Assembly: GCF_040530035.1 (NCBI RefSeq)
Contig: NZ_JBEWCD010000001.1
Span: forward strand, 1,240,001-1,304,000
Origin: Roseibium sp. HPY-6
GTDB taxonomy: Bacteria; Pseudomonadota; Alphaproteobacteria; Rhizobiales; Stappiaceae
Length of the DNA stretch: 64,000 bases
Direction of reading: 5' to 3'
Shown here: positions 1 to 64,000 of the stretch, piece by piece
Numbering within the stretch: the first letter of the stretch is position 1
Layout of the letters: each line of letters starts with the position of its first letter
Translations under genes and position numbers: made by a program
Notes under the pieces: generated by a model
Seen by the model: only the letters and a program-made list of their open reading frames with translations
Told to the model about the DNA's origin: nothing
The model's database searches: none

Positions 1-1005
1 TCGATCCTGGGACCATCCGGCTGCGGCAAGACAACGATCATGCGCATGATCGCAGGCTTTCTTGAGCCGACCTCCGGAGACATTCTGATCAAGGGCCGGT
101 CGGTTCTGGATGTGCCGCCGAACAAACGTCCGGTGAACATGGTGTTCCAGCACCTCGCCCTGTTTCCGATGATGAACATTGCCGACAACATCGGCTATGG
201 CCTCCGCCGCAAGGGGCTCGGAAAGCCGGACATCGAAAAGAAAGTCGAGGAAGCCCTGGAGCGGATCGGGCTCCCTGGTATCGGCAAGCGTCAGATCAAC
301 GAACTCTCCGGCGGGCAGAAGCAGCGTGTCGCCATTGCCCGATGCATGGTGCTGGAGCCGGATGTGCTGCTGCTCGATGAACCGCTCGGCGCCCTTGATC
401 TGAAATTGCGCGAGCAGATGAAGATTGAGCTCAAGAGCCTTCAGCACGCTTTCGACACCACCTTCGTCTACATTACCCACGACCAGAGCGAAGCGCTTGT
501 CATGTCGGATTCCATCGCGGTGATGAACGCAGGCCGGTTTGAACAGGTGGCTGGTCCCGAACAGCTATATCACCGCCCGGAAACGGCGTTCGTTGCCGGT
601 TTTGTGGGCGATGCCAACATCTTCAAGGGCAAGGTTGTCCGCTCCAGCGGCCATGACGTTGAGCTCCGCACCGAACAGGGCACCCACATCAAAGGTGTAT
701 CGCTGCTCCGTGATATTCCCGAAGGCCGGTCGGCGGAAGCCTATGTGCGCCCGGAGGCCATCCATCTTTCCAGGACAGCAGATGAAGTCAACGAACTCGA
801 CAATGCCCTTTCCGGCAAGGTGGAGCAGACGCTTTTCAACGGCGCGGCAAGCCGACTTCTGGTTAAGACGGAAGAAAGCAATGAGACAATCGAGGTTGGG
901 CTGCCGCAATCCGGTCGTTTTGACGGGATCCGGCCCGGCCAGAGCGTAAATTTTGGTTGGTCCGACAAACAAAGCAACGTCTTCGAAACCGGGGGAACGG
1001 CATGA
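1..1005 (+). CDS. ABC transporter ATP-binding protein, polyamine (PotA) type, 5' truncated by window edge
   Basis: ATPase of an importer of the spermidine/putrescine type, acting on the inner face of the membrane. The reading frame is open from base 1, so the start lies outside. Visible motifs are the Walker A (GPSGCGKTT, bases 10-36), the Q-loop region (VFQHLALFP), the signature LSGGQKQR, Walker B LLLDEPLGALD and the switch histidine in ITHDQSEAL. A TOBE-like C-terminal region follows. It overlaps the next permease by 4 bp (ATGA at 1002-1005), so the genes are translationally coupled. The substrate-binding protein is not seen and may lie upstream. Polyamine specificity is inferred from family resemblance; opines or other amines are possible. 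Confidence 0.93.
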   Translation, partial: SILGPSGCGKTTIMRMIAGFLEPTSGDILIKGRSVLDVPPNKRPVNMVFQHLALFPMMNIADNIGYGLRRKGLGKPDIEKKVEEALERIGLPGIGKRQINELSGGQKQRVAIARCMVLEPDVLLLDEPLGALDLKLREQMKIELKSLQHAFDTTFVYITHDQSEALVMSDSIAVMNAGRFEQVAGPEQLYHRPETAFVAGFVGDANIFKGKVVRSSGHDVELRTEQGTHIKGVSLLRDIPEGRSAEAYVRPEAIHLSRTADEVNELDNALSGKVEQTLFNGAASRLLVKTEESNETIEVGLPQSGRFDGIRPGQSVNFGWSDKQSNVFETGGTA

Positions 1006-1859
1006 CGTCCGGACGGTCCTTCGGCTTCTATCTTCTGCTTACGCCGGTATTCCTGTGGCTGCTCCTGCTCGTCATCATTCCGCATATAGACCTGGCTCTG
1101 GTCGCCCTTCGCGAGCGGGTGGGCGTCGGTCAATACGCCTTCAGCTTCGCCAATTTCCTGACCTTCCTGAATGAACCGCTTTATCTGGTGACCTTTGCCC
1201 GCACGGCAGTCATGTCGATCCTGGCAACCCTCATCACGCTGATCATCGGCTTTCCGGTCGCCTATTTCATTGCCAAGATGGCGCGCGGAAAACTGCAGCC
1301 AATCCTGTTTGTTCTGTGTCTCGTACCGTTCTGGGTCTCTGAACTGGTGCGCACTTTCGGCTGGATGATCCTCTTGCGCGAAACCGGCATCATTTCCTCG
1401 CTCCTGCAATGGCTCGGTCTGGTCAGCGGGCCCGTCGAGCTTCTTTATAATGATGCCGCCATCATGATCGGCCTCGTCTATACCTCCATGCTGTTTATGG
1501 TGGTCCCGCTCGTCACGACCCTCAGCACTCTGGACGACAGCCTGATTGAAGCGGGCTACGATCTCGGCGGCTCCAGCGCTTCGGTCTTCCGTGAAATCAT
1601 CGTTCCGCATGCCATGCCCGGGATCGTCTCCGGCTGCATCGTCGTTTTCATGCTCTCGCTCGGCAATTACCTGACCCCGATCATGCTCGGCGGAAAAGAC
1701 AGCCTGTGGTTCACCGAGCTGATCTATTCCCAGTTCATCGTGCGCTTCAACTGGGAACTGGGCGCCGCCTTCGGCTTCATGCTGCTGTTCCTGTCGACGG
1801 CCATTGTCTGGGCGGCCCTGAAGCTCACCGGCCAATCACTTGAAAAGACGATGGGATAG
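1002..1859 (+). CDS. ABC transporter permease (PotB type)
   Basis: Inner-membrane permease of the same importer, about 285 residues with six hydrophobic segments. The EAA loop that contacts the ATPase is visible as EAGYDLGGSSASVFREI. I chose the ATG at 1002, which overlaps the stop of the ATPase gene, over an in-frame start at 957 that would lie inside the ATPase gene and give a polar extension not typical of the family. It is followed 9 bp later by the second permease, as expected for a heterodimeric channel. Confidence 0.93.
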   Translation: MTSGRSFGFYLLLTPVFLWLLLLVIIPHIDLALVALRERVGVGQYAFSFANFLTFLNEPLYLVTFARTAVMSILATLITLIIGFPVAYFIAKMARGKLQPILFVLCLVPFWVSELVRTFGWMILLRETGIISSLLQWLGLVSGPVELLYNDAAIMIGLVYTSMLFMVVPLVTTLSTLDDSLIEAGYDLGGSSASVFREIIVPHAMPGIVSGCIVVFMLSLGNYLTPIMLGGKDSLWFTELIYSQFIVRFNWELGAAFGFMLLFLSTAIVWAALKLTGQSLEKTMG

Positions 1860-1868
1860 GGGCTGGCG

Positions 1869-2720
1869 ATGATACCGACGATCCCGCAGAACCGAACCAT
1901 GAACATTGCCTTCAAGGTCTATGTCACGTTGTTCTTCGTCTATCTGGCGCTGCCACTGGCTGTGAACGCGGTCTTTGCCTTCAACGACAGCCAGTTCCCC
2001 TCCCTGCCCTGGAAAGGCTTCACCTGGAACTGGTTCTTCGGAGATGCCCACCCGATGATCGGCGTCTTCCACGAGCGCCCGATCCTCAGGGCAATCGGCA
2101 CATCGATCTTCATCGGCGTCTGTGTCTCGGCGCTGGCGGTTATCGTTGGAACCACCAATGCGTTTCTGTTCAACCGCTACAGGTTCAAGGGCAAGGAGTT
2201 CCTCTATTTCCTGATGCTTCTGCCGCTGGTCATTCCCGGCATCCTGCTCGGGGTGTCCATCCTGGTGTTTTCCTCCTCCATCGCCAACGCCATGTGGGAC
2301 AGCTTCAAATGGGATATCGAAGCCTTGAGGCCGGGTGTTCTGCTCGTCGTGCTCGGGCAGTTTTCCTTCATCGCGACCATGGCGACCCTCGTCATATCGG
2401 CCCGGCTCAAGACCTTCGACAAGACACTGGAAGAAGCTGCGATGAACCTCGGCGCAGACGCCTTCACGGCGATCCGCACGATCACCCTGCCCTATCTCTT
2501 CCCGGCCATGATCGGGGCGTTCATCGTCGCGTTTCTCATGAGTTTTGAGAACTTCAACACCACTTTCATGCTGGTCGGCTCCGACGCGCCGCTGACCATC
2601 GCCATGTTCGACCGCCTGAAAGAAGGCTCGACCCCGCTTCTCAACGCCGTTTCCCTCCTCCTCATGGTCGGCTCCAGCGCCCTCGCCCTCATCATGATCG
2701 CCGTCCAACGGAAGAAGTGA
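1869..2720 (+). CDS. ABC transporter permease (PotC type)
   Basis: Second membrane subunit of the importer, 283 residues, with six predicted membrane segments and the EAA motif EAAMNLGADAFTAIRTI. An AGGGG sequence sits shortly upstream of the ATG at 1869; an internal ATG at 1899 (MNIAFKVY) is an alternative start. It is the last gene of the operon: the next gene begins more than 350 bp downstream in AT-richer DNA. Substrate is inferred only from the Pot-type architecture. Confidence 0.93.
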   Translation: MIPTIPQNRTMNIAFKVYVTLFFVYLALPLAVNAVFAFNDSQFPSLPWKGFTWNWFFGDAHPMIGVFHERPILRAIGTSIFIGVCVSALAVIVGTTNAFLFNRYRFKGKEFLYFLMLLPLVIPGILLGVSILVFSSSIANAMWDSFKWDIEALRPGVLLVVLGQFSFIATMATLVISARLKTFDKTLEEAAMNLGADAFTAIRTITLPYLFPAMIGAFIVAFLMSFENFNTTFMLVGSDAPLTIAMFDRLKEGSTPLLNAVSLLLMVGSSALALIMIAVQRKK

Positions 2721-3076
2721 GGTTTGGAGAAGCGGTGGGGGAGAGTTTGGGTTTCCGAGGAGGCGAGAACGTAATGGTGGCCCCTGAGGGGGAAAGCGAA
2801 CACGCTTGAATTGATAAATTGCAAATAGATAACAGCTACAGCGATTACGGGACAGCTGCAGAACAAATTGGCTGACATGTGAACGACGATCACGCCGTTG
2901 TTTCGGCGAATATCCGGCGGCTGTTGAATTTATGTTGTTTCAGCAATTGCGAAGAGGTGCTGCACGACTGCCCTTGGATTATCACTTTGTCAAATTTTTT
3001 CTGATACCTGAGGTTTAAAAAGCAGGTCGAAACACCTTTTGACTAAGCGCTATATTGTATTTTACTGGGTAACACT
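2721..3076. other. Intergenic gap at the edge of an AT-rich segment
   Basis: No coding region with plausible protein features. Base composition falls from GC-rich near 2720 to AT-rich by 2950, marking a change into DNA unlike the ABC operon. I see no clear terminator or RNA gene. Confidence 0.5.
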
Positions 3077-4462
3077 ATGGAATTTGTTCAAGTTATATTC
3101 AAGTTTATCGACCAGACGAACATATATTTCTGCATAACATTACTGGTTTTGATTGTTTTTTCCTTTAAGGGAACAACGAGTTTTCTTCGATATAGCTTGG
3201 CAGGCGTGGCTGTTTTCAATGCCCTAATCGCAACCGGGGTATCCCTTAATTCTTCTGAATATCGCGATTTCGAATACATCGCTGCTGACTATTTCGCCGC
3301 TGCATTCTTCGCGGCATTTTCTGCATTCGGCCTCTTGTCTGCAGTCCTGATCACGCAGCGCAAACGGCTGCTGAGATCGATATTGATCGTGAATTGCACC
3401 ACGCTGGGTCTGGTAGCGTTTTATTTTGACATGCTGGCGAGCAGCGGACTGAATGTGCATTCGTACCTGTCCCAGCTTTTCAACTTGCACACGTTCAAGT
3501 TTCTCGCCGTCAATGTTCATTTCTTTTACTTACTCGTGTTGTCTTTGGCGATCTTTGTTTTCTGGTACACCTTGAGAACAAACGATCAGCGCAGGCAAAG
3601 ACTGATCAAATCCACGACGATTTCCATGTTTGTTTTCTGGGCGGTGTTCTTGTCCTACCCGCTCGCCCCGCAAGGAGTTGGCGGCAACATCTACAATTCC
3701 TTCCCCTTCGACAGTGTTACTCGAAATCTTTTCTATGGCTTTGACATCGAAGCGACAAACAGACGATACGAAACCCGGCTGCATGTTGCGGCCAAGAAAG
3801 GTGACCTAAAAAAGGTCAGGTCATTGTTGCAGCTCGGCGCCGACCCGTATGCCCAAACCAGAACCGGCAACTATCGCATTCCGCTGGACTATGCTGCCGA
3901 TGGAAAAAACCTGGCGGTGCTCAAGTTGCTTCTGGGTTCGATGGACGACATCAACTTCCGTGACAAAGATGACAAGAGCCTGGTGCACATTGCAGCTAGG
4001 TCTCAGTTCTCGGAATTTCTCGAAGACGTAATGCGCCGCAACCCAGGCGCTGAAAGCATCACGGCGCGTGATACCGTATTGAAGTGGACTCCCTTGCACC
4101 ATGCTTTGGTGAACCGGGGCAGCGACAGAGACGCAGTCAGGAAAATCCGGATTCTTTTGAAGAACGGTGCGGATGTGAATGCGGAAGGCGGGTACGGGGA
4201 TAAACCACTCTTGCTTGCCGTCAAAAAGGCCAATGTCCTGGCCGTTGAAGAGTTGCTGAAACACGGCGCTGACACCGATATTCGAGATTTCAAGAAGCAG
4301 ACTTTGCTTCAGGTCGCACTGGAAAGTAAGCAGAAATGCGAAACCGAATGCAGTCGATTGATCAAGGACCCCGAGAGGCACATCAATAAGCTGTCTCAGA
4401 TAATAGGACTCCTGGAGAAGCGAATTTCACAACAAACAGAAACGCAGGTCGGTGCGAAATAG
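3077..4462 (+). CDS. Membrane protein with C-terminal ankyrin repeats
   Basis: 461 residues of unknown function. Residues about 5-210 contain six or so hydrophobic segments (for example IYFCITLLVLIVFSF and FLAVNVHFFYLLVLSLAIFVF). The remaining half is a cytoplasmic-type ankyrin array of four to five repeats, recognisable from motifs such as TRLHVAAKKGDLKKVRSLL, TPLHHAL and VEELLKHGADTDIRD. Ankyrin arrays bind proteins, so it may tether a partner to the membrane. The DNA is AT-richer than the ABC genes, which suggests an accessory origin. No strong ribosome binding site is visible before the ATG. It may be co-transcribed with the small membrane protein 71 bp downstream. Confidence 0.8.
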   Translation: MEFVQVIFKFIDQTNIYFCITLLVLIVFSFKGTTSFLRYSLAGVAVFNALIATGVSLNSSEYRDFEYIAADYFAAAFFAAFSAFGLLSAVLITQRKRLLRSILIVNCTTLGLVAFYFDMLASSGLNVHSYLSQLFNLHTFKFLAVNVHFFYLLVLSLAIFVFWYTLRTNDQRRQRLIKSTTISMFVFWAVFLSYPLAPQGVGGNIYNSFPFDSVTRNLFYGFDIEATNRRYETRLHVAAKKGDLKKVRSLLQLGADPYAQTRTGNYRIPLDYAADGKNLAVLKLLLGSMDDINFRDKDDKSLVHIAARSQFSEFLEDVMRRNPGAESITARDTVLKWTPLHHALVNRGSDRDAVRKIRILLKNGADVNAEGGYGDKPLLLAVKKANVLAVEELLKHGADTDIRDFKKQTLLQVALESKQKCETECSRLIKDPERHINKLSQIIGLLEKRISQQTETQVGAK

Positions 4463-4533
4463 CGACTTCACCGGCCCCTATTTCTGGTTTCCGCGATCCG
4501 TAACGTCCCATTCGTTAGTCGAGGCTATGCAAC

Positions 4534-4824
4534 ATGATTTTTTTGCTCAAAGTCCTATTTGGATTGTACATATTTTTCATGTTTTTCGCGGGCCGGTTCC
4601 TCAGAAGGTTTATTTGGCTCGTCCCACTCGCACTGACGGGCGGAATTCTGAAGATAGTGCTGGACGTTCAGGAAGAAAGACTCTCCAGAAACTGGGTCGG
4701 AGATGGGCCGGGATACTTTGACGATTTCACCTGGCCCTTCATGGCGCTTACGCATGCCGTCTTTCTGCTCCTGGTTGGATCGATTGGCTTCTATTTCCGA
4801 ACGAGAGCGCTGAAGGGCAAATGA
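4534..4824 (+). CDS. Small hypothetical membrane protein
   Basis: 96 residues that I do not recognise. It starts with a long hydrophobic stretch rich in Phe and Leu (residues 2-35, probably one or two membrane segments), has a polar middle (EERLSRNWVGDGPGYFDDF) and ends with another hydrophobic segment and a basic tail (RTRALKGK). It follows the ankyrin membrane protein on the same strand, and the two could form a membrane complex. An overlapping frame at 4452-4721 has no comparable hydrophobic pattern and was not called. Confidence 0.6.
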   Translation: MIFLLKVLFGLYIFFMFFAGRFLRRFIWLVPLALTGGILKIVLDVQEERLSRNWVGDGPGYFDDFTWPFMALTHAVFLLLVGSIGFYFRTRALKGK

Positions 4825-5367
4825 TCTAAGCTGGGTACATGTCGTCGAGAAAGAAACCAACACCACAGAACGCCCTGCAAACCCATGAGGTTAAAAAGAA
4901 CCTTGTTCGCACCGGCAGACAAGAGAGAAAATGGTGGGCCCGGAGGGAGCGCCCACCACCGCTTCAACGCCTTGAAATCACTAGCAACAGAGGTGAGAAG
5001 TGGAACACGATGTCCCACTTGTGTGCCACATCATTGTCAACCCGGTAAACAGTGTCTAGCCCCTGAGCTCAACAATGCACGGCGCAAGCTTGTTCAAAAG
5101 CGAGCACGTCTCCGTCGCTCATTCTGCCGGTATACACACTCTTGGAAGGATTGCGGCTTTTCACTTTGCCATTCTCGAGTATGTTTTGGAACCGCAGCAA
5201 CGGGAGTAGCTTTCGGCTTTCTTTGCGATATTAAGGAGTCGTTGCGCCGGGTCATTGCTTCAGACACTAAGTTTGTTTCAGTCCTGTCGCCTGGGCCCAG
5301 AAGTCTTGAATAAGACCTACGAACTATCAGTCTCTGTTGCCGTTCAAAAGGACTGCTAGGCTATATG
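4825..5367. other. Gap carrying the left end of the putative island
   Basis: No convincing gene. It holds the copy of the tRNA 3' end at 4926-4948. Just beyond it an 8-bp inverted repeat (TGGTGGGC at 4932-4939, GCCCACCA at 4951-4958) uses part of that copy. An open frame at 4885-5313 runs through the repeat and has no recognisable protein character. Confidence 0.5.
4926..4948. repeat. Left direct repeat: copy of tRNA(CAU) 3' end (candidate att site)
   Basis: These 23 bases are identical, in the same orientation, to 8502-8524. The shared block is the last 17 bases of the tRNA gene at 8508-8584 (including CCA, read on the minus strand) plus 6 flanking bases. Identity stops abruptly on the interior side. 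Site-specific recombination into a tRNA 3' end leaves this arrangement: an intact tRNA at one end and a duplicated 3' end at the other. Confidence 0.7.
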
Positions 5368-6270
5368 TTACGCAGATGGGCCTTGGCGAGTGAACTTGTC
5401 GATCTCGACAGCTACTTCTTTGAGGAAAATAAAAATGTCGCCAACGATCCTCTCCGCACCTAAGTCCTCATTAATCTTATCCTGGACACGCGGATCTAGC
5501 GATCGCCTTATTGCAACGTGCAGAGCTAACAGCGTCCAGTCAATCAGCGGACACCGAGGGCACACCCTGAACCAGCGCTCTTCGTCCGCAACAATCATTC
5601 GTAATATTGAAGCATAGCGCTGATGCAAAGCACCAAACGCAGCAATTGCCGTATTGAGCTGCCCACTACCCAAATTCTCTATGGCTTTGAAACTGCCGTC
5701 CGACTGTCTAGCAAAACCGAACATAGGAAGAGTGGCAGCTTCGACTGAATTAGTCGTAATGAGAAACGCGAGTTTGTTCTTTTCGTTTGTCGCATACGGC
5801 TGCTCCAACAGAGTAAGATCACAAGACCGGTTAGGCGGTGGGTTAAGCGCGGCAACAATTAGCGGTCCAGCTGTGTTTTCACAAACCGAAGCCGGCGCGA
5901 GCCACTGACCCCGTTTTTGGTTTCTGCGGCGGATATCAGTTAAGACGAATTCATCAACACCAAGCTGCAAATGAATGCGACCAGTCAATGCACCCAGTAA
6001 CGCAGTGCGGGTCGTAGGCCACTTGTTCGTGTTCTTAGTTAAGAGCGAACTAACGGTTCTATCAAGCATTTTCACTGCTTCGCAGGTCTTGTTGGTAGAG
6101 AGCATAAGTTCTGCCGCTTGCGTCCGAGCTCTAGCAGTTAAGGTGCGGTTCTCATCGTCGCGCTTCAACTCTCTTTGGCTCACGAATTTATCAAGGAATG
6201 TGCTGCGCGCCTTGATTCGTGCTTTCCATTCGTTGTCTAAATGTTTAAATGACGGATGTAAGGCCATCAC
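5368..6270 (-). CDS. Hypothetical protein with CxxC motif, third gene of island operon
   Basis: 300 residues, no family recognised. The N-terminal third is charged and helical-looking. The C-terminal part contains a CPRCPLIDW segment (Cys237, Cys240), which might bind a metal or simply be structural. There is no signal peptide or membrane segment. Its start overlaps the stop of the ART-like gene by 4 bp (ATGA read on the minus strand), so the two are translationally coupled and probably act together. As the partner of a possible toxin it could be an antitoxin, an adaptor or a second effector; the sequence does not say which. The coding DNA is less GC-rich than the surrounding chromosome. Confidence 0.7.
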   Translation of the reverse strand: MMALHPSFKHLDNEWKARIKARSTFLDKFVSQRELKRDDENRTLTARARTQAAELMLSTNKTCEAVKMLDRTVSSLLTKNTNKWPTTRTALLGALTGRIHLQLGVDEFVLTDIRRRNQKRGQWLAPASVCENTAGPLIVAALNPPPNRSCDLTLLEQPYATNEKNKLAFLITTNSVEAATLPMFGFARQSDGSFKAIENLGSGQLNTAIAAFGALHQRYASILRMIVADEERWFRVCPRCPLIDWTLLALHVAIRRSLDPRVQDKINEDLGAERIVGDIFIFLKEVAVEIDKFTRQGPSA

Positions 6271-6905
6271 AAGGTTTCCAGCACGGTGTTAATCCGCTCC
6301 GGTGGTACGAAGTTGGGGTTGCCCTGCCTTTGGCCAACAAGTTTCAGAGCACGATCGTACTTCTGATACCACTCAATTTGGCGCGATGGTACGAACAGTT
6401 TCGCGGCGATTTCTCCTTCGTGGTGAAATGTCCCAAACTGCCGAAAAATGTTCAGCTCTCGCACCTCTTCGGCAAAACCCGGAAGCTCGGGCCCCGGCTT
6501 CGGAGAAACCAAAACCCATAGTCTGAATATATACCCATCACACATGCAGTTGTCCGTCGCAAAGGATAGCGCAGTGTCGTACGCTGGGTAGACTTGTATT
6601 GTTTTGTTGCCTGGGTCTAGTTCGACTGTGCCGGCGCTGAGCGAAATATAGGGTGTTTTTGTTGCCGCAGCACTAAAACTGTTAACATGTGCATCGAGAT
6701 CAGCCTGAGAAAGGGACGCATGGCTTTTGGCGGGCAGTTCGCCGAGGCCAGCGTTATTGTTGGCGTTGTCTCTGAGCCACGCGGAAGTCAACCCAGCATC
6801 TCGCAGAGCTTCATTTGCCTCCGTGTCGCCGAACTCTTTGGTTTTTGGAACGCCTTTCAAGCACCATTGAAACAGCAAATCTAGATCCCCCGGCGCGCTC
6901 TGCAT
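6267..6905 (-). CDS. Putative ADP-ribosyltransferase-like protein (enterotoxin A / pertussis S1 type fold)
   Basis: 212 residues. The middle and C-terminal parts follow the layout of cholera/heat-labile-toxin-type ADP-ribosyltransferases: a His before the core strand (His73), a TPYISLSAG segment (84-92) in the place of the Ser-Thr-Ser strand, a hydrophobic strand (DGYIFRLWVLVSP), and HHEGEIAAKLFVPSRQI with an E-x-E pair (Glu163, Glu165). The E-x-E segment matches the EQEVSALGGIP region of heat-labile toxin in spacing and pattern. The usual N-terminal Arg motif is not clear, so activity or NAD use is uncertain. There is no secretion signal. It sits 4 bp after the membrane coiled-coil gene and overlaps the next gene. 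The assignment rests on my motif reading. Confidence 0.6.
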   Translation of the reverse strand: MQSAPGDLDLLFQWCLKGVPKTKEFGDTEANEALRDAGLTSAWLRDNANNNAGLGELPAKSHASLSQADLDAHVNSFSAAATKTPYISLSAGTVELDPGNKTIQVYPAYDTALSFATDNCMCDGYIFRLWVLVSPKPGPELPGFAEEVRELNIFRQFGTFHHEGEIAAKLFVPSRQIEWYQKYDRALKLVGQRQGNPNFVPPERINTVLETL

Positions 6906-6909
6906 CCGT

Positions 6910-7803
6910 TCAATTGGACTTATTTGATAGCAGCTGAACGCATTCCAGTTCCAGATCTTTCAAGGCTTTTTGCATCTGAACGAGGCGTTCCCAGCGAAGC
7001 TCTTCCTTCGGTGTTAACTCGTCAAGAAATTCTTGAAGCGGAGCGAGGAAGTGTGAAAGCGAACCGTCGTTCCATTTCTTCACAAAGTCGGAGTATCGCA
7101 TGCACCGCCATGACTCATTCTCCAAAACGGAAACGACTTCACCTATAGCTCGCTGTTGTAGCGTGAAGACTTGCTTGTCGCCATCACCCGATGCTTTCTC
7201 CAGCCCACGCAGCGGGAAAGCACTTAATTTCCGTCCAACCGCGCGAACTTTGTCGAAGAAGGCATCCTTTTCGGTCTGCTCTTCAAACATTTCAAAGCTT
7301 AGTTTCTCCTCGAGAAGCCGCACCCAGCAAAAATACTGACAGAAAAGAAACAAAGTACTCCCAAAAAAGTATTCGTAGTCTATTGACCAATTTGGATTTA
7401 TCTTTTGTTTGTATTGCTTCGATAACGCCAAGTAACCCTTTTTATCCAGAATGTTATCTAACCTTTTTCTAAGTTCCTTGACTGAACCATTGATGGGGTT
7501 AGCCCATCGAGACACTTCCAATCTGATCCGGTTTTTTAGGGCTGTTTGAGCGGCCAGTTCAGTTTTAAAGGATTCCAACTGCCGTTCGAATTCTGCTTTC
7601 TGAGCCTGCAACTCACGGTCCGCGCTTGCTTTCATCGCTGCAAGCTCTTCATCGGTCTGCGCCTTCAATTCGGACTTATGAGTGTTGAGATCTCGGTTGA
7701 GCAAGTGCTTAATCACGGTCTGAGCTAAAAACCCAAAAGCCGCAACAACGATCGACGTACTGCCAAGTGTACTGAGAACATCATTCCAGTTTATGTTGGT
7801 CAT
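6910..7803 (-). CDS. Membrane-anchored coiled-coil protein, first gene of island operon
   Basis: 297 residues. A single N-terminal membrane segment (about residues 13-32) is followed by a charged coiled coil (about 38-90, rich in Ala, Glu, Lys and Gln) and a mainly helical cytoplasmic domain containing RWANPINGSVKELRKRLDNIL. I do not recognise a named family. It is the first of three tightly packed minus-strand genes (4-bp gap, then a 4-bp overlap), so it probably anchors or regulates the ART-like protein. Its 3' half is strongly AT-rich (7320-7480), unlike the flanking chromosome, which supports acquisition by transfer. Confidence 0.75.
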   Translation of the reverse strand: MTNINWNDVLSTLGSTSIVVAAFGFLAQTVIKHLLNRDLNTHKSELKAQTDEELAAMKASADRELQAQKAEFERQLESFKTELAAQTALKNRIRLEVSRWANPINGSVKELRKRLDNILDKKGYLALSKQYKQKINPNWSIDYEYFFGSTLFLFCQYFCWVRLLEEKLSFEMFEEQTEKDAFFDKVRAVGRKLSAFPLRGLEKASGDGDKQVFTLQQRAIGEVVSVLENESWRCMRYSDFVKKWNDGSLSHFLAPLQEFLDELTPKEELRWERLVQMQKALKDLELECVQLLSNKSN

Positions 7804-7945
7804 AACGCTGCACCCACTCTTCTATTTAAAGTTGATAATACAGTACGTTTGGTGCTTGGCAATAATGAATCGAAGGACTCCGCAATGTAGAGATCTGAAC
7901 TTGAAGATCAGATCCAACGCATCTTTAAGTGAACCAGCCTCCAGT

Positions 7946-8251
7946 TCATAGCCGCCCTGCAGTAGTCTCGATAGGCGTCGCGTATTCATGTCTGAAGGCT
8001 CCGAACACCGAAGTACTCGGCTCGGCATCTAGACTGTTGGCGCGAAAAACACTTAGTATCTCATCGTCGGTGATAACTATGCCGAGGTCTTCGTTACCAT
8101 CTACAGCCTTCAGGGCAAAGTCGGCTGCGGCTTTCAGTGCAGCCTTCTTTCTAGGCGTGAGCTTGCCTTTGTTCGCAACTCTAACCTTGTGTCTGTCGAG
8201 TGCCTTCGCGAAGTGTTCTTGAACGAACCTTCGTGTGACTTCGTAACGCAT
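7946..8251 (-). CDS. Small hypothetical protein in the island
   Basis: 101 residues: a basic N-terminal helix-rich part (KLTPRKKAALKAAADFALKAV) and an acidic second half. No family recognised and no strong ribosome binding site. It lies 142 bp upstream of the three-gene operon on the same strand and could be a small regulator or a decayed gene. A different frame (7822-8028) overlaps its end and was not called. Confidence 0.35.
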   Translation of the reverse strand: MRYEVTRRFVQEHFAKALDRHKVRVANKGKLTPRKKAALKAAADFALKAVDGNEDLGIVITDDEILSVFRANSLDAEPSTSVFGAFRHEYATPIETTAGRL

Positions 8252-8501
8252 GCCGTGAAGAAGTCCGTATGGTAGTTATACTGTTGACCTCGTTCTTCAA
8301 CTCCATCGACAGATACAACGCTTCAGCCGGTTCTCTAGTCTTCAGCGATACCTTGACTGAGGATGAAACTGCCTCGGGATGGGCCAGCGGAAGTAGAAGA
8401 TGCCGTGCCGCGAAACGCTGAGATATCTCGGAATGAACACGATAATTGTCTCACCAGAATGTCCCACCTAGGCAATCCGGCAACTAAGGCATTGATTTTA
8501 A

Positions 8502-8524
8502 AGAAAATGGTGGGCCCGGAGGGA
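8502..8524. repeat. Right direct repeat within tRNA(CAU) 3' end (candidate att site)
   Basis: Identical 23-base block to 4926-4948. Here it belongs to the intact tRNA gene. The tRNA 3' end points towards the island interior, as expected for integration downstream of a tRNA. Confidence 0.7.
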
Positions 8525-8584
8525 CTCGAACCCCCAACCAATCCGTTATGAGCGGACGGCTCTAACCAGTTGAGCTACAGGCCC
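8508..8584 (-). tRNA. tRNA with anticodon CAU, probably tRNA-Ile2 (lysidine-modified)
   Basis: A full 77-nt cloverleaf can be folded on the minus strand. The acceptor stem is GGGCCTG with CGGGCCC, followed by discriminator A and an encoded CCA. The D-arm begins GCTC, the anticodon loop is CTCATAA and the T-loop is TTCGAGT. The CAU anticodon fits elongator Met or Ile2. The TTGGTTG stretch after the anticodon stem resembles known Ile2 genes, so I favour Ile2, the substrate of TilS. It serves as the probable integration target of the adjacent island. Confidence 0.88.
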
Positions 8585-8899
8585 ACGGCAGGGTTCGTGC
8601 GAAAAGCGGAACGCTGCGCTATCTCCCCCCTATACCATGGCAAATGCGCGGAGCAAGTGGTTTGCGCCGGCAAGCTTAAAAAGGCCTTGGAAAGTCGTCT
8701 TGGCGGCGCTGCCCTCGGCACGGCTTCAGATGGCCGGCGGCTTGGGTCTCCGCCCTTGCAACAGGAGCCCGGCGTCTGATCAGAAAACGCAAGTCTTGTT
8801 CACAGGAGGATCAAAAAGGTTCCGTTCGCAAAGAGCTTGGGGTCTAAATGGAACTGAAACCCAGCGCGACTCGCTGCAGTTGGAAATGCCGGAGCCACC
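8585..8899. other. Gap between tRNA and AI-2E-family gene
   Basis: GC-rich, no supported gene. It must hold the promoter of the minus-strand tRNA near 8590-8630 and that of the plus-strand exporter gene; I cannot assign either precisely. Confidence 0.4.
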
Positions 8900-9970
8900 A
8901 TGCGAAGTCCACTTCTGTCCGCCACGCTCACTGTCCTGCTCGTCTGCATGATTGGCTGGCTGCTTGTGGTCGGGCGCTCGCTGCTGCTGCCTTTCGTGAT
9001 CGCGCTCATCGTCTGGTACATGATCAACTCGCTCGCGCACGCCTTCCAGAAGATTCCGATCGGCCGCTGGCGGCTGCCCGGCTTCATTGCCTTCACCTTC
9101 GCGCTTCTGGCGATCTTCGCCGCGAGCACGGTCGTGCTCGACATCGTTACGGTGAACCTTGCCCAGCTTGCACAGGACGCCCCCACCTATCAGCGCCGCC
9201 TTGAGGAGATCTTCGATCAGTTCTCCTCCCATTTCGACTTGAACGACCCGATCGAACTGAAAGATCTGCTGCCGGACAGCGTCGTCCCGCGCATGGTGAC
9301 CGCCGGCGCCAGCCTCGTTACCACGCTGGCCGGTTCCGCCAGCCTCGTCTTTATTTACGTCCTGTTCTTGGTGCTGGAACAATCCACGTTCGACCGGAAA
9401 TTCGAGCGGCTGTTTTCCACGCCCGAGCGGGCGCAATCCGCCTTTGCGATCCGCGCTGAAATCAACCGCTCGATCATGCACTACTTTTCGATCAAGACAG
9501 CGGTTTCGGTCGCAACCGGCGCGCTCACCAGCCTCGTTCTCATTCTGATCGGCCTGCCCTACGCGGCGCTTTTCGGCTTCATCGCCTTTCTGCTCAATTA
9601 CATCCCGACCATCGGATCCCTGATCGGCGTCATCTTTCCGAGCCTGCTCGCGATCGTCTACTACGACACGCTGGGTCCGTTTTTTGCAATCGCAACCGGC
9701 CTCGGCCTCATCCAGTTCGCCGTCGGCAACCTGATCGAACCGAGGCTGATGGGATCCAACCTCAATCTGTCCGGTCTCGTCATCATGCTTTCCCTCGCCT
9801 TCTGGGGCGCGATCTGGGGTATCGTCGGCATGGTACTCTGCGTTCCGCTGACAGTGATGATTGTCATCGTCTGCGCCCGTTTCGAAAGCTCCCGGCCGAT
9901 CGCCGTTCTGCTTTCAGAAACCGGCGATGTCGGTTTGAAACAAACGAGCCTCGGCGAAAAGACAAGCTAG
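8900..9970 (+). CDS. AI-2E family transporter (PerM/TqsA-like)
   Basis: 356-residue integral membrane protein, the usual length for the family. Two N-terminal membrane segments, a soluble middle section (LAQDAPTYQRRLEEIFDQF) and a cluster of C-terminal hydrophobic segments including LLNYIPTIGSLIGVI and the GNLIEPRLMGSNLNLS region are all family hallmarks. A GGAG box lies just upstream of the ATG. Family members export autoinducer-2 or act as Na+/H+ antiporters, so the substrate cannot be told from the sequence. It stands alone on its strand. Confidence 0.9.
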   Translation: MRSPLLSATLTVLLVCMIGWLLVVGRSLLLPFVIALIVWYMINSLAHAFQKIPIGRWRLPGFIAFTFALLAIFAASTVVLDIVTVNLAQLAQDAPTYQRRLEEIFDQFSSHFDLNDPIELKDLLPDSVVPRMVTAGASLVTTLAGSASLVFIYVLFLVLEQSTFDRKFERLFSTPERAQSAFAIRAEINRSIMHYFSIKTAVSVATGALTSLVLILIGLPYAALFGFIAFLLNYIPTIGSLIGVIFPSLLAIVYYDTLGPFFAIATGLGLIQFAVGNLIEPRLMGSNLNLSGLVIMLSLAFWGAIWGIVGMVLCVPLTVMIVIVCARFESSRPIAVLLSETGDVGLKQTSLGEKTS

Positions 9971-10105
9971 CTTGCCTTGTGAAGCGGAACCGCGCTCAGG
10001 CGCATGGTCCCGGAAATGAACGGAAGCTGAACCGGAGAGCCTTATCGACGCCGCATTGACCGACAATCTTCCGCTCAAGTCACATTCTGTTGAAAGGAAT
10101 TTTTA

Positions 10106-10867
10106 ATGACACTTTTTTTGACCACTCCGCATCACGCAATAAGCACATTCATTCGCGGCACGTCCCTTGCCGCCTTCTTTGGCGCTGCCCTTCTCATGGC
10201 AACACCCAGCCTTGCGCAAGATGCCCACGCGTCCACGGGCACAATCACCATGGAAGGTATTGGCTCCGTGGCCGTTGCTCCGGATATGGCTGTTGTCTCA
10301 ACCAGCGTTGCGACCACTGCAAAGTCGGCATCCGACGCGCTTTCGGAGAACTCCGCGGCGATTGCAAAGGTTATCGAAGCGGTCAAGGCAGCGGGTATCG
10401 AGGCCAAGGACATCCAGACAGAGGGCTTCGGCATTTATCCGCGTTACGAACGCATCTCGGGCACCTCCGATCGCCAGCCTAAGATTGTGGGCTACGAAGT
10501 ACGCAACGGCATTGAAGTCAACGTCCGTGACCTCGACAAGCTCGGCGGATTGCTGACGATTGCCGTCGAAAGCGGGGCAAATTCAGTCGGCAACATCCGC
10601 TTTGAAGTCAGCGACCCGGAAGACAAGCTTGACGAGGCAAGGAAGGCTGCCGTGGACGCTGCCCGTAAAAAAGCGGAAACCTTTGCAAGCGCCGCGGGCG
10701 TTGAACTTGGGAATATCCTGTCGATTACCGAGAGCAATGTACAGCGACCCGCCCTTGGCCAGACACGGGCTCTGAACTTTGGCGCTGCTGCACCGGGAGC
10801 GGCGCCAATTGAAGCAGGCGAAGAAACCATCAGCGCCAATGTCACGATCCGTTGGGCGCTCAAATAA
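10106..10867 (+). CDS. SIMPL (DUF541) domain periplasmic protein
   Basis: 253 residues. A signal peptide (about residues 1-37, ending near ATPSLAQDA) is followed by a SIMPL domain: an ITMEGIGSVAVAPDMAVVS opening, a central GYEVRNGIEVNVRDLDKLG segment and a GAAPIEAGEETISANVTIRW end. This family includes E. coli YggE, linked to reduced oxidative stress; its biochemical role is unsettled. AAAGGAA upstream of the ATG is the likely ribosome binding site. It is monocistronic. Confidence 0.9.
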   Translation: MTLFLTTPHHAISTFIRGTSLAAFFGAALLMATPSLAQDAHASTGTITMEGIGSVAVAPDMAVVSTSVATTAKSASDALSENSAAIAKVIEAVKAAGIEAKDIQTEGFGIYPRYERISGTSDRQPKIVGYEVRNGIEVNVRDLDKLGGLLTIAVESGANSVGNIRFEVSDPEDKLDEARKAAVDAARKKAETFASAAGVELGNILSITESNVQRPALGQTRALNFGAAAPGAAPIEAGEETISANVTIRWALK

Positions 10868-10975
10868 GATCTTGCAGCGGCGGGCCGGAGGCAGGTATGT
10901 GTCTCTTCCCCGCCGCAGCAAACACTCTTTTCCCGTGATTATCGACCCTGATCAGCGTCGCGCCGATGCACTTTC

Positions 10976-11563
10976 TCAAAACGTCCTGTGCCAGACTTGC
11001 ATCGGCTTCTCGGTTTCACCCGCATCACCGATGTCCTGCCAGGGGAAGGTGACGATAACACCGTTCATTTTCTCATATCCGCGCTTGCGCCAGAACGGAT
11101 CGAGAGGCCGATAGTCAGCTGGCCGTTTGGGATGATTGTCCGGCCGTATGACCGCGCAAAACGTCGCCTGCTCGAAGCCAAGCTTGCGCGCATGCGCCTC
11201 GCGCTCGTCGAAGAACAGGTGCCCCACACCTTGACCGCGATAGGCAGGATCAAGAACGGATTCAGCCAGATAGAAAATCCTGGTGGGATCGTAGCCGCGC
11301 TCTTTCAGGGGTGCTTGAAAGGCTTCAAATTCGTCTCCGAGCGGTTCCCCGGTCGCAGCACCGACCAGCGTTTCTCCGTCATAGGCTCCCACGATAACCG
11401 CTCCGTCCGTTTCGGCATAGCGCTGCAGGTATTTGGCTTCGTAGTCCATTGAGCCTTCGTAGAGATAAGGCCAGTCGCGAAACACGGAAATTCTGAGCCG
11501 GGCGAGATCGTCCAGCGCATCTTTCAGCCCCTCGCCTGTCAGGATCCTGATATCAACCGGCAC
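10976..11563 (-). CDS. GNAT family N-acetyltransferase
   Basis: 195 residues with the GNAT core: a variable N-terminal half, then LAESVLDPAYRGQGVGHLFF, where the RGQGVG loop would bind acetyl-CoA pyrophosphate, and the following helix. The C-terminal FWRKRGYEKMNGV is also typical. The acceptor substrate is unknown. It is transcribed away from speD. Confidence 0.85.
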   Translation of the reverse strand: MPVDIRILTGEGLKDALDDLARLRISVFRDWPYLYEGSMDYEAKYLQRYAETDGAVIVGAYDGETLVGAATGEPLGDEFEAFQAPLKERGYDPTRIFYLAESVLDPAYRGQGVGHLFFDEREAHARKLGFEQATFCAVIRPDNHPKRPADYRPLDPFWRKRGYEKMNGVIVTFPWQDIGDAGETEKPMQVWHRTF

Positions 11564-11748
11564 GACTAACCCTCTCTAAAAGCGGAACGAATTTCTGAGC
11601 CGTCTGAGCAGCCCGGTGACTTTCATATCAGCATTGCAATTTCTGCAGCAAAATTTTGCAGATTTCCCATTGAGATTAAACACTCTTTTCTGTATGGAGT
11701 GCGCTCCGGAAATAATGCCGGGGACATCTGCTGGTTTGGGAGAGCGAT

Positions 11749-12306
11749 ATGGAAAGCAACGCCCTCTTCGAACTGGGGATGGACTTGGAGGCTCGTGTAG
11801 CAGAAGACGCAGTTTGCGTTGCCGAGCCAAGAAGCACCACCCAGAAGGAAGAAAACGTTTCGACCGCGGCCGTTGGCGTCTACGCAGACGACCGCCTGGA
11901 TCACTTCATTCAGAAGGAAGGGGTCCACTGCGCTGGTGCGCATTTGATAATTGATCTGTACGATGCCGAAAGGCTCGACGATCTGGCTCATGTCGAACAG
12001 GCTCTGAGGACCTGTGTCGAGGAGGCAGGCGCAACACTGTTGCACATTCACTTGCACCCGTTTGAACCGACCGGTGTATCGGGCGTTGCCGTGCTCGCGG
12101 AAAGTCATATTTCCGTTCACACCTGGCCCGAGGCCGGATACGCGGCTTTCGATGTCTTCATGTGCGGCGATGCCAAGCCTGAAAAATGCGTCGACGTGCT
12201 GCGCGAGGCCTTCAACCCGGGCAAGACTGCGGTCTCGGAACTGCTGCGCGGACGCGAAGTTGCCAACCAGCTCTCCAAGCCGCACACGCTGGAAGCGGCG
12301 GAATGA
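11749..12306 (+). CDS. speD: S-adenosylmethionine decarboxylase proenzyme
   Basis: 185 residues. It decarboxylates SAM to supply the aminopropyl group for spermidine. The prokaryotic-type pyruvoyl enzyme site is clear: LAESHISVHTWPE contains the Glu-Ser bond that self-cleaves to make the pyruvoyl group. CAGAHLIIDLYDAE and FMCGDAKPEKCVDVL also match the family. The N-terminal ~55 residues are longer than in short bacterial SpeH proteins, so a downstream start (for example near 11860) is possible. Its stop overlaps the speE start by 4 bp. Confidence 0.92.
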   Translation: MESNALFELGMDLEARVAEDAVCVAEPRSTTQKEENVSTAAVGVYADDRLDHFIQKEGVHCAGAHLIIDLYDAERLDDLAHVEQALRTCVEEAGATLLHIHLHPFEPTGVSGVAVLAESHISVHTWPEAGYAAFDVFMCGDAKPEKCVDVLREAFNPGKTAVSELLRGREVANQLSKPHTLEAAE

Positions 12307-13175
12307 GCGACGGTCTGGTTTTCAACGAAACCCTCTACCCGGGGGTTCAGGTCAGCTACAGCTGCAGTGAAATCCTCTATCAGGAAAAAACGGAGCACCA
12401 GGATCTGGTGCTCTTTTCCAATCCGGTCTTCGGCAAGATCCTGATGCTGGACGGGGTGACCCAGGTCACGACCGCGGACGAATTCATCTATCACGAGATG
12501 ATGTCGCACGTTCCGATCATAGCCCATGGCGCCGCACGCAACGTTCTGATCGTCGGTGGCGGCGATTGCGGTCTTGCCGAGGAAGTGCTGAAACACGCCT
12601 CCGTGGAGAATCTGGTTCAGGTGGAAATCGATGCCTCCGTGGTCGAGTTTTCCAAGGAGCACTTTAAAGACTTCAACAAGGGCGTCCTGGACGACGCGCG
12701 CTTTGAACTTGTCATCGCCGACGGCATGAAGTTTTCCGCCGAAACAGACCGGCGTTTCGATGTGGTGATTGTCGACAGCACCGATCCGCACGGGCCAGGT
12801 GCCGTCCTCTTTTCCGAAGAGTTCTACCGCAATGTGCACCGGATGCTGAAGCCTGGCGGCGTTCTTGTGACCCAGAATGGCGTCCCGTTCCTGCAGCGGG
12901 ACGAGCTGGTCACAAGCGTTGCGCGGTTCTCGCGCATCTTCAAGGACGCAGCCGCCTATATCGCAGCGATTCCGACCTATTTCGGCGGTCACATGACCCT
13001 CGGCTGGGCATCCGACAATCCGGACCTGCGCAAACAGGCGGCTTCGGTACTTCAGGAACGCTTTGACGCACAGGGTTTTGAGACCCGCTACTACACGCCG
13101 GACGTTCACGCAGCCGCATTTGCGCTGCCGAAGTTCATTTTGGACGCGGTCGAGGACGGCCGGGCGCAGGCTTAG
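12303..13175 (+). CDS. speE: Spermidine synthase
   Basis: 290 residues from the ATG at 12303, coupled to speD by an ATGA overlap. An upstream in-frame start would read through speD and was rejected. It transfers aminopropyl from decarboxylated SAM to putrescine. The nucleotide-binding motif reads GGGDCGLAEEVLKH, where most members have GGGDGG. The catalytic acid region VDSTDPHGPG and Q-x4-LF-type segments (LFSEEFYRNV, TQNGVPFLQ) are present. With the Pot-type importer at the window start, this gives both uptake and synthesis of polyamines. Confidence 0.93.
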   Translation: MSDGLVFNETLYPGVQVSYSCSEILYQEKTEHQDLVLFSNPVFGKILMLDGVTQVTTADEFIYHEMMSHVPIIAHGAARNVLIVGGGDCGLAEEVLKHASVENLVQVEIDASVVEFSKEHFKDFNKGVLDDARFELVIADGMKFSAETDRRFDVVIVDSTDPHGPGAVLFSEEFYRNVHRMLKPGGVLVTQNGVPFLQRDELVTSVARFSRIFKDAAAYIAAIPTYFGGHMTLGWASDNPDLRKQAASVLQERFDAQGFETRYYTPDVHAAAFALPKFILDAVEDGRAQA

Positions 13176-13189
13176 GTCTGCGCCCTTTT
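13162..13189 (+). terminator. Intrinsic terminator of speD-speE
   Basis: Perfect 8-bp stem GGGCGCAG / CTGCGCCC with an 8-nt loop, followed by TTTTC. The speE stop codon lies in the loop. Confidence 0.75.
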
Positions 13190-13208
13190 CCTGAAAAATG
13201 ATTTCATA

Positions 13209-15458
13209 TCACCCGCCAGGTTGGCCCTGCACCTGCTGTTCGATGGCATCCATGGCTGCCGCGGTGGCTTTTTCCCTGTCGCTTTCACTCAGGTCTTCAC
13301 CGCCGATGACTTCGACTTTGACATTGCGCTGCGCGAAGTTGATGCCCGCCTTTTCGAATTCGTCCCGGATCCGCTGATAGGCATCACGTCTGATGGTCCA
13401 TTGCCCGCCGGGCTTGGTCATGAACTTGACGCCGACAACCATGTTGAATTCTTCCATCCGCCGGACGCCCTGGAACTTCAATGGCTGGAGGAAATTGTCG
13501 CCATAGTCCTCATTCGCCTGCAGCTCTTCATTGATATTCTTGACGATTTTCTTGGCAAGCTTGAGGTCGGTGTCAAACGGAACCCTGAACTCCAGCTTCA
13601 TCATCACCCAGTCGCGGCTGTAGTTGGTGAGCGACTTCAACTCGCCGAACGGAATGGTGTGAACCGCGCCGCGATGGTGCCGCAGTTGAAGTGACCGGAT
13701 AGACATGGATTCCACCGTGCCCCTGATGTCACCCATCTCGATATACTCGCCGACGCGAAAGGCGTCGTCGATCAGGAAGAAGACACCGGACACGATATCG
13801 CGCACCAGGGCCTGTGCGCCGAAACCGACGGCGAGGCCAACAACGCCCGCCCCTGCCAGCAACGGGGTGATGTTGATGCCCATCGATGACAGGCCGATAA
13901 GGGCCACCATCACCAGAATGGTGACCAGCACGACTTTCTTGATCAAGGGCAGCAGCGTCGCCATTCGGGCTTCGGGACCGGGTGCAATACCCGGCTGAAG
14001 TTTCGGCATCGCCGCCATGCGCCGGTCGATTGCGGTTTTTGTCGCAGTCCAGATCAGATCGCCGATGAGGAACGCGACCATGATGTCGATCAGGACCCGC
14101 ACCATTTGCGCAGGCGTTGAATTGATGGCGGACATGTTCCAGGGCTGCACACCCCAGAAGAGGCCAATGCAAATCACCGCCGAGACAACAACGACGAACC
14201 GGCCAAGACGGACCGCGACGGGCAGATAAATCCCGTGCGCATCTTTCGTGGCCTCTTCGGGTTCGCCTGTTTCGGCGGGCTCATCCGTCTCCACGGAATC
14301 CACCGTGTCTCCGGTTTCGTCCGCCTCACTGGCTTCGCCGGCAAGGTCTTCCGGCTCTTCGTCCGGCCGGTTTTCGCGAAAGGCCTGTTCGATAGTCTTG
14401 CGGACAATTCGCTCTGTCGGCACGAGCAGAGCGACAACGGCAAGCGTTCCTGCCGCGCTTTCCGCACCGATCAGCCAGAGCACGAACAGCATCAGCAATA
14501 CGAACGTGCCAACCACGGGCATCAGGATGGATCGGCCTTGCAGCTCGCTGCCCGAATACATGAGCCAGAGCAATCCAATGGCGAGCAAAGTGGCTGCTGC
14601 CGCTGCAGAAATGTCAATTGCGAGACCGACGGGTTCGTTGCGTCCAAGGTGAACGATGGTCTCCGAGAGATTGCTGCCGAAGAGCAAGATCGCCGACGTC
14701 ACCATGACGCCGAGATAGAGAATCTGCGCGTTTGTGCGCGACAGAGGCATCAACCGCAGGGTTTCAACACGCGGTGCCAGCGCAAACAGCGCAAAGGCTG
14801 CAATCGCACGCAAAATGACAAGCGATACGAGGAGTTCTAGGACAAACTCCCGTGCATTGGGAGGCCAATCGAAAATGACGAACGTTCCGATCGTCCCGAT
14901 CGAAAAAAACAAGGCCCCGCCGGAGACGAGCGCAAGCCTTGTGACTGCCGAGCGCGCCTTGTCGAAGTAACTGTCCGATCGGCCGAGTTCAATGCGCCGC
15001 CGGAAGTAACCGGCGTATCTCCAGTAGAGCCATTCGAGCCCGGCGCCGACAAAGATGAAAATGATCAGAAGGACAACGAAGTTCAGCTGCTGTCTGGGTG
15101 CTAAACCCTCCTGCCAGGTTTGCGAAATAATCGCCGGGGCATCCGGCAGCAGGGCCAGCGATGCCCCGACCAGTTGCACGCGGTCCTCAATTTCGTTGAG
15201 CCCCTGCTGCACGGCCTCGCGGAAAGTCTGGTTTTGTATCGTACCGTCGTTGAGCCCGTCTGCCCGTTGTTGCAGCCAGTTGACAATGGCGGGGTCGGCC
15301 AAAAGACGTGCAAGTTCCTTTATGTCGTTCGGCGATGGTTCTGCCGCCGGCGCCTCGGTTTCTGAAGCGCCCGCGCCCGGCAGGAGCATTTGCGCCGAAG
15401 CAGGCGCAATCGATTGGACACTCAGCACGAGAAAGAGTGCCGTCAAAAACCTGATCAT
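13209..15458 (-). CDS. Mechanosensitive ion channel family protein (MscS/MscK-like)
   Basis: 749 residues. A signal peptide leads into a periplasmic segment, several membrane helices, an acidic cytoplasmic loop (about residues 370-410, rich in Glu, Asp and Ala), then more helices. The MscS core is clear: the pore-lining AGAGVVGLAVGFGAQALVRD helix, the beta domain (IEMGDIRGTVESMSIRS) and the C-terminal alpha/beta domain. Family members open under membrane tension and release solutes on hypo-osmotic shock. Its start overlaps the stop of the membrane ferredoxin gene by 4 bp, so the two are expressed together, which is not an obvious pairing. Confidence 0.9.
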   Translation of the reverse strand: MIRFLTALFLVLSVQSIAPASAQMLLPGAGASETEAPAAEPSPNDIKELARLLADPAIVNWLQQRADGLNDGTIQNQTFREAVQQGLNEIEDRVQLVGASLALLPDAPAIISQTWQEGLAPRQQLNFVVLLIIFIFVGAGLEWLYWRYAGYFRRRIELGRSDSYFDKARSAVTRLALVSGGALFFSIGTIGTFVIFDWPPNAREFVLELLVSLVILRAIAAFALFALAPRVETLRLMPLSRTNAQILYLGVMVTSAILLFGSNLSETIVHLGRNEPVGLAIDISAAAAATLLAIGLLWLMYSGSELQGRSILMPVVGTFVLLMLFVLWLIGAESAAGTLAVVALLVPTERIVRKTIEQAFRENRPDEEPEDLAGEASEADETGDTVDSVETDEPAETGEPEEATKDAHGIYLPVAVRLGRFVVVVSAVICIGLFWGVQPWNMSAINSTPAQMVRVLIDIMVAFLIGDLIWTATKTAIDRRMAAMPKLQPGIAPGPEARMATLLPLIKKVVLVTILVMVALIGLSSMGINITPLLAGAGVVGLAVGFGAQALVRDIVSGVFFLIDDAFRVGEYIEMGDIRGTVESMSIRSLQLRHHRGAVHTIPFGELKSLTNYSRDWVMMKLEFRVPFDTDLKLAKKIVKNINEELQANEDYGDNFLQPLKFQGVRRMEEFNMVVGVKFMTKPGGQWTIRRDAYQRIRDEFEKAGINFAQRNVKVEVIGGEDLSESDREKATAAAMDAIEQQVQGQPGG

Positions 15459-16639
15459 GCCGCGCCCTCGCTTTGCGATTCCGTTTCGGTAGCGGACGCC
15501 GTTGGCGTCTTTTCACGCAGCAAGGATTGATATTCGACGGGCGAGATCGTCGGCGGGAACACCCGCTCCACGGTGACACTCCCCCCTGTCGGCATTGCCT
15601 GGCACGCAAGGCGAACGCCTTCAGGCAACGACCGGCGGGTAAGTGTGTCCTTCTCGACACGGCTGGGAGCGGAGAGATTTTCAGCCCCCTCCAGAACACG
15701 GACTGCGCAAGAGCCGCAGCGGCCGCGCGCACCGCAAAGCGCGGCATGGGACGTGTCCATTGACTGAGCGGTTTCAAGAATACTGATACCGGCGGACCGC
15801 TTGATGGTCGGACCGTCTTTGTAGGTCAGGGAGACATCCGCCCCCTTTCCCCACACCCGGACTGCCCTTGCGGCCAAAACGACCGCGACGATGCCGGCGT
15901 ACCACCACAAGACATCGGTCTGAATCTGCATCAGTCGTTCGCCAACCGAACTGTATGCTGTAGCGGACTCGCGAACCGGCGCCATGTATTCAGGGTCGCC
16001 GCTGTTCGCAATCAGGATTTTTCCCGATTCAACAAAACCCAGGAGAGCTGTGACCGGAATGATAACGGCGAACGGGTAGGAAAACGTGGCGTATCGGCCC
16101 CACCAGTTTTGGACCTGCATCCATAGGAAAAGCCCGTAGCAGGCATGGACCCAAATCACGATCAGGGCGACGACCTGCTGAATGCCCAGCTGCGGCACGA
16201 ACATCCAGTAGACGGCAAGCACCCATTTGAAGCCGACATGCGTGTCGGTCATCATCGGGCCGACAACCGTGCCCATGATATGAGGCAACAACAGAGGGAC
16301 AATCGCGAGACCGAGCACGGCCTGAATACTGTCTCCCCAGTTGAAAAACAGTCTGTTTCGCCAAAAAAGCGTCCAGAGCCCCAGACCGGCGTGGGCGAAA
16401 AAACTCAAGATCAGGAGGGGACCACCGACGGGATTGGCGAACAGCCCCATGAGGTAGACACTTGCCTCTTCCATGGCTTCAATCGATCGAAGGCCAAACG
16501 CCAGAGTAAGCAAATGTCCAGTCACAAACACAAACAGGACCAAGCCGCTTGCGATGCGAAGTTTGCTGATCATGTTCCTTGTCCACTCCGCCCTGTTTTC
16601 AAACCGACGCAGCCCGCCACGCTGAAGGCGAGCCAACAT
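15455..16639 (-). CDS. Membrane protein with C-terminal 2Fe-2S ferredoxin domain
   Basis: 394 residues. The first ~270 form a multi-helix membrane region resembling the cytochrome b-like/fumarate reductase membrane fold, with histidines in hydrophobic helices (VTGHLLTLAFG, FFAHAGLGLW, VWVHACYG-like) that could bind heme. Residues about 285-370 are a plant-type ferredoxin with the cluster motif LCGARGRCGSC (C-x5-C-x2-C) and a distal Cys in RLACQ. Related alphaproteobacterial proteins carry a C-terminal nucleotide cyclase; here the protein ends shortly after the ferredoxin. A downstream ATG at 16573 (MISKLRIASG) is an alternative start. Confidence 0.8.
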   Translation of the reverse strand: MLARLQRGGLRRFENRAEWTRNMISKLRIASGLVLFVFVTGHLLTLAFGLRSIEAMEEASVYLMGLFANPVGGPLLILSFFAHAGLGLWTLFWRNRLFFNWGDSIQAVLGLAIVPLLLPHIMGTVVGPMMTDTHVGFKWVLAVYWMFVPQLGIQQVVALIVIWVHACYGLFLWMQVQNWWGRYATFSYPFAVIIPVTALLGFVESGKILIANSGDPEYMAPVRESATAYSSVGERLMQIQTDVLWWYAGIVAVVLAARAVRVWGKGADVSLTYKDGPTIKRSAGISILETAQSMDTSHAALCGARGRCGSCAVRVLEGAENLSAPSRVEKDTLTRRSLPEGVRLACQAMPTGGSVTVERVFPPTISPVEYQSLLREKTPTASATETESQSEGAA

Positions 16640-17075
16640 CCCATGCGTCCTGACCGTATCACGATGATTTCGTTGATGGTTAGTGCATTGAAGTCACTCA
16701 TTCCACTGAAACGACCGGCACAAGCGAGTGAACTGCGAAGAGGCGCAATTCTGCGTATTACTTTCTTAGCGGCTTCCGGAAAAGTTGTGTCACCGGCAGG
16801 CGGTTCAGTGTCCGCGCGAACCTTTCACCAAGGTGATGGCAAATCGGATTGCTGTTTACCTCTTGCGCAGACCAATTTTGTTGAACATGCCCCTACCGGT
16901 CTCCGTGAGTCTGTTTTCGGCCGGATTTTTCCGGCATCTGACAGGTGAATCCAGCACCTTGTGGAACAGCCGCAGGGGCAGCACCAGCTTTCGCAATGCG
17001 TTGCTGTTGACCGCCCATACCGGTTCTCAGTATGCGCCTGGCACGCCGGCCGGGCTCAAAGCTGCACCCCGGCGC
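16640..17075. other. Intergenic gap, minus-strand promoter region of the ferredoxin-MscS pair
   Basis: No supported gene. Short open frames on the plus strand (for example 16785-17141) show no protein character and run into the MCP gene. No clear hairpin followed by T residues was found. Confidence 0.4.
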
Positions 17076-19079
17076 CTAAGCTGCAGCGACATCGTCAAGA
17101 AACGTGTCGATAACCCGGCTGAGCTGATCGGTATTATCTGACACACCTCTTGCTGCAGAAAGCACCCGCTCGGCTGTGCTCTGACTTTCGTCAGCTGCCT
17201 GCCGGACGCTGACAATGTTCCCGGAGACTTCGTTGGAACCGGCTGCTGCGGAGCGCACGTTTTCTGAAATTTCGGCGGTCGAAGTGCCCTGCTCTTCAAC
17301 AGCTGCTGAAATCGCTTCGGTCGCCGAAGAAACCTCACGCATCGTTTCGGCAATTCCGCGGATCGCTTCAACAGAGCTTTCGGTTTCCTTTTGAATGTCC
17401 GTAATCTGGGTCGAGATTGCCTCGGTTGCCTTGGCGGTCTGTGTCGCAAGCTCTTTCACTTCCGACGCAACAACCGCAAAGCCTTTTCCGGCTTCGCCTG
17501 CGCGAGCCGCCTCAATTGTTGCATTGAGGGCAAGCAGGTTGGTTTGCTCGGCGATACCCTGGATGAGCAGAATGACCTCGCCGATCTTGTCCGCGGAAGC
17601 GGCAAGTCCGGCAATCTTGGTATCTGTTTCTATGGTCGCGTCGGTTGCCTGTTCGACAATGGTCTTTGTCTGGGCAACCTGATGGGAAATCTCGCTAATG
17701 GAAGTGGAGAGCGCTTCTGCCGCCACCGCAACCGCCTCGACATTCTTGGAAGCGTCCTGGGAGGCACTGGAAACACCGTCTGCCTGGGAGGTTGTCTGCG
17801 AAGCAATTGCCGAAAGGCTGCCCGCTGAGGTCTCCATTTCACGGTTTTCCGAATTGACAGCTTCAAGCACGCCCTGAACGGTTTCACGGAAGTCGCGAAC
17901 GAGGTCGTCGACCTTCGACTGGCGGTGCGCGCGCGCTTCTTGATCACGTTTGCTTTCATTCATCAGGTCCATGCGCTCTGCAGACGCATTCTTGAAGAAC
18001 TGAACTGTTTCCGCCATCTCCCCGATCTCAGTTTTGGTATCGAGCTTCGGCAGTTCTGCGCTCGCATCGCCGCCCGCGAGCGATTTCATTGCGTTGTTAA
18101 GCTGATTGATCGGAGTTGAAATGCTTCTTCCGATCAGCAGGCCAAGAAAAACTCCACCCGCCAGAATACCGATGCTCGCGACCAGAAAGGTCTGGTCCGT
18201 CGTTTTCATGGTGGATGCGAAATTCGCGTTGGCAACGTTCTGGCCCTCTCCGGCGAGCTCGCGGATTTTCGCAAAATCCGGCTGCATCTCGGCAAAGATC
18301 TGGCTCAACTGTTTTGTTTCGGGTGCAAGTATCATCGCGGTTTCCGCAAAGGCTTTGAAACCGGATTGATATTGGTCCATGAGGGTAGTCAGGTTGGCGA
18401 CAAGCTCAGCGGGAAGTGAAGAATCCTTGAGCAGGCCGTCGAACTCTTCGCGTCGTTTGTCGATGCGGGCGACATATTTTTCCTTGCCGCGCATCATGAA
18501 GTCCTTTTCATGACGGCGCATCATCAGCATTTTCACGGTCAGACTGTCCAGCTCGGCAGTCTTCAAGAGCTCTTCCACGTTGTGGACGGCGGTGCGCAGT
18601 TCTCCTTCAAGTCCTTCTTTTTCGGACAACCCTACCTTCACGCGCAGATCGGCAACCTTGTGGAACTGCGCCTGGTGGCGTTTGACGTCCGCCTTTAGTT
18701 TCTGAACATTTTCGGTTACGTCAGCCGATGCTGCGAGCTGCGACATCTGCTCCAAAGCTGTGTCCACGGTTTTGACCGCTTTGTCGTACTTGTCGACATA
18801 TTTCATATCGCGCCGCAGCAGGAAGTCCTTTTCACTGCGCCGCATCTGGAGTGCTCCGATTTCGACCGCCTGTACCAGCTCAAAGAGCGCCGCAAACTGG
18901 TTCTTGCTCTCCAGGGATGCCTGGGTTCCCGCTCTGCCTGTCAGATAAGTGATTCCAAGCGCTGAGATCGCAAATATCGTCAAAGCGACAAGTAAGTTGA
19001 TACGCGTTCTGATCCGCAGGCGATCAAATATCCCGATGCGTTTAAACGTTTTTCCAGCACTGTTCGGTTCATCAGACAT
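17076..19079 (-). CDS. Methyl-accepting chemotaxis protein with HBM-type sensor
   Basis: 667 residues. Order: N-terminal membrane helix ([18 protein letters not shown]), a large periplasmic helical domain with two similar motifs ([11 protein letters not shown] and [11 protein letters not shown]) typical of helical bimodular sensors, a second membrane helix, a HAMP linker ([20 protein letters not shown]) and a signalling hairpin whose tip reads [20 protein letters not shown]. It relays ligand binding to CheA/CheW. I chose ATG 19079, preceded by a GGGGGGAG box, over a TTG at 19097 that lies inside that box. HBM sensors of known proteins bind organic acids, but this ligand is unknown. Confidence 0.93.
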
Positions 19080-19610
19080 GGTACGAGCTCCCCCCAAGAG
19101 CCAGGTAACACTTCTGCCTTAGAAGCATTTGTGAGATAAAATCGGATATGAATGCGCATCCAGTGATGTCAGCGTATAGTTAAGATTGAATAAAACTATT
19201 TCCTGCCCTGCAGGAATAAGCCAAAACAACGCAAAAACAACTTTAAGTTTACGAGTTTAAAAATCAGTTGTAAGTAATTATCTCTACAACCAATACCACA
19301 AAGTGCGTAAAACAACTTGGTAAGCTGATACACGATCCGATGAGATGAAAAATTTGGCTGAAACCCTTCAATCACAGTGTTTCTTTCGATTGAAAAATGC
19401 GCCTATGACCTGATGGACGCATCAGATCCGGTGAGTTCGTCGTCGGGTTCCGGAGTTCGAACGGACAAGTCGTTTAGGGCACAGCTAGCTTTTTCTTCGC
19501 TGGATCACATGGTCGTGATCCTCAGCCACGGGAACCCGGAATTCCATCGTAGCCCACCCTGTTCGAATTAGCGTTTGAGCAACGCCTTACCCAGCGGTAC
19601 CATCTCGTTG
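19080..19610. other. Divergent promoter region between MCP and winged-helix regulator
   Basis: AT-rich in 19130-19330 and without a supported gene. It separates two divergent genes, so promoters for both must lie here. I did not find a convincing operator palindrome. Confidence 0.4.
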
Positions 19611-21176
19611 ATGAAACTCGCGTTCGAGAACACGGAAATCGACATGGTGCTGGCGGAGCTTCGCCGCTCCGGCGAACCTGTCAGTATTGAACCTCGCGCC
19701 TTCGATCTTTTGTGTCTTCTGATTTCCAACCGCGACCGTCTGGTGACCAAAGACGAAATCGTCGCTAAAATCTGGGATAGCAGGTATATCTCGGACGCCG
19801 CCATTTCGACCTGCGTGAAATCCGTGCGCAAGGCGATTGGCGACGACGGTGACCAGCAGCGCCTGATCAAGACAGTCCGCGGGCGTGGGTTTCGGTTTAT
19901 CGGCGCGGTACGCGAAAGTGCGTTGGAAGCCGCGCTACCGGCTGGACCCCAAACGCATTCCCCTCACCCGGAACCACCAGAAGAACACGGCAAACCGTCG
20001 ATCGTGGTTCTGCCATTTGAAGATTACGGATCGGACCACGGTCAGCAGCTCCTGGCCGAAGCGATACCGCACGAGCTTATCCAGGGTCTTGCAAAACTGC
20101 GCTGGCTGCGTGTCATTGCCAGGGGCACGGCCTTTCAATTCCGGGGCCCGAACCTGGACCTGGCTTCCATCGGAGAACGTCTTGCCGTCCGCTATGCACT
20201 CACGGGAACCGTGCTGCATTTTCAGGATATGATGAGCGTATCCGTTGAGCTGGCTCATTGCGAAAGCGGCCTGGTGATCTGGGCGGAAAGGTTCGAGGAC
20301 CGGAGCGATCGCTTTCTGGCAATCAGACGCGAGATGCTGGAGCAGATCGCCTCATCGCTCGAGATCTATATCACCCAGCGGGAAGCATCCATCGCTGCGC
20401 GTTCGTCGACCGAAAAGCTGGACGCCTGGGCGGAGTACCATCTGGGATTGCGCCATCTGTTCCTGTTCACGGAAGCCAACAATACGGCTGCGAAATCGTG
20501 TTTCGAACGCGCAATCGAAAAGGACCCGGAGTTCGCCAGAGCCCATGCCGGCCTTTCGTTTGGACGGTTTCAGGATGCATTCGTCGGATATTCCTCTGAC
20601 AAGGCCGCCGCAATCGAAGAAGCCCGCCGTTTTGCCGAACGCAGCGTGGAACTGGATCCGCTCGACCCTTTCGCCAATCTCAACCTTGGCCGTTCCTTCT
20701 GGCTGAGCAATGACCCTGCATTGGGCCTTGGATGGTTGGAACGGTCCATATCGCTCAGTCCCAATTTCGCTCAAGGTCACTATTCGCGCGCTTTCGCTGA
20801 AGCGCTTCAGGGGCGTTCGGGTGCCGCCTTGAAACACGCTTCGGCCGCTCTGGACCTCAGTCCGCTGGATCCATTGCTTTACGCCATGCACGGTGTTCGG
20901 GCGCTCGCGAATTTGCAGGCCGGAGAACTTGAAGCTGCGACCGGCGAAGCCGCTGCGGCGGTTCACGCCCCAAGGGCGCATCACTTGATCTACATGATCG
21001 CAGCCGCAACGCACGCCCTTGCAGACGACCTTCCCGCTGCCCGGCAATACGCTTTGAAGGCCCGCGAGAGCGGTGCGGACACCAGAACCGAGCATTTCTT
21101 CAGGGCATTCCCGTTTGTTGAGCCCGGATTCCGGGAAGAGTTCAAGCGGGGCCTTACGCTCGCCGGCTTCGACTGA
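19611..21176 (+). CDS. Winged-helix (OmpR/CadC type) regulator with TPR domain
   Basis: 521 residues from ATG 19611; a TTG at 19575 would add 12 residues. Residues about 1-95 are an OmpR-type DNA-binding domain (VSIEPRAFDLLCLLISNR, VTKDEIVAKIWDSRYI, IKTVRGRGFRFIG). Residues about 125-250 resemble the TolB-like domain often found in such regulators (IVVLPFEDYGSD...). The rest is a TPR array (CFERAIEKDPEFARAHAGL, RFAERSVELDPLDPFANLNLG). There is no membrane segment. The methyltransferase gene starts 207 bp downstream on the same strand and is a plausible target. Confidence 0.88.
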   Translation: MKLAFENTEIDMVLAELRRSGEPVSIEPRAFDLLCLLISNRDRLVTKDEIVAKIWDSRYISDAAISTCVKSVRKAIGDDGDQQRLIKTVRGRGFRFIGAVRESALEAALPAGPQTHSPHPEPPEEHGKPSIVVLPFEDYGSDHGQQLLAEAIPHELIQGLAKLRWLRVIARGTAFQFRGPNLDLASIGERLAVRYALTGTVLHFQDMMSVSVELAHCESGLVIWAERFEDRSDRFLAIRREMLEQIASSLEIYITQREASIAARSSTEKLDAWAEYHLGLRHLFLFTEANNTAAKSCFERAIEKDPEFARAHAGLSFGRFQDAFVGYSSDKAAAIEEARRFAERSVELDPLDPFANLNLGRSFWLSNDPALGLGWLERSISLSPNFAQGHYSRAFAEALQGRSGAALKHASAALDLSPLDPLLYAMHGVRALANLQAGELEAATGEAAAAVHAPRAHHLIYMIAAATHALADDLPAARQYALKARESGADTRTEHFFRAFPFVEPGFREEFKRGLTLAGFD

Positions 21177-21383
21177 GGCCACAGGACCGGTCAGATTTGC
21201 CTCCTTTGGACGATCAAAGTCGGGCGAACAATTCGCCGTTTCACACCGGTCAGACGCTTCTCCCCGAAGGATTCCAGCCTTTCCTCAGACAATCCCCACA
21301 CAGCCCTCAGGCAATCTTCAAGCACAAGCCTGGAAGCGATGCGATCAATGCTCCATCAACGCAAACCCGAAAGGAGCACATAG

Positions 21384-22217
21384 ATGAACGCACTCAACCA
21401 ACCTGCTTTTTCCGGACCGGATCTTGCCGCCGTCAAACAGCGTCAACAAGGTATCTGGTCGACAGGCGACTACCCGGCAGTCGGAACGACCTTGCAGATC
21501 GTCGGCGAGACACTTGCCGAATCGCTCGACCTTGCCCCCGGCGAACGCGTACTGGATGTTGCCGCCGGCAACGGCAATGCAACGCTGGCAGCTGCGCGCC
21601 GCTTCTGTGATGTCGTTTCGACTGACTATGTCGATGCGTGGCTGCGCGCCGGGATGGAACGGGCAAAGGCGGAAGGCCTGCCGGTCGCGTTCCGCGAGGC
21701 CGATGCTGAAGACCTTCCGTTCGAGGACGCATCGTTCGATGTGGTCACATCCACATTCGGCGTGATGTTCACTGCGGATCAGGATGCCGCTGCGAAGTCG
21801 ATGCTGAGGGTCTGCCGACCAGGCGGTCGGATCGGCATGGCAAACTGGACACCGGCCGGCTTCATCGGACAGGTTTTCAAGACAATCGCTAGTCACGTTC
21901 CGCCTCCTGCAGGTGTACGTTCGCCGTTGGAATGGTCATCGGAATCACGCCTTCAGGAGCTGTTCGGTGCAGATGCCGCGGACATGTCCGTCACGCTGAA
22001 AACCTTTGTCTTCCGCTACCGGTCCGCCCGCGCCTGGGTCGAAAGCTGGCGCGAGATCTATGGTCCGATGAACAAGGCCTTCCAGGCCGTTGGCGAAACC
22101 GGTGCAGCGGCCCTTGAAGACGATCTGGTCAAACTGGCTGAAACAGCATCGATTGGCGGCGAACGGGCAATGATCGTTCCAGCGGAATACGCGGAAATCG
22201 TGATCCACAAACGCTGA
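21384..22217 (+). CDS. Class I SAM-dependent methyltransferase
   Basis: 277 residues. The SAM site is visible as VLDVAAGNGNATLAAARRF (motif I), with an acidic residue after the second strand (VVSTDYVDAWL) and EADAEDLPFEDASFDVV (motifs II-III), as in the UbiE/ArsM-like group of small-molecule methyltransferases. The substrate is unknown. AAAGGAG precedes the ATG. It may be co-expressed with the globin-cyclase pair, which starts 79 bp later. Confidence 0.88.
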   Translation: MNALNQPAFSGPDLAAVKQRQQGIWSTGDYPAVGTTLQIVGETLAESLDLAPGERVLDVAAGNGNATLAAARRFCDVVSTDYVDAWLRAGMERAKAEGLPVAFREADAEDLPFEDASFDVVTSTFGVMFTADQDAAAKSMLRVCRPGGRIGMANWTPAGFIGQVFKTIASHVPPPAGVRSPLEWSSESRLQELFGADAADMSVTLKTFVFRYRSARAWVESWREIYGPMNKAFQAVGETGAAALEDDLVKLAETASIGGERAMIVPAEYAEIVIHKR

Positions 22218-22296
22218 TGATGAGGATGCGCAGGCGCTCTCTAGCCTGCGCGTCTCATCGACGTTTCAACGGCAATCCGAATGAAGGGAGCAAACG

Positions 22297-22677
22297 ATGT
22301 CCGGAAAAACGCAAACGCTTTACGAAAAATACGGTGGCTTTCCCGGCGTCCGTCAGGTTGTGACGGATTTTTACGAACGCGCGCTCGACAGCGATATCGT
22401 CGGCCATTTCTTTGAAGATGTGAACATGGCCCGCCTCGTTGATCATCAGACCAAGATGATCGCCGGACTGCTCGGCGGTCCCGTGGAAATCTCAGACGCA
22501 CGCCTTGCGACCGCGCACGCGCATCTGGAGGTCGATCACTATCATTTCGACGAAATCGCAATCCTGTTGAACGAAACCCTGGCCGATGCCGGCTTCGACA
22601 AGCAGGACCGGCTGGCGGCAGTCGCCGCTGTGGAAGCCAGAAGATCGGTGATCATCAAGAGGAGCCGGGCCGCATGA
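22297..22677 (+). CDS. Truncated hemoglobin (group 1-like)
   Basis: 126 residues, the usual size of a two-over-two globin. It has LYEKYGGFPGVRQVVTDFYERAL at the start, a Phe-rich FFEDVNMARLVDHQTKMIAGLLGG segment and AHAHLEVDHYHFDEI, where the first or second His would be the proximal heme ligand. Group I globins bind O2, NO or CO and often detoxify NO. Its stop overlaps the adenylate cyclase start by 4 bp (ATGA at 22674-22677), so the two proteins are made together. Group assignment is tentative. Confidence 0.9.
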   Translation: MSGKTQTLYEKYGGFPGVRQVVTDFYERALDSDIVGHFFEDVNMARLVDHQTKMIAGLLGGPVEISDARLATAHAHLEVDHYHFDEIAILLNETLADAGFDKQDRLAAVAAVEARRSVIIKRSRAA

Positions 22678-23720
22678 ATATCGACGCGATAAGCATGCGG
22701 ATGCTGTCCAACATCGGGGTTGGGGTCGCACTCGCCGACCCGGAAAGCCTCACGATCGGCTACCGCAATCCGGCATTTGCCGCCTGGTTTGGTGTTGAAG
22801 ACGGCGCACCGCTTGATCAGGCGCTCGGCAGTGTGACGCGCACCGAATTGCACGAAAAGCTGGCCGTTGAGGAGGCGATCAGGCTCGATGTCGCGGTCAA
22901 GCGCAAGCGGCGGCTTTTGACCATTGAAACGGTCATTCGGCACGCGGAGAGCGACGGGCGAAAAATACTGCTCGTTGAGTGCCAGAACATCTCGCGTCTG
23001 CGTGAGACGGAGGCGATGATCGACAGCTATGCCCGCATTGCGGAGAAGAAGGCGCGCGAACTGGAGCTTGAAAAGAACCGCGTCGAAAAACTGCTTCTCA
23101 ACGTCATGCCACGCTCGGTTTATGAAGAATACACCGCCTTTGGAACAGTGACCCCAAAGCTCTATGAGCCGGTCTCAGTTTTGATGCTCGATTTCGTCGG
23201 CTTTACGCAGATGGCCGCAGCTGCCGACCCGACAGTCACCGTTACCGAACTGAATGATATCTTCACGGCCTTTGACCGGATCGCCGAAATGCATGGCTGC
23301 GAGCGGATAAAGACGATCGGCGATGCGTATCTTGCTGTCGCCGGGTTGCCGACCCCCAACCCGGATCATGCCGGCGCAGTGGCGCAATGTGCATCGAAGA
23401 TGATCCGCTATCTGGAACGGCGCAACGAAAGCCATCCCCACAAGTGGCAGGCAAGGATCGGCATCGCCTCCGGCTCTGTCGTCGGATCGGTCGTCGGTGT
23501 CCAGAAATATGTCTATGACGTCTTCGGTCCCGCGGTGAACCTTGCATCCAGGCTGCAGTCGCTGTCCAATCCGATGGAGGTGACGGCAACGTCCGAGTTT
23601 GGCGAAGACGGCCTGGAAGGCCTGGTGCCGGTCGATGCCGGAACCGTCGATATCCGTGGCTTCGGATCAACGTCCATCGTCAAGCTTCAGGCGCGCGGCC
23701 TTGTCGATCTCGCGGCGTGA
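22674..23720 (+). CDS. Class III adenylate cyclase with N-terminal PAS-like domain
   Basis: 348 residues, no membrane segment. Residues about 1-110 look PAS-like (GVGVALADPESLTIGYRNPAF). A signalling helix (RELELEKNRVEKLLLNVMP) leads to the catalytic domain. Metal-binding Asp residues are in LMLDFVGF and TIGDAYLAV. The specificity positions are Lys in RIKTIGDAY and Asp in YDVFG, the adenylate cyclase pair, and VNLASR supplies the transition-state Asn and Arg. It therefore probably makes cAMP. The overlap with the globin gene suggests control by a bound gas or by redox state. Confidence 0.9.
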   Translation: MNIDAISMRMLSNIGVGVALADPESLTIGYRNPAFAAWFGVEDGAPLDQALGSVTRTELHEKLAVEEAIRLDVAVKRKRRLLTIETVIRHAESDGRKILLVECQNISRLRETEAMIDSYARIAEKKARELELEKNRVEKLLLNVMPRSVYEEYTAFGTVTPKLYEPVSVLMLDFVGFTQMAAAADPTVTVTELNDIFTAFDRIAEMHGCERIKTIGDAYLAVAGLPTPNPDHAGAVAQCASKMIRYLERRNESHPHKWQARIGIASGSVVGSVVGVQKYVYDVFGPAVNLASRLQSLSNPMEVTATSEFGEDGLEGLVPVDAGTVDIRGFGSTSIVKLQARGLVDLAA

Positions 23721-23841
23721 AAGAGACAGCCGGTATTTCGGATCAACCGCTTGCGGGTGTTAGCGGCAAGTCCCATTGCAATGGCCGCCAGGATCTATTC
23801 GGCAAGGGGAGAGAATATGAGAGCACTTCGCCAGAACCAGA

Positions 23842-23886
23842 TGACCGCTCACCTTCCGCGTTGAGGCGTTTTCGCGTGAGCGGTCA
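23842..23886. terminator. Long inverted repeat between convergent genes
   Basis: Arms TGACCGCTCAC and GTGAGCGGTCA (11 bp, perfect) with a 23-nt loop lie between the 3' ends of the cyclase gene and the convergent hydrolase gene. There is no T-run, so factor-independent termination is doubtful; it may be a bidirectional 3' end structure. Confidence 0.4.
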
Positions 23887-23914
23887 GCATTGTCAGATCA
23901 AACCAGATGCCCTG

Positions 23915-24616
23915 TCATACAGACAGCATGGCCTTCATTTTTTCAAAGAGCTCATCAGGCCTGTCATATTGCGGCAGATGGCTGCGTCGCAGCCGGACAA
24001 CATCAGATTTCGCGCTCGCACTGCCATAAGCCTCAAGCATTGTTTCCTGTAGTTGTGCGGGGATGACATCATCCTCCTCACACAGGACATATCCGCGCGG
24101 AATGGCATCAAAACCCGGCGTACGGCTGAACGTTGCCCCCAAGGGTTCCTCGGGCTGATAAACAAAACGTAACTTCAGCAGGTGAGGCAGATAATCACCC
24201 AGGGTTTTTGTAACCGGAACGTCCATATCCTTGATCGCATTTATGATCTTTGCAGGTGAATCCCCGGTGTCTGGAAGCATTGCCGCAACGTAGATCAGTT
24301 GCTTGATGCGGCCCGGATGTTGTTGGGCTACCTGGGAAATGACCGCCCCGCCCATCGAATGCCCGACCAGAACAACATTCCTCTCGTCTTCAGCAGGAAA
24401 TTTGGCGACAACCGCCTCGACATAGTCGTTCATCGTCAATCCCGAGGAGTATGTGCCCTTACTCCCCAAGAGCAGAACCGTGAGTGGCAGGTCCCTGTCG
24501 TGACCCGGCAGGTCGACCGAAACCGCGTCAAAGCCGGCCTGGTTGAACTTCTCCGGAATTGTGTTCCAGCTTTCGGACGTTGCGTTCATGCCATGTACAA
24601 AAATAATCCTGGTCAT
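23915..24616 (-). CDS. Alpha/beta hydrolase
   Basis: 233 residues from ATG 24616, preceded by a GGGAGGG box. The nucleophile elbow GHSMGG is present, with an oxyanion-hole region near IIFVHGMNATSESW and a likely catalytic His in the RRSHLPQYD tail. The pattern LIYVAAMLPDTGDS resembles esterases of the plant methylesterase/hydroxynitrile lyase group. Substrate unknown. It lies 45 bp downstream of the amidase gene on the same strand and may share its transcript. Confidence 0.87.
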   Translation of the reverse strand: MTRIIFVHGMNATSESWNTIPEKFNQAGFDAVSVDLPGHDRDLPLTVLLLGSKGTYSSGLTMNDYVEAVVAKFPAEDERNVVLVGHSMGGAVISQVAQQHPGRIKQLIYVAAMLPDTGDSPAKIINAIKDMDVPVTKTLGDYLPHLLKLRFVYQPEEPLGATFSRTPGFDAIPRGYVLCEEDDVIPAQLQETMLEAYGSASAKSDVVRLRRSHLPQYDRPDELFEKMKAMLSV

Positions 24617-24660
24617 GTTTGACCCTCCCAAACTGTAAAGCGACTATTTGAAAAAACGGC

Positions 24661-25647
24661 TCATGCGACGTCCAGAAGGCTCTCGTGCACCCACAGGTCA
24701 TCTTCAATCTTCTTCCATTCACCGTTGCTTCCGAAAATGAAGACGCGGTCGCCGTCCTGAAATACCCGCTCGACATCGAACGTCATGCCGGGTCCAAGGC
24801 GGGCATTGGTATCCGCCGTATTGACGGTGGCGGAAACGACCGGATCGGTGTAGCGGCCGTAGATCCAGAACTGCTTGGATTGCGAAATACGCAGCCAGCC
24901 GTTTGCCGATTGCTCATAGACCCGAACGACCGCACCGTGGTCGAGGGGCCCCTGCTCGCTGATCATGGCAAAATTGCTGCCCGGCCCTTTTCGAATGTTG
25001 AGGCTATCCGACGTGACACCGACCCATTCGAGCAAACCCACGGGCTGGGTGCCGCCTCCTGCGCCCATTATTGCCTGAAGCCTCGGCAGGAAGTTGGCCT
25101 CGAAATCCGAGAGCTGGTTCCCGCCAAAGAACGCTGTGCCGGGACAGCTTTTTTGTCCACTGTTCGTGTAAACCAGGCCGCCGTTGCCGTCATACCAGTG
25201 ATGGTAGACCACATTGGTTCTGCTTGGTTTGGAGAGGCCGATTTTCTTCAGTAGAGCTGCGGTTGCGCTGAATATCGCGTCCGCTTGTGCAGGCTTCATG
25301 GTATCGCCGCCGGCATCGAAATTGCCCACGGATTCGATACAGATGGCCCGGCTGTTCGCATTGTAGATACAGGCAGGCGATCGGTTCAATGGACGCCCCG
25401 TAACGATTGCGCCATCGGGAAAGATCGAGAAGTGCTGACCAATATCGCTCCACCCGTTGTTGTTGATGTGATATCGCTTCATGCTCCTTTGCATCTCAAA
25501 GTGATTACTGCCTTTAAACCCCGAGTAACGCGGCTTCCAAGTGTGGTGTTGCTGGACGCGAACACAGGCGCGACTGATCGATTGCTTTGCGATCCAGGTC
25601 GAAAATTCATTCGGCGAAAATTTAGTAAATCCATATTTCTGCTGCAT
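24661..25647 (-). CDS. N-acetylmuramoyl-L-alanine amidase-like protein with SH3 domains
   Basis: 328 residues. The N-terminal ~190 residues look like an amidase_2/PGRP domain: the zinc ligands would be His in VQQHHTWKP, His in VVYHHWYDG and Cys in KSCPGTAFFGG. Two bacterial SH3-like repeats follow (SDSLNIRKGPGSNFAMISEQG and NTADTNARLGPGMTFDVERVF), which usually bind cell wall. No signal peptide is seen, so it might be a phage-type or moonlighting enzyme. A GGAG box precedes the ATG. Confidence 0.85.
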   Translation of the reverse strand: MQQKYGFTKFSPNEFSTWIAKQSISRACVRVQQHHTWKPRYSGFKGSNHFEMQRSMKRYHINNNGWSDIGQHFSIFPDGAIVTGRPLNRSPACIYNANSRAICIESVGNFDAGGDTMKPAQADAIFSATAALLKKIGLSKPSRTNVVYHHWYDGNGGLVYTNSGQKSCPGTAFFGGNQLSDFEANFLPRLQAIMGAGGGTQPVGLLEWVGVTSDSLNIRKGPGSNFAMISEQGPLDHGAVVRVYEQSANGWLRISQSKQFWIYGRYTDPVVSATVNTADTNARLGPGMTFDVERVFQDGDRVFIFGSNGEWKKIEDDLWVHESLLDVA

Positions 25648-25861
25648 CGGATTTCTCCGTTCTCACGCTAAAACTGATGTACCACTTAAAAGTGCACCAC
25701 CGAGGCTGCGACAGCATCCGATAGAAATTCATGCAAGCAAGTAACAATTTCAAACCGGTATTGAGATCAAACCAACCAATTGAAAAAGAAAATGGATCGT
25801 TGCAACCTCGGCGGCAAATGTAGTTTGCCGCACAATCAGCAATCTTCATCGTCCAAATGGT

Positions 25862-27031
25862 CTATAGCGAGGAACTTTTCCTGTTCGCCGCTAGAAAATC
25901 CGTACCGAAACTCATCATCAGGCGGACAAATTGCGTGCGCGTGGCGCATTGTGTCTTGGACAGGATGGATTTGACCTGTGCATTGATCGTCGGCACCGCA
26001 CGGCCCCTTTGCTCGGCAATTTGGGTGTTGGTCAGCCCCTCGGCAATCGCATCGACCAGCGACATCTCGGCATCGGTCAGCTTGTAGGCGGTCTTTATCG
26101 GCAGCGTCTGGCAAGCGAAGGGAAGACTGGTATCGGAACTGTAGACAATACACCCGTCAAAGGCTTTGGAGCCGATTTCCTGCGACTTGTGAAGAGGTGC
26201 GACTTCCATGCAGAGAAAAACATCTTCATCCGCTGAAAGCGCTTCCTTGCGAGGCCTCGCACCAAACTTCCCGTGGTTCATGGCGTCCGCCTTGAGAGTC
26301 TCAAAGCGTTTCTGATCAGCAGCTTTGGACAAGATGAGCTTACCCGCAGCATCGACACGAAAGACGCGGTATTCGGCAAGTTGCCTTCGAAACTCCTCGT
26401 TCTTGATCACGACGCTTCCGTTGGAATCGAGAATGCAAACACCAATGGACAGGCGATCCATGGCAGCCAGCATTCCGTAGTGTTCGTCGGCGAGCTGTTT
26501 GGCAGGCCCGCCGAGATCATAAGCCTTGGCGACATGCGGCAGAATGAGGCCCAGATGATTTTGCTCCGCTTCTGTCAAACGGCCCCGATCCGCACCCAAC
26601 TGAACGGAGAAGCGGGATCGCGCTGAATTGTCCTTATTGAGAAGACCGGCTGCGCGATGCAGGATGCCGAGCTTTTGAAGCGTCTGCACATTGGGGCGTT
26701 CCTTCAAGGCCTCAAGTGACGGCGCAAGCACGTCGTCCTGGACAAGATCAATCCGGTCAAGCAGCAGGGAATGCGCTTCGAAGATATCCTGATCCCGCGC
26801 TTCCTCTTCGAAAAAACGATCGATGTAGACGTCGATTTGTGCGGGGTCGTAGTAACTGGATGCGACAGAAACGGCCAGCTTGCGCGCGGCAGGGGCCGTT
26901 TGCCATTCGAACATGATGCAACCGACGGCGTTGACCTGTTCGGCAACGCGCTGCAAGACGTCCGGCCAAAGCGAGGGATCTGCAACCGCATCGTAGATTT
27001 GCAGAACCGCTTCCCTTGCGTCCTCGGACAT
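25862..27031 (-). CDS. LuxR family (HTH) transcriptional regulator
   Basis: 389 residues. The C-terminal ~65 residues form a LuxR-type helix-turn-helix (LTDAEMSLVDAIAEGLTNTQIAEQRGRAVPTINAQVKSILSKT). The N-terminal ~300 residues lack a known autoinducer domain and contain a PAS-like stretch (MDRLSIGVCILDSNGSVVIKNEEF). This type occurs widely in alphaproteobacteria with unknown ligands. It is encoded just downstream of the FAD oxidase on the same strand, with a 224-bp gap that could hold its own promoter. Confidence 0.87.
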   Translation of the reverse strand: MSEDAREAVLQIYDAVADPSLWPDVLQRVAEQVNAVGCIMFEWQTAPAARKLAVSVASSYYDPAQIDVYIDRFFEEEARDQDIFEAHSLLLDRIDLVQDDVLAPSLEALKERPNVQTLQKLGILHRAAGLLNKDNSARSRFSVQLGADRGRLTEAEQNHLGLILPHVAKAYDLGGPAKQLADEHYGMLAAMDRLSIGVCILDSNGSVVIKNEEFRRQLAEYRVFRVDAAGKLILSKAADQKRFETLKADAMNHGKFGARPRKEALSADEDVFLCMEVAPLHKSQEIGSKAFDGCIVYSSDTSLPFACQTLPIKTAYKLTDAEMSLVDAIAEGLTNTQIAEQRGRAVPTINAQVKSILSKTQCATRTQFVRLMMSFGTDFLAANRKSSSL

Positions 27032-27255
27032 GTTTCACCAACCCGTCGTTTTATTTTTGTACTTTAGAGTCAATGATCGCAGGCTGCCAAGCCGTGTCTG
27101 GACATTCACGCCAAGGGGACACCGCCTTGCAGCGATTTGTGATGGTGTGATCGAGCAGACACGATCGTGGGCGAAAGCCGACATGCGCGACAAATTAAGC
27201 CAACGCTACCTAACATCCATGTAGCGCTGCGATTGCCACCTTAGACCCGCAAAAT

Positions 27256-28353
27256 TCAGTCCCTGGCCTCCAGCCAGGTCCGTGCCGTCGCCATGTCTTT
27301 TGACAAAACGCCTTCGGCGAGCTTTTGACCGACCACCGCGCCAAACTTGTAACCATGCCCGGAGCATGCCGAGACGATGGTTGCCTTGTCCTCGGTGACC
27401 GCAAAGAAATGTTCGTCGGATGTGAACGTATAGGCGCAGGTCACAACGTCGTCGACGTGGTACTCCTCAATCCTGGAAAAAGGCCGCGAGAAGTGATTGC
27501 GCAGGGTCACGCCCTCGCCATCCTTTGGCGTCCTGTCCTGGTTCGGACCAGCCCGGTACTTGTGAATTCCGGCCCCGAACTTCAGTCCGGTGCCCGCCAC
27601 TGGCGGAAGAACATAGCCGTCGATCGGGCCGCCCGGATCAAGAATGGCAGGTGCCCGTTCCCAGGCTTCGCGAAGGTCTTCAGGGGGCGTGAGATAGACA
27701 ACGGCAGTGCGATAGGGTGTGAGGCTGACGCCAAGTTTGGGAAAGAGCCCAAGCGTCCAGGCACCGGCTGTGACGATCAGATGATCCGCGCACTGCGTGG
27801 TACCGTCGGCAAGCGTGACTGTCCCTGAAGAGGGGTCGACTGCCGTAACCTCTGAGTTTTCTCGTACGTCCGCACCGTTGTCGCGCAGCCAATTCCGCAG
27901 GTCCGCCGCTATCTTCTGGCACAGCAGCACACCGCCTTCCTCGCTCACCAGCCCATAGCGAATGGTCGCCGGATCGATGAAAGGAAAGCGGTCGGCAGTC
28001 TCCAGCGAGGTCATTTCGTCAAACGGATAGCCACCCTCGATCAGCCCGCGCCGGTACGTTTCGCCGCCGTCGTCTTCCGTCTGGGACAAGATCATGAAGC
28101 CTGTATCGACAAGATGCTTTTTGCCGATGTCGACCCACATTTCGTCCCAGGCCGCATAGGCGTCGCCGATCCGCCGCTGATAGCCCCCTTTCCCACCATA
28201 GGCGCGGCGAATGATGCGATGCTGATCGCCCGAGGCAGACAGGGGATTGGGGATCGGACCTTGTTCAAACAGCGTGACCGGGACGCCTTGTTTTGTGAGC
28301 CACCACGCAGTGGACAGACCGGAGATACCAGCGCCAACGACGATTATTGTCAT
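27256..28353 (-). CDS. FAD-dependent amine oxidase, sarcosine/N-methyltryptophan oxidase family
   Basis: 365 residues from ATG 28353 (AGGA box 8 bp upstream). The FAD-binding dinucleotide fold is at the N-terminus (IIVVGAGISGLSTAWWL). VVTCAYTFTSDEHF carries a Cys (about residue 306) at the place where monomeric sarcosine oxidases link FAD covalently, and ACSGHGYKFG is the C-terminal family motif. It would oxidise a secondary or N-methyl amine, releasing H2O2; the exact substrate is unknown. It is divergent from the D-threonine-aldolase-like gene across a 417-bp gap. Confidence 0.87.
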   Translation of the reverse strand: MTIIVVGAGISGLSTAWWLTKQGVPVTLFEQGPIPNPLSASGDQHRIIRRAYGGKGGYQRRIGDAYAAWDEMWVDIGKKHLVDTGFMILSQTEDDGGETYRRGLIEGGYPFDEMTSLETADRFPFIDPATIRYGLVSEEGGVLLCQKIAADLRNWLRDNGADVRENSEVTAVDPSSGTVTLADGTTQCADHLIVTAGAWTLGLFPKLGVSLTPYRTAVVYLTPPEDLREAWERAPAILDPGGPIDGYVLPPVAGTGLKFGAGIHKYRAGPNQDRTPKDGEGVTLRNHFSRPFSRIEEYHVDDVVTCAYTFTSDEHFFAVTEDKATIVSACSGHGYKFGAVVGQKLAEGVLSKDMATARTWLEARD

Positions 28354-28770
28354 GAAAAAATCCTGCCATGTTTTCAGGCAGATTAACCGGAGTATCGGAG
28401 TGTGCAAGTCGCTATCTGACACCAGATGCGAATGCCCGCCATACGCGTTTGCCGATACTCACATCTGGCTTTAAGGCGCTCACAAACTGCATGAAGGGCG
28501 GCACGGCTCACATGCGAACCACGGCCAGCGCACATTCAAAAAAGCATGTAAAATGAATGCAGTATGCGAAAGAGCGGAATCAGTTCAAAAACAAGCTCGA
28601 CTGTATTCTCACGTACGACTGGCGATCCGCTGGCGCGAATGAACAAATCGATCGGACATCTCTACACTTGCAGACAAAGTCGCTCCAGACCGGCCTTTCA
28701 AAGCGTCTTCGTGGCCTTTATCCTCACACCTTGCACCTGACGTCTGACGTTTCCACACCGAGGCACCGGC
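28354..28770. other. Divergent promoter region, FAD oxidase / D-threonine-aldolase-like gene
   Basis: No supported gene. Divergent transcription starts on both sides, but I could not locate a clear operator palindrome. Confidence 0.4.
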
Positions 28771-29829
28771 ATGATTTTTTCGACACTCGACACGCCTTCC
28801 GTTCTGATCGATCTGGATGTTGCCGAGGCCAATATCCACAAGTACCAGGCCTATTGCGACACGCACGGTCTGAAGCTGCGCCCGCATGTAAAGACACATA
28901 AACTCCCCGCGCTGGCAAAGTACCAGATAGCGCAAGGCGCTGTCGGCATTACCTGCCAGAAAATCAGCGAAGCCGAAGCCATGATTGCGGAAGGTGGCAT
29001 CGACGATGTTCTGATTACCTACAACATTTTGGGAGACGCAAAGACTGCACGCCTGCGCGCCCTTTCCGAAAAGGTCCGGCTTTCAGTTGTCGCCGACAGC
29101 AGCTTCGTTGCTGAAGGACTAAGCAAGGCCTTCATGGGTGCTTCCGAACCACTGGAAGTTCTGGTCGAGTGCAACACGGGGGCAGATCGCTGCGGCGTCG
29201 CGGCCCCGGCCGATGCTGCCGATCTCGCAAAGCGGATCTCTGATTTGCCTGGTCTGAATTTTGCCGGGCTGATGACTTTTCCCGCCTTTGGAGGTTTCGC
29301 TGAAGCGGCAGACTGGTTGGCCGAAGCCAAGGAGATGATCGAAGCTGAGGGTCTGGAGGTCCGGAAGGTTTCGTCTGGTGGCTCCCAGGACATGTGGCAG
29401 GCACATCTGGCAAAACCGGTCACCGAACACCGGATCGGCACCTATGTCTATAACGACCGTTCACTGGTTTCGCGTGGAAACTGCACCTGGCAGGAGTGCG
29501 CATTGACCGTTCTTGCGACCGTCGTCTCCGTACCGTCCGCAACCCACGCAATCATCGATGCCGGCTCGAAGGTCCTGACGAGCGATCTTTTCGGTCTCCA
29601 CGGTCACGGTCATGTGCTCGGCCGTAACGATCTCTCCATCGACCAACTCAGTGAAGAACACGGACGGCTTGTTTCTGACGGTCCGATCAGTCTTGCCGTT
29701 GGAGACCGGCTGCGGATCGTCCCTAACCACGCCTGCGTCGTGGCCAACATGCTGGATCAGGTCGAATGCGTCCGCGGAAATGAAATCATCGGACCTGTAC
29801 CTGTCGCGGCACGCGGTCAGGTCTGGTAG
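28771..29829 (+). CDS. D-threonine aldolase-like PLP enzyme
   Basis: 352 residues of the fold III (alanine racemase-like) aldolase family. The PLP lysine is in LRPHVKTHKLPALAKYQ. A metal-binding pair is suggested by VPNHACVVANM (His and Cys), as in D-threonine aldolase and D-threo-3-hydroxyaspartate dehydratase. It would split or dehydrate a beta-hydroxy-D-amino acid. A GAGG box precedes the ATG. The nearby FAD amine oxidase suggests a role in amino acid or amine catabolism. Confidence 0.87.
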   Translation: MIFSTLDTPSVLIDLDVAEANIHKYQAYCDTHGLKLRPHVKTHKLPALAKYQIAQGAVGITCQKISEAEAMIAEGGIDDVLITYNILGDAKTARLRALSEKVRLSVVADSSFVAEGLSKAFMGASEPLEVLVECNTGADRCGVAAPADAADLAKRISDLPGLNFAGLMTFPAFGGFAEAADWLAEAKEMIEAEGLEVRKVSSGGSQDMWQAHLAKPVTEHRIGTYVYNDRSLVSRGNCTWQECALTVLATVVSVPSATHAIIDAGSKVLTSDLFGLHGHGHVLGRNDLSIDQLSEEHGRLVSDGPISLAVGDRLRIVPNHACVVANMLDQVECVRGNEIIGPVPVAARGQVW

Positions 29830-30045
29830 CACAACGGTTCTCGGCTATTTCCGGCAAGCTTGTTGCTCAACAAACGTGGCAATGCGGCAAGGAATCTGAA
29901 CCACTGGACGCGAACCTCGCCTCCGCTTTCCCACGCTTCAATTTGCCACCATCGGGGCGACTTCATTTTTGGCGCAAAACCTGCTTGAAGACGCAACGGC
30001 CGGATAAGCGCATCCGGAGCGGTATTCAATGAGCGAGGGCTTGGT

Positions 30046-30735
30046 GTGTTGGACAACCAAAAGGACGATGAGACCGTTTCTTCACCGCAATTCCTGTCCG
30101 ACTATCCGGACTGGGGCTATTTGCTGAGGGAGTTGTACGAAGCCTACCGTTTCCTGTCTTCGGGCGGCAGCGACAAGATACGCGCGCACCAGCGTGCGGT
30201 CAGGGAAGCGATCGGCCGCGTCAACAAATCCAAAGCGGTTATCGATTTTGGTGTTCCCGCCCAAAAACCGGTCACGGCGCACTTGAAACGGGCATTGGAT
30301 GAAGGCCGCCTGGAACGAACGGCCCCTCTCATACGTGCCATCGAAAGCGTGCAAACTCAGCTGACCTGGCAATACGGTTATGAGAAAGTGCCAAGAGGCC
30401 TTGGCAAAAGCTATGCCTATGCAGAATTCTGCGGCCCGAATGGGCCGGTGCTGACAACGGAAGTTATTTTGGGCCTGGTCCTGTTTGCCCCGGGCTGCAT
30501 TTATCCGTCACATGCCCATAGCGGCATTTCGGAAAGCTACATCTGCCTGTCTGGGGCGGTCTCTGAAAATCACCAGGGCGTCTATGCACCTGGGTCGATG
30601 ATTTTCAATCCGCCGGAACACACACACAGGATCACGGTGTCCAAACTGGAACCTGCGCTTCTCGCCTATGCCTGGACCGGTCCACAGGACAAGCTCGCAA
30701 GCCAGAAGATGGTGTTCAGCCGCAAACGCAGCTGA
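30046..30735 (+). CDS. dddL: Dimethylsulfoniopropionate (DMSP) lyase, DddL-type cupin
   Basis: 229 residues, near the usual DddL length. The C-terminal cupin motif YPSHAHSGISESYICLSG has the two His and the Glu, with a second His in PPEHTHRITV; together these bind the metal. CGPNGPVLTTEVILGLVLFAPG and LLAYAWTGP match my memory of DddL proteins. DddL cleaves DMSP to dimethyl sulfide and acrylate. The start is GTG at 30046 with a GAGGG box 6 bp upstream. The family name rests on recalled motifs; another cupin with a related fold is possible. Confidence 0.8.
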   Translation: MLDNQKDDETVSSPQFLSDYPDWGYLLRELYEAYRFLSSGGSDKIRAHQRAVREAIGRVNKSKAVIDFGVPAQKPVTAHLKRALDEGRLERTAPLIRAIESVQTQLTWQYGYEKVPRGLGKSYAYAEFCGPNGPVLTTEVILGLVLFAPGCIYPSHAHSGISESYICLSGAVSENHQGVYAPGSMIFNPPEHTHRITVSKLEPALLAYAWTGPQDKLASQKMVFSRKRS

Positions 30736-30744
30736 ACACACGGA

Positions 30745-31593
30745 TCAGGCAGCCGCAGCGGACTTACGAAACTGGCGCTCGATCGTGACCTCCGATTTCT
30801 CCAATCGCCCCTCGGCGGAGATCCAGGCAGGTTCGCTGATCAGTTTCTCGCAGCACACACCAATTTCGGGAAAGGTGAGCCCCATGGAATGGGCAACCGC
30901 AACACGGTCACCAGGTTTTGGATTGAGGCCGCAGCAAACGTCCCGTGTGCCCATTTTCAGATGATGGGCGATATCCCATTCCAGAACAACGCCATTATGG
31001 CGTGTGACCACCCAGCAATGGGCATCTTCGCAGCACCCGTTCTTTTCTTCAGGGAAGAAGTATCCGGTAATGTAACCTGCCTCATATCCGGCCGCGCGCA
31101 GTGACGCGATCAGATAGGTATTGATGTCGACGCACGAGCCTTCTGTCAGCCCGCATGCAAGGTAAGGGACTTCTTCGCAGCCATCGTTGAAGCGTCGTTC
31201 AGGATGGCCATACCGGAATTTTTCAGCGGCGGCATTGACCAGCGCCTGGATTGCCGCATGACCGTCCGGCTGTGTTTCGGCAATGTTGATCGCGTCGAAG
31301 ACAAGCTGCTCAGCTGCCAGTGTAAACTTGTTCCTGTGCGGCTCGAAAAGAGCGTCCGGGTAACCCGGCCCGCCTTCCAGGAAGGAGTAAGATACCTCGA
31401 CCGGTTGTCCAGTTTCCGGTGTTACCACGGCAACGAGCTGACCGGTTGTGCTTTCACCGGTGAGGGCAAAAGCGCCGCCGGTGACGTTGAAATGAACCGG
31501 CATTTCATGCGGCGTTGGCAGCCCGACAGGAACAAGCAGTTTTCGCGTCGCGTCCTGATGGGGTTCGACCCTTATTGAGACATCTGTGTGCAT
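30745..31593 (-). CDS. Transglutaminase-like domain protein in an ArsR operon
   Basis: 282 residues from ATG 31593 (AAGGA box upstream). The catalytic triad of the transglutaminase/papain-like fold can be placed: Cys in EGSCVDINTYLIASL, His in CEDAHCWVV and Asp in VVLEWDIAHH. Cys pairs recur (NGCCEDA, DVCCGLN, GVCCEKL), which is unusual and could reflect metal or thiol chemistry. It begins 10 bp after the permease gene, so it belongs to the ArsR-controlled operon. No signal peptide. Function unknown. Confidence 0.82.
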   Translation of the reverse strand: MHTDVSIRVEPHQDATRKLLVPVGLPTPHEMPVHFNVTGGAFALTGESTTGQLVAVVTPETGQPVEVSYSFLEGGPGYPDALFEPHRNKFTLAAEQLVFDAINIAETQPDGHAAIQALVNAAAEKFRYGHPERRFNDGCEEVPYLACGLTEGSCVDINTYLIASLRAAGYEAGYITGYFFPEEKNGCCEDAHCWVVTRHNGVVLEWDIAHHLKMGTRDVCCGLNPKPGDRVAVAHSMGLTFPEIGVCCEKLISEPAWISAEGRLEKSEVTIERQFRKSAAAA

Positions 31594-31603
31594 GCCACAA
31601 TCC

Positions 31604-32719
31604 TTAAATGACAATCTGAAAGATGAGGCCGGAGAGTACCGCGCCCACGAAACCAAGGCCGAGATAGGTTGCGAAAACCTGAGGTTTTACCAGCGACCAG
31701 ACTGCTGCCATAGCTGGTATGGAGCTCACTGCGCCGGCAATCATGAAGGCCATGGCAGCACCGGCACTCATGCCCTGGTCCATCAGGCCTGCCAGGAGCG
31801 GCGGCGCGACGTAGCTGTTGAGATAGGCCGGCATGCCGACAAGTGCGGAGATCGTGATTGACCCGATTCCCTCACCGCCGACAACACCGGCGATGAGGCT
31901 GGCCGGCACATAAGTCACAAGCGCCGCTTCCAGCACATAAGCCAGAGCAAGCCACTTCACCAGGAAGAACGCATTTGCCTTTAGCTCTGCGCGGAACTTC
32001 TCTTTGCGCTCTGCCTCGCTCCAGAATTTCCAGACAGGCCGGCCCGTTTGTGGGGAAGCACCGCAACCGCATCCACTGGCCGACGACCCGATCTTGACAG
32101 GATTGGAAAATGTGCCGGTTTTGCGCAGCAGGGAGACAAGGAAGCCGCCAAACAGACCCAACGCGACGGCAAACACGGCCTTACCGATCGCAAAAGACCA
32201 CCCCAAGGCACCGGCGGTTATGAGCAGTGTCGGCGGATCAATCAGTGGGGACGACAGCCAGAAAGCCATGATTGCCGAAAGCGGTGCGCCAACGGCCAGC
32301 AGCCCGGCAATGAACGGGATGACCTCGCAGGAGCAAAAAGGTGCCAGACCACCGAACAGCGCCGCCAGGAAGATGGCCTGTGTTTCGCGTCCTTCGAACG
32401 CGCGCCCGACATAGGCCTCCGCACCCGCCGCCTTAAGCCAGGCAATCAGGGCAACGGCGAAGGCGATGTAAGGCAAGGTGCCCAGGAAAGCCTTGACCGC
32501 AAAGCTTACAAAAGGAACGAATTGGACCTGATCGAACAGGAGCACAATCAGGGGTCCACCAAGGACGATGGCCCAGGTTGACAAGATGTAGTCTTTGCCC
32601 GGGAAGGCCCTCCAGGTCCACCTGGGGTCCGGTGCGTCGCAGCATGCGGTTTTTGGTGCGCAGCAGCTCGCAGCACCTCCGTCCTGTTCAAGTTCAATGC
32701 GTTCAATCGTGTCTGACAT
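31604..32719 (-). CDS. Permease of the ArsP/DUF318 type
   Basis: 371 residues from ATG 32719. The N-terminus is Cys-rich (ASCCAPKTACCDAPDP), then two blocks of hydrophobic helices with the diagnostic FCSCEVIPF motif in the first and a GMPAYLNSYVAPPL segment in the second, separated by a cytoplasmic loop with another Cys cluster (SGCGCG). Family members export organoarsenicals or other toxic ions; the Cys motifs suggest a thiophilic metal(loid). It follows arsR by 26 bp and precedes the transglutaminase gene. Confidence 0.87.
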   Translation of the reverse strand: MSDTIERIELEQDGGAASCCAPKTACCDAPDPRWTWRAFPGKDYILSTWAIVLGGPLIVLLFDQVQFVPFVSFAVKAFLGTLPYIAFAVALIAWLKAAGAEAYVGRAFEGRETQAIFLAALFGGLAPFCSCEVIPFIAGLLAVGAPLSAIMAFWLSSPLIDPPTLLITAGALGWSFAIGKAVFAVALGLFGGFLVSLLRKTGTFSNPVKIGSSASGCGCGASPQTGRPVWKFWSEAERKEKFRAELKANAFFLVKWLALAYVLEAALVTYVPASLIAGVVGGEGIGSITISALVGMPAYLNSYVAPPLLAGLMDQGMSAGAAMAFMIAGAVSSIPAMAAVWSLVKPQVFATYLGLGFVGAVLSGLIFQIVI

Positions 32720-32745
32720 GTGCATCCATCCTTGATGGGACAGGC

Positions 32746-33042
32746 CTAGCAGCCGCCCTCGTCCACACAGCATTCCTTGAGGATGTATCCGGCCAGGCCT
32801 TCCAGGTGATCGAACGCGGCACGGTTGATCACCGAGCGCCCGTCCTTTTCCTGAATGACAAGGCCGGCGGAAGACAGAAACTTCAAGTGATGTGCGAGTG
32901 TCGACGCAGCCATGCCGGTGCGGGATTGGATGTCTCCAACCGTCAGACCCTTATGTCCGGCTTTCACCAATGTGAGCACAACTTGCAACCGGGCCTCGGA
33001 ACCCAGCGCGGCAAACCCTTGAGCAGCTTCTTCCAGAACCAT
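32746..33042 (-). CDS. ArsR/SmtB family repressor
   Basis: 98 residues from ATG 33042; an in-frame TTG at 33057 lies within the operator. The winged helix is clear (LTVGDIQSRTGMAASTLAHHLKFLSSAGLV). The C-terminus holds the Cys cluster KECCVDEGGC, like the C-terminal arsenite site of the AfArsR type. It probably represses its own operon (permease and transglutaminase) until it binds As(III) or a similar metal. A palindrome at 33057-33080 sits just upstream of its start. Confidence 0.9.
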   Translation of the reverse strand: MVLEEAAQGFAALGSEARLQVVLTLVKAGHKGLTVGDIQSRTGMAASTLAHHLKFLSSAGLVIQEKDGRSVINRAAFDHLEGLAGYILKECCVDEGGC

Positions 33043-33056
33043 TCTCGATCCATCCA

Positions 33057-33080
33057 ATATAACTATATTTCTAGTTATAT
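33057..33080. promoter_or_regulatory. ArsR operator palindrome
   Basis: Perfect 9-bp inverted repeat ATATAACTA / TAGTTATAT with a 6-bp spacer, 15 bp upstream of the arsR start. Size and symmetry fit an ArsR dimer site. Confidence 0.7.
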
Positions 33081-33137
33081 AGTTTCTTTTAAGCTGTCAA
33101 GACCGATCGGCTCCATGCCGCTGCATCTGCTGTTTAT

Positions 33138-33944
33138 TCAGAAATTGAAGACCAGGCCGACCAGAGGCCCATGGGTGATAGTGTCATACTGGAAGTTCCG
33201 GATGCCGGACTTGTCGTTGTCAAAATCAACCGCTGTTGCCTTGTAGTGAAGCTGCAGGGCCACGCTGTCGTTGAAGTGGTAGCCAACGCCGCCCTGAGCA
33301 CCCCAGGTAAAGTCGGAGGCGAAACCAAAGTTGAACCCGCCGATGTTGCCCGTACCATAAAGGGACCACTTGTCGTTCAGGAACACCTGCCCCCTCAGGC
33401 CGATGACCGGGTCAGCCCAGGCTTCATCCAGCGTCGTCGAAAAACTGTTGCCGGGCACCGATGCGGAGACATCGATCTGGTTGTACCAAACGCGCGCACC
33501 TGCATAGGCTTCTGCCCATGCGCGCTCTGAACGATAGAACCGGTAGCCAAAGAACAATTCGCTGATCAGCTGTTTGAAACCGGCGTTCACCGATCCACCT
33601 ACGGCGGGAAAGGTTCTGTCGTCGCCAAGATCCATATAGGCAATATCGAAAACGGCCCCGAAGCGATCATCATAAAGAACCTCGAAGTGGCCCATTCCGC
33701 CAAATTTCAGGTTCTTGAAAATGTTGCTGGGGGATACGTCCAACTCGGTTGCTGGAAGACGGCCGATTTCAGTGTGACCCTGGATCGTCGGCGCAATGAG
33801 ATAGGGCGCAACGATAAACTTCCAGCGTTTCTCGACAATCTGAGAAGGCGCTGGCTCGATCGGTTGGGTAGTATAGAGGTCGGCCGACAAGGCACTGGTG
33901 GCGAAAAGGAAGGAACACAACGCTCCGACCAGAAACGATTTCAT
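33138..33944 (-). CDS. Outer membrane beta-barrel protein
   Basis: 268 residues with a cleavable signal peptide (about 1-20, ending ATSALSA). The remainder alternates polar and aromatic/hydrophobic residues and ends in GPLVGLVFNF, a C-terminal Phe typical of outer-membrane barrels. Short repeated strand pairs such as VYDDRFGAVFDIAYMDLG-like segments support about eight to ten strands. It looks like the OmpA/OmpW-like small barrels; the ligand is unknown. Confidence 0.8.
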   Translation of the reverse strand: MKSFLVGALCSFLFATSALSADLYTTQPIEPAPSQIVEKRWKFIVAPYLIAPTIQGHTEIGRLPATELDVSPSNIFKNLKFGGMGHFEVLYDDRFGAVFDIAYMDLGDDRTFPAVGGSVNAGFKQLISELFFGYRFYRSERAWAEAYAGARVWYNQIDVSASVPGNSFSTTLDEAWADPVIGLRGQVFLNDKWSLYGTGNIGGFNFGFASDFTWGAQGGVGYHFNDSVALQLHYKATAVDFDNDKSGIRNFQYDTITHGPLVGLVFNF

Positions 33945-34123
33945 GCCATTCTCCAGTACCGACCAGTTGTCTACACGACCTTATGCCTACGGCACCATAT
34001 GACAACAAAACAGTTACAAACAGCAAAACGCAGCATTGCAAAGGTGAACTGATACACTTTTGCCACACTTGCCTTGCTTGTTCTGCGGAGAGCCTTGTCC
34101 ATTTGCCCTGCGGCGCCGTGCGC

Positions 34124-34930
34124 TCAACCGGCTTTTGAAACCAGTCCCTCGACCGCTTTCATCAGCTTCGCAGTTTTGGTGTCACTCAATCCGTCCGGGT
34201 GCGGGTCTGAAAATCTCCCGCCATCATTGTCGAAATACTTGCCGGTTGCATTCGCGAACATATCCGAAAGAGCTGCACGCAGGAGAATATCGACGCCGAT
34301 ACCCAGATCTTTTCCCGAAACACCAAACCCCTCCTTTACCATCTTGCTTGCCAGCAAGGACCCCGGATTGACCGCGACGACGACAGGTCCTTCCGCGCCC
34401 AGGACACCGGCCAGGAAACGCGTCCACATGGTCAGCGCCAACTTGCTTTGAGCATAAGCATCCATCGGCGAAAGACGCACCTGTCCCTCAAGTGCATCCA
34501 GGCTGACCGGGGCTTGGGCGGCTGACGACAGATTGACCACACGGCTGCTACCGTCCATGAGCGGCAACAATTCCCGTGTCAGCAGATAGGGCGCCAGAAG
34601 ATTGACAACGAAGCGAATGTCCAGTCCGTCGTCCGTAAGCTCGACCGGTGTGCGAAAGATGCCGGCATTGTTGATCAGGACGTCGATCCTTTCATGACGT
34701 TTCCGGATCTCCGCCGCCATGCGGGTAACTTCGGCGAGCTTTGAAAAGTCGGATTGGAATGCCTCAACGTCTGCGCTTGACGGGATCTTCAGAAGGTCGG
34801 CTTTTGCGGCTTCGAGCTTTTGCAGGTTCCGCCCGTGTAGCAGCACGGTGTGTCCCTTTTCCCGCAAGGCTTTCGCTGTTTCAAGACCGATTCCGTCTGT
34901 CGATCCTGTCACCAAAATGGTCATGCTCAT
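34124..34930 (-). CDS. SDR family NAD(P)-dependent oxidoreductase
   Basis: 268 residues. Cofactor loop TGSTDGIGLETAKAL, the NNAG motif (LINNAGIFRTPVE), active-site Ser in RVVNLSSAAQAP and the Y-x3-K pair in DAYAQSKLAL are all present, as in retinol dehydrogenase-like SDRs. Substrate unknown. A second ATG two codons downstream is an alternative start. Confidence 0.88.
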   Translation of the reverse strand: MSMTILVTGSTDGIGLETAKALREKGHTVLLHGRNLQKLEAAKADLLKIPSSADVEAFQSDFSKLAEVTRMAAEIRKRHERIDVLINNAGIFRTPVELTDDGLDIRFVVNLLAPYLLTRELLPLMDGSSRVVNLSSAAQAPVSLDALEGQVRLSPMDAYAQSKLALTMWTRFLAGVLGAEGPVVVAVNPGSLLASKMVKEGFGVSGKDLGIGVDILLRAALSDMFANATGKYFDNDGGRFSDPHPDGLSDTKTAKLMKAVEGLVSKAG

Positions 34931-35004
34931 TTGACTTTTCCCGTGCCGTTCATTGCGTGACCGCCCCGCTTGCCTGAGGGACGGTCAAACGCTGGTCATG
35001 TCAA

Positions 35005-35307
35005 TCAGGCGAGGTCATCCTTGCCTTCGATCAGGAAATGAAAGCTGTTCGACCCGGCGGTACGGGCTTTCAGATGCGGTGCGTATTCCGCGTCGTTCAT
35101 GAAATTCATGGCAGCTTCCCTCGACGGCCACGCAATCACGATACGCAGAGCCGCATCGTCCTTATCGCCTTCGACCTGCTCATGAGAAGCGGTCCGCGCC
35201 AGATACTTGCCGCCGTATTGTGCCACCAGTTTGTTTGCCGGGCCTATGTAGTCCGGAATCCAGTCCTCAGAGGTCGGCGTTACGGCGAGTACGGAATAGT
35301 AGGTCAT
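35005..35307 (-). CDS. DUF1330 domain-containing protein
   Basis: 100 residues with the small ferredoxin-like alpha/beta fold of DUF1330/dimeric barrel proteins: YYSVLAVTPTSEDWIPDYIGPANKLV, GGKYLARTASHEQVEGD and RIVIAWPSREAAMNFMND. These small proteins form dimers and their role is unknown. It ends 75 bp from the SDR gene start on the same strand and may be co-transcribed with it. Confidence 0.8.
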   Translation of the reverse strand: MTYYSVLAVTPTSEDWIPDYIGPANKLVAQYGGKYLARTASHEQVEGDKDDAALRIVIAWPSREAAMNFMNDAEYAPHLKARTAGSNSFHFLIEGKDDLA

Positions 35308-35736
35308 TTTCTGTATCCAGTCGTTTGAGAAGAAATGAATGCTGCCAAGCCGTCAGCGGGCAAAGCCGTCGAGCGTGTCACGCACGCAATTCTTGAGACT
35401 TGTTTCCACGATCCAACCAATCTTCTCGAAGATCGAATGTACCTCGTTTGCCCGTTACGACATTGTTTCAGCGTCGGCACGAGGTAAGATAGCTATGCAG
35501 TTTCCAACATAAACTGGCAAAACAGGATTTTATAATTCGGGAATCAAATATAATAGAAATAAGAACTTTCGGGTGGAACGGCGCTCCTCTTGTCGAAAAA
35601 ACCGATCACACAGGTGCGGGAGATGAATTCGCAGCCTTGCTCCACCCGTTCAGTTGTGAGCTTTCGCCTTTGCAGCCTCTTCCAACCGGATCGGGTCAGC
35701 GGTACCTTCCGATGAACGCCGGTTTTGCCGCCTGTC
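35308..35736. other. Gap between DUF1330 and DUF6428 genes
   Basis: AT-rich around 35500-35570, GC-rich beyond. Open frames on both strands at 35544-35987 are mutually overlapping and show no recognisable domain. No RNA or terminator was found. Confidence 0.4.
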
Positions 35737-36210
35737 TCAGGCGCAACACGATGGAGACGCTGACGATCCGCAGCATCCGGCTGTTCCGGATTTTGCAATG
35801 TGTTCCTGTGCCGGTTTGCAATAGGCGCGAATTTCATTCAATCCGACGCCGACCATATCACCGCGCAAGACCGGCTCTGACACATCATAGATCCTCATAC
35901 CCTTGTTTTCATGTGCGAATTCCACATGCAGAAGACTGTCGCCAAGACCCTGCACCTTCTCAACGCTTTGCCTTAGGATGGCGGTGAATTTCCCGACTTT
36001 CATATGTCCCCCGCCCTGCCCGTCAAGCAGTTGCAACGTCGCTTCCGTCCAGGAAGACTGCCGGGCACCGCAATCAATTCCGTTTATGTTCGCAAGCTTG
36101 AACTCCGTCACATGGTAGCCGTCTCCGATGTCGCCTCCCTCTGTCTGAAACACGAGCGGGAGGTCGCCTGGCATGGCCTGCAATGCTTGGAGCAGTTCAG
36201 TTGGCGTCAT
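35737..36210 (-). CDS. DUF6428 family protein, partner of ArsR
   Basis: 157 residues. An N-terminal ALQAMPGDLPLVFQTEGGDIGDGYHVTEFK segment and the C-terminal GCCGSSASPSCCA Cys cluster fit a small protein seen beside ArsR-type repressors in alphaproteobacteria; its function is unknown. It is divergent from the arsR-like gene at 36289, with two operator-like palindromes in the 78-bp gap. The family name is from memory. Confidence 0.72.
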   Translation of the reverse strand: MTPTELLQALQAMPGDLPLVFQTEGGDIGDGYHVTEFKLANINGIDCGARQSSWTEATLQLLDGQGGGHMKVGKFTAILRQSVEKVQGLGDSLLHVEFAHENKGMRIYDVSEPVLRGDMVGVGLNEIRAYCKPAQEHIAKSGTAGCCGSSASPSCCA

Positions 36211-36224
36211 GGTTCTTGCCTTTC

Positions 36225-36244
36225 ATTTCAACTTTCCTTGAAAT
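36225..36244. promoter_or_regulatory. Operator-like palindrome 1 of the ArsR/DUF6428 pair
   Basis: ATTTCAA-N6-TTGAAAT, perfect 7-bp arms with the same 6-bp spacer as site 2; 14 bp upstream of the DUF6428 start. Confidence 0.65.
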
Positions 36245-36268
36245 AAAATCAAACACAGATTCGATTCC

Positions 36269-36288
36269 ATTTCAAGAAAGTTTGAAAT
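36269..36288. promoter_or_regulatory. Operator-like palindrome 2 of the ArsR/DUF6428 pair
   Basis: ATTTCAA-N6-TTGAAAT with arms identical to site 1, centred 44 bp away and ending directly before the arsR start codon at 36289. Confidence 0.65.
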
Positions 36289-36615
36289 ATGAATGAAGCC
36301 ATGGCCCTCGCAGCCTTTGCGTCGATCTCCAGCAAAACGCGATTGCGTATTTTCAAATGTCTCGTTGAGGCAGGCAGCGACGGGCTCGCCGCGGGAGCAA
36401 TTGCGACTGCCGTTGGCGCAACACCCTCAAGGACTTCATTTCACCTTGCGAACATGTCCGAAGCCGGGTTGGTCTCGTCCAGCCGGCAAGCCCGCCAGAT
36501 CACATACCGGCTTGATTTCAAGTCGGTCGGCGCGCTGATGCGCTACATGTTGGAAGATTGCTGCAAGAACAATGAAACCGTGCGGGCGTGCTGCGTTGCT
36601 AAAGACAGGTGCTAG
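36289..36615 (+). CDS. ArsR family repressor (second)
   Basis: 108 residues. Winged helix (AAGAIATAVGATPSRTSFHLANMSEAGLV) followed by a Cys-rich tail (YMLEDCCKNNETVRACCVAKDRC), again the C-terminal metalloid-type site. It is divergent from the DUF6428 gene. No separate ribosome binding site is obvious; the operator occupies the bases before the ATG, so repression could also block translation start or the mRNA could be leaderless. Confidence 0.9.
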   Translation: MNEAMALAAFASISSKTRLRIFKCLVEAGSDGLAAGAIATAVGATPSRTSFHLANMSEAGLVSSSRQARQITYRLDFKSVGALMRYMLEDCCKNNETVRACCVAKDRC

Positions 36616-36660
36616 GTTCGTTTACGCACTGCAGCTGAGCCCCACCTGGCGGTTTTGAAA

Positions 36661-37350
36661 CTAGAACCGCTCCACATAGGGGCGCAGCTCGATTTCGTTG
36701 GTCCAGACACTGCGGTGCTGACGGGTCATTTCCAGATAGGTCCGGGCGATTTCGTCCGGGTGAAGCGTCTTTTCTGGATCGTCATAAGGCGCGCCGCGAT
36801 CAGCACGGTGAATGGCGCCGTCAATCACGAAGTGCACAACGTGAATATTCTTCGGATGCAGTTCACGGGCCAGCGACTGGCAAAGGCCTCTCAAGGCAAA
36901 TTTACCCATGGCAAACGGAGCCGACTGCGGAAAACCCTTGATGCCGGCGGACGCGCCGGTAAACAGCATCGTGCCCGCCGTCTTGGGGACCATCCGCTTT
37001 GCCGCTTGATGCGCAACAAGAAAGGCACCGAAAGCAGTCACCTCGAGCGCAGCGAGAACGTCGCTCGGATCAAGCTCTGCGATCGGGCCACGCGTTCGTC
37101 CGCTGGCATTGTAGATCACGACATCCGGGGTCAGTCCGTCTGCATCCAGCTCCGCAAAAAGCGTCTCGACACTTTCTGCCTTGGTCGCATCACATGCGTA
37201 GGCGCGCGCACCGCATTCCTGACAAATGTCGGCAAGCTTGTCGGCATTGCGTGCCGCTAGTGAGACTTTATAGCCCGCAGTAGAATAAACCCGAGCAAGC
37301 GATGCGCTCAGACCCGAACCGGCTCCGACAATCAATGCGTTTCCTGTCAT
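36661..37350 (-). CDS. SDR family oxidoreductase lacking the catalytic tyrosine
   Basis: 229 residues. Cofactor loop VGAGSGLSASLARVYSTAG and NASG-type motif (VVIYNASGRTRGP) are present. At the active site, FTGASAGIKG precedes PFAMGKFAL, so the usual Tyr of Y-x3-K is Phe. The family with FAxxKFALRGL-type motifs appears to be a natural variant. Activity and substrate are uncertain. Confidence 0.85.
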   Translation of the reverse strand: MTGNALIVGAGSGLSASLARVYSTAGYKVSLAARNADKLADICQECGARAYACDATKAESVETLFAELDADGLTPDVVIYNASGRTRGPIAELDPSDVLAALEVTAFGAFLVAHQAAKRMVPKTAGTMLFTGASAGIKGFPQSAPFAMGKFALRGLCQSLARELHPKNIHVVHFVIDGAIHRADRGAPYDDPEKTLHPDEIARTYLEMTRQHRSVWTNEIELRPYVERF

Positions 37351-37510
37351 GAGGATGCTCCCGATGGCTGACTGTCTTTGGGTATAGTGCGCAACCGGGC
37401 AGCAACCAGTAACGTGTTGTTGTCCTGCACAGCCCTTAAGCTGATCGAAGCTCTCAGGGCTTACGCGGTTCTTCAGACGGCAGCCCCAGGTCGGAAGCCC
37501 TCAGTTGAAT

Positions 37511-37948
37511 TCAGGATGTTTCCGCGTCTTCACCGGTGTCCGGTTTGACCTGATCGATCCAGTTCTGAAGATTGTAGTAGGTCGTGATGCGCGCGATCTG
37601 CCCGTTACGGATCTCAAAGAAACTGCCGGCAGGCAGATCATAGGTCTGACCCTCCGCCGCGGGAAGACCTTCGTCCGTGTTGATATAGGTTCCGTGAACA
37701 ATGAATTCGGCCGCGGCGCGCGTGCCTTCCTCATTGACGAAAAGGACGATATCCGACAGGCGTTCCTTGTAGCAGCGGCTCATGTGAACGTTGAAGGACC
37801 AGAATTTGTCCTTCCCGACCCGTCGTTCGCCCTGGTTGACATCGTGGATCAGATCCTCGGTCACAAGACTTTCCATTTTCTTGGTGTCACCGGCATTGAA
37901 GGCGGCGAAATAGGTATCGATCAGGAAGCGGGACTGTTTGTTCGGCAT
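37511..37948 (-). CDS. SnoaL/NTF2-like protein (nuclear transport factor 2 fold)
   Basis: 145 residues from ATG 37948; the longer frame upstream has no protein character. The opening FLIDTYFAAFNAGDTKKMESLVTEDLIHDVNQGERRVG matches ketosteroid isomerase/SnoaL-like proteins, and VNEEGTRAAAEFIVHGTYI is the central sheet. Such proteins are isomerases, cyclases or small binding proteins. Confidence 0.83.
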   Translation of the reverse strand: MPNKQSRFLIDTYFAAFNAGDTKKMESLVTEDLIHDVNQGERRVGKDKFWSFNVHMSRCYKERLSDIVLFVNEEGTRAAAEFIVHGTYINTDEGLPAAEGQTYDLPAGSFFEIRNGQIARITTYYNLQNWIDQVKPDTGEDAETS

Positions 37949-38317
37949 GACGACTCGCACAGCTTGCGTTTCAACTCGGCGGCGAGTTTGCCTGTGGCGC
38001 TGGTACCGCGCAAGGGGGATGGCATCCGCTGATCTGCAAAGCCTTACCGGTGAAGACCCTGCGGCCTTCGCCCTTCTGCCGGGCAGAATGCCTCGATCCA
38101 ATGAAGTTGCAAAAAAGCAACATATAGTGGCGCAAAAGCATCATACTCATCAAAGCATGCGATTACCACTTGCAACCCCTCAAGAAAACGAAGTATCACC
38201 TCATCACCGATCAAGAGGTTGGCGCAGACATCAACGGTTAGGCTGTTTTTCTGCCGCCCGCGTGATCCGGCTCTGCCGTGTTCACGTACGGATGCTGTTC
38301 TGACAGATCGGAGATCC
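37949..38317. other. Leader region upstream of the tRNA-like cluster
   Basis: No supported gene. It contains a small hairpin (GTTGC-AAAAAA-GCAAC near 38104-38119). The promoter for the tRNA-like cluster is expected here. I could not fit a convincing sigma-54 site. Confidence 0.4.
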
Positions 38318-38391
38318 GCGCATGAAGTTCAACGGTTGAACGCCGGGATGTAACCCGGAAGCAACAGGTTCGACTCCTGTCGTGTGTACCA
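38318..38391 (+). ncRNA. tRNA-like element A (degenerate, full acceptor with CCA)
   Basis: 74 nt fold as a tRNA. The acceptor GCGCATG pairs with CGTGTGT over seven pairs (three G-U), followed by discriminator A and CCA. D-arm GTTC/GAAC, T-arm ACAGG-TTCGACT-CCTGT. The anticodon stem CCGGG/CCCGG encloses only six loop bases (ATGTAA) instead of seven, so the anticodon is ambiguous (GUA or UGU). It is thus not an ordinary tRNA. It is adjacent to a second tRNA-like element and lies about 480 bp upstream of the slipin gene. Confidence 0.6.
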
Positions 38392-38465
38392 TGGATAGCT
38401 CAGTAGGTAGAGCATCGGACTGCGAATCCGAGGGTCGCGGGTTCAACTCCCGTTCCACAAACCGG
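38392..38465 (+). ncRNA. tRNA-like element B, anticodon GCG, defective acceptor
   Basis: Immediately follows the CCA of element A. D-arm GCTC/GAGC with loop AGTAGGTA, anticodon stem TCGGA/TCCGA with loop CTGCGAA (anticodon GCG, nominally Arg), variable GGGTC and T-arm GCGGG-TTCAACT-CCCGT are all intact. The acceptor is not: only about four pairs (TGGA/TCCA) form, the rest would need element A's CCA, and no CCA is encoded. Bacteria normally read CGC with anticodon ACG, so GCG is unexpected. Confidence 0.6.
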
Positions 38466-38525
38466 CCTTGAAAACCGGACTGGCTTCTTAAGCCGGCAGC
38501 TTTAGGTGCTGTTCAAATCATAGGG
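38466..38525 (+). ncRNA. Weak tRNA-like element C
   Basis: CTGGC-TTCTTAA-GCCGG forms a 5-bp stem with a 7-base loop (anticodon CTT), followed by CAGC-TTTAGGT-GCTG, like a long variable arm, and TTCAAAT as a T-loop. T-stem pairs are mostly lost and no acceptor is seen. Treat as a remnant. Confidence 0.3.
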
Positions 38526-38560
38526 GATCTGAAGGGATCTTGCGGACGCAGGACGCGTAA

Positions 38561-38578
38561 CCCTGTCTTCGGACAGGG
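38561..38578 (+). other. UUCG tetraloop hairpin in slipin leader
   Basis: Perfect 7-bp stem CCCTGTC/GACAGGG capped by TTCG. It is about 300 bp before the slipin start, with no T-run, so it is structural rather than an obvious terminator. Confidence 0.5.
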
Positions 38579-38870
38579 CGAGCGGATTGCCGACGCCAGG
38601 TGCGCTCGCCCGGTTCCCGTCCAAGACCACGCTGCAGTTCGGCTGGACGTGCCTGTTTTCGAAGAGGCCAAACCCGCCGCACCGCCGCAAGGCCCTCTGG
38701 CCGGAAACCCGTCGGGAGCCCTCGTGCTCTCTTCAGGTCTCCACATCATACGCTCAATTCATTTCGCCCCGGGTCGCCCAGGCAACGACCCGGTATCAAC
38801 CACCCCCAAACCCGACATCAACCTGACGAAAGGAAGCCAAGTGCCTTAGAGCCATGGAAGGAGTATTGAA

Positions 38871-40025
38871 ATGATGACTTTTCTCGACAGAATCCGCGGA
38901 CGGACCCGCGTTGTGATTTCCGAAAACGAACGGGCACTGCACCTCGTCAGGGGTGAGCTCCAGGGTATCCTTGAACCGGGTGAACACAGTCTGAAAAACG
39001 GCCGTGGAACGCTCGTGATTGAGCGTCATGCACTGGCGTTGCCCGAATTCCGTTCCGGTTACGAGAAGGCGCTCTTCGATAAACTCCCTGATGTGGCTGA
39101 AAAGCACTTTACCGTCGTGCGGACCCGGTCCGCCGAGGTGGCAGTTGTCGAGCGGGATGGCCGGGTGCACAAGGTTCTGGGTCCTGACGAACGCCTTGTT
39201 CTGTGGACGGATGCGGGACCGTGGACCTGGGAACTGATCGACACGCAGGACCAGCCGGAGCTGACGCAAAAACTGATGCGCCGGCTGGGTGATGCGAAGC
39301 AGACGCAGCAGTTTGTGATCGTCCCGGTCACCGAAGGCAGCGTCGCACTGCTCTTCGTCGACGGTGTCCTCACCCGGACGCTGACCGCCGGTGTTCACGC
39401 TTTCTGGAAGGCCGGGCGTACGGTGACCCAGAAGCTCATCGACCTTAAGCGGCAGAGCCTCGACGTCACCGGTCAGGAAGTGCTAACGCTTGATCGTGTC
39501 ACGATCCGGATCAACCTGTCTGCGGAATTCCGCGTGGTTGATCCGGTCAAGGCAGCTCAGGAGGTCAAGGACTTCGCGGACACGCTGCACCGGGCGCTGC
39601 AGATGGTTTTCCGGAAGCAGCTCGGCGCGTTGAAGCTGGACCAGATTCTTGAGCGCAAGGGCGAGGTCAACGCGGAGGCAACCGCTCAGATCAAGTCAGA
39701 CATGGCTGCGATCGGTGTTGAGATCCACGATATCGTCCTGAAGGATGTCATCCTGCCGGGCGAAATGCGCGAGATCCTCAACAAGGTGGTGACCGCCGAA
39801 AAAGAGGCTGAAGCAAACGTGATCCGGCGCCGCGAAGAAACGAACGCAACCCGTTCGCTTCTGAACACGGCCAAGGTCATGGCCGAAAACCCGGTCATGC
39901 TGCGGCTGAAAGAATTGGAAGCGCTGGAATCGATCGCCGGAAAGGTGGACCGGCTGACGGTCCACAACGGAACCGGAGGCTTGATGAACGATCTTGTCAA
40001 GCTGCGCGACGACAGCGCGGCATAA
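38871..40025 (+). CDS. Slipin-family SPFH protein (soluble type)
   Basis: 384 residues. The SPFH/Band 7 domain occupies about residues 165-300 (LKRQSLDVTGQEVLTLDRVTI, AEFRVVDPVKAAQEV, followed by a DVILPGEMREILNKVV helix). A coiled-coil tail (VTAEKEAEANVIRRREETNATRSLLNTA) is typical of oligomerising slipins. There is no N-terminal membrane hairpin; instead a novel ~160-residue N-terminus is present, the type seen beside RNA-repair enzymes in comparative genomics. GGAAGGAG precedes the ATG. It is flanked by the tRNA-like cluster and kptA. Confidence 0.85.
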   Translation: MMTFLDRIRGRTRVVISENERALHLVRGELQGILEPGEHSLKNGRGTLVIERHALALPEFRSGYEKALFDKLPDVAEKHFTVVRTRSAEVAVVERDGRVHKVLGPDERLVLWTDAGPWTWELIDTQDQPELTQKLMRRLGDAKQTQQFVIVPVTEGSVALLFVDGVLTRTLTAGVHAFWKAGRTVTQKLIDLKRQSLDVTGQEVLTLDRVTIRINLSAEFRVVDPVKAAQEVKDFADTLHRALQMVFRKQLGALKLDQILERKGEVNAEATAQIKSDMAAIGVEIHDIVLKDVILPGEMREILNKVVTAEKEAEANVIRRREETNATRSLLNTAKVMAENPVMLRLKELEALESIAGKVDRLTVHNGTGGLMNDLVKLRDDSAA

Positions 40026-40030
40026 CAACG

Positions 40031-40067
40031 GACGGCGCGGGGCAGCTCGCGCCGTCTTCTTTTTTTT
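40031..40067 (+). terminator. Strong intrinsic terminator of the slipin gene
   Basis: Perfect 9-bp stem GACGGCGCG/CGCGCCGTC with an 8-nt loop, followed by TTCT and a run of T residues to 40067. Confidence 0.9.
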
Positions 40068-40077
40068 GCCTCGGTCT

Positions 40078-40120
40078 TGAGCCGGGGCCAATTTGTCATG
40101 CCTGTTGAGGCCCCGGCTCA
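40078..40120. repeat. GC-rich 12-bp inverted repeat, REP-like
   Basis: TGAGCCGGGGCC and GGCCCCGGCTCA (perfect, 19-nt loop) between the slipin terminator and kptA. It resembles dispersed palindromic elements of marine alphaproteobacteria, but only one copy is in this window. Confidence 0.45.
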
Positions 40121-40151
40121 AGGCCGGGGCGGCACTAAACAAATAACGAAT

Positions 40152-40703
40152 ATGCGAAACATAACAAAAATCTCCAAACAGCTTTCTTACTGGCTACGGC
40201 ACTGTCCGCAGGATGCCGGCCTGGTGCTTTCCGAAACAGGTTGGGCAAATGTCGATGCGGTGCTGAAAGCCCTATCTGACAAGGGCGTCTCTTGCGACGC
40301 TGAAAAACTCGGCAATGTCGTTGCCTTGAATGACAAACAGCGCTTTGAGTTCTCCGAAGATGGCGCTTCGATACGCGCGCGGCAGGGCCATTCCGTCAAG
40401 ATTGACCTGGAGCTGACACCAGTTTCACCACCGGACCTCCTCTTTCATGGCACCGCAGAAAGGTTTTTGTCTTCCATCCTGCGCGAGGGATTGAAACCAA
40501 TGAAGCGGCACCATGTGCATTTGTCGGACACAGTCGAGACGGCTCTGAATGTCGGCAAAAGGCACGGAGAGCCGGTTGTTCTATTGATTGATGCGGCGAA
40601 AATGTCCGTCGCCGGGCACCAGTTCTACAAGACGGAGAACGGTGTCTGGTTAACTTCGTCGGTGCCCGTGGCCTGTCTTTCAAGACATTCCGGCAAAGTG
40701 TGA
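40152..40703 (+). CDS. kptA: RNA 2'-phosphotransferase (KptA/Tpt1)
   Basis: 183 residues from ATG 40152; the longer frame upstream crosses the palindrome. The motifs fit Tpt1/KptA: ISKQLSYWLRHCPQDAGL, the DLLFHGTAERFLSSILREGLKPM block and HHVHLSDTVETALNVGKRHGEPVVLLIDAAKM, with NGVWLTSSVP at the end. Tpt1 removes the 2'-phosphate left at splice or ligation junctions, using NAD+. A clear terminator separates it from slipin, so it probably has its own promoter. Bacterial KptA has no known substrate in most species; here it sits beside tRNA-like sequences. Confidence 0.92.
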   Translation: MRNITKISKQLSYWLRHCPQDAGLVLSETGWANVDAVLKALSDKGVSCDAEKLGNVVALNDKQRFEFSEDGASIRARQGHSVKIDLELTPVSPPDLLFHGTAERFLSSILREGLKPMKRHHVHLSDTVETALNVGKRHGEPVVLLIDAAKMSVAGHQFYKTENGVWLTSSVPVACLSRHSGKV

Positions 40704-40774
40704 CGCAGCAGCATTGACGAAAACCGGCAATCGGCTGACACTTTCGGCATGATTTTTAATGAACCGGTTTGACC

Positions 40775-41809
40775 ATGAAATTTCCTGCGTCCCGCATACT
40801 TGTCGATCTGCATTCCTGTCCGAGTTGCCTGGGCACGCCATTGCCCATTATGTGGAAAGGAGCGTTCAGAGTAATAACCGGAATGTTCCCGCAAGCGCGG
40901 GTGACCGACCTTTGCCTGTGTGTCGGCCCGCCACCGCCAATAGGTGGCGACCCGATCATCACCGGGGCCTTCAACGTTCTGGTGGAAGGGATGCCTGCCG
41001 CCCGCATGACGGATCTGACGCTCAAAGCGGGCGCCCTCACCACGGGGTACCCAAGGGTGCTCATCGGTATGACGCCCGGTCCGGGTGGTGGCGGCGGCGG
41101 CGCAGGCGGCGGTGCAGGTGGTGCCGGAGGCGCAGGTGGTGCCGGCGCGGGAGCCGGTGGCGCTGCTGGCGCGGCGGCTGGTGGCGGAGCGGCATCCAAT
41201 CTGTCGCCCAAACAAATTGCCGATCTCAGACGCAACGCCCTGATGAACAAGATCAAGAACGGTCAGTCATCGATCAAGGTTGAGGGAACGGATGAGTTCA
41301 AGCAAAAAGCCATGGATTCATTGGACACGTTGGCCCAATCACCCACCGGCATGGACCTCCTTCTGGCGCTCGATTCCAGCGACCAATCGACAACGATCAA
41401 GGATGCCGGCCCAGGCAAGGGAAGCTCGGAAGCACCCTCAAACTGGGACGACTGCAACTACGACACGGTCAACGACAAGCCGGGTCCAGGCACGGACAGC
41501 ACAGTGAGTTTCAACCCCGACCGAGACAAGCACAACGGCGAAGGCTGGCAGACGACAGACCCCGCGATCGTTCTCGGACACGAACTCATTCACTCCTACC
41601 ATGACACACATGGGACGAACGATCCGCGTGGTGAGGTCGAATACACCGGTCACGATGGCCTGAAACACAAGGCACCCGGCTATGAGTTGCAGGCCGTCGG
41701 CCTGGGCGAGTATGAAGACAACGAATTCACCGAAAACAAGATCCGCAAGGATTTCAATGATCTGGGTATCGGTAAGAATGAAGAAGAGCACCAGAGACCC
41801 TACTACTAA
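40775..41809 (+). CDS. PAAR-domain effector with M91-like metallopeptidase domain
   Basis: 344 residues from ATG 40775; an in-frame TTG lies two codons upstream. Residues about 5-105 are a PAAR tip (PITTGMFPQ-like VITGMFPQARVTD, GGDPIITGAFNVLVEGMPAARMTDLT). A Gly/Ala-rich linker of about 50 residues follows (positions 41080-41200). The C-terminal half has the zinc motif HELIHSYHDTHG with a distal acidic GEVEYTGH region, like NleD/M91 peptidases. This is a cargo effector architecture for type VI or contractile injection systems, though no such machine lies in the window. No classic ribosome binding site. Confidence 0.8.
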   Translation: MKFPASRILVDLHSCPSCLGTPLPIMWKGAFRVITGMFPQARVTDLCLCVGPPPPIGGDPIITGAFNVLVEGMPAARMTDLTLKAGALTTGYPRVLIGMTPGPGGGGGGAGGGAGGAGGAGGAGAGAGGAAGAAAGGGAASNLSPKQIADLRRNALMNKIKNGQSSIKVEGTDEFKQKAMDSLDTLAQSPTGMDLLLALDSSDQSTTIKDAGPGKGSSEAPSNWDDCNYDTVNDKPGPGTDSTVSFNPDRDKHNGEGWQTTDPAIVLGHELIHSYHDTHGTNDPRGEVEYTGHDGLKHKAPGYELQAVGLGEYEDNEFTENKIRKDFNDLGIGKNEEEHQRPYY

Positions 41810-41893
41810 TGGTGCTTAGAGATTTTGCGGGTGGCTGCCTGACCCGGTCGTTGCCAACTGCCCGCACAGGCCAATTCCGGCAGGAGTAAATGC

Positions 41894-42460
41894 ATGCTGA
41901 CCGTTTCTGTCAAAGCAATCACAGCCGCCACTATTTCGCTGGCGTATCAGGTCACCAATACCGAGAACACGGACATCTTTGTCGCCGACATACTCTACCG
42001 CCCGGCGGCGGATGGCAGTTTGTCGGCCGATCCGCAATTCGCCTATGTCATGCCAACGGAAAACGGCGTTCTTTACACAGGAAAGCTGTTGTTGAAAGTG
42101 CCCCAGGGCATGCGGATCGGAAGCCCGGATACTCCTTATTTCCGGCGCGTCGTGCCAGGAGAAACGATCTCAGGTGAAATTGTCCTGACCAACCCGGCAA
42201 TGCCCTACCATCCTTATGACAGCTATGCGCTGGGGGAAAACCCCTTTGCCATTTCCCGCATCATTGTGCAGATAGGCGTGATCAGTGCCGCAAAGATCAA
42301 ACCGGACGAAGGTGTTCTGCGCCCTGCGCCGACAATCGGGCCCGCGCATTTCAAGGCGGACTACGGCTACGGGCTGGACTATCAGGAAGTGCTGCAGGCC
42401 GAGCTGGATGTCGCCAACACCGGTGCCGCTTTTCTGCCGATCACAGCCGTCGACCGATGA
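41894..42460 (+). CDS. Hypothetical protein downstream of PAAR effector (possible immunity protein)
   Basis: 188 residues, no family recognised. The sequence is beta-rich (SLAYQVTNTENTDIFVADILY, VVPGETISGEIVLTN) and has no signal peptide. An AGGAG box lies about 9 bp before the ATG. It follows the effector by 84 bp on the same strand, the usual position of an immunity protein, but position alone is the evidence. Confidence 0.7.
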   Translation: MLTVSVKAITAATISLAYQVTNTENTDIFVADILYRPAADGSLSADPQFAYVMPTENGVLYTGKLLLKVPQGMRIGSPDTPYFRRVVPGETISGEIVLTNPAMPYHPYDSYALGENPFAISRIIVQIGVISAAKIKPDEGVLRPAPTIGPAHFKADYGYGLDYQEVLQAELDVANTGAAFLPITAVDR

Positions 42461-42483
42461 GGGGCCGGAGGCCGTACCGAAAG

Positions 42484-43863
42484 TCAGAAGCCTGACAGCC
42501 CGCGGGCGAGCCACTGCGAGCGCGGGATTTCCTCTCCGATCTTGAAGCTGAAGCTTTCAACACGGGTCACACCCGCATTCGTCTCGCATCGGAAAGCAAT
42601 GTCAAACCAGCGCCCGAGGCTGCGAAACGCGACGCGTTGGTATTCGAGCACCGTTCCCCCTCTTGCGCGCGCACGGGGCAGCGCCTCCGGTGGCACAGGG
42701 CTGACCGCAGTCAGCTGCGCATCAAGCTCTGTGATACACAGCAGGCTCAACCGCTCTCCTTCCGTAAGACCACGCATTCTGGCCGTAACGCGCGAATTGT
42801 TGGCGGAATAGATCTGCCTTGCCTGAATGTGGCCCGGTCGGCGAACCGTTCCGGCAGACGACGAAGCAGCTGGTTCGGAGCGTGTGGCACGTGCGACCCG
42901 GCGCGCCGGTTTGGGCGCGGGCGCTGTTTCAGAAACAATGGGCCCAACCGTGCCGAATTCGTCCGGTGCGATCTCGTCCGCGTCGCCGACATCGGCCGCT
43001 GCGTCCGTTCCGATCTCGGCCACTTCCACAGGTTTCGGCAAAGGCTCGGGGGTGACCTCCGTGTCGGTCTCGCTTTCCGGTCCCGCGAGCGGGTCAAAGT
43101 CATCCGCAACCTCCGCCTCAACAGGCGTTTCAGCAGATGTTTCCTCCGCCTCGGCAAGCTCTTCGTCTGAGGGCGCCTCCTCTTCCGAGGCCTCGACTTC
43201 GCTTACATCTTCCCTGGTCGCATCCTCTTCGGCTAAATCGGACGCCACGTCTTCCTCGATCAGGTCTTCGGTTACCTCCTCGGCAACATCGCTTTCCTCA
43301 GTACCGGGTTCGGCAATCTCCTGCGCCTCATCCAACGGCTCCGTTTCGTCGGGCTCTGTTGCGTTCTCTTCTGCAGTCACCTCTTCTTCAACCGGCTCCT
43401 GCAGAGGTTGAAGCTCGCTTTCCTGCGGCTCGGAGTCTTCTTCTGTGAATTCCTGAACCGCTTCCTGGATCGCCGGAGGCGTTTGATCTACTGGCGTTTC
43501 CTGCTCCTCCTCTGAGGGGGCCGGCTCAGGTGGCGGCTGCTCGGCATTCGCCTCTTCCGTTTCCTGTTCTTGAGCTGCAGGTTCGGGCGGCAGATCGCCT
43601 TCCTGCTCTTCTTCACTTTGAGGCTGCTCTTCGGCCTGCTCTTCTGCGGCCGCGTCCTCCTCAGCCGGGGCCGGTACCGTAATGATCTCCACCTCAACCG
43701 GTTCCTGGCTGGGCTCGGCCACATAGCCGGATATGCCGCCCAAAAGTACGAGAGCCAAGGCCCCATGAAGCGCGAGCGAAAACGTCAGCCCCCAGGCAAA
43801 TCCTTGTCCATCGTCTTTGGCCGCCTCGATCATCGGACGGTTGATATCTTCGATTATGGCCAA
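42484..43863 (-). CDS. TonB-like membrane protein with acidic Pro/Glu-rich region and C-terminal DUF930-like domain
   Basis: 459 residues. A cytoplasmic N-terminus leads to one membrane helix (about 23-45, FAWGLTFSLALHGALALVLLGG). Residues about 55-330 are extremely rich in Glu, Pro, Ala, Asp and Thr with low complexity. The C-terminal ~110 residues are folded (GHIQARQIYSANNSRVTARM, LLCITELDAQL), as in DUF930 proteins. The layout recalls TonB and envelope-spanning linkers, but no TonB C-terminal domain is seen. It lies downstream of the rpoD terminator. Confidence 0.78.
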   Translation of the reverse strand: MAIIEDINRPMIEAAKDDGQGFAWGLTFSLALHGALALVLLGGISGYVAEPSQEPVEVEIITVPAPAEEDAAAEEQAEEQPQSEEEQEGDLPPEPAAQEQETEEANAEQPPPEPAPSEEEQETPVDQTPPAIQEAVQEFTEEDSEPQESELQPLQEPVEEEVTAEENATEPDETEPLDEAQEIAEPGTEESDVAEEVTEDLIEEDVASDLAEEDATREDVSEVEASEEEAPSDEELAEAEETSAETPVEAEVADDFDPLAGPESETDTEVTPEPLPKPVEVAEIGTDAAADVGDADEIAPDEFGTVGPIVSETAPAPKPARRVARATRSEPAASSSAGTVRRPGHIQARQIYSANNSRVTARMRGLTEGERLSLLCITELDAQLTAVSPVPPEALPRARARGGTVLEYQRVAFRSLGRWFDIAFRCETNAGVTRVESFSFKIGEEIPRSQWLARGLSGF

Positions 43864-43918
43864 AAAAGAGCCCTCGGCCGCAATTCCACGATCACCATTT
43901 CTTCATTAGCACGGATGC

Positions 43919-43943
43919 AAAAAACCCGGCAGAAGCGCCGGGT
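43919..43943 (-). terminator. Intrinsic terminator of rpoD
   Basis: Read on the minus strand: stem CCCGGC/GCCGGG, 6-nt loop, then TTTTTT. It lies 34 bp after the rpoD stop. Confidence 0.88.
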
Positions 43944-43976
43944 CTTTCACAGTGTTTGATATGCCCTTACAGCCTG

Positions 43977-45971
<1,995 letters not shown>

Positions 45972-46469
45972 ATCGTGCTCCAGTTCGTGACCGTTGCGGT
46001 CACGCAGCGCCCTATAAACGGCTTCAAACCAATCCCCCTTCAGCGCGCCGGCATATAACGCGGCCGCGACTGAACGATTCGATGTGGTTAAATTTGTAAG
46101 CCGTGTCCCTTAAGTCCCAATTAACTGTGCGCTTGCCGACATTGACAGATTTCAGCATCGAGGAAGTACACAGCCTTCTATTTCAGCGCCCGCATATGCG
46201 AGTGCCCAAGCGGTATTCAAACGGGTCTGCAGCGTTTTTTCAGACTATTTGCCGCGAGCAGGCTTTCAGCTGCGGCTCTTGAGGGCTGCAAAACTCCTAT
46301 TTAGCTCGGTGCGCGCGATTCGCAAGTGTGATTCGTCATCGGTCAATCGGAAAATGCATTTTTTGTGGTTCAACACGCACTTGCGACGATGTTTTGCAGC
46401 TGAATCGCCCTTCTCGGCGGTCCCGCCTCACCGCATTCACGTGGATTTTTAAAAGGGTTGGCGCAATTG
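45972..46469. other. dnaG-rpoD intergenic region, rpoD promoter
   Basis: About 500 bp without a gene, AT-richer towards 46300. It should hold rpoD promoters. The weak dnaG terminator overlaps its right edge. Confidence 0.5.
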
Positions 46470-46478
46470 TTATTGCGC
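46446..46478 (-). terminator. Weak terminator overlapping dnaG stop codon
   Basis: Inverted repeat GCGCAAT/ATTGCGC (46461-46478) with the stop codon partly in the loop, followed on the minus strand by CCCTTTT. The stem is short and the T-run broken. Confidence 0.45.
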
Positions 46479-48398
46479 AGCGGCCACAGGTGGCGCCGAT
46501 CTGATTTTCCTCGCACGCTCGGCAAGGTCCGCTTCGTCCCGCGCACACTCCTCACGACGGCGGCTCAAGTCCTGCGTCAGTGCCTGAATGCGCGCCCAGG
46601 AATGCTCGTCCAGATGTTCATCGGCGGTTGTCAATTCACCGGTGAGCTCTTCTTCCAGCGCATTGAGTTCAAGGAGATCCAGAAAGTGGAGATACGCTGC
46701 TTCGACGAAGTCCTCCGGCGGGTTCGATTTCAACAGCGGGAAGCGGTGATTGAGAGCGGAGAACTCCGCCTTGCCTTGCTCTTGCAACCCAATGGTTTCC
46801 AGCATCATCTCCTGCATGATGTCACGCAGCGGTTCATCGAACGAACTGGTCAGATCTGCAATCGGCGCTGCTTCCAGATCGTCGACAATCCGGCACAGTA
46901 TGTCCCGCAGTTGGCGGTGAAGCGTGTTGGTGAACGGCAGACCGGCAAATCGCTCGAAGTTACGGTCCAGCAGATGCGGGAACCGCATGCACAGCCCGAG
47001 CACAAGCCGTTCCGTCCCGAAATCGTCACTCGCCGCCACACGTTCACGCGCAATGCCGAGGCCCGAGGCGGCATCAGGCGATTTTTTACCATCCCGGCGG
47101 GTTTGCCGTGACTGCTCGAAGAAAAGGTTCGACAGCTTGAACTTCAGATCGAGTTGGTAGCGCCTCTTCACCCGGTCATCACGGATCGTCCCGATCAGAT
47201 CGTCAAAGCGTTTTTCCAGTGCCGCCTTGCGTTCTGGCGTGTCAATCCGCGAGACGGAAATTTCGCGTTCCCAGACCGCATCGAAAAGCGCCTGCGCCTT
47301 GCCCATTTCCTGCCGGAAGCCGTCCACACCACGTTCCTTGATCAGGTCGTCCGGGTCCATGCCGTCGGGCAGAAAACTGAATTGAAACGAATAGCCGCTT
47401 TTGAGAACCGGAAAGATCCGGTCTATTGCCCGGTGCGCAGCCGACACACCGGCAACGTCGCCGTCAAAGCAGATCACCGGTTCCGGCGCGAATTTCCAGA
47501 GCCGGACAACCTGGTCTTCCGTAAATGCTGTTCCAAGAGACGCCAAGACATGATGGATACCAGCCTGCCAGAGCGCAATGGCATCCATGTATCCTTCCAC
47601 CACCACCGCCTCGCCGGCCTTGAACGCCGGTTCTCGGGCACGGTGCGCGTTAAAAAGCATGACGCCTTTGTGAAACAGCGGCGTTTCCGGCGAATTCAGA
47701 TACTTCGGCTGACCTTCTGGTGAGAGTGTCCGGCCCCCGAATGCGACGACCCGGCCCCTTTCATCATGGATCGGGATCATAAGGCGTCCGCGAAACCGGT
47801 CATAACCCGGCCGGCCGTCATCCGGCCTGATCACCAGACCTGCCTCGGCCATGTCGGCTTCCGGAACACCTTTTGCCGCCAAATAGGACTTCAGGGCGTC
47901 CCGGCTGTCTGGAGCAAAACCGAAGCGGAACTCAGAAAGCGTTTCGGACTTCAGACCACGCTTGGCAGTGTAATCCCGCGCGCCCGCGCCCCTGGATCCG
48001 GTAAATTCGGCTTCAAAGAACCGCGCAGCCATTTCGCAGATTTCAGCAAGCCCCGCACGCTTCTTTTCACGCCTTGCCGCTTGCGGGTCTGGTGCCGGCA
48101 GAGCAACCCCCGCCTGCTCTGCGAGCCGTTCGACAGACTCCGGAAAGCTCAGGCCCTCGGTCTCGCACACGAAGGTAAAGTGGTCGCCCGAAGCGCCGCA
48201 GCCGAAGCATTTGTATCGGTTGCGGCGATCGTCGACATGAAAACTCGGGCTTTTTTCCTGATGGAACGGACAACAGGCCCAAAAGTCGCCCTTCCCCGGC
48301 TGGGTCTTGCGCCGGTCCCACGTGACACGCCGGCCAACAAGATCCGACAGGGTCAGGCGCGCGCGGATTTCATCAAGGAGACGCGGTTCAAAACGCAT
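46470..48398 (-). CDS. dnaG: DNA primase
   Basis: 642 residues. N-terminal zinc finger (CPFHQEKSPSFHVDDRRNRYKCFGCGASGD-type pattern, in two pieces CPFH and CFGCG), the RNA polymerase catalytic core with VVEGYMDAIAL and the TOPRIM acidic cluster (VICFDGDVAGVSAA) and a C-terminal DnaB-interacting region. It makes RNA primers for Okazaki fragments. Upstream gap of 223 bp separates it from the YqeY-like gene on the same strand. Confidence 0.98.
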   Translation of the reverse strand: MRFEPRLLDEIRARLTLSDLVGRRVTWDRRKTQPGKGDFWACCPFHQEKSPSFHVDDRRNRYKCFGCGASGDHFTFVCETEGLSFPESVERLAEQAGVALPAPDPQAARREKKRAGLAEICEMAARFFEAEFTGSRGAGARDYTAKRGLKSETLSEFRFGFAPDSRDALKSYLAAKGVPEADMAEAGLVIRPDDGRPGYDRFRGRLMIPIHDERGRVVAFGGRTLSPEGQPKYLNSPETPLFHKGVMLFNAHRAREPAFKAGEAVVVEGYMDAIALWQAGIHHVLASLGTAFTEDQVVRLWKFAPEPVICFDGDVAGVSAAHRAIDRIFPVLKSGYSFQFSFLPDGMDPDDLIKERGVDGFRQEMGKAQALFDAVWEREISVSRIDTPERKAALEKRFDDLIGTIRDDRVKRRYQLDLKFKLSNLFFEQSRQTRRDGKKSPDAASGLGIARERVAASDDFGTERLVLGLCMRFPHLLDRNFERFAGLPFTNTLHRQLRDILCRIVDDLEAAPIADLTSSFDEPLRDIMQEMMLETIGLQEQGKAEFSALNHRFPLLKSNPPEDFVEAAYLHFLDLLELNALEEELTGELTTADEHLDEHSWARIQALTQDLSRRREECARDEADLAERARKIRSAPPVAAAQ

Positions 48399-48621
48399 GT
48401 GAGAAACAAACGATCATTTGTGACTTAGGAGCGGCCATTCTTCGTTTGGACAAGAGATCCCTTAGAACGGCTCCACAAGATAGAATGACTTGAAGTCCAA
48501 AACCAGTGTCAGTTAATGAACCTCGACCTTAATGTGATCTATTGGTGGATGAGTGTGCATGTCCTGCATGAACGCCTCATGCGACCAATCGGAAGCGGCC
48601 GGTCTATTAAGCGGCCTCCTG

Positions 48622-49137
48622 TCAGCCCTCTGCCGCTTCGTCGGCACCGCTTGATGCCTGGTAGCCATTGTTTTCGGCCCGAAGCATTTCCTTCACGAAA
48701 CACGAAGCTTGCACAAAGTCCATTTTCCCTGGATATCTCGATTTTAGCTCCGACATGCAACGTCCGATGTCACGCAGACCGTGTGCATCGATCTCCTTTA
48801 CGGTTGCTTCGCACAGGGAGCGGATTTCCTCGTCGCTCAGCTGAACAGGCAGGAATTCGCGTATGATCTCCTGCTCGACACGCTCCTGTTCGACGAGATC
48901 GAGTTGTCCACCCGATTCAAACTCTTCCGCAGAAATTTCTCTTTGGCGGATCATTTTCTGAAGGATTTCGATGACTTCAGTGTCTCCGACACCGTCCTTG
49001 CCATTTTCCCGGGCAGCGGTTTCCCGGTCTTTGACCGCTGTCTGGATCAAGCGCAAGGTTGCGCATCTGCGTTTGTCGCCGTCTTCCTGCGCCACTTTAA
49101 GCGCGGCGTTGATTCTTTCGCGCAAATCATCGCGCAT
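48622..49137 (-). CDS. GatB/YqeY domain-containing protein
   Basis: 171 residues. The N-terminal LRERINAALKVAQEDGDKRRCATLRLIQTAVKDRE and the central KMIRQREISAEEFESGGQLDLVEQE segment match the GatB/YqeY fold, found in amidotransferase subunits and in tRNA-binding small proteins. The C-terminus (SGADEAAEG) is variable. Function of the stand-alone form is not settled. The order YqeY-dnaG-rpoD occurs in many alphaproteobacteria. Confidence 0.88.
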   Translation of the reverse strand: MRDDLRERINAALKVAQEDGDKRRCATLRLIQTAVKDRETAARENGKDGVGDTEVIEILQKMIRQREISAEEFESGGQLDLVEQERVEQEIIREFLPVQLSDEEIRSLCEATVKEIDAHGLRDIGRCMSELKSRYPGKMDFVQASCFVKEMLRAENNGYQASSGADEAAEG

Positions 49138-49370
49138 GGTTCACCCTACCCCTGCCGCACTGAGGCTGTGAGCGCTTGGGCACCCTTCAGCAATTCTCAG
49201 CCAAGACATTGAATTTTAATGATCTTTTTTCGAAGGATCAATATTGACGATCCCAGCCGCTTCCCATAGAGTCCCGCGCTTAATGCAGACGGCTATTCGC
49301 AGGCCCTTGGCCAGCCACAGACGCCTATCCTGCAGCGCATGATGTCACCAACAGACTCTGGATACAAGAC

Positions 49371-50552
49371 ATGACGACTGCAGACGCATGGTCTGAGACC
49401 CCGGCGACCGCCCTGCTTGTGCTTTCCGATGGCAGCATAATCGAGGGTCTGGGATTAGGTGCCACCGGCCAAGCCGTTGGTGAGATTTGCTTTAACACCG
49501 CGATGACCGGTTATCAGGAAATCCTGACGGACCCCTCCTATTCGGGTCAAATCATCACGTTCACATTTCCGCATATAGGAAATGTCGGAACCAATGACGA
49601 GGACATTGAAACCGTCAATATGGCGGCCGAGAGCGGTATACGCGGTGTCGTCCTTGCCGCCCCGATCACCGATCCGGCAAACTACCGGGCTGCGAAACAC
49701 CTCGACGCCTGGCTGAAAAGCCGGAACATGATCGGCATTTGCGGTGTGGATACACGCGCCCTGACGGCATTGATACGCGAGCAGGGTGTCCCGAATGGCG
49801 TGATCGCCCATGCGCCGGATGGTCAGTTCGACATTGAAAGCCTGAAAGCGAAGGCGGCCGGCTGGCCCGGTCTTGTCGGAATGGATCTTGCAAAGGAAGC
49901 TTCAACGCTTCAGTCACATCCGTGGTCGCAGACCGTGTGGACTTGGGACGAAGGATACGGCGAAGCAAAGGATGGTAAATACAAGGTCGTTGCCATCGAT
50001 TTCGGAATCAAGCGGAACATCCTGCGTCTCCTGGCCGATGCGGGGTGCGACGTTACCGTCCTTCCGGCAACAGCAACGGCAAGTGAAGTGCTTGGCCACG
50101 AACCGGACGGGGTCTTCCTGTCAAACGGTCCCGGGGACCCGGAAGCCACCGGAAGCTACTCGGTGGAAATGATCAATGGCGTCGTTGAAAAAGGCATTCC
50201 GACATTCGGTATCTGCCTCGGACACCAGATGCTTGCGCTCGCGCTTGGCGGCAGCACGGTGAAGATGCATCAGGGACACCACGGGGCAAACCATCCCGTT
50301 TTCGACCACACGACCGGCAAAGTGGAAATCACGTCCATGAACCACGGGTTTGCGGTCGATGCCGACAGTCTGCCTGACAATGTTGAGCAGACACATGTCT
50401 CGCTGTTCGATGGTTCCAATTGTGGTCTGGCCGTCAAGGACAAGCCTGTTTTTTCGGTGCAATATCACCCGGAAGCATCACCCGGACCACGCGACAGCCA
50501 CTACCTCTTCAAGCGGTTCACCGATCTGATGCAAAGCGCCAGAGTCAGCTGA
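49371..50552 (+). CDS. carA: Carbamoyl phosphate synthase small subunit
   Basis: 393 residues. The N-terminal half begins ALLVLSDGSIIEGLGLG. The class I glutamine amidotransferase domain is in the C-terminal half, with the nucleophile in TFGICLGHQMLALALGG and the His-Glu pair in VQYHPEASPGPRDS. It supplies ammonia to carB for arginine and pyrimidine synthesis. The partner carB lies about 2 kb downstream on the same strand. Confidence 0.97.
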   Translation: MTTADAWSETPATALLVLSDGSIIEGLGLGATGQAVGEICFNTAMTGYQEILTDPSYSGQIITFTFPHIGNVGTNDEDIETVNMAAESGIRGVVLAAPITDPANYRAAKHLDAWLKSRNMIGICGVDTRALTALIREQGVPNGVIAHAPDGQFDIESLKAKAAGWPGLVGMDLAKEASTLQSHPWSQTVWTWDEGYGEAKDGKYKVVAIDFGIKRNILRLLADAGCDVTVLPATATASEVLGHEPDGVFLSNGPGDPEATGSYSVEMINGVVEKGIPTFGICLGHQMLALALGGSTVKMHQGHHGANHPVFDHTTGKVEITSMNHGFAVDADSLPDNVEQTHVSLFDGSNCGLAVKDKPVFSVQYHPEASPGPRDSHYLFKRFTDLMQSARVS

Positions 50553-50633
50553 CCTGCTAACCTTGGTGGAGAACAGGTTGGTCCGGATCGGGAGCCGCGT
50601 GAGCAGCACCATCTGCGGCCAATGACAAACGCC

Positions 50634-50662
50634 AAAACCCCGGTGCAATCTCTCGACCGGGG
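50634..50662 (-). terminator. Terminator of the MerR gene
   Basis: Read on the minus strand: CCCCGGT/ACCGGGG with an 11-nt loop, then TTTT. It also faces the end of carA and may serve both strands. Confidence 0.7.
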
Positions 50663-50687
50663 AAATGGCAATCTGAGTAAGGTGTTC

Positions 50688-51125
50688 TTAGGCGATCAGT
50701 TCGTCAAAAGCCGTCAGAATTTGCTCGACTTCGGCAACTTGCTCGTCAAGCATCTGCTTTTGCTCCAGAAGGATTTCCTGCTGGCCTTTGCAGATCTCCT
50801 GCAATTCCTTGAACTGTTCCTGTTTGTCGGCATTGCTCTCGACCAGTTTGATCACGCGACGGATCTCGGCAAGAGTCAATCCGATCTTCTTGGCCTGGAG
50901 AATGACGCGCATGCGCGACACGTCCCGAGTTCCGTAAAACCGCCGCGCGCCTTTGCGAACGGGGTTGAGCAGTCCTTTTTCTTCGTAGAAACGCAGAGTT
51001 CTGAGGGTTACGTTGAAGCGTTCAGACATTTCTGAGATCGCAAGCGCGCGATCGTCAAGCACCAGGTCCTGCGCCGGACCCGCGATGTCCGGAACAACGA
51101 CCATATTGGTAGCGACATTGTTCAT
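50688..51125 (-). CDS. MerR family transcriptional regulator
   Basis: 145 residues. The N-terminal DNA-binding region has AISEMSERFNVTLRTLRFYEEKGLLNPVRKGARRFY. A C-terminal coiled coil (about residues 95-140) mediates dimers. No metal-type Cys motif is present, so it is more like the general MerR regulators of alphaproteobacteria. It is convergent with carA. Confidence 0.92.
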   Translation of the reverse strand: MNNVATNMVVVPDIAGPAQDLVLDDRALAISEMSERFNVTLRTLRFYEEKGLLNPVRKGARRFYGTRDVSRMRVILQAKKIGLTLAEIRRVIKLVESNADKQEQFKELQEICKGQQEILLEQKQMLDEQVAEVEQILTAFDELIA

Positions 51126-52091
51126 AGTGTTAAGCCCGATCTTTTTCTTTTGTTCCGAGCTCGGTCAGGTTTTGCAACGCTCCTGAAGCGCCGGTCCCAC
51201 ATCCGACCCTTCCGGTCCCACTAGCATCGCGAAAAACAACCACTCGGTTTTCATCATCTTGCACACGGCGAAAAGCCCAGCGCTTTGCATGCTGTGACTT
51301 TACACACAGACTAATACACTGGTTCGATAGTTAAAATCTACGATAAAATCGGAAATATTGATCATTTTCCGCACAAGTTTCAGAAAATGAAAAATTTAAA
51401 CTCCGAGCATCACAGAAAGACCATAGGAGCGCCGAATTTTAAACACTTCTAAAAACGTGACGGAAGGCATAAATATTAATTATCGATAATCTACATCCAA
51501 TAAATAGCGCTTTCTGTCAGCGCGAATTCGATGGACGATTTTCATAACCTGACGGCAGCCCGGACGGTAAAAACTACTTAGTTTTCCTTGCTTTATCGAA
51601 AAAATTTATTTTATTCACCAAAAAAAATTTAGGTGATACCTAGCGAAAATTGCATGAATTGTCATAAGCCGGGATACGCAATCAGTAATAGGATAATATA
51701 CTTTCTACTTCTTTTGCGCGCTTTCTCGCCGCATTTAGTACAGTCTGGTATTTATTTCTCGAGTGACGTGGATGCAATGTGTGCCTGTGGAGAACTCGCC
51801 TCATGGAACACTTTTTGACGGAAATCCCTCCTTGAATTGGCCTGCCGGGAGACCCTGCGACGTGCCGATGAGGTCATTCTGCGCGACTGCAAATCGACAC
51901 ATTCCCCTAAGGAAACCACTTTGCCACATCGTAAACGGCCCGAAGCGTGAGCGTATTGACGGCAAAAAAGGAGCACATTGTGCACTTCTTCATTGACAAA
52001 GGGCAGCCCAGGTTATTTTTGTCAATCTGATCGGCGTGCAGCCCGCCAAGTGCGGTCACGCGGAAACAGGATGTTTTGGAATATTTGAAAT
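51126..52091. other. AT-rich gene desert between MerR and XRE genes
   Basis: 966 bp with no supported gene. 51310-51720 is strongly AT-rich, unlike its neighbours. A small hairpin (TCACC / GGTGA flanking AAAAAAAATTTA) lies near 51617-51637. Short frames (51633-51818, 51752-51985) have no character. Confidence 0.5.
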
Positions 52092-52370
52092 ATGGCCGAA
52101 TCAAAAGCAAAAGCCTCCGTGCCGGGCATGACGCCACAGCAATTCCGCCATTGGCGAAGGACGCTTGGTTTGAAGCAAAAAGATGCAGCTGAACGGCTCG
52201 GCCTGAAAAAGCGCATGATCCAGTATTACGAAAAGGGGAATCGCGACGGTCGGCCGGTTGAGATACCAAAATCGATACGCCTCGCCTGTTACGCACTGTC
52301 CGAAGGAATAGGCGATTATGACGGTCAGTCGACAACACCATTGGGCGCCGAATCCGCCGAAACCGAATAA
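52092..52370 (+). CDS. XRE-family helix-turn-helix protein
   Basis: 92 residues. The HTH is PQQFRHWRRTLGLKQKDAAERLGLKKRMIQYYEKGNRDG, and the tail (PLGAESAETE) is acidic. Such small proteins are single-domain repressors or antitoxins. It lies at the end of the AT-rich desert, so it could be linked to mobile DNA, but no partner gene is seen. Confidence 0.82.
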   Translation: MAESKAKASVPGMTPQQFRHWRRTLGLKQKDAAERLGLKKRMIQYYEKGNRDGRPVEIPKSIRLACYALSEGIGDYDGQSTTPLGAESAETE

Positions 52371-52543
52371 ACGCTCAAAAACTGGTCCGGAAAACACCTT
52401 CCAAAGGCCTTGCCGGGGTTTCCTCCTGCTGCGCTTTTCCCTATAAGACGCGCTCAGCCAACATAGACATTCACACCTAGTCCGCGCCCGACCGAATAGC
52501 GATAGTGCTAATCCGGAGCGGTCGCTGCGAGCTGCGAGCCGAG

Positions 52544-55500
52544 ATGCCCAAACGCACAGATATCTCTTCCATCCTGATCATTGGCGCCGGTCCGATTGTT
52601 ATCGGGCAGGCTTGTGAATTCGACTACTCCGGCACACAGGCTTGCAAGGCTCTGCGCGAAGAGGGGTACCGCATCATCCTGGTCAACTCCAATCCGGCAA
52701 CGATCATGACCGACCCGGACCTGGCTGATGCGACTTATATCGAGCCGATCACGCCGGAGCTCGTTGCCAAGATCATCGAGAAAGAACGGCCGGATGCGCT
52801 TCTGCCGACCATGGGCGGCCAGACGGCGCTTAACTGCGCACTCGACCTCGAGCAAATGGGCGTTCTGGAAAAGTTCGGCGTGGAAATGATCGGCGCGCGC
52901 GGTGACGTCATCGAGAAGGCGGAAGACCGTGAAAAATTCCGGGCTGCCATGGACACGATCGGCCTGGAGAACCCGCGCGCGGCTATTGCCTCTTCACCGG
53001 CCTATCGCGACGAGAACGGCAGGATCAAGGGATACGACCGCAATGCCGGATATCTGGAGGCCATGCGTGCGCTTGACGAGATCGGCCTGCCAGCCATCAT
53101 TCGTCCGGCTTTTACGCTTGGCGGCACCGGCGGCGGCGTTGCGTATAACCGTGAGGAATTCGAGACCATTGTCAGGTCGGGCATCGATGCTTCACCGGTC
53201 GGCCAGGTTCTGATCGACGAGAGCCTTCTGGGCTGGAAGGAATATGAAATGGAGGTGGTCCGCGACAAGGCGGACAACTGCATTATCATCTGCTCGATCG
53301 AGAACGTCGACCCGATGGGGGTTCATACCGGCGACTCCATCACCGTTGCGCCCGCGCTCACGCTCACCGACAAGGAATACCAGATCATGCGCGATGCATC
53401 GATCGCGGTGCTGCGTGAGATCGGTGTCGAAACGGGCGGCTCCAACGTTCAGTTCGCCGTCAATCCGGACAACGGACGTCTTGTTGTCATTGAAATGAAC
53501 CCGCGCGTTTCGCGTTCCTCCGCGCTTGCCTCAAAGGCCACGGGTTTTCCGATTGCAAAGATCGCCGCAAAGCTCGCCGTCGGATATACGCTCGACGAAT
53601 TGGAGAACGACATCACCGGCGGTGCGACGCCGGCGTCTTTCGAACCATCCATCGACTATGTCGTCACCAAGATCCCACGCTTTGCCTTTGAAAAATTCCC
53701 GGGATCTGAACCAACCCTGACCACGGCGATGAAGTCCGTTGGTGAGGTCATGGCGATCGGGCGCACGTTCAATGAAAGCCTGCAAAAGGCACTGCGTGGT
53801 CTGGAAACCGGTCTGAACGGGCTTGATGAAACCGAAATTCCTGGCCTCGACCAGGGCGATGACAGGAACGCTTTGCGCGCTGCGGTTTCAGTACCGACCC
53901 CAACCCGTCTCCTGAACGTTGCGCAAGCCATGCGCCTCGGCATGAGCGTTGACGAGGCCTATCAGGCGAGCGGCATCAATCCCTGGTTTCTGGAACAGAT
54001 GGCCGACATCCTGGCAATGGAAGCCAAGGTCCGCAACATCGGGCTGCCGCAGGACGCTCATAACCTGCGCAAGCTCAAATCGATGGGATTTTCCGATGCG
54101 CGGCTCGCAAGCCTTGCTGGCCTTGATGCCGACGACGTCGTGAAGCTGCGCGGGGAACTGGACGTTCATCCGGTCTACAAGCGCATCGACACGTGCGCCG
54201 CCGAATTCGCATCCCCGACCGCCTATATGTATTCAACTTATGAAGCTCCGTTCATGGGTGCCCCGGCCTGTGAGGCCGCACCGTCTGACCGGCAAAAGGT
54301 CGTCATTCTGGGCGGTGGACCAAACAGGATCGGCCAGGGCATTGAATTCGACTATTGCTGCTGCCACGCAGCCTTTGCCCTGGATGATGCGGGATACGAG
54401 ACCATTATGGTCAACTGCAATCCTGAAACAGTTTCAACGGATTACGATACGTCCGACCGGCTCTATTTCGAACCGCTGACACCCGAAGACGTTCTGGAGA
54501 TCATTCGCAAGGAAAAGGAAAACGGAACGCTCCACGGTGTCATCGTGCAGTTTGGCGGTCAGACACCCTTGAAACTTGCCCAGGCGCTTGTCAAAGCCGA
54601 CATTCCTATCCTTGGCACCTCGCCGGACATGATCGACCTTGCAGAGGACAGAGACCGGTTCCAGAAGCTTCTGGTCAAACTCGGCCTGAAGCAACCCGAG
54701 AACGGCATTGCCTACTCCGTCGAGCAAGGCCGGCTGATCGCAAGCCGTCTTGGTCTGCCCCTTGTTGTCCGCCCCTCCTACGTTCTGGGTGGCCGCGCCA
54801 TGCAGATCATTAGGGACGAGGAAGCGCTGAATTCCTATCTGCTCGGCACATTGCCCGAGCTTGTACCGGCTGAAGTGCGGGCGAAATACCCCAACGACAA
54901 AACCGGCCAGATCAATACAGTCCTGGGGACGAACCCGCTGCTCTTTGATCGCTATCTCGAAGGGGCCATTGAAGTCGATGTCGACGCGCTATGTGACGGC
55001 AAGGATGTCTTTGTGTGCGGCATCATGGAACATATTGAGGAAGCGGGCATTCACTCCGGTGACAGCGCATGTTCCCTGCCGCCGTTCTCATTGTCTGAAG
55101 AAATGATTGCCGAACTGAAACGGCAGACAACGGCTCTTGCTCTCGCACTCGAAGTCGGCGGCCTGATGAACGTTCAGTACGCCATCAAGGACGGCGAGAT
55201 CTATGTGCTTGAGGTCAATCCCCGCGCATCCAGAACGGTTCCCTTCGTTGCCAAGACCATCGGAGCCCCGGTCGCCAAGATTGCAAGCCGTGTCATGGCA
55301 GGTGAAAGCCTTGGCTCCTTCGGACTGACAGAGAAGAAACTTGACCACATCGCGGTTAAGGAAGCGGTCTTCCCGTTCGCCCGTTTCCCGGGCGTCGACA
55401 CCATCCTCGGCCCGGAAATGCGGTCCACAGGAGAAGTAATGGGTCTTGACCAGGCCTTTGGGACCGCGTTTGCCAAGTCTCAGATCGGCGCCAGCATCGG

Positions 55501-55906
55501 CGTACCTGAAAACGGTACCGTCTTTGTCTCCATGCGGGACGCGGACAAGGAAGGCGTTGTCGAAGCCGTGCGAAGCCTTGAGGCTGCGGGATTTTCGATC
55601 ATAGCCACCGGCGGCACCCAGAAATATCTGGAGGACAAAGGCATTACCGTGAAGAAAATCAACAAGGTGCTTGAAGGACGTCCCCATATCGTTGATGCTG
55701 TCAAGAACGGTGATGTCCAGCTTGTCTTCAACACGACCGAGGGCGCGCAAGCCATTGCCGACAGCCGGTCGATGCGCCGGGCGGCGCTCCTGAACAAGGT
55801 TCCGTATTACACGACCCTTGCAGGGTCCGTCGCAGCAGCCAAAGGTATTGCCGCCCACAAGGCGGGGAGCCTTGAAGTAAGACCTTTACAATCCTACTTC
55901 GGCTAG
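52544..55906 (+). CDS. carB: Carbamoyl phosphate synthase large subunit
   Basis: 1120 residues from ATG 52544 ([18 protein letters not shown]), the conserved start; the longer frame adds an unlikely extension. It consists of two similar halves, each with a PreATP-grasp, ATP-grasp ([17 protein letters not shown] and [19 protein letters not shown]) and a helical domain, and ends with the MGS-like regulatory domain ([17 protein letters not shown]). It makes carbamoyl phosphate from ATP, bicarbonate and CarA-derived ammonia. Confidence 0.97.
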
Positions 55907-55927
55907 GGCTATTATACTCGTTGACCG

Positions 55928-55966
55928 GCCGGGAAAGCGTGCCTTTCCCGGCTTGGTTTGTTTTTG
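55928..55966 (+). terminator. Intrinsic terminator of carB
   Basis: Perfect 10-bp stem GCCGGGAAAG/CTTTCCCGGC with a 5-nt loop, followed by a T-rich tail (TTGGTTTGTTTTTG). Confidence 0.88.
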
Positions 55967-56036
55967 CAAATACGCGGTCCTTATAATGAGTGGAATAAGC
56001 TTTAAGAGGATCCAATAAGCTGAAGGTCTGAGACCC

Positions 56037-56510
56037 ATGGAAAAAGTTCCGATGACCTCTGCCGGTTACAAAATGCTTCAGGACGAACTGAAGGAGCGTA
56101 CCACGGTCGAGCGTCCGCGCATCGTAGATGCGATCGCAGAAGCGCGCGCGCATGGCGATTTGTCGGAAAACGCCGAATACCATGCGGCTAAGGAAGCCCA
56201 GAGCCTGAATGAAGGCCGCATTTCGGAACTCGAGGACAAGCTCTCACGTGCCGAGATCATCGATGTCACCAAACTTTCTGGCGATGTCGTGAAGTTCGGT
56301 GCGACCGTGTCTCTCATCGACGAGGACACTGAAGAAGAAAAGCGGTACATGATCGTCGGAGACGTGGAATCCGATGTGAAGCAGAACAAAGTGTCGATTT
56401 CGTCTCCAATCGCGCGCGCGCTCATCGGCAAGGCCATTGGTGACAGCGTTGAAGTGGCTGCTCCCGGTGGGGCACGGTCCTACGAGATCGTCAACGTCAA
56501 ATTCATCTGA
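56037..56510 (+). CDS. greA: Transcription elongation factor GreA
   Basis: 157 residues, the usual GreA length. The N-terminal coiled coil begins [20 protein letters not shown] and carries the acidic tip ([15 protein letters not shown]), and the C-terminal domain has [21 protein letters not shown]. GreA rescues backtracked RNA polymerase by stimulating RNA cleavage. It follows carB with its own terminator in between. Confidence 0.98.
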
Positions 56511-56630
56511 AGCTTTTACATTCCAAATGGATAGCGCCTGTCGGCTCGAGTCCTGGCGCCTGCCGATTTCCCTTTGACGCGTGCCGGTCAACCGCTAAGG
56601 TAACTTCCGGTATGTGTCGGAGGACGGATA

Positions 56631-57113
56631 ATGGTCTTTCATGCAATCGGCATGTGGCTTTTGGCGGCGGCCATCCCACTCTGGGTCTATCGCTGGTATG
56701 CCTATTCCAAGCTGGAGCCGCCTGAACGCCGGATCTTTACGCGCATCGTAAAACGACGGCATGAAAACGCCTATGCGTTCGCGCTACAGATGTTCGGCTA
56801 TCTCATCGCACTCGCAGCAGCCGTGATCCTGCTCGTTATGGGGCTTCGCTACATCAAGCAAGGTTCACTGGAAGTCGGGGCCTATCGCGAAACCATCCGC
56901 AATCGGCTTTACTCCGGTGTCGACCCGATCGACCGCGCGCTCGATGCCTATCACTATGACCAGCTTCTGCCGATTGCCATCATCACGACCTGCGCCCTCT
57001 TAAGCGTTGCCTTCACATTGGTCGCAACGGCTCTCAGGGACATTTCGCTGATGTCCCGCCTTCACAAGAAACTTCGCGGCATGAAGCATCGCCAGGAAGC
57101 TGCACAGACTTGA
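56631..57113 (+). CDS. Hypothetical membrane protein
   Basis: 160 residues, unrecognised. Hydrophobic segments lie at about 3-22, 50-70 and 115-137, with a basic C-terminus (RLHKKLRGMKHRQEAAQT). The upstream spacing from greA is 120 bp on the same strand; they need not be linked. Confidence 0.68.
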   Translation: MVFHAIGMWLLAAAIPLWVYRWYAYSKLEPPERRIFTRIVKRRHENAYAFALQMFGYLIALAAAVILLVMGLRYIKQGSLEVGAYRETIRNRLYSGVDPIDRALDAYHYDQLLPIAIITTCALLSVAFTLVATALRDISLMSRLHKKLRGMKHRQEAAQT

Positions 57114-57222
57114 CTTCCCTGAAGACTAGACCGTGGTTTCATTAACGCGCAGCCAAAACCGGATGGCAGCGAGCTTGACGGACGCTGCAGCCTGCACGAA
57201 GGTCTGCAAAGCGGACGCGAGA

Positions 57223-57702
57223 TTAAGTCGTTTCCAGTCGGAATTTCTTGAAGACCTCTCCGTTGTATTCCGTGTTTTCGACAAATTCAGCGCCTCCACG
57301 AACAAGCGCCCCGATGTTTTTGCGCGAGGGCGGAAGGAGAAAGGTTACAAAATCGATGCGCGGGTCTGTTGTCGCGAAGGCAATGGCTTTTCGAGTGATG
57401 CGCAGCCCTAGACCGAAGCTATCCGGCTTGAGAACAAGGCCAAAGTCCCAATCGTGGCCTTCCTTTTGGAACCCTCCCCATCCAACATAAGCTCCATCGC
57501 TCAAAATAGCCCAGTGTCCCAGCCCGTCGCGCCGCCACGTATCTTCCTTCGCCGCGACAAAGCTCCTCGCTTCTTCTAGCGTCCATTTCGACACGAGCAG
57601 CGGCATGTGTTCAGAAACGCGAGGATCGTTCATATGTGCAACAATGTCTTGCAGAGAGATACTGGGTAATCGGGCAAACTCGATTTTTGGCGCGTGTTTC
57701 AA
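57223..57702 (-). CDS. GNAT family N-acetyltransferase (RimJ-like)
   Basis: 159 residues. It has a GNAT-like opening (EFARLPSISLQDIVAHMNDP), GHWAILSDGAYVGWGGFQKEG and a later FGLGLRITRKAIAFA segment in the CoA-binding position, though the glycine loop is weak. It is divergent from the TetR gene, with operators shared in the gap, so it may be a TetR target. Confidence 0.8.
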   Translation of the reverse strand: MKHAPKIEFARLPSISLQDIVAHMNDPRVSEHMPLLVSKWTLEEARSFVAAKEDTWRRDGLGHWAILSDGAYVGWGGFQKEGHDWDFGLVLKPDSFGLGLRITRKAIAFATTDPRIDFVTFLLPPSRKNIGALVRGGAEFVENTEYNGEVFKKFRLETT

Positions 57703-57730
57703 GGCTTCCTCAAACGCTTTGATATCTCAC

Positions 57731-57744
57731 ATACGCAACCGTAT
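57731..57744. promoter_or_regulatory. TetR operator candidate 1
   Basis: ATACG-N4-CGTAT, embedded in an 18-bp direct repeat whose second copy (one mismatch) lies 37 bp away. Confidence 0.6.
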
Positions 57745-57767
57745 ATTTCGGGCTATTCCATTTGTAA

Positions 57768-57781
57768 ATACGCCACCGTAT
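57768..57781. promoter_or_regulatory. TetR operator candidate 2
   Basis: ATACG-N4-CGTAT, same arms as site 1, immediately upstream of the TetR start at 57791. Confidence 0.6.
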
Positions 57782-57790
57782 ATTTCACAC

Positions 57791-58366
57791 ATGAACAAAA
57801 CGAAATTCAGCAAAGAAGCATGGTTGGCGGCGGGCTTTCGTGCCCTGACAACAGATGGGCCGAACGCGATCAAAGCCGAGGCGCTTGCGCGAAGCCTCGG
57901 CGCCACGAAGGGGTCATTCTACTGGAACTTTGACGATATCGCGTCTTTCGTAGAGGCAATGTTGGGCCTATGGCGCAACAGCGTTGTCCAAGAAATTGAG
58001 GATGTACTTCAGGCTGAACCTGAAAAGGCGGCGCGACTACGTCTGTTGGTGGATCGTGCAGCTAAGCCAGCATCAGTTGAGTTCGGAGGACGTCGGGTAG
58101 AACCCGCAATGCGTTCTTGGGCATTGGCAAACCCAGCTGTCTTGGCAGTGGTAAAGGAAGTTGATGAGATCAGATTGTCATTCGTGACGAGATTGCTGCG
58201 CGATGTCGGACAGAATGATCCTGCTCTTCCTCAGTTGGTCTATGGTGCGTTTATCGGACTGGACGATCTGGCATCCAAGGGAAGTGCAGATATTCAATCG
58301 GGGCTTAAGGTGTTGCTACGACTCGTCGCGGGGCCCGAAATCGAAACGAATTGCCCTCCAGATTGA
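57791..58366 (+). CDS. TetR/AcrR family transcriptional regulator
   Basis: 191 residues from ATG 57791; the longer frame would run over the operators and is rejected. The HTH is AIKAEALARSLGATKGSFYWNFDDIASFVEAML. The ligand domain follows without known features. Two palindromes lie just upstream, so it probably autoregulates and controls the divergent acetyltransferase gene. Confidence 0.9.
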   Translation: MNKTKFSKEAWLAAGFRALTTDGPNAIKAEALARSLGATKGSFYWNFDDIASFVEAMLGLWRNSVVQEIEDVLQAEPEKAARLRLLVDRAAKPASVEFGGRRVEPAMRSWALANPAVLAVVKEVDEIRLSFVTRLLRDVGQNDPALPQLVYGAFIGLDDLASKGSADIQSGLKVLLRLVAGPEIETNCPPD

Positions 58367-58519
58367 TTGCGAACAGTCCAATTTGCCAAGAGCGGACTTT
58401 TGGAGAAACGCATCGGGCAGCGACTTGGTCCGCATTGCTGACCGACGTGGTCGGTCGATCTCTTTCGGAGGGTCCGCCGAAAGCGGTCATAGGCGCTCGC
58501 TTGTCCATGCGTCCACGCC

Positions 58520-58990
58520 CTAGCCTTCGATCGGAACGACCGGCTCATCCTTGGTCCTGCGGATCGTAAGAGCTGTTCTGACGCTGTCCACGTTGGGCGC
58601 GGCCGTCAGGTCGCGGATGACGAAATTCTGAAACGTCTGAAGATCCGGCGAAACGCATTTCAGCAGGAAATCGACTTCACCGGAAAGCATGTAGCTCTCG
58701 CGGACCAGCGGCCAGTTCTGAACGGTCTGTTCGAATGCGATAAGGTCGGCCTCGGTCTGACTGTGGAGCCCGACCATCGCAAAGGCCGTGACATCATAGC
58801 CGAGCTGCTTTTCATCCAGGAGCGTCCGGTATCCTTGAATGAGCCCGGCCTCTTCAAGTGCGCGCACCCGGCGCAGACACGGTGGAGCGGAAATGCCGAC
58901 ACGGCGCGCCAGCTCCACATTGGTCATCCGGCCATCATCTTGCAGTTCTTTCAGGATATGCCAATCGATGGCATCAAGCCGCGCTTTCAA
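58520..58990 (-). CDS. Lrp/AsnC family transcriptional regulator
   Basis: 156 residues. N-terminal HTH (LDAIDWHILKELQDDGRMTNVELARRVGISAPPCLRRVRALEEAGLIQGYR) and C-terminal RAM domain (FLLKCVSPDLQTFQNFVIRDLTAAPNV). These bind amino acids and regulate metabolism. Its effector is unknown. Confidence 0.93.
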   Translation of the reverse strand: MKARLDAIDWHILKELQDDGRMTNVELARRVGISAPPCLRRVRALEEAGLIQGYRTLLDEKQLGYDVTAFAMVGLHSQTEADLIAFEQTVQNWPLVRESYMLSGEVDFLLKCVSPDLQTFQNFVIRDLTAAPNVDSVRTALTIRRTKDEPVVPIEG

Positions 58991-59188
58991 TCCTGTCTCC
59001 TTTGAGCTGTCACGAATGACCTGCCTGTGAATAGGCTTCGCTTTGCCGGACTGGCATCTTGCAGGGAATTGGGGCCCTGCGCTAACTTTTCTTCAGGTGC
59101 CGAATTATTGTTATTTGCGCGTTTGTGCAAGACTATAACAAAAATGCGCACGATTCCGAAAGAAAACAATAGGGGAAGTTCTCCATAA

Positions 59189-60184
59189 ATGCATCGTGAG
59201 CCGGAGATCTTTCCTCAGTCCGCCTGGGTTCTGACAGACGGCAAGGCCGGCGACATGGCGCAATGCGTCGGGGTCGTTGAGGCGCTTGGCGTATCTTACG
59301 AGTCCCGGACAATCGCGCCACGACCACCGTTTTCCTGGTGGCTGCCGTTCGGCCCGACCGATCCGCGTGAGTGGGAAACACGACAGCACAGTCCGATTGC
59401 GCCGCCGTATCCGGACATCGTTGTTGCGTCCGGGCGCCGCGCAGCCGCTTATCTGCGTCGCATCAAATGGCTTTCTAAAGGCAATACCTTCACGGTATTT
59501 CTCAAGGACCCGAGAACCGGACCCAGTGCAGCGGATCTGATCTGGGTTCCGGAACATGATCGGCTGCGCGGCCGCAATGTTCTGGTCACGCCGACCTCAC
59601 CACATCGCTTCTCTGCAGAAAAATTGGCGACTTTGCGCTCAGACAGTGTCGCCGCGATCGACAAGCTCGCCCATCCGCGTATTGCAGTACTTGTTGGCGG
59701 CGACAGCCGTCATCACACCTTCACGGAGGCTGACCAGTCTCACTTTCTGAACGGTCTCAGAGAGCTGGCCAATGAGGAAAGTGCACGCTTCATGATAACT
59801 GCATCGCGCCGGACCCCGCCTGCACTCGCCTATGGCCTCTCGAGCCTCGCAAAGTCCGGTGGGCATCTTTACTGGACGGGCGAGGCTCCAAATCCTCTCG
59901 GACATTATCTGGCCAAGGCCGATGCGATTGTTGCGACAGCCGATTCGACCAACATGATCGGTGAGGCTACCGCAACCGGAAAACCCATTCATGTTTTTCA
60001 ACCCAGCGGCGGTCACAGCAAAATCACCGGTTTTTTGGAGAGTTTGGAACGCTTGGGGGTTATTCACCCCTTTCCAGGTCCGCTAAAAACAACTACCTAC
60101 GAGCCGATAGATGCAACACCCGTCATCGCGGATCGCATAAAGTTGGATTTTTCTGCATCAAGAGAGCCCGAAGAGGCGACTTGA
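59189..60184 (+). CDS. ELM1/DUF1022-like protein
   Basis: 331 residues. The opening WVLTDGKAGDMAQCVGVVEALG and the GT-B-like segments (IVVASGRRAAAYLRRI, AIVATADSTNMIGEATATGKPIHVFQ) match the mitochondrial fission ELM1 family. The ELM1 family is widespread in alphaproteobacteria, where its role is unclear. An AGGGGAAG box precedes the ATG. It lies 54 bp upstream of trxB on the same strand. Confidence 0.87.
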   Translation: MHREPEIFPQSAWVLTDGKAGDMAQCVGVVEALGVSYESRTIAPRPPFSWWLPFGPTDPREWETRQHSPIAPPYPDIVVASGRRAAAYLRRIKWLSKGNTFTVFLKDPRTGPSAADLIWVPEHDRLRGRNVLVTPTSPHRFSAEKLATLRSDSVAAIDKLAHPRIAVLVGGDSRHHTFTEADQSHFLNGLRELANEESARFMITASRRTPPALAYGLSSLAKSGGHLYWTGEAPNPLGHYLAKADAIVATADSTNMIGEATATGKPIHVFQPSGGHSKITGFLESLERLGVIHPFPGPLKTTTYEPIDATPVIADRIKLDFSASREPEEAT

Positions 60185-60238
60185 TCGGGTCCTGACAGGG
60201 ACAGGCAGAACACAAGAAACACAGGAAAAGGTGTCTTC

Positions 60239-61207
60239 ATGAGCACGGAACACAGCAAGCTTTTGATCGTTGGATCGGGCCCTGCAGGGTATACGGCCGC
60301 GGTCTACGCCGCGCGCGCCATGATCGAACCAACGCTTGTTGCCGGCATTCAGCCCGGCGGACAGCTGACAATCACCACCGACGTTGAAAACTATCCCGGT
60401 TTTGCCGATCCCGTAATGGGCCCCTGGCTTATGGAACAGATGCAGAAGCAGGCGGAAAACGTCGGCACCAAAATCATCTACGACACCATTGTCAAAGCCG
60501 ATCTCTCCGAGCGCCCGTTCCGACTCGAGGCCGACAGCGGAACGGTGTTCACCGCCGATACGCTCGTCATCGCTACCGGCGCCCAGGCTCGATGGCTCGG
60601 GCTGTCCTCTGAACAGGACTACATGGGTGCTGGTGTATCTGCCTGCGCCACATGTGACGGCTTTTTCTACCGCAACCGCGAAGTCGTCGTTGTCGGCGGT
60701 GGCAACACCGCCGTGGAGGAAGCGCTGTATCTCGCCAATTTGGCTTCCAAGGTCACGCTGGTGCACCGTCGTGACAGCCTGAGGGCAGAGAAAATTCTTC
60801 AGGATCGGCTCTTCCAGAACCCGAAAATCGAGGTCATCTGGGATCATCAGGTCGATGAAATTCTGGGTGGCGGCGTGCCCAAGGCCGTGACGGGTGTACG
60901 GCTGAAGAGCACAAAGACCGGCGAACTCCAGGAAATTTCAACCGACGGCGTTTTCATCGCAATCGGCCATGCGCCTTCGGTGGAGCTGTTCAAGGACCAG
61001 CTGACACTCAAGCCGAATGGCTATCTGGAGACTGCTCCGGATTCCACCCGAACATCCATACCCGGCGTCTTTGCGGCCGGCGATGTCACAGACGATATCT
61101 ACCGTCAGGCAGTGACCGCAGCCGGGATGGGCTGTATGGCCGCGCTTGAGGCAGAAAAGTTTTTGGCCGAACACGAAACGGCATCCACACAACAGGCGGC
61201 TGAATAA
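60239..61207 (+). CDS. trxB: Thioredoxin reductase
   Basis: 322 residues. FAD-binding GSGPAGYTAAVYAAR at the start, the redox pair in SACATCDGFF (C-A-T-C), and the NADPH-binding GGGNTAVEEALYL. It reduces thioredoxin with NADPH. An 8-bp inverted repeat spans its stop codon. It is followed closely by lsrB, a conserved arrangement. Confidence 0.96.
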   Translation: MSTEHSKLLIVGSGPAGYTAAVYAARAMIEPTLVAGIQPGGQLTITTDVENYPGFADPVMGPWLMEQMQKQAENVGTKIIYDTIVKADLSERPFRLEADSGTVFTADTLVIATGAQARWLGLSSEQDYMGAGVSACATCDGFFYRNREVVVVGGGNTAVEEALYLANLASKVTLVHRRDSLRAEKILQDRLFQNPKIEVIWDHQVDEILGGGVPKAVTGVRLKSTKTGELQEISTDGVFIAIGHAPSVELFKDQLTLKPNGYLETAPDSTRTSIPGVFAAGDVTDDIYRQAVTAAGMGCMAALEAEKFLAEHETASTQQAAE

Positions 61208-61215
61208 AGCCGCCT
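61194..61215 (+). terminator. Hairpin at the trxB stop codon
   Basis: AGGCGGCT/AGCCGCCT with the stop codon in the 6-nt loop, and no T-run. It may attenuate read-through into lsrB rather than end transcription. Confidence 0.4.
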
Positions 61216-61238
61216 GAGCGTCCTGCGGAGGGGCACGG

Positions 61239-62135
61239 ATGGATTGGGACAAGCTGCGCATTTTTCATGCGGCCGCGCAGGCCGGCAGTTTCACGCATGC
61301 AGGCGACACGCTGCACATGAGCCAGTCGGCGGTAAGCCGTCAGGTCAGTGCCCTGGAGCATGACTTGGGCGTTCCCCTTTTCCACCGTCACGCGCGGGGT
61401 TTGCTGCTGACAGAACAGGGCGAACTGCTCTATCGCACGGCAAGCGACGTTCTCATGAAGCTGGAATCGGTTCAGTCCAGCCTGACCGACAGCAAGGAAA
61501 AACCTTCCGGTATTCTGCGTGTCACGACCACGGTGGGTCTTGGCTCCACCTGGCTTACGTCCCGCATCCGGAGCTTCATCGAGCTTTATCCCGAAGTCGA
61601 CCTGCACCTGATTTTCGACGATGACGAGCTGGACCTCGGCATGCGGGAAGCCGACGTTGCCATCAGGTTGCGCCAGCCGACACAGCCCGACCTGATCCAG
61701 CGCAAACTCTTCACAGTTCATTTCCATGTCTATGCCGCGCCGGAATATATCCAGCGCTTCGGCTCGCCGTCGACAATCGAGGACATCGACGAGCACCGGG
61801 TCATCACATTCGGCGAACAGGCGCCGGCTTACCTGAGATCAATGAACTGGCTCGATTCTGCAGGCCGCCCGGCAGGGGAACCCAGGCGGTCCGTTTTAAA
61901 GGTCAACAACCTGGTGGCCATCAAGCGCGCTGTTCAGTCGGGTGTCGGCATAGCGATATTGCCTGACTACATCATCGATCATGCGTCCAACCTTGTTCCG
62001 GTCCTTACAGAGCAGGAAGACAAGGTGCCATCATTCGACACTTATTTCGTGTATCCCTCCGAGCTCAAAAACACGGCTCGCGTGAAGGCATTCCGGGAAT
62101 TTTTGCTGACCAGTGCCGAAAAATGGGTGTACTAG
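61239..62135 (+). CDS. lsrB: LysR-type regulator, LsrB/VtlR-like
   Basis: 298 residues. The winged HTH is at the N-terminus (FHAAAQAGSFTHAGDTLHMSQSAVSRQVSALEHDLG), and the substrate-binding domain follows (RVTTTVGLGSTWLTSRIRSFIELYPEVDLHLIF). Position after trxB and the sequence fit LsrB/VtlR, which in Rhizobiales controls redox genes and AbcR-type sRNAs. A GGAGGGG box precedes the ATG. The name is inferred from context and motifs. Confidence 0.88.
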   Translation: MDWDKLRIFHAAAQAGSFTHAGDTLHMSQSAVSRQVSALEHDLGVPLFHRHARGLLLTEQGELLYRTASDVLMKLESVQSSLTDSKEKPSGILRVTTTVGLGSTWLTSRIRSFIELYPEVDLHLIFDDDELDLGMREADVAIRLRQPTQPDLIQRKLFTVHFHVYAAPEYIQRFGSPSTIEDIDEHRVITFGEQAPAYLRSMNWLDSAGRPAGEPRRSVLKVNNLVAIKRAVQSGVGIAILPDYIIDHASNLVPVLTEQEDKVPSFDTYFVYPSELKNTARVKAFREFLLTSAEKWVY

Positions 62136-62371
62136 CGCGACGCAAAATCAACGCCTAATTAATGGGCAGGGATTTGTTTGCTGATTTTTTAAGCAAATGT
62201 GTTTTGTCCAGATTTAACCGAAGGTATTTTTTGGAAAAAAACTGAATAACTTCAGCTGATCGCGGATCAACGTCGGCGCTAATCAGCTGTAAACAAACAG
62301 CATTTTAAAATTGACTTAGCGCAATGCCAAAGCTCTGCAGAAATTGCATACCTGATTTGCACACCTGCCAC

Positions 62372-62400
62372 TTGTTTATGCAGCTTGTGCACCGCATATA
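62372..62400 (+). promoter_or_regulatory. Promoter of the sRNA candidate
   Basis: TTGTTT-N17-CATATA, with a partly palindromic TTATGC/GCATATAA arrangement overlapping it that could bind a LysR protein. Confidence 0.5.
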
Positions 62401-62404
62401 AGCA

Positions 62405-62540
62405 GCACTGTTGGTCACACGGGGATCACATCCTCCTCCCAGTGATGCCCAGACCAGCTGTTCCCCTCTGGAAGGTGATTCCACTGTATTCAGTGAATCA
62501 AATCAAACTGCCGGGTCTCTTAAGACCCGGCTCTTTTTTT
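62405..62540 (+). ncRNA. AbcR-like (alpha-r15-type) small RNA candidate
   Basis: A short RNA of about 135 nt would run from the promoter to the terminator. It carries two C/U-rich anti-Shine-Dalgarno stretches, TCCTCCTCCCA (62431-62441) and GTTCCCCTCT (62459-62468), the hallmark of AbcR RNAs that block translation of ABC transporter mRNAs. No open frame is present. In Brucella and Agrobacterium AbcR RNAs depend on VtlR/LsrB, whose homologue is next door. Start and end are estimates. Confidence 0.55.
62510..62540 (+). terminator. Intrinsic terminator of the sRNA candidate
   Basis: Perfect 9-bp stem GCCGGGTCT/AGACCCGGC with a CTTA loop, followed by TCTTTTTTT. Confidence 0.9.
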
Positions 62541-62583
62541 GTCCAGTGCATTGTGCGGCGCTATCAAATTGCGCGCCGCATGC

Positions 62584-63546
62584 TCACATGAACAGCTTTT
62601 CACCGCTGAGGTTCTGATAAAGGCCGGCGACCTGCTCTTCGTAGCCATTGTAAAGCAGCGTGTCGCGGCGTTCGTCCGTGCCAAGCAGTTTTTCGCTCGC
62701 CTGAGACCAACGCCGATGCGGCACTTCCGGATTTACATTCGCCCAGAAGCCGTATTCCTTCGGCTGGATCTCTTCCCAGAAGCTGACCGGACGCTGGTCG
62801 GTAAAGGAAATCCGCACGACCGATTTGATGCACTTGAAGCCGTATTTCCACGGTGTCACAAGACGAATGGGTGCACCGAATTGTTTGGCGAGCGGTTTGC
62901 CGTAGATGCCAGTTGCCATGAAGGCCAGTTCGTTGGTGGCCTCGTCAAGCGTGAGACCCTCCACATAAGGCCAGGGGTACCAGCTCTGTTTCTGACCGTT
63001 CGCAATGGACGGATCCAGGAACGTTTCGAAGCGCAGGTACTTGGCACCTGATTGCGGGCCCGCGAGTTTCACCAGTTCCGAAAGCGGGAAGCCTGACCAG
63101 GGCACCGCCATCGACCACGCTTCCACGCAGCGATGACGATAAAGCCGTTCTTCAAGCGGCATTTTCGACAGCAGCGTGTCGATGTCGACAATTTGCGGGT
63201 TGTCGATCATTCCGTCCAGCGTCACGGTCCAGGGTCTGATTTGAAGCTGCTGCGCGGCCGGCCAGATCTGCTTGTGCGATCCGAACTCATAAAAGTTGTT
63301 GTACTTGGACGCGATATCTTCGTCCGTCAGGTCCCTGTCGAGCGTAAAGCTGGCATTGCGGCTGACAGGATAAAGTCCGGCGCTCGGGTCTTCTTCCGCG
63401 AAAGCCGGCTTCATGCCGAGGCCAGTCCCCAGAAGGACACCGCCACCGGCCATGCCGGCAAGGATCTGCCGCCGGTTCAAAAAGACGCTTTCAGGTGTAG
63501 CCTCGCGCTCTGGAAGCTCCCAGCTGCGCTTTTTCAAGATGTTCAT
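62584..63546 (-). CDS. msrP: Protein-methionine-sulfoxide reductase catalytic subunit MsrP
   Basis: 320 residues from ATG 63546, with an AGGAG box 8 bp upstream. A twin-arginine signal (NRRQILAGMAGGGVLLGTGLG) exports it folded with molybdopterin. The YedY-type core is evident, with the Mo-ligand Cys in RLYRHRCVEAWSMAVPWSGFPL. It repairs oxidised methionines in periplasmic proteins. The heme partner MsrQ is not within the window. A TTG at 63552 lies just upstream and is not used. Confidence 0.94.
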   Translation of the reverse strand: MNILKKRSWELPEREATPESVFLNRRQILAGMAGGGVLLGTGLGMKPAFAEEDPSAGLYPVSRNASFTLDRDLTDEDIASKYNNFYEFGSHKQIWPAAQQLQIRPWTVTLDGMIDNPQIVDIDTLLSKMPLEERLYRHRCVEAWSMAVPWSGFPLSELVKLAGPQSGAKYLRFETFLDPSIANGQKQSWYPWPYVEGLTLDEATNELAFMATGIYGKPLAKQFGAPIRLVTPWKYGFKCIKSVVRISFTDQRPVSFWEEIQPKEYGFWANVNPEVPHRRWSQASEKLLGTDERRDTLLYNGYEEQVAGLYQNLSGEKLFM

Positions 63547-63846
63547 GGTCAAACTCCTGTTTGTGAACGAAAGAACCTGAAACCGGCCTCAAAGGCAAAT
63601 AACGCCCTAGTGACCGTAAACAACCGGATCGTGATAGGATCTAAAACGCGGCGGACAGGCCCGATTGCGGGGCGAGCGGTCTTTGACCTGATATCTGCTA
63701 ACGGATCTGCGCATGAACGCGACGCAGATCGACGTGCGTTCAGACAAGCAAGGCCAAGTTGCCTGCATAGCAAAATCAAGTGAAAGCGCCGGACCTCTGA
63801 TTTGGGCGTTCTGAAGTGGAGATTTTAAAAGTAGGGGAGGAAGAAA

Positions 63847-64000
63847 ATGTTGATTGAGAGCGTGCTGAAGAGCGCCGTTGAGGAAGAAAAAGTCCCGTTT
63901 GTTGTTGGTATGACCGGCAACTCCAGCGGCGTGACGCACAAAAGTGCTTTCGGCACGGCCACGGCGGCGAGAGCTGTAGATGCCGATACCGTCTTTCGCA
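63847..64000 (+). CDS. Serine hydrolase (beta-lactamase class C family), 3' truncated by window edge
   Basis: Frame open to the window end, about 51 residues: MLIESVLKSAVEEEKVPF and a VGMTGNSSGVTHKSAFGTAT section resembling the start of class C/esterase-type hydrolases (before the SxxK site, which would come next). GGGGAGG lies before the ATG. Confidence 0.72.
   Translation, partial: MLIESVLKSAVEEEKVPFVVGMTGNSSGVTHKSAFGTATAARAVDADTVFR

Follow-up and report, generated by a model that had tools for sequence, protein, structure and literature searches.

A conserved, covarying RNA with two fused tRNA-like units lies upstream of a soluble SPFH gene in Roseibium sp. HPY-6 and its relatives

What is the function of two tRNA-like sequences that lie back to back upstream of a soluble SPFH/Band-7 "slipin" gene, with a gene for an RNA 2'-phosphotransferase (kptA/tpt1) downstream? 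This arrangement occurs in Roseibium sp. HPY-6, contig NZ_JBEWCD010000001.1, within a stretch of 64,000 nt that we refer to as the window and in which all coordinates are given; all features described lie on the + strand. A sequence-only reading had interpreted it as an RNA-damage response locus in which the tRNA-like RNAs may act as decoys or sensors for anticodon nucleases, the slipin as a scaffold and KptA as an end-repair enzyme. Comparison with related loci shows that 38241-40057 constitutes one conserved module, made up of a predicted structured RNA of approximately 500 nt, the soluble SPFH gene and a terminator-like hairpin. This anatomy, together with the family link to RtcB-associated RNA-repair loci, we regard as close to certain.

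The conserved, covarying RNA structure spans 38241-38738, 5' of the slipin gene. The sequence-only reading had recognized its two tRNA-like units but missed the conserved structure that extends approximately 75 nt 5' of unit A and 275 nt 3' of unit B. For 13 Roseibium-type sequences, RNAalifold together with counts of base pairs delimits a 5' leader domain (38241-38302) containing helices 1, 3, 4 and 5, while helix 2 is formed by pairing of 38257-38259 with 38524-38526. The leader is followed by unit A (38318-38388) and unit B (38389-38461), and then by three short hairpins (38462-38511), which represent helices 14-16 of the Roseibium-type consensus. The latter had been taken for a weak third tRNA-like element; the Rfam tRNA search gave no match there. 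The 3' domain (38527-38738) is closed by helix 17, a covarying helix of 11 bp, which encloses helices 18-24. In the Roseibium-type alignment 47 of 125 pairs exhibit changes on both sides, compared with 22.9 in shuffled alignments, and none of 500 shuffles was as high; paired cells amount to 95.6% in the alignment versus approximately 41% after sliding. Covarying pairs in unit A are located in the acceptor, D and anticodon stems. The single-sequence fold of the whole region (z = -1.16) and that of unit B alone (z = 0.09) are unexceptional in stability, and the minimum-energy fold of neither unit alone is a cloverleaf; the support for the structure is therefore comparative. The window RNA scored 26.5 bits against the Rfam model of the Y RNA YrlA (RF02553), below its gathering score of 69, and its identification as YrlA was rejected on this basis.

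Both units exceed the gathering score (29) of the Rfam tRNA family RF00005, with 48.5 bits for A and 58.4 bits for B, which together with the covariation and the recurrence in related genomes substantiates the original observation of two adjacent tRNA-like sequences. Within 38318-38461 ARAGORN calls only unit B, as tRNA-Arg(gcg), its GCG anticodon being located at 38422-38424. Unit A, as defined by Rfam, our parser and covarying pairs, has complete acceptor, D, anticodon and T arms, with all seven acceptor positions paired in the Rfam alignment, and it is directly followed by an encoded CCA (38389-38391). The two units abut, the acceptor of B beginning directly after this CCA. In the case of unit B the D, anticodon and T arms are intact; the first three acceptor pairs of the Rfam alignment are non-standard, leaving four in the window (38392-38395 with 38454-38457). 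A canonical tRNA would possess a 7-nt anticodon loop and a 7-bp acceptor stem. The anticodon arm of A (CCGGG AUGUAA CCCGG) has a loop of 6 nt, and that of B has a 7-nt loop (CUGCGAA) above a body with four standard acceptor pairs, as the description of the units as defective in loop or acceptor had stated. Judged by their sequences, A and B are poor tRNAs, A through its short anticodon loop and B through the 4-bp acceptor found in the window. Unit A could be parsed at 71 of 80 loci (nine remained unparsed); its anticodon loop ranges from 5 to 7 nt among relatives, and is 5-6 nt in 53 of the 71. Unit B possesses a 7-nt loop in 77 of 80, and in these 77 it carries U33 in 66, a purine at position 37 in 74 and U or G at position 36 in 76.

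The association of the tRNA-like elements with the slipin gene, whose absence from related genomes had been named as a refutation, is well conserved, and the proposal survives that test. Relatives' loci were taken from the best 80 of 177 relatives, L063 being left out of upstream parsing because of its short upstream sequence (353 nt). Unit B was found by the parser upstream of slipin at all 80 loci, that is, the window plus 79 of the best 80 of 177 relatives. The parser gives stray matches outside the RNA, and Rfam and ARAGORN constitute independent checks; ARAGORN detects a tRNA-like unit upstream of slipin at 78 of the best 80 of 177, L009 and the short L063 being negative. At 12 distant loci, parser output and printed sequence reveal tRNA-like units upstream in all 12 and ARAGORN finds them in nine, missing L171, L176 and L179; Rfam gives only 29.9 bits for L171. 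The window and its relatives supplied the RNA model with which 249 genomes of the order were searched; among the matches listed, which extend down to about 62 bits, only those of at least 100 bits were counted, since ordinary tRNAs, single or paired, match as well. Fifteen matches resulted, 14 of them just 5' of a slipin gene, and the fifteenth stops 59 nt short of a contig end. Thirty-one genomes of the order carry slipin. Re-parsing of 27 of these (L259-L261 and one genome without a locus were left out) gave 24 that passed the script and 21 with a cloverleaf clear by eye; the cloverleaf is poor in L278, L279 and L283 and absent from L285, L287 and L288. Upstream of the slipin genes of E. coli and Citrobacter ARAGORN finds no match, and a T-arm-like hairpin alone is kept, so that an anticodon arm is not universally required.

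The SPFH family builds ring or cage assemblies. The window's slipin (38871-40025; 384 aa) matches Pfam Band_7 (PF01145) with 106.7 bits. Its AlphaFold2 model (mean pLDDT 84.2) consists of three five-stranded repeats, the third running into the SPFH domain, followed by a long helix. Membrane slipins and stomatin share the SPFH domain and possess an N-terminal membrane hairpin, which the window protein appears to lack: mean hydropathy over 19 residues stays below 1.6 everywhere except at residues 148-168, these residues fall on beta strands in the model, and neither scan nor model reveals a hydrophobic N-terminal segment. This agrees with the earlier reading of a soluble slipin. A 19-mer with a mean hydropathy of at least 1.6, wherever in the protein, is present in 10 of 46 relatives. 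Likeness to the major vault protein, which has stacked MVP repeats, is suggested by the whole model and is weak for the N-terminal part alone. A single relative was found on viral contigs (L181, without an ARAGORN match), and a plasmid search returned nine records, several of them near chromosome size.

Burroughs and Aravind reportedly described, in 2016, RNA-repair operons under RtcR/sigma54 control in which SPFH/Band-7 proteins are accompanied by a cognate tRNA-like RNA. Neighbouring genes were scored by tblastn with named queries. RtcB lies near slipin at nine of the 12 distant loci (L168-L172, L175 and L177-L179), where RtcA accompanies it in five and RtcR in six (tblastn) and RlaP in L178 (Pfam), and the nine slipin proteins are 33-43% identical to that of the window over nearly the full length. 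The proposed link between slipin and RNA repair is borne out by these loci in other proteobacteria. Around the best 80 of 177 loci, no match to the single RtcB query, nor to RtcA or RtcR, was found within at most 5 kb on each side, some loci being shorter. On the grounds of RtcB proximity at the distant loci, the window RNA and slipin are, as far as comparison of sequences can tell, a stand-alone branch of the RNA-repair SPFH system. Such operons share with the window the SPFH family and the upstream tRNA-like RNA, and differ in having RtcB, RtcR and a sigma-54 promoter, none of which was found at the window locus. Over the 760 nt 5' of the window's slipin a pattern scan detected no sigma-54 site, and in 79 other upstream regions it gave only a few weak matches at scattered positions; strong sigma-54-like sites lie 5' of the RNA in three of the 12 distant loci (L171, L175 and L177).

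Across the order RtcB co-occurs with slipin, being found in 16 of 31 slipin genomes versus 29 of 218 others (15 of 29 versus 30 of 220 when two short SPFH forms are discounted), counts that are uncorrected for phylogeny. The co-occurrence of RtcR is weaker (7 of 31 versus 15 of 218; P = 0.01, likewise uncorrected). Fifteen of the 31 slipin genomes have no RtcB match, so that the ligase is dispensable. The look-up recommended for rtcB and rtcR elsewhere in the HPY-6 genome was rewarded with a Ro60(TROVE)-RtcB locus with a divergent RtcR, and with an RtcB-PrfH-like pair. Arrays of tRNA genes adjoin some RtcB-slipin loci (L169 and L172). In Anabaena, TrcR acts as a repressor of rtcB as well as of a slipin gene and a tRNA operon (PMC10272220), and PaFlo8 of P. 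aeruginosa is located in the rtc locus (PMC13086221).

Among 51 Mesorhizobium-type loci the anticodon of unit B has switched 21-22 times over nine triplets, with 17-18 changes at position 34 and 15-16 at position 35, and none in the D, anticodon and T stems. Of 154 fourfold-degenerate sites in the slipin gene, only 0.6-3.9% change as often as positions 34 and 35, although some are as fast, the maximum being 22-23 changes; position 36 is ordinary in this respect, with 19-28% of the fourfold sites changing as often. Other loop positions of B vary as well (up to 12 changes in the D-loop, 13 in one T-loop column and 10-11 at position 32), and the variation thus extends beyond the anticodon. Exact mimicry of host tRNA loops was set aside, as five of 29 distinct B loops match a host tRNA loop over 7 nt, which is not above chance (9.5% expected; P = 0.14). 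A pseudoknot as the cause of the changes was likewise rejected: positions 34 and 35 have no consistent pairing partner within the RNA, varying columns pairing with them in at most 67% and 54% of sequences, and complements of loop 4-mers share a location in no more than 20 of 51 loci (5-mers, no more than two). For position 36 there is one varying column, 221 in unit A, with which it pairs in 86% of sequences, outside any helix. A hypervariable anticodon on a unit with a short acceptor lends weight to the earlier view that these units suit a bait better than translation.

How, then, might the locus work? That the tRNA-like RNAs, slipin and KptA work jointly in RNA-end repair, as originally proposed, now appears highly improbable. 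The kptA gene (40152-40703) encodes the KptA domain (PF01885, 175.5 bits, cut-off 26; 238.3 against an NCBIfam equivalog cut-off of 239, just short), it is the sole KptA match in the genome, and both in the window and in eight relatives it lies 3' of slipin with the same orientation. Between the two genes, however, lies an intrinsic-terminator-like hairpin (40030-40057), a 12-bp stem followed by a T run, with a z of -3.59 and a stability equalled by none of 200 shuffles; and the eight kptA-bearing loci, all within 12 Roseibium/Labrenzia/Stappia loci, leave 72 of the best 80 of 177 at which kptA was not found. We accordingly count kptA as a neighbour outside the module. What stands of the earlier interpretation is the conservation of RNA with slipin, the RtcB-linked family and the bait-like unit B, while the KptA arm is left unsupported. 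Equally improbable is the notion that A and B are real tRNA genes, a small bank replacing cleaved tRNAs. Rfam scores both as tRNA and ARAGORN one, and the arrays near L169 and L172 would fit; nevertheless, the 5-6-nt anticodon loops of A, the four-pair acceptor of B in the window, the fusion of A's CCA to B, and a single body whose anticodon changes while its stems do not, all argue against it.

Two further readings deserve more weight. The RNA could be the 5' leader of the slipin mRNA, in which cleavage, processing or binding of the units by tRNA enzymes or nucleases alters slipin expression, making it a sensor in cis rather than a free decoy. The RNA, where found, lies directly 5' of slipin and shares its strand, the scan for terminator-like sites gave none between the two on the + strand of the window, and the sigma-54-like sites of three distant loci precede the RNA; yet it is much bigger than a minimal sensor, and a stable processed RNA may be formed instead. 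We consider a cis-acting leader unlikely. Alternatively, and in our opinion quite unlikely, the RNA might be a scaffold for SPFH assembly whose anticodon loops contact nothing and drift. The shortened loop of A, the fast columns in the D- and T-loops of B, the chance-level matches to host loops, and the existence of a few further columns of the RNA, and of some fourfold sites, that are equally fast are what drift would give. It would not predict the tRNA loop rules kept by B, namely seven nucleotides, mostly U33 and purine 37, and U or G at 36, beside rates at 34 and 35 in the top few percent of synonymous sites.

The best mechanism that we can propose, and one that we favour tentatively while being a little less inclined to accept than to doubt it, is a tRNA decoy or sensor ribonucleoprotein directed against anticodon nucleases. 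The RNA would be displayed on or inside an SPFH oligomer, with unit B presenting an anticodon arm that can be switched, and that either keeps anticodon nucleases of phage defence, toxins or competitors occupied or is cleaved by them; genuine tRNAs would be spared, or damage signalled. As the attacking nucleases changed, one anticodon after another would be replaced while the scaffold stayed frozen. A specifically decoy version, in which an SPFH assembly carries the large RNA, A keeps the acceptor/CCA end and B the anticodon arm, both being non-translating mimics, and B's anticodon is swapped to match each lineage's nucleases independently of a ligase, amounting to a tRNA-bait library that evolves, is possible and open to considerable doubt.

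The closest known systems include, besides the RtcR/sigma54 operons, the vault (major vault protein) and the membrane SPFH proteins stomatin and HflK/C. Ro60/Rsr with its Y RNA YrlA, in rsr-yrlBA-rtcBA operons, shares the RNA-repair context and, as presented in PMC7790460, a protein that binds RNA, an RNA that in part resembles tRNA, and a proposed nuclease competitor; the protein family differs, and the window RNA has two whole cloverleaf-like units. Changes in the anticodon loops of phage-encoded tRNAs are described, in PMC10264068, as evading host tRNases, so that anticodon nucleases are there too proposed to shape these loops. The phage tRNAs are proposed to be working, insensitive replacements, whereas the window units are defective, fused and embedded in a chromosomal RNA.

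The tandem fusion, the full structure and the anticodon turnover of this RNA are described in the present analysis, by which the 2016 proposal that SPFH proteins have their own tRNA-like RNA becomes testable in soil and marine bacteria. Anticodon nucleases are weapons in phage defence and in bacterial competition. To our knowledge, the countermeasures against them are repair enzymes and resistant tRNAs. If the proposed mechanism is true, a fast-evolving anticodon arm in a frozen frame would add a further countermeasure to these two, in the form of a decoy or sensor, and its anticodons would provide a readable, lineage-by-lineage record of the tRNAs under attack.

Two abutting tRNA-like units are found at window positions 38318-38461, scoring 48.5 and 58.4 bits in Rfam against a gathering score of 29, and the claim of two adjacent tRNA-like sequences in the sequence-only reading is thereby upheld. 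Unit A (38318-38388) has a complete acceptor stem, an anticodon loop of 6 nt and an encoded CCA directly after it. The acceptor of unit B (38389-38461), the only one of the pair called by ARAGORN, starts straight after this CCA and forms only 4 pairs; its anticodon loop has 7 nt. At gathering score, an Rfam scan of the whole window returned only these two units and a tRNA-Met (8511-8584). This anatomy argues against translation, because the loop that A has in the window is unable to read codons normally, B is without a normal acceptor, and the two units are fused. The junction between the T arm of A and the D arm of B (38356-38420) weakly resembles the tRNA-like module of YrlA Y RNA, a match which is below threshold (26.5 bits, E 0.0027).

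The units form the middle of a bigger RNA (38241-38738), whose consensus of 24 helices and 125 pairs was obtained by aligning the upstream regions of 13 Roseibium-type loci, the window being one of them. A 5′ leader comes first, then units A and B and a set of three hairpins; last is the 3′ domain, which an 11-bp helix closes. In the consensus 95.6% of cells pair, versus about 41% with the partners slid. Changes on both sides were seen in 47 pairs versus 22.9 in shuffles (0 of 500 as high), in a test where the structure comes from the same alignment and the shuffle control leaves relatedness in. Folded as a single sequence, the window RNA is unexceptional (z = -1.16).

A search of one-genome-per-species contigs gave 177 relatives, the best 80 of which include Roseibium, Mesorhizobium, Shinella, Rhizobium and sphingomonads, among others. 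Conservation of the tRNA-like elements with slipin was borne out in these 80: ARAGORN called units within 2 kb upstream of slipin in 78, and unit B was recovered by a purpose-built parser in all 80 sequences, counting the window and leaving out one locus with a truncated upstream region. Twelve distant slipins, 33-43% identical across nearly their full length, all have tRNA-like units upstream according to parser output and printed sequence (ARAGORN alone, 9); one of these loci (L178) carries three tandem units rather than two, the middle loop having 6 nt. A covariance model of A plus B yielded 15 matches of at least 100 bits in 249 genomes of the order, 14 just upstream of slipin and one ending 59 nt before a contig end. 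In 27 slipin genomes of the order that were looked at more closely, a clear cloverleaf lies upstream in 21 by our own reading and in 24 by script. Slipin itself is patchy (31/249 genomes of the order at E 1e-40; 16/299 of the phylum at E < 1e-60). Given their co-occurrence in relatives and in the order-wide scans, the RNA and slipin mostly travel together.

The product of 38871-40025 (+) is a soluble SPFH protein (Pfam Band_7, 106.7 bits). Its AlphaFold2 model (mean pLDDT 84.2, pTM 0.60) predicts three five-stranded repeats, an SPFH domain and a long helix; the nearest solved structures are stomatins and HflK/C, and vault protein is also matched, weakly when the N-terminal repeats are compared alone. 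A terminator-like hairpin (40030-40057; 12-bp stem and T run) separates the slipin stop codon from kptA (40152-40703, +). With this hairpin, and with kptA following slipin in only 8 of the best 80 of 177 loci (each of the 8 belonging to the 12 from Roseibium, Labrenzia or Stappia), the proposed role of KptA as end-repair partner is not sustained, and we treat it as a neighbour of the slipin module. In the next gene (40769-41809) a PAAR motif is combined with a Peptidase_M91 'effector protein' domain, which resembles type VI secretion cargo.

In 2016 Burroughs and Aravind reportedly named, as cofactors of RNA repair, SPFH/Band-7 proteins together with a novel tRNA-like RNA. RtcB lies within about 5 kb of slipin in 9 of the 12 distant loci, accompanied by RtcA in 5 and RtcR in 6 (tblastn); Pfam confirms RtcB, RtcA, RtcR and RlaP ('RNA repair pathway DNA polymerase beta family') for sampled proteins. 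ARAGORN tRNA arrays adjoin two RtcB-slipin loci: Phe, Gly, Asp, Phe, Arg, Pro, His, Leu upstream of slipin in L169, and Asn, His, Gly between rtcA and slipin in L172. A compact Leu, Pro, Leu, Tyr array also occurs outside the window in its own genome (contig C2, 830395-830751 and just beyond; L113/L132), two of its tRNAs scoring low in Rfam (49.1 and 51.3 bits). Passages of two papers place P. aeruginosa PaFlo8 in the rtc locus (PMC13086221) and rtcB, a slipin gene and a tRNA operon under the Anabaena repressor TrcR (PMC10272220).

With one query each, RtcB, RtcA and RtcR gave no match in the DNA fetched for the best 80 of 177 loci; the window version of RNA plus slipin is a stand-alone one. 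The check for rtcB or rtcR elsewhere in the genome did find two RtcB loci. One joins a Ro60 (TROVE) gene, RtcB and a divergent RtcR (L136 6564-12473, contig C1 2010563-2016472), where Rfam reported no family, Y RNA included, at gathering score; in the other RtcB precedes an RF-1-domain, PrfH-like release-factor gene (L135 6447-8281, C1 634446-636280). Across the order, 16 of the 31 genomes with slipin have RtcB, as do 29 of the 218 without it (Fisher P = 4e-6, uncorrected for phylogeny); the remaining 15 slipin genomes gave no RtcB match. In E. coli, a slipin gene and, after it, a nucleotidyltransferase gene lie between rluF/DUF3811 and lysC (L182 6463-8916), with a sigma-54-like site upstream and just a T-arm-like hairpin there; of 5426 complete genomes, 1621 cover at least 80% of the slipin query. 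In Citrobacter (L183 5500-7910) rtcR is divergent and the nucleotidyltransferase is RlaP by Pfam.

Rates of change were analysed on three alternative trees of 51 Mesorhizobium-type loci from the best 80 of 177. The D-stem, anticodon stem and T-stem of B show zero changes; position 34 has 17-18 inferred changes and position 35 has 15-16. The rate of position 34 is reached by only 1-4 of 626 RNA columns; among the 154 fourfold-degenerate slipin sites, 0.6-3.9% change as often as 34 or 35. Nine triplet states occur, mostly GUU, CAU and UAG, with 21-22 switches between them. The 80 B sequences of the best-80 set have 31 distinct loops, the 77 loops of 7 nt presenting 13 anticodons; 66 of the 77 have U33 and 74 have a purine at position 37. 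We found no consistent internal partner within the RNA explaining the changes at 34 and 35. The passages and abstracts searched hold no recognised description of the RNA or its anticodon turnover, novelty being unproven.

The most economical reading is that an SPFH oligomer would hold the RNA, whose tRNA face would be presented to tRNA-cutting enzymes; the anticodon would be the part attacked and repeatedly replaced, the frame staying fixed. Exact matches of B loops to host tRNA loops (5 of 29 distinct, P = 0.14) are not above chance, which counts against a simple mimicry story. Position 36 is ordinary, 19-28% of fourfold-degenerate sites changing as often. An anticodon loop that varies without constraint is a live rival: other loop positions of B vary too (as many as 12 changes in D-loop columns, 13 in one T-loop column and 10-11 at position 32); beside this stand the rates at 34 and 35 and the tRNA loop features kept next to them. 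A leader acting in cis is also a live rival, with which the place of the RNA just ahead of slipin would agree.

For the reading of a tRNA face held by an SPFH oligomer, we infer the binding of SPFH protein to RNA and all later steps. If B is cut at RtcR-linked loci, a tRNA-like 5′ fragment bearing a cyclic phosphate may be released; passages of PMC7790460 describe RtcR as binding ligands of this kind, so sensing and decoy action could coincide.
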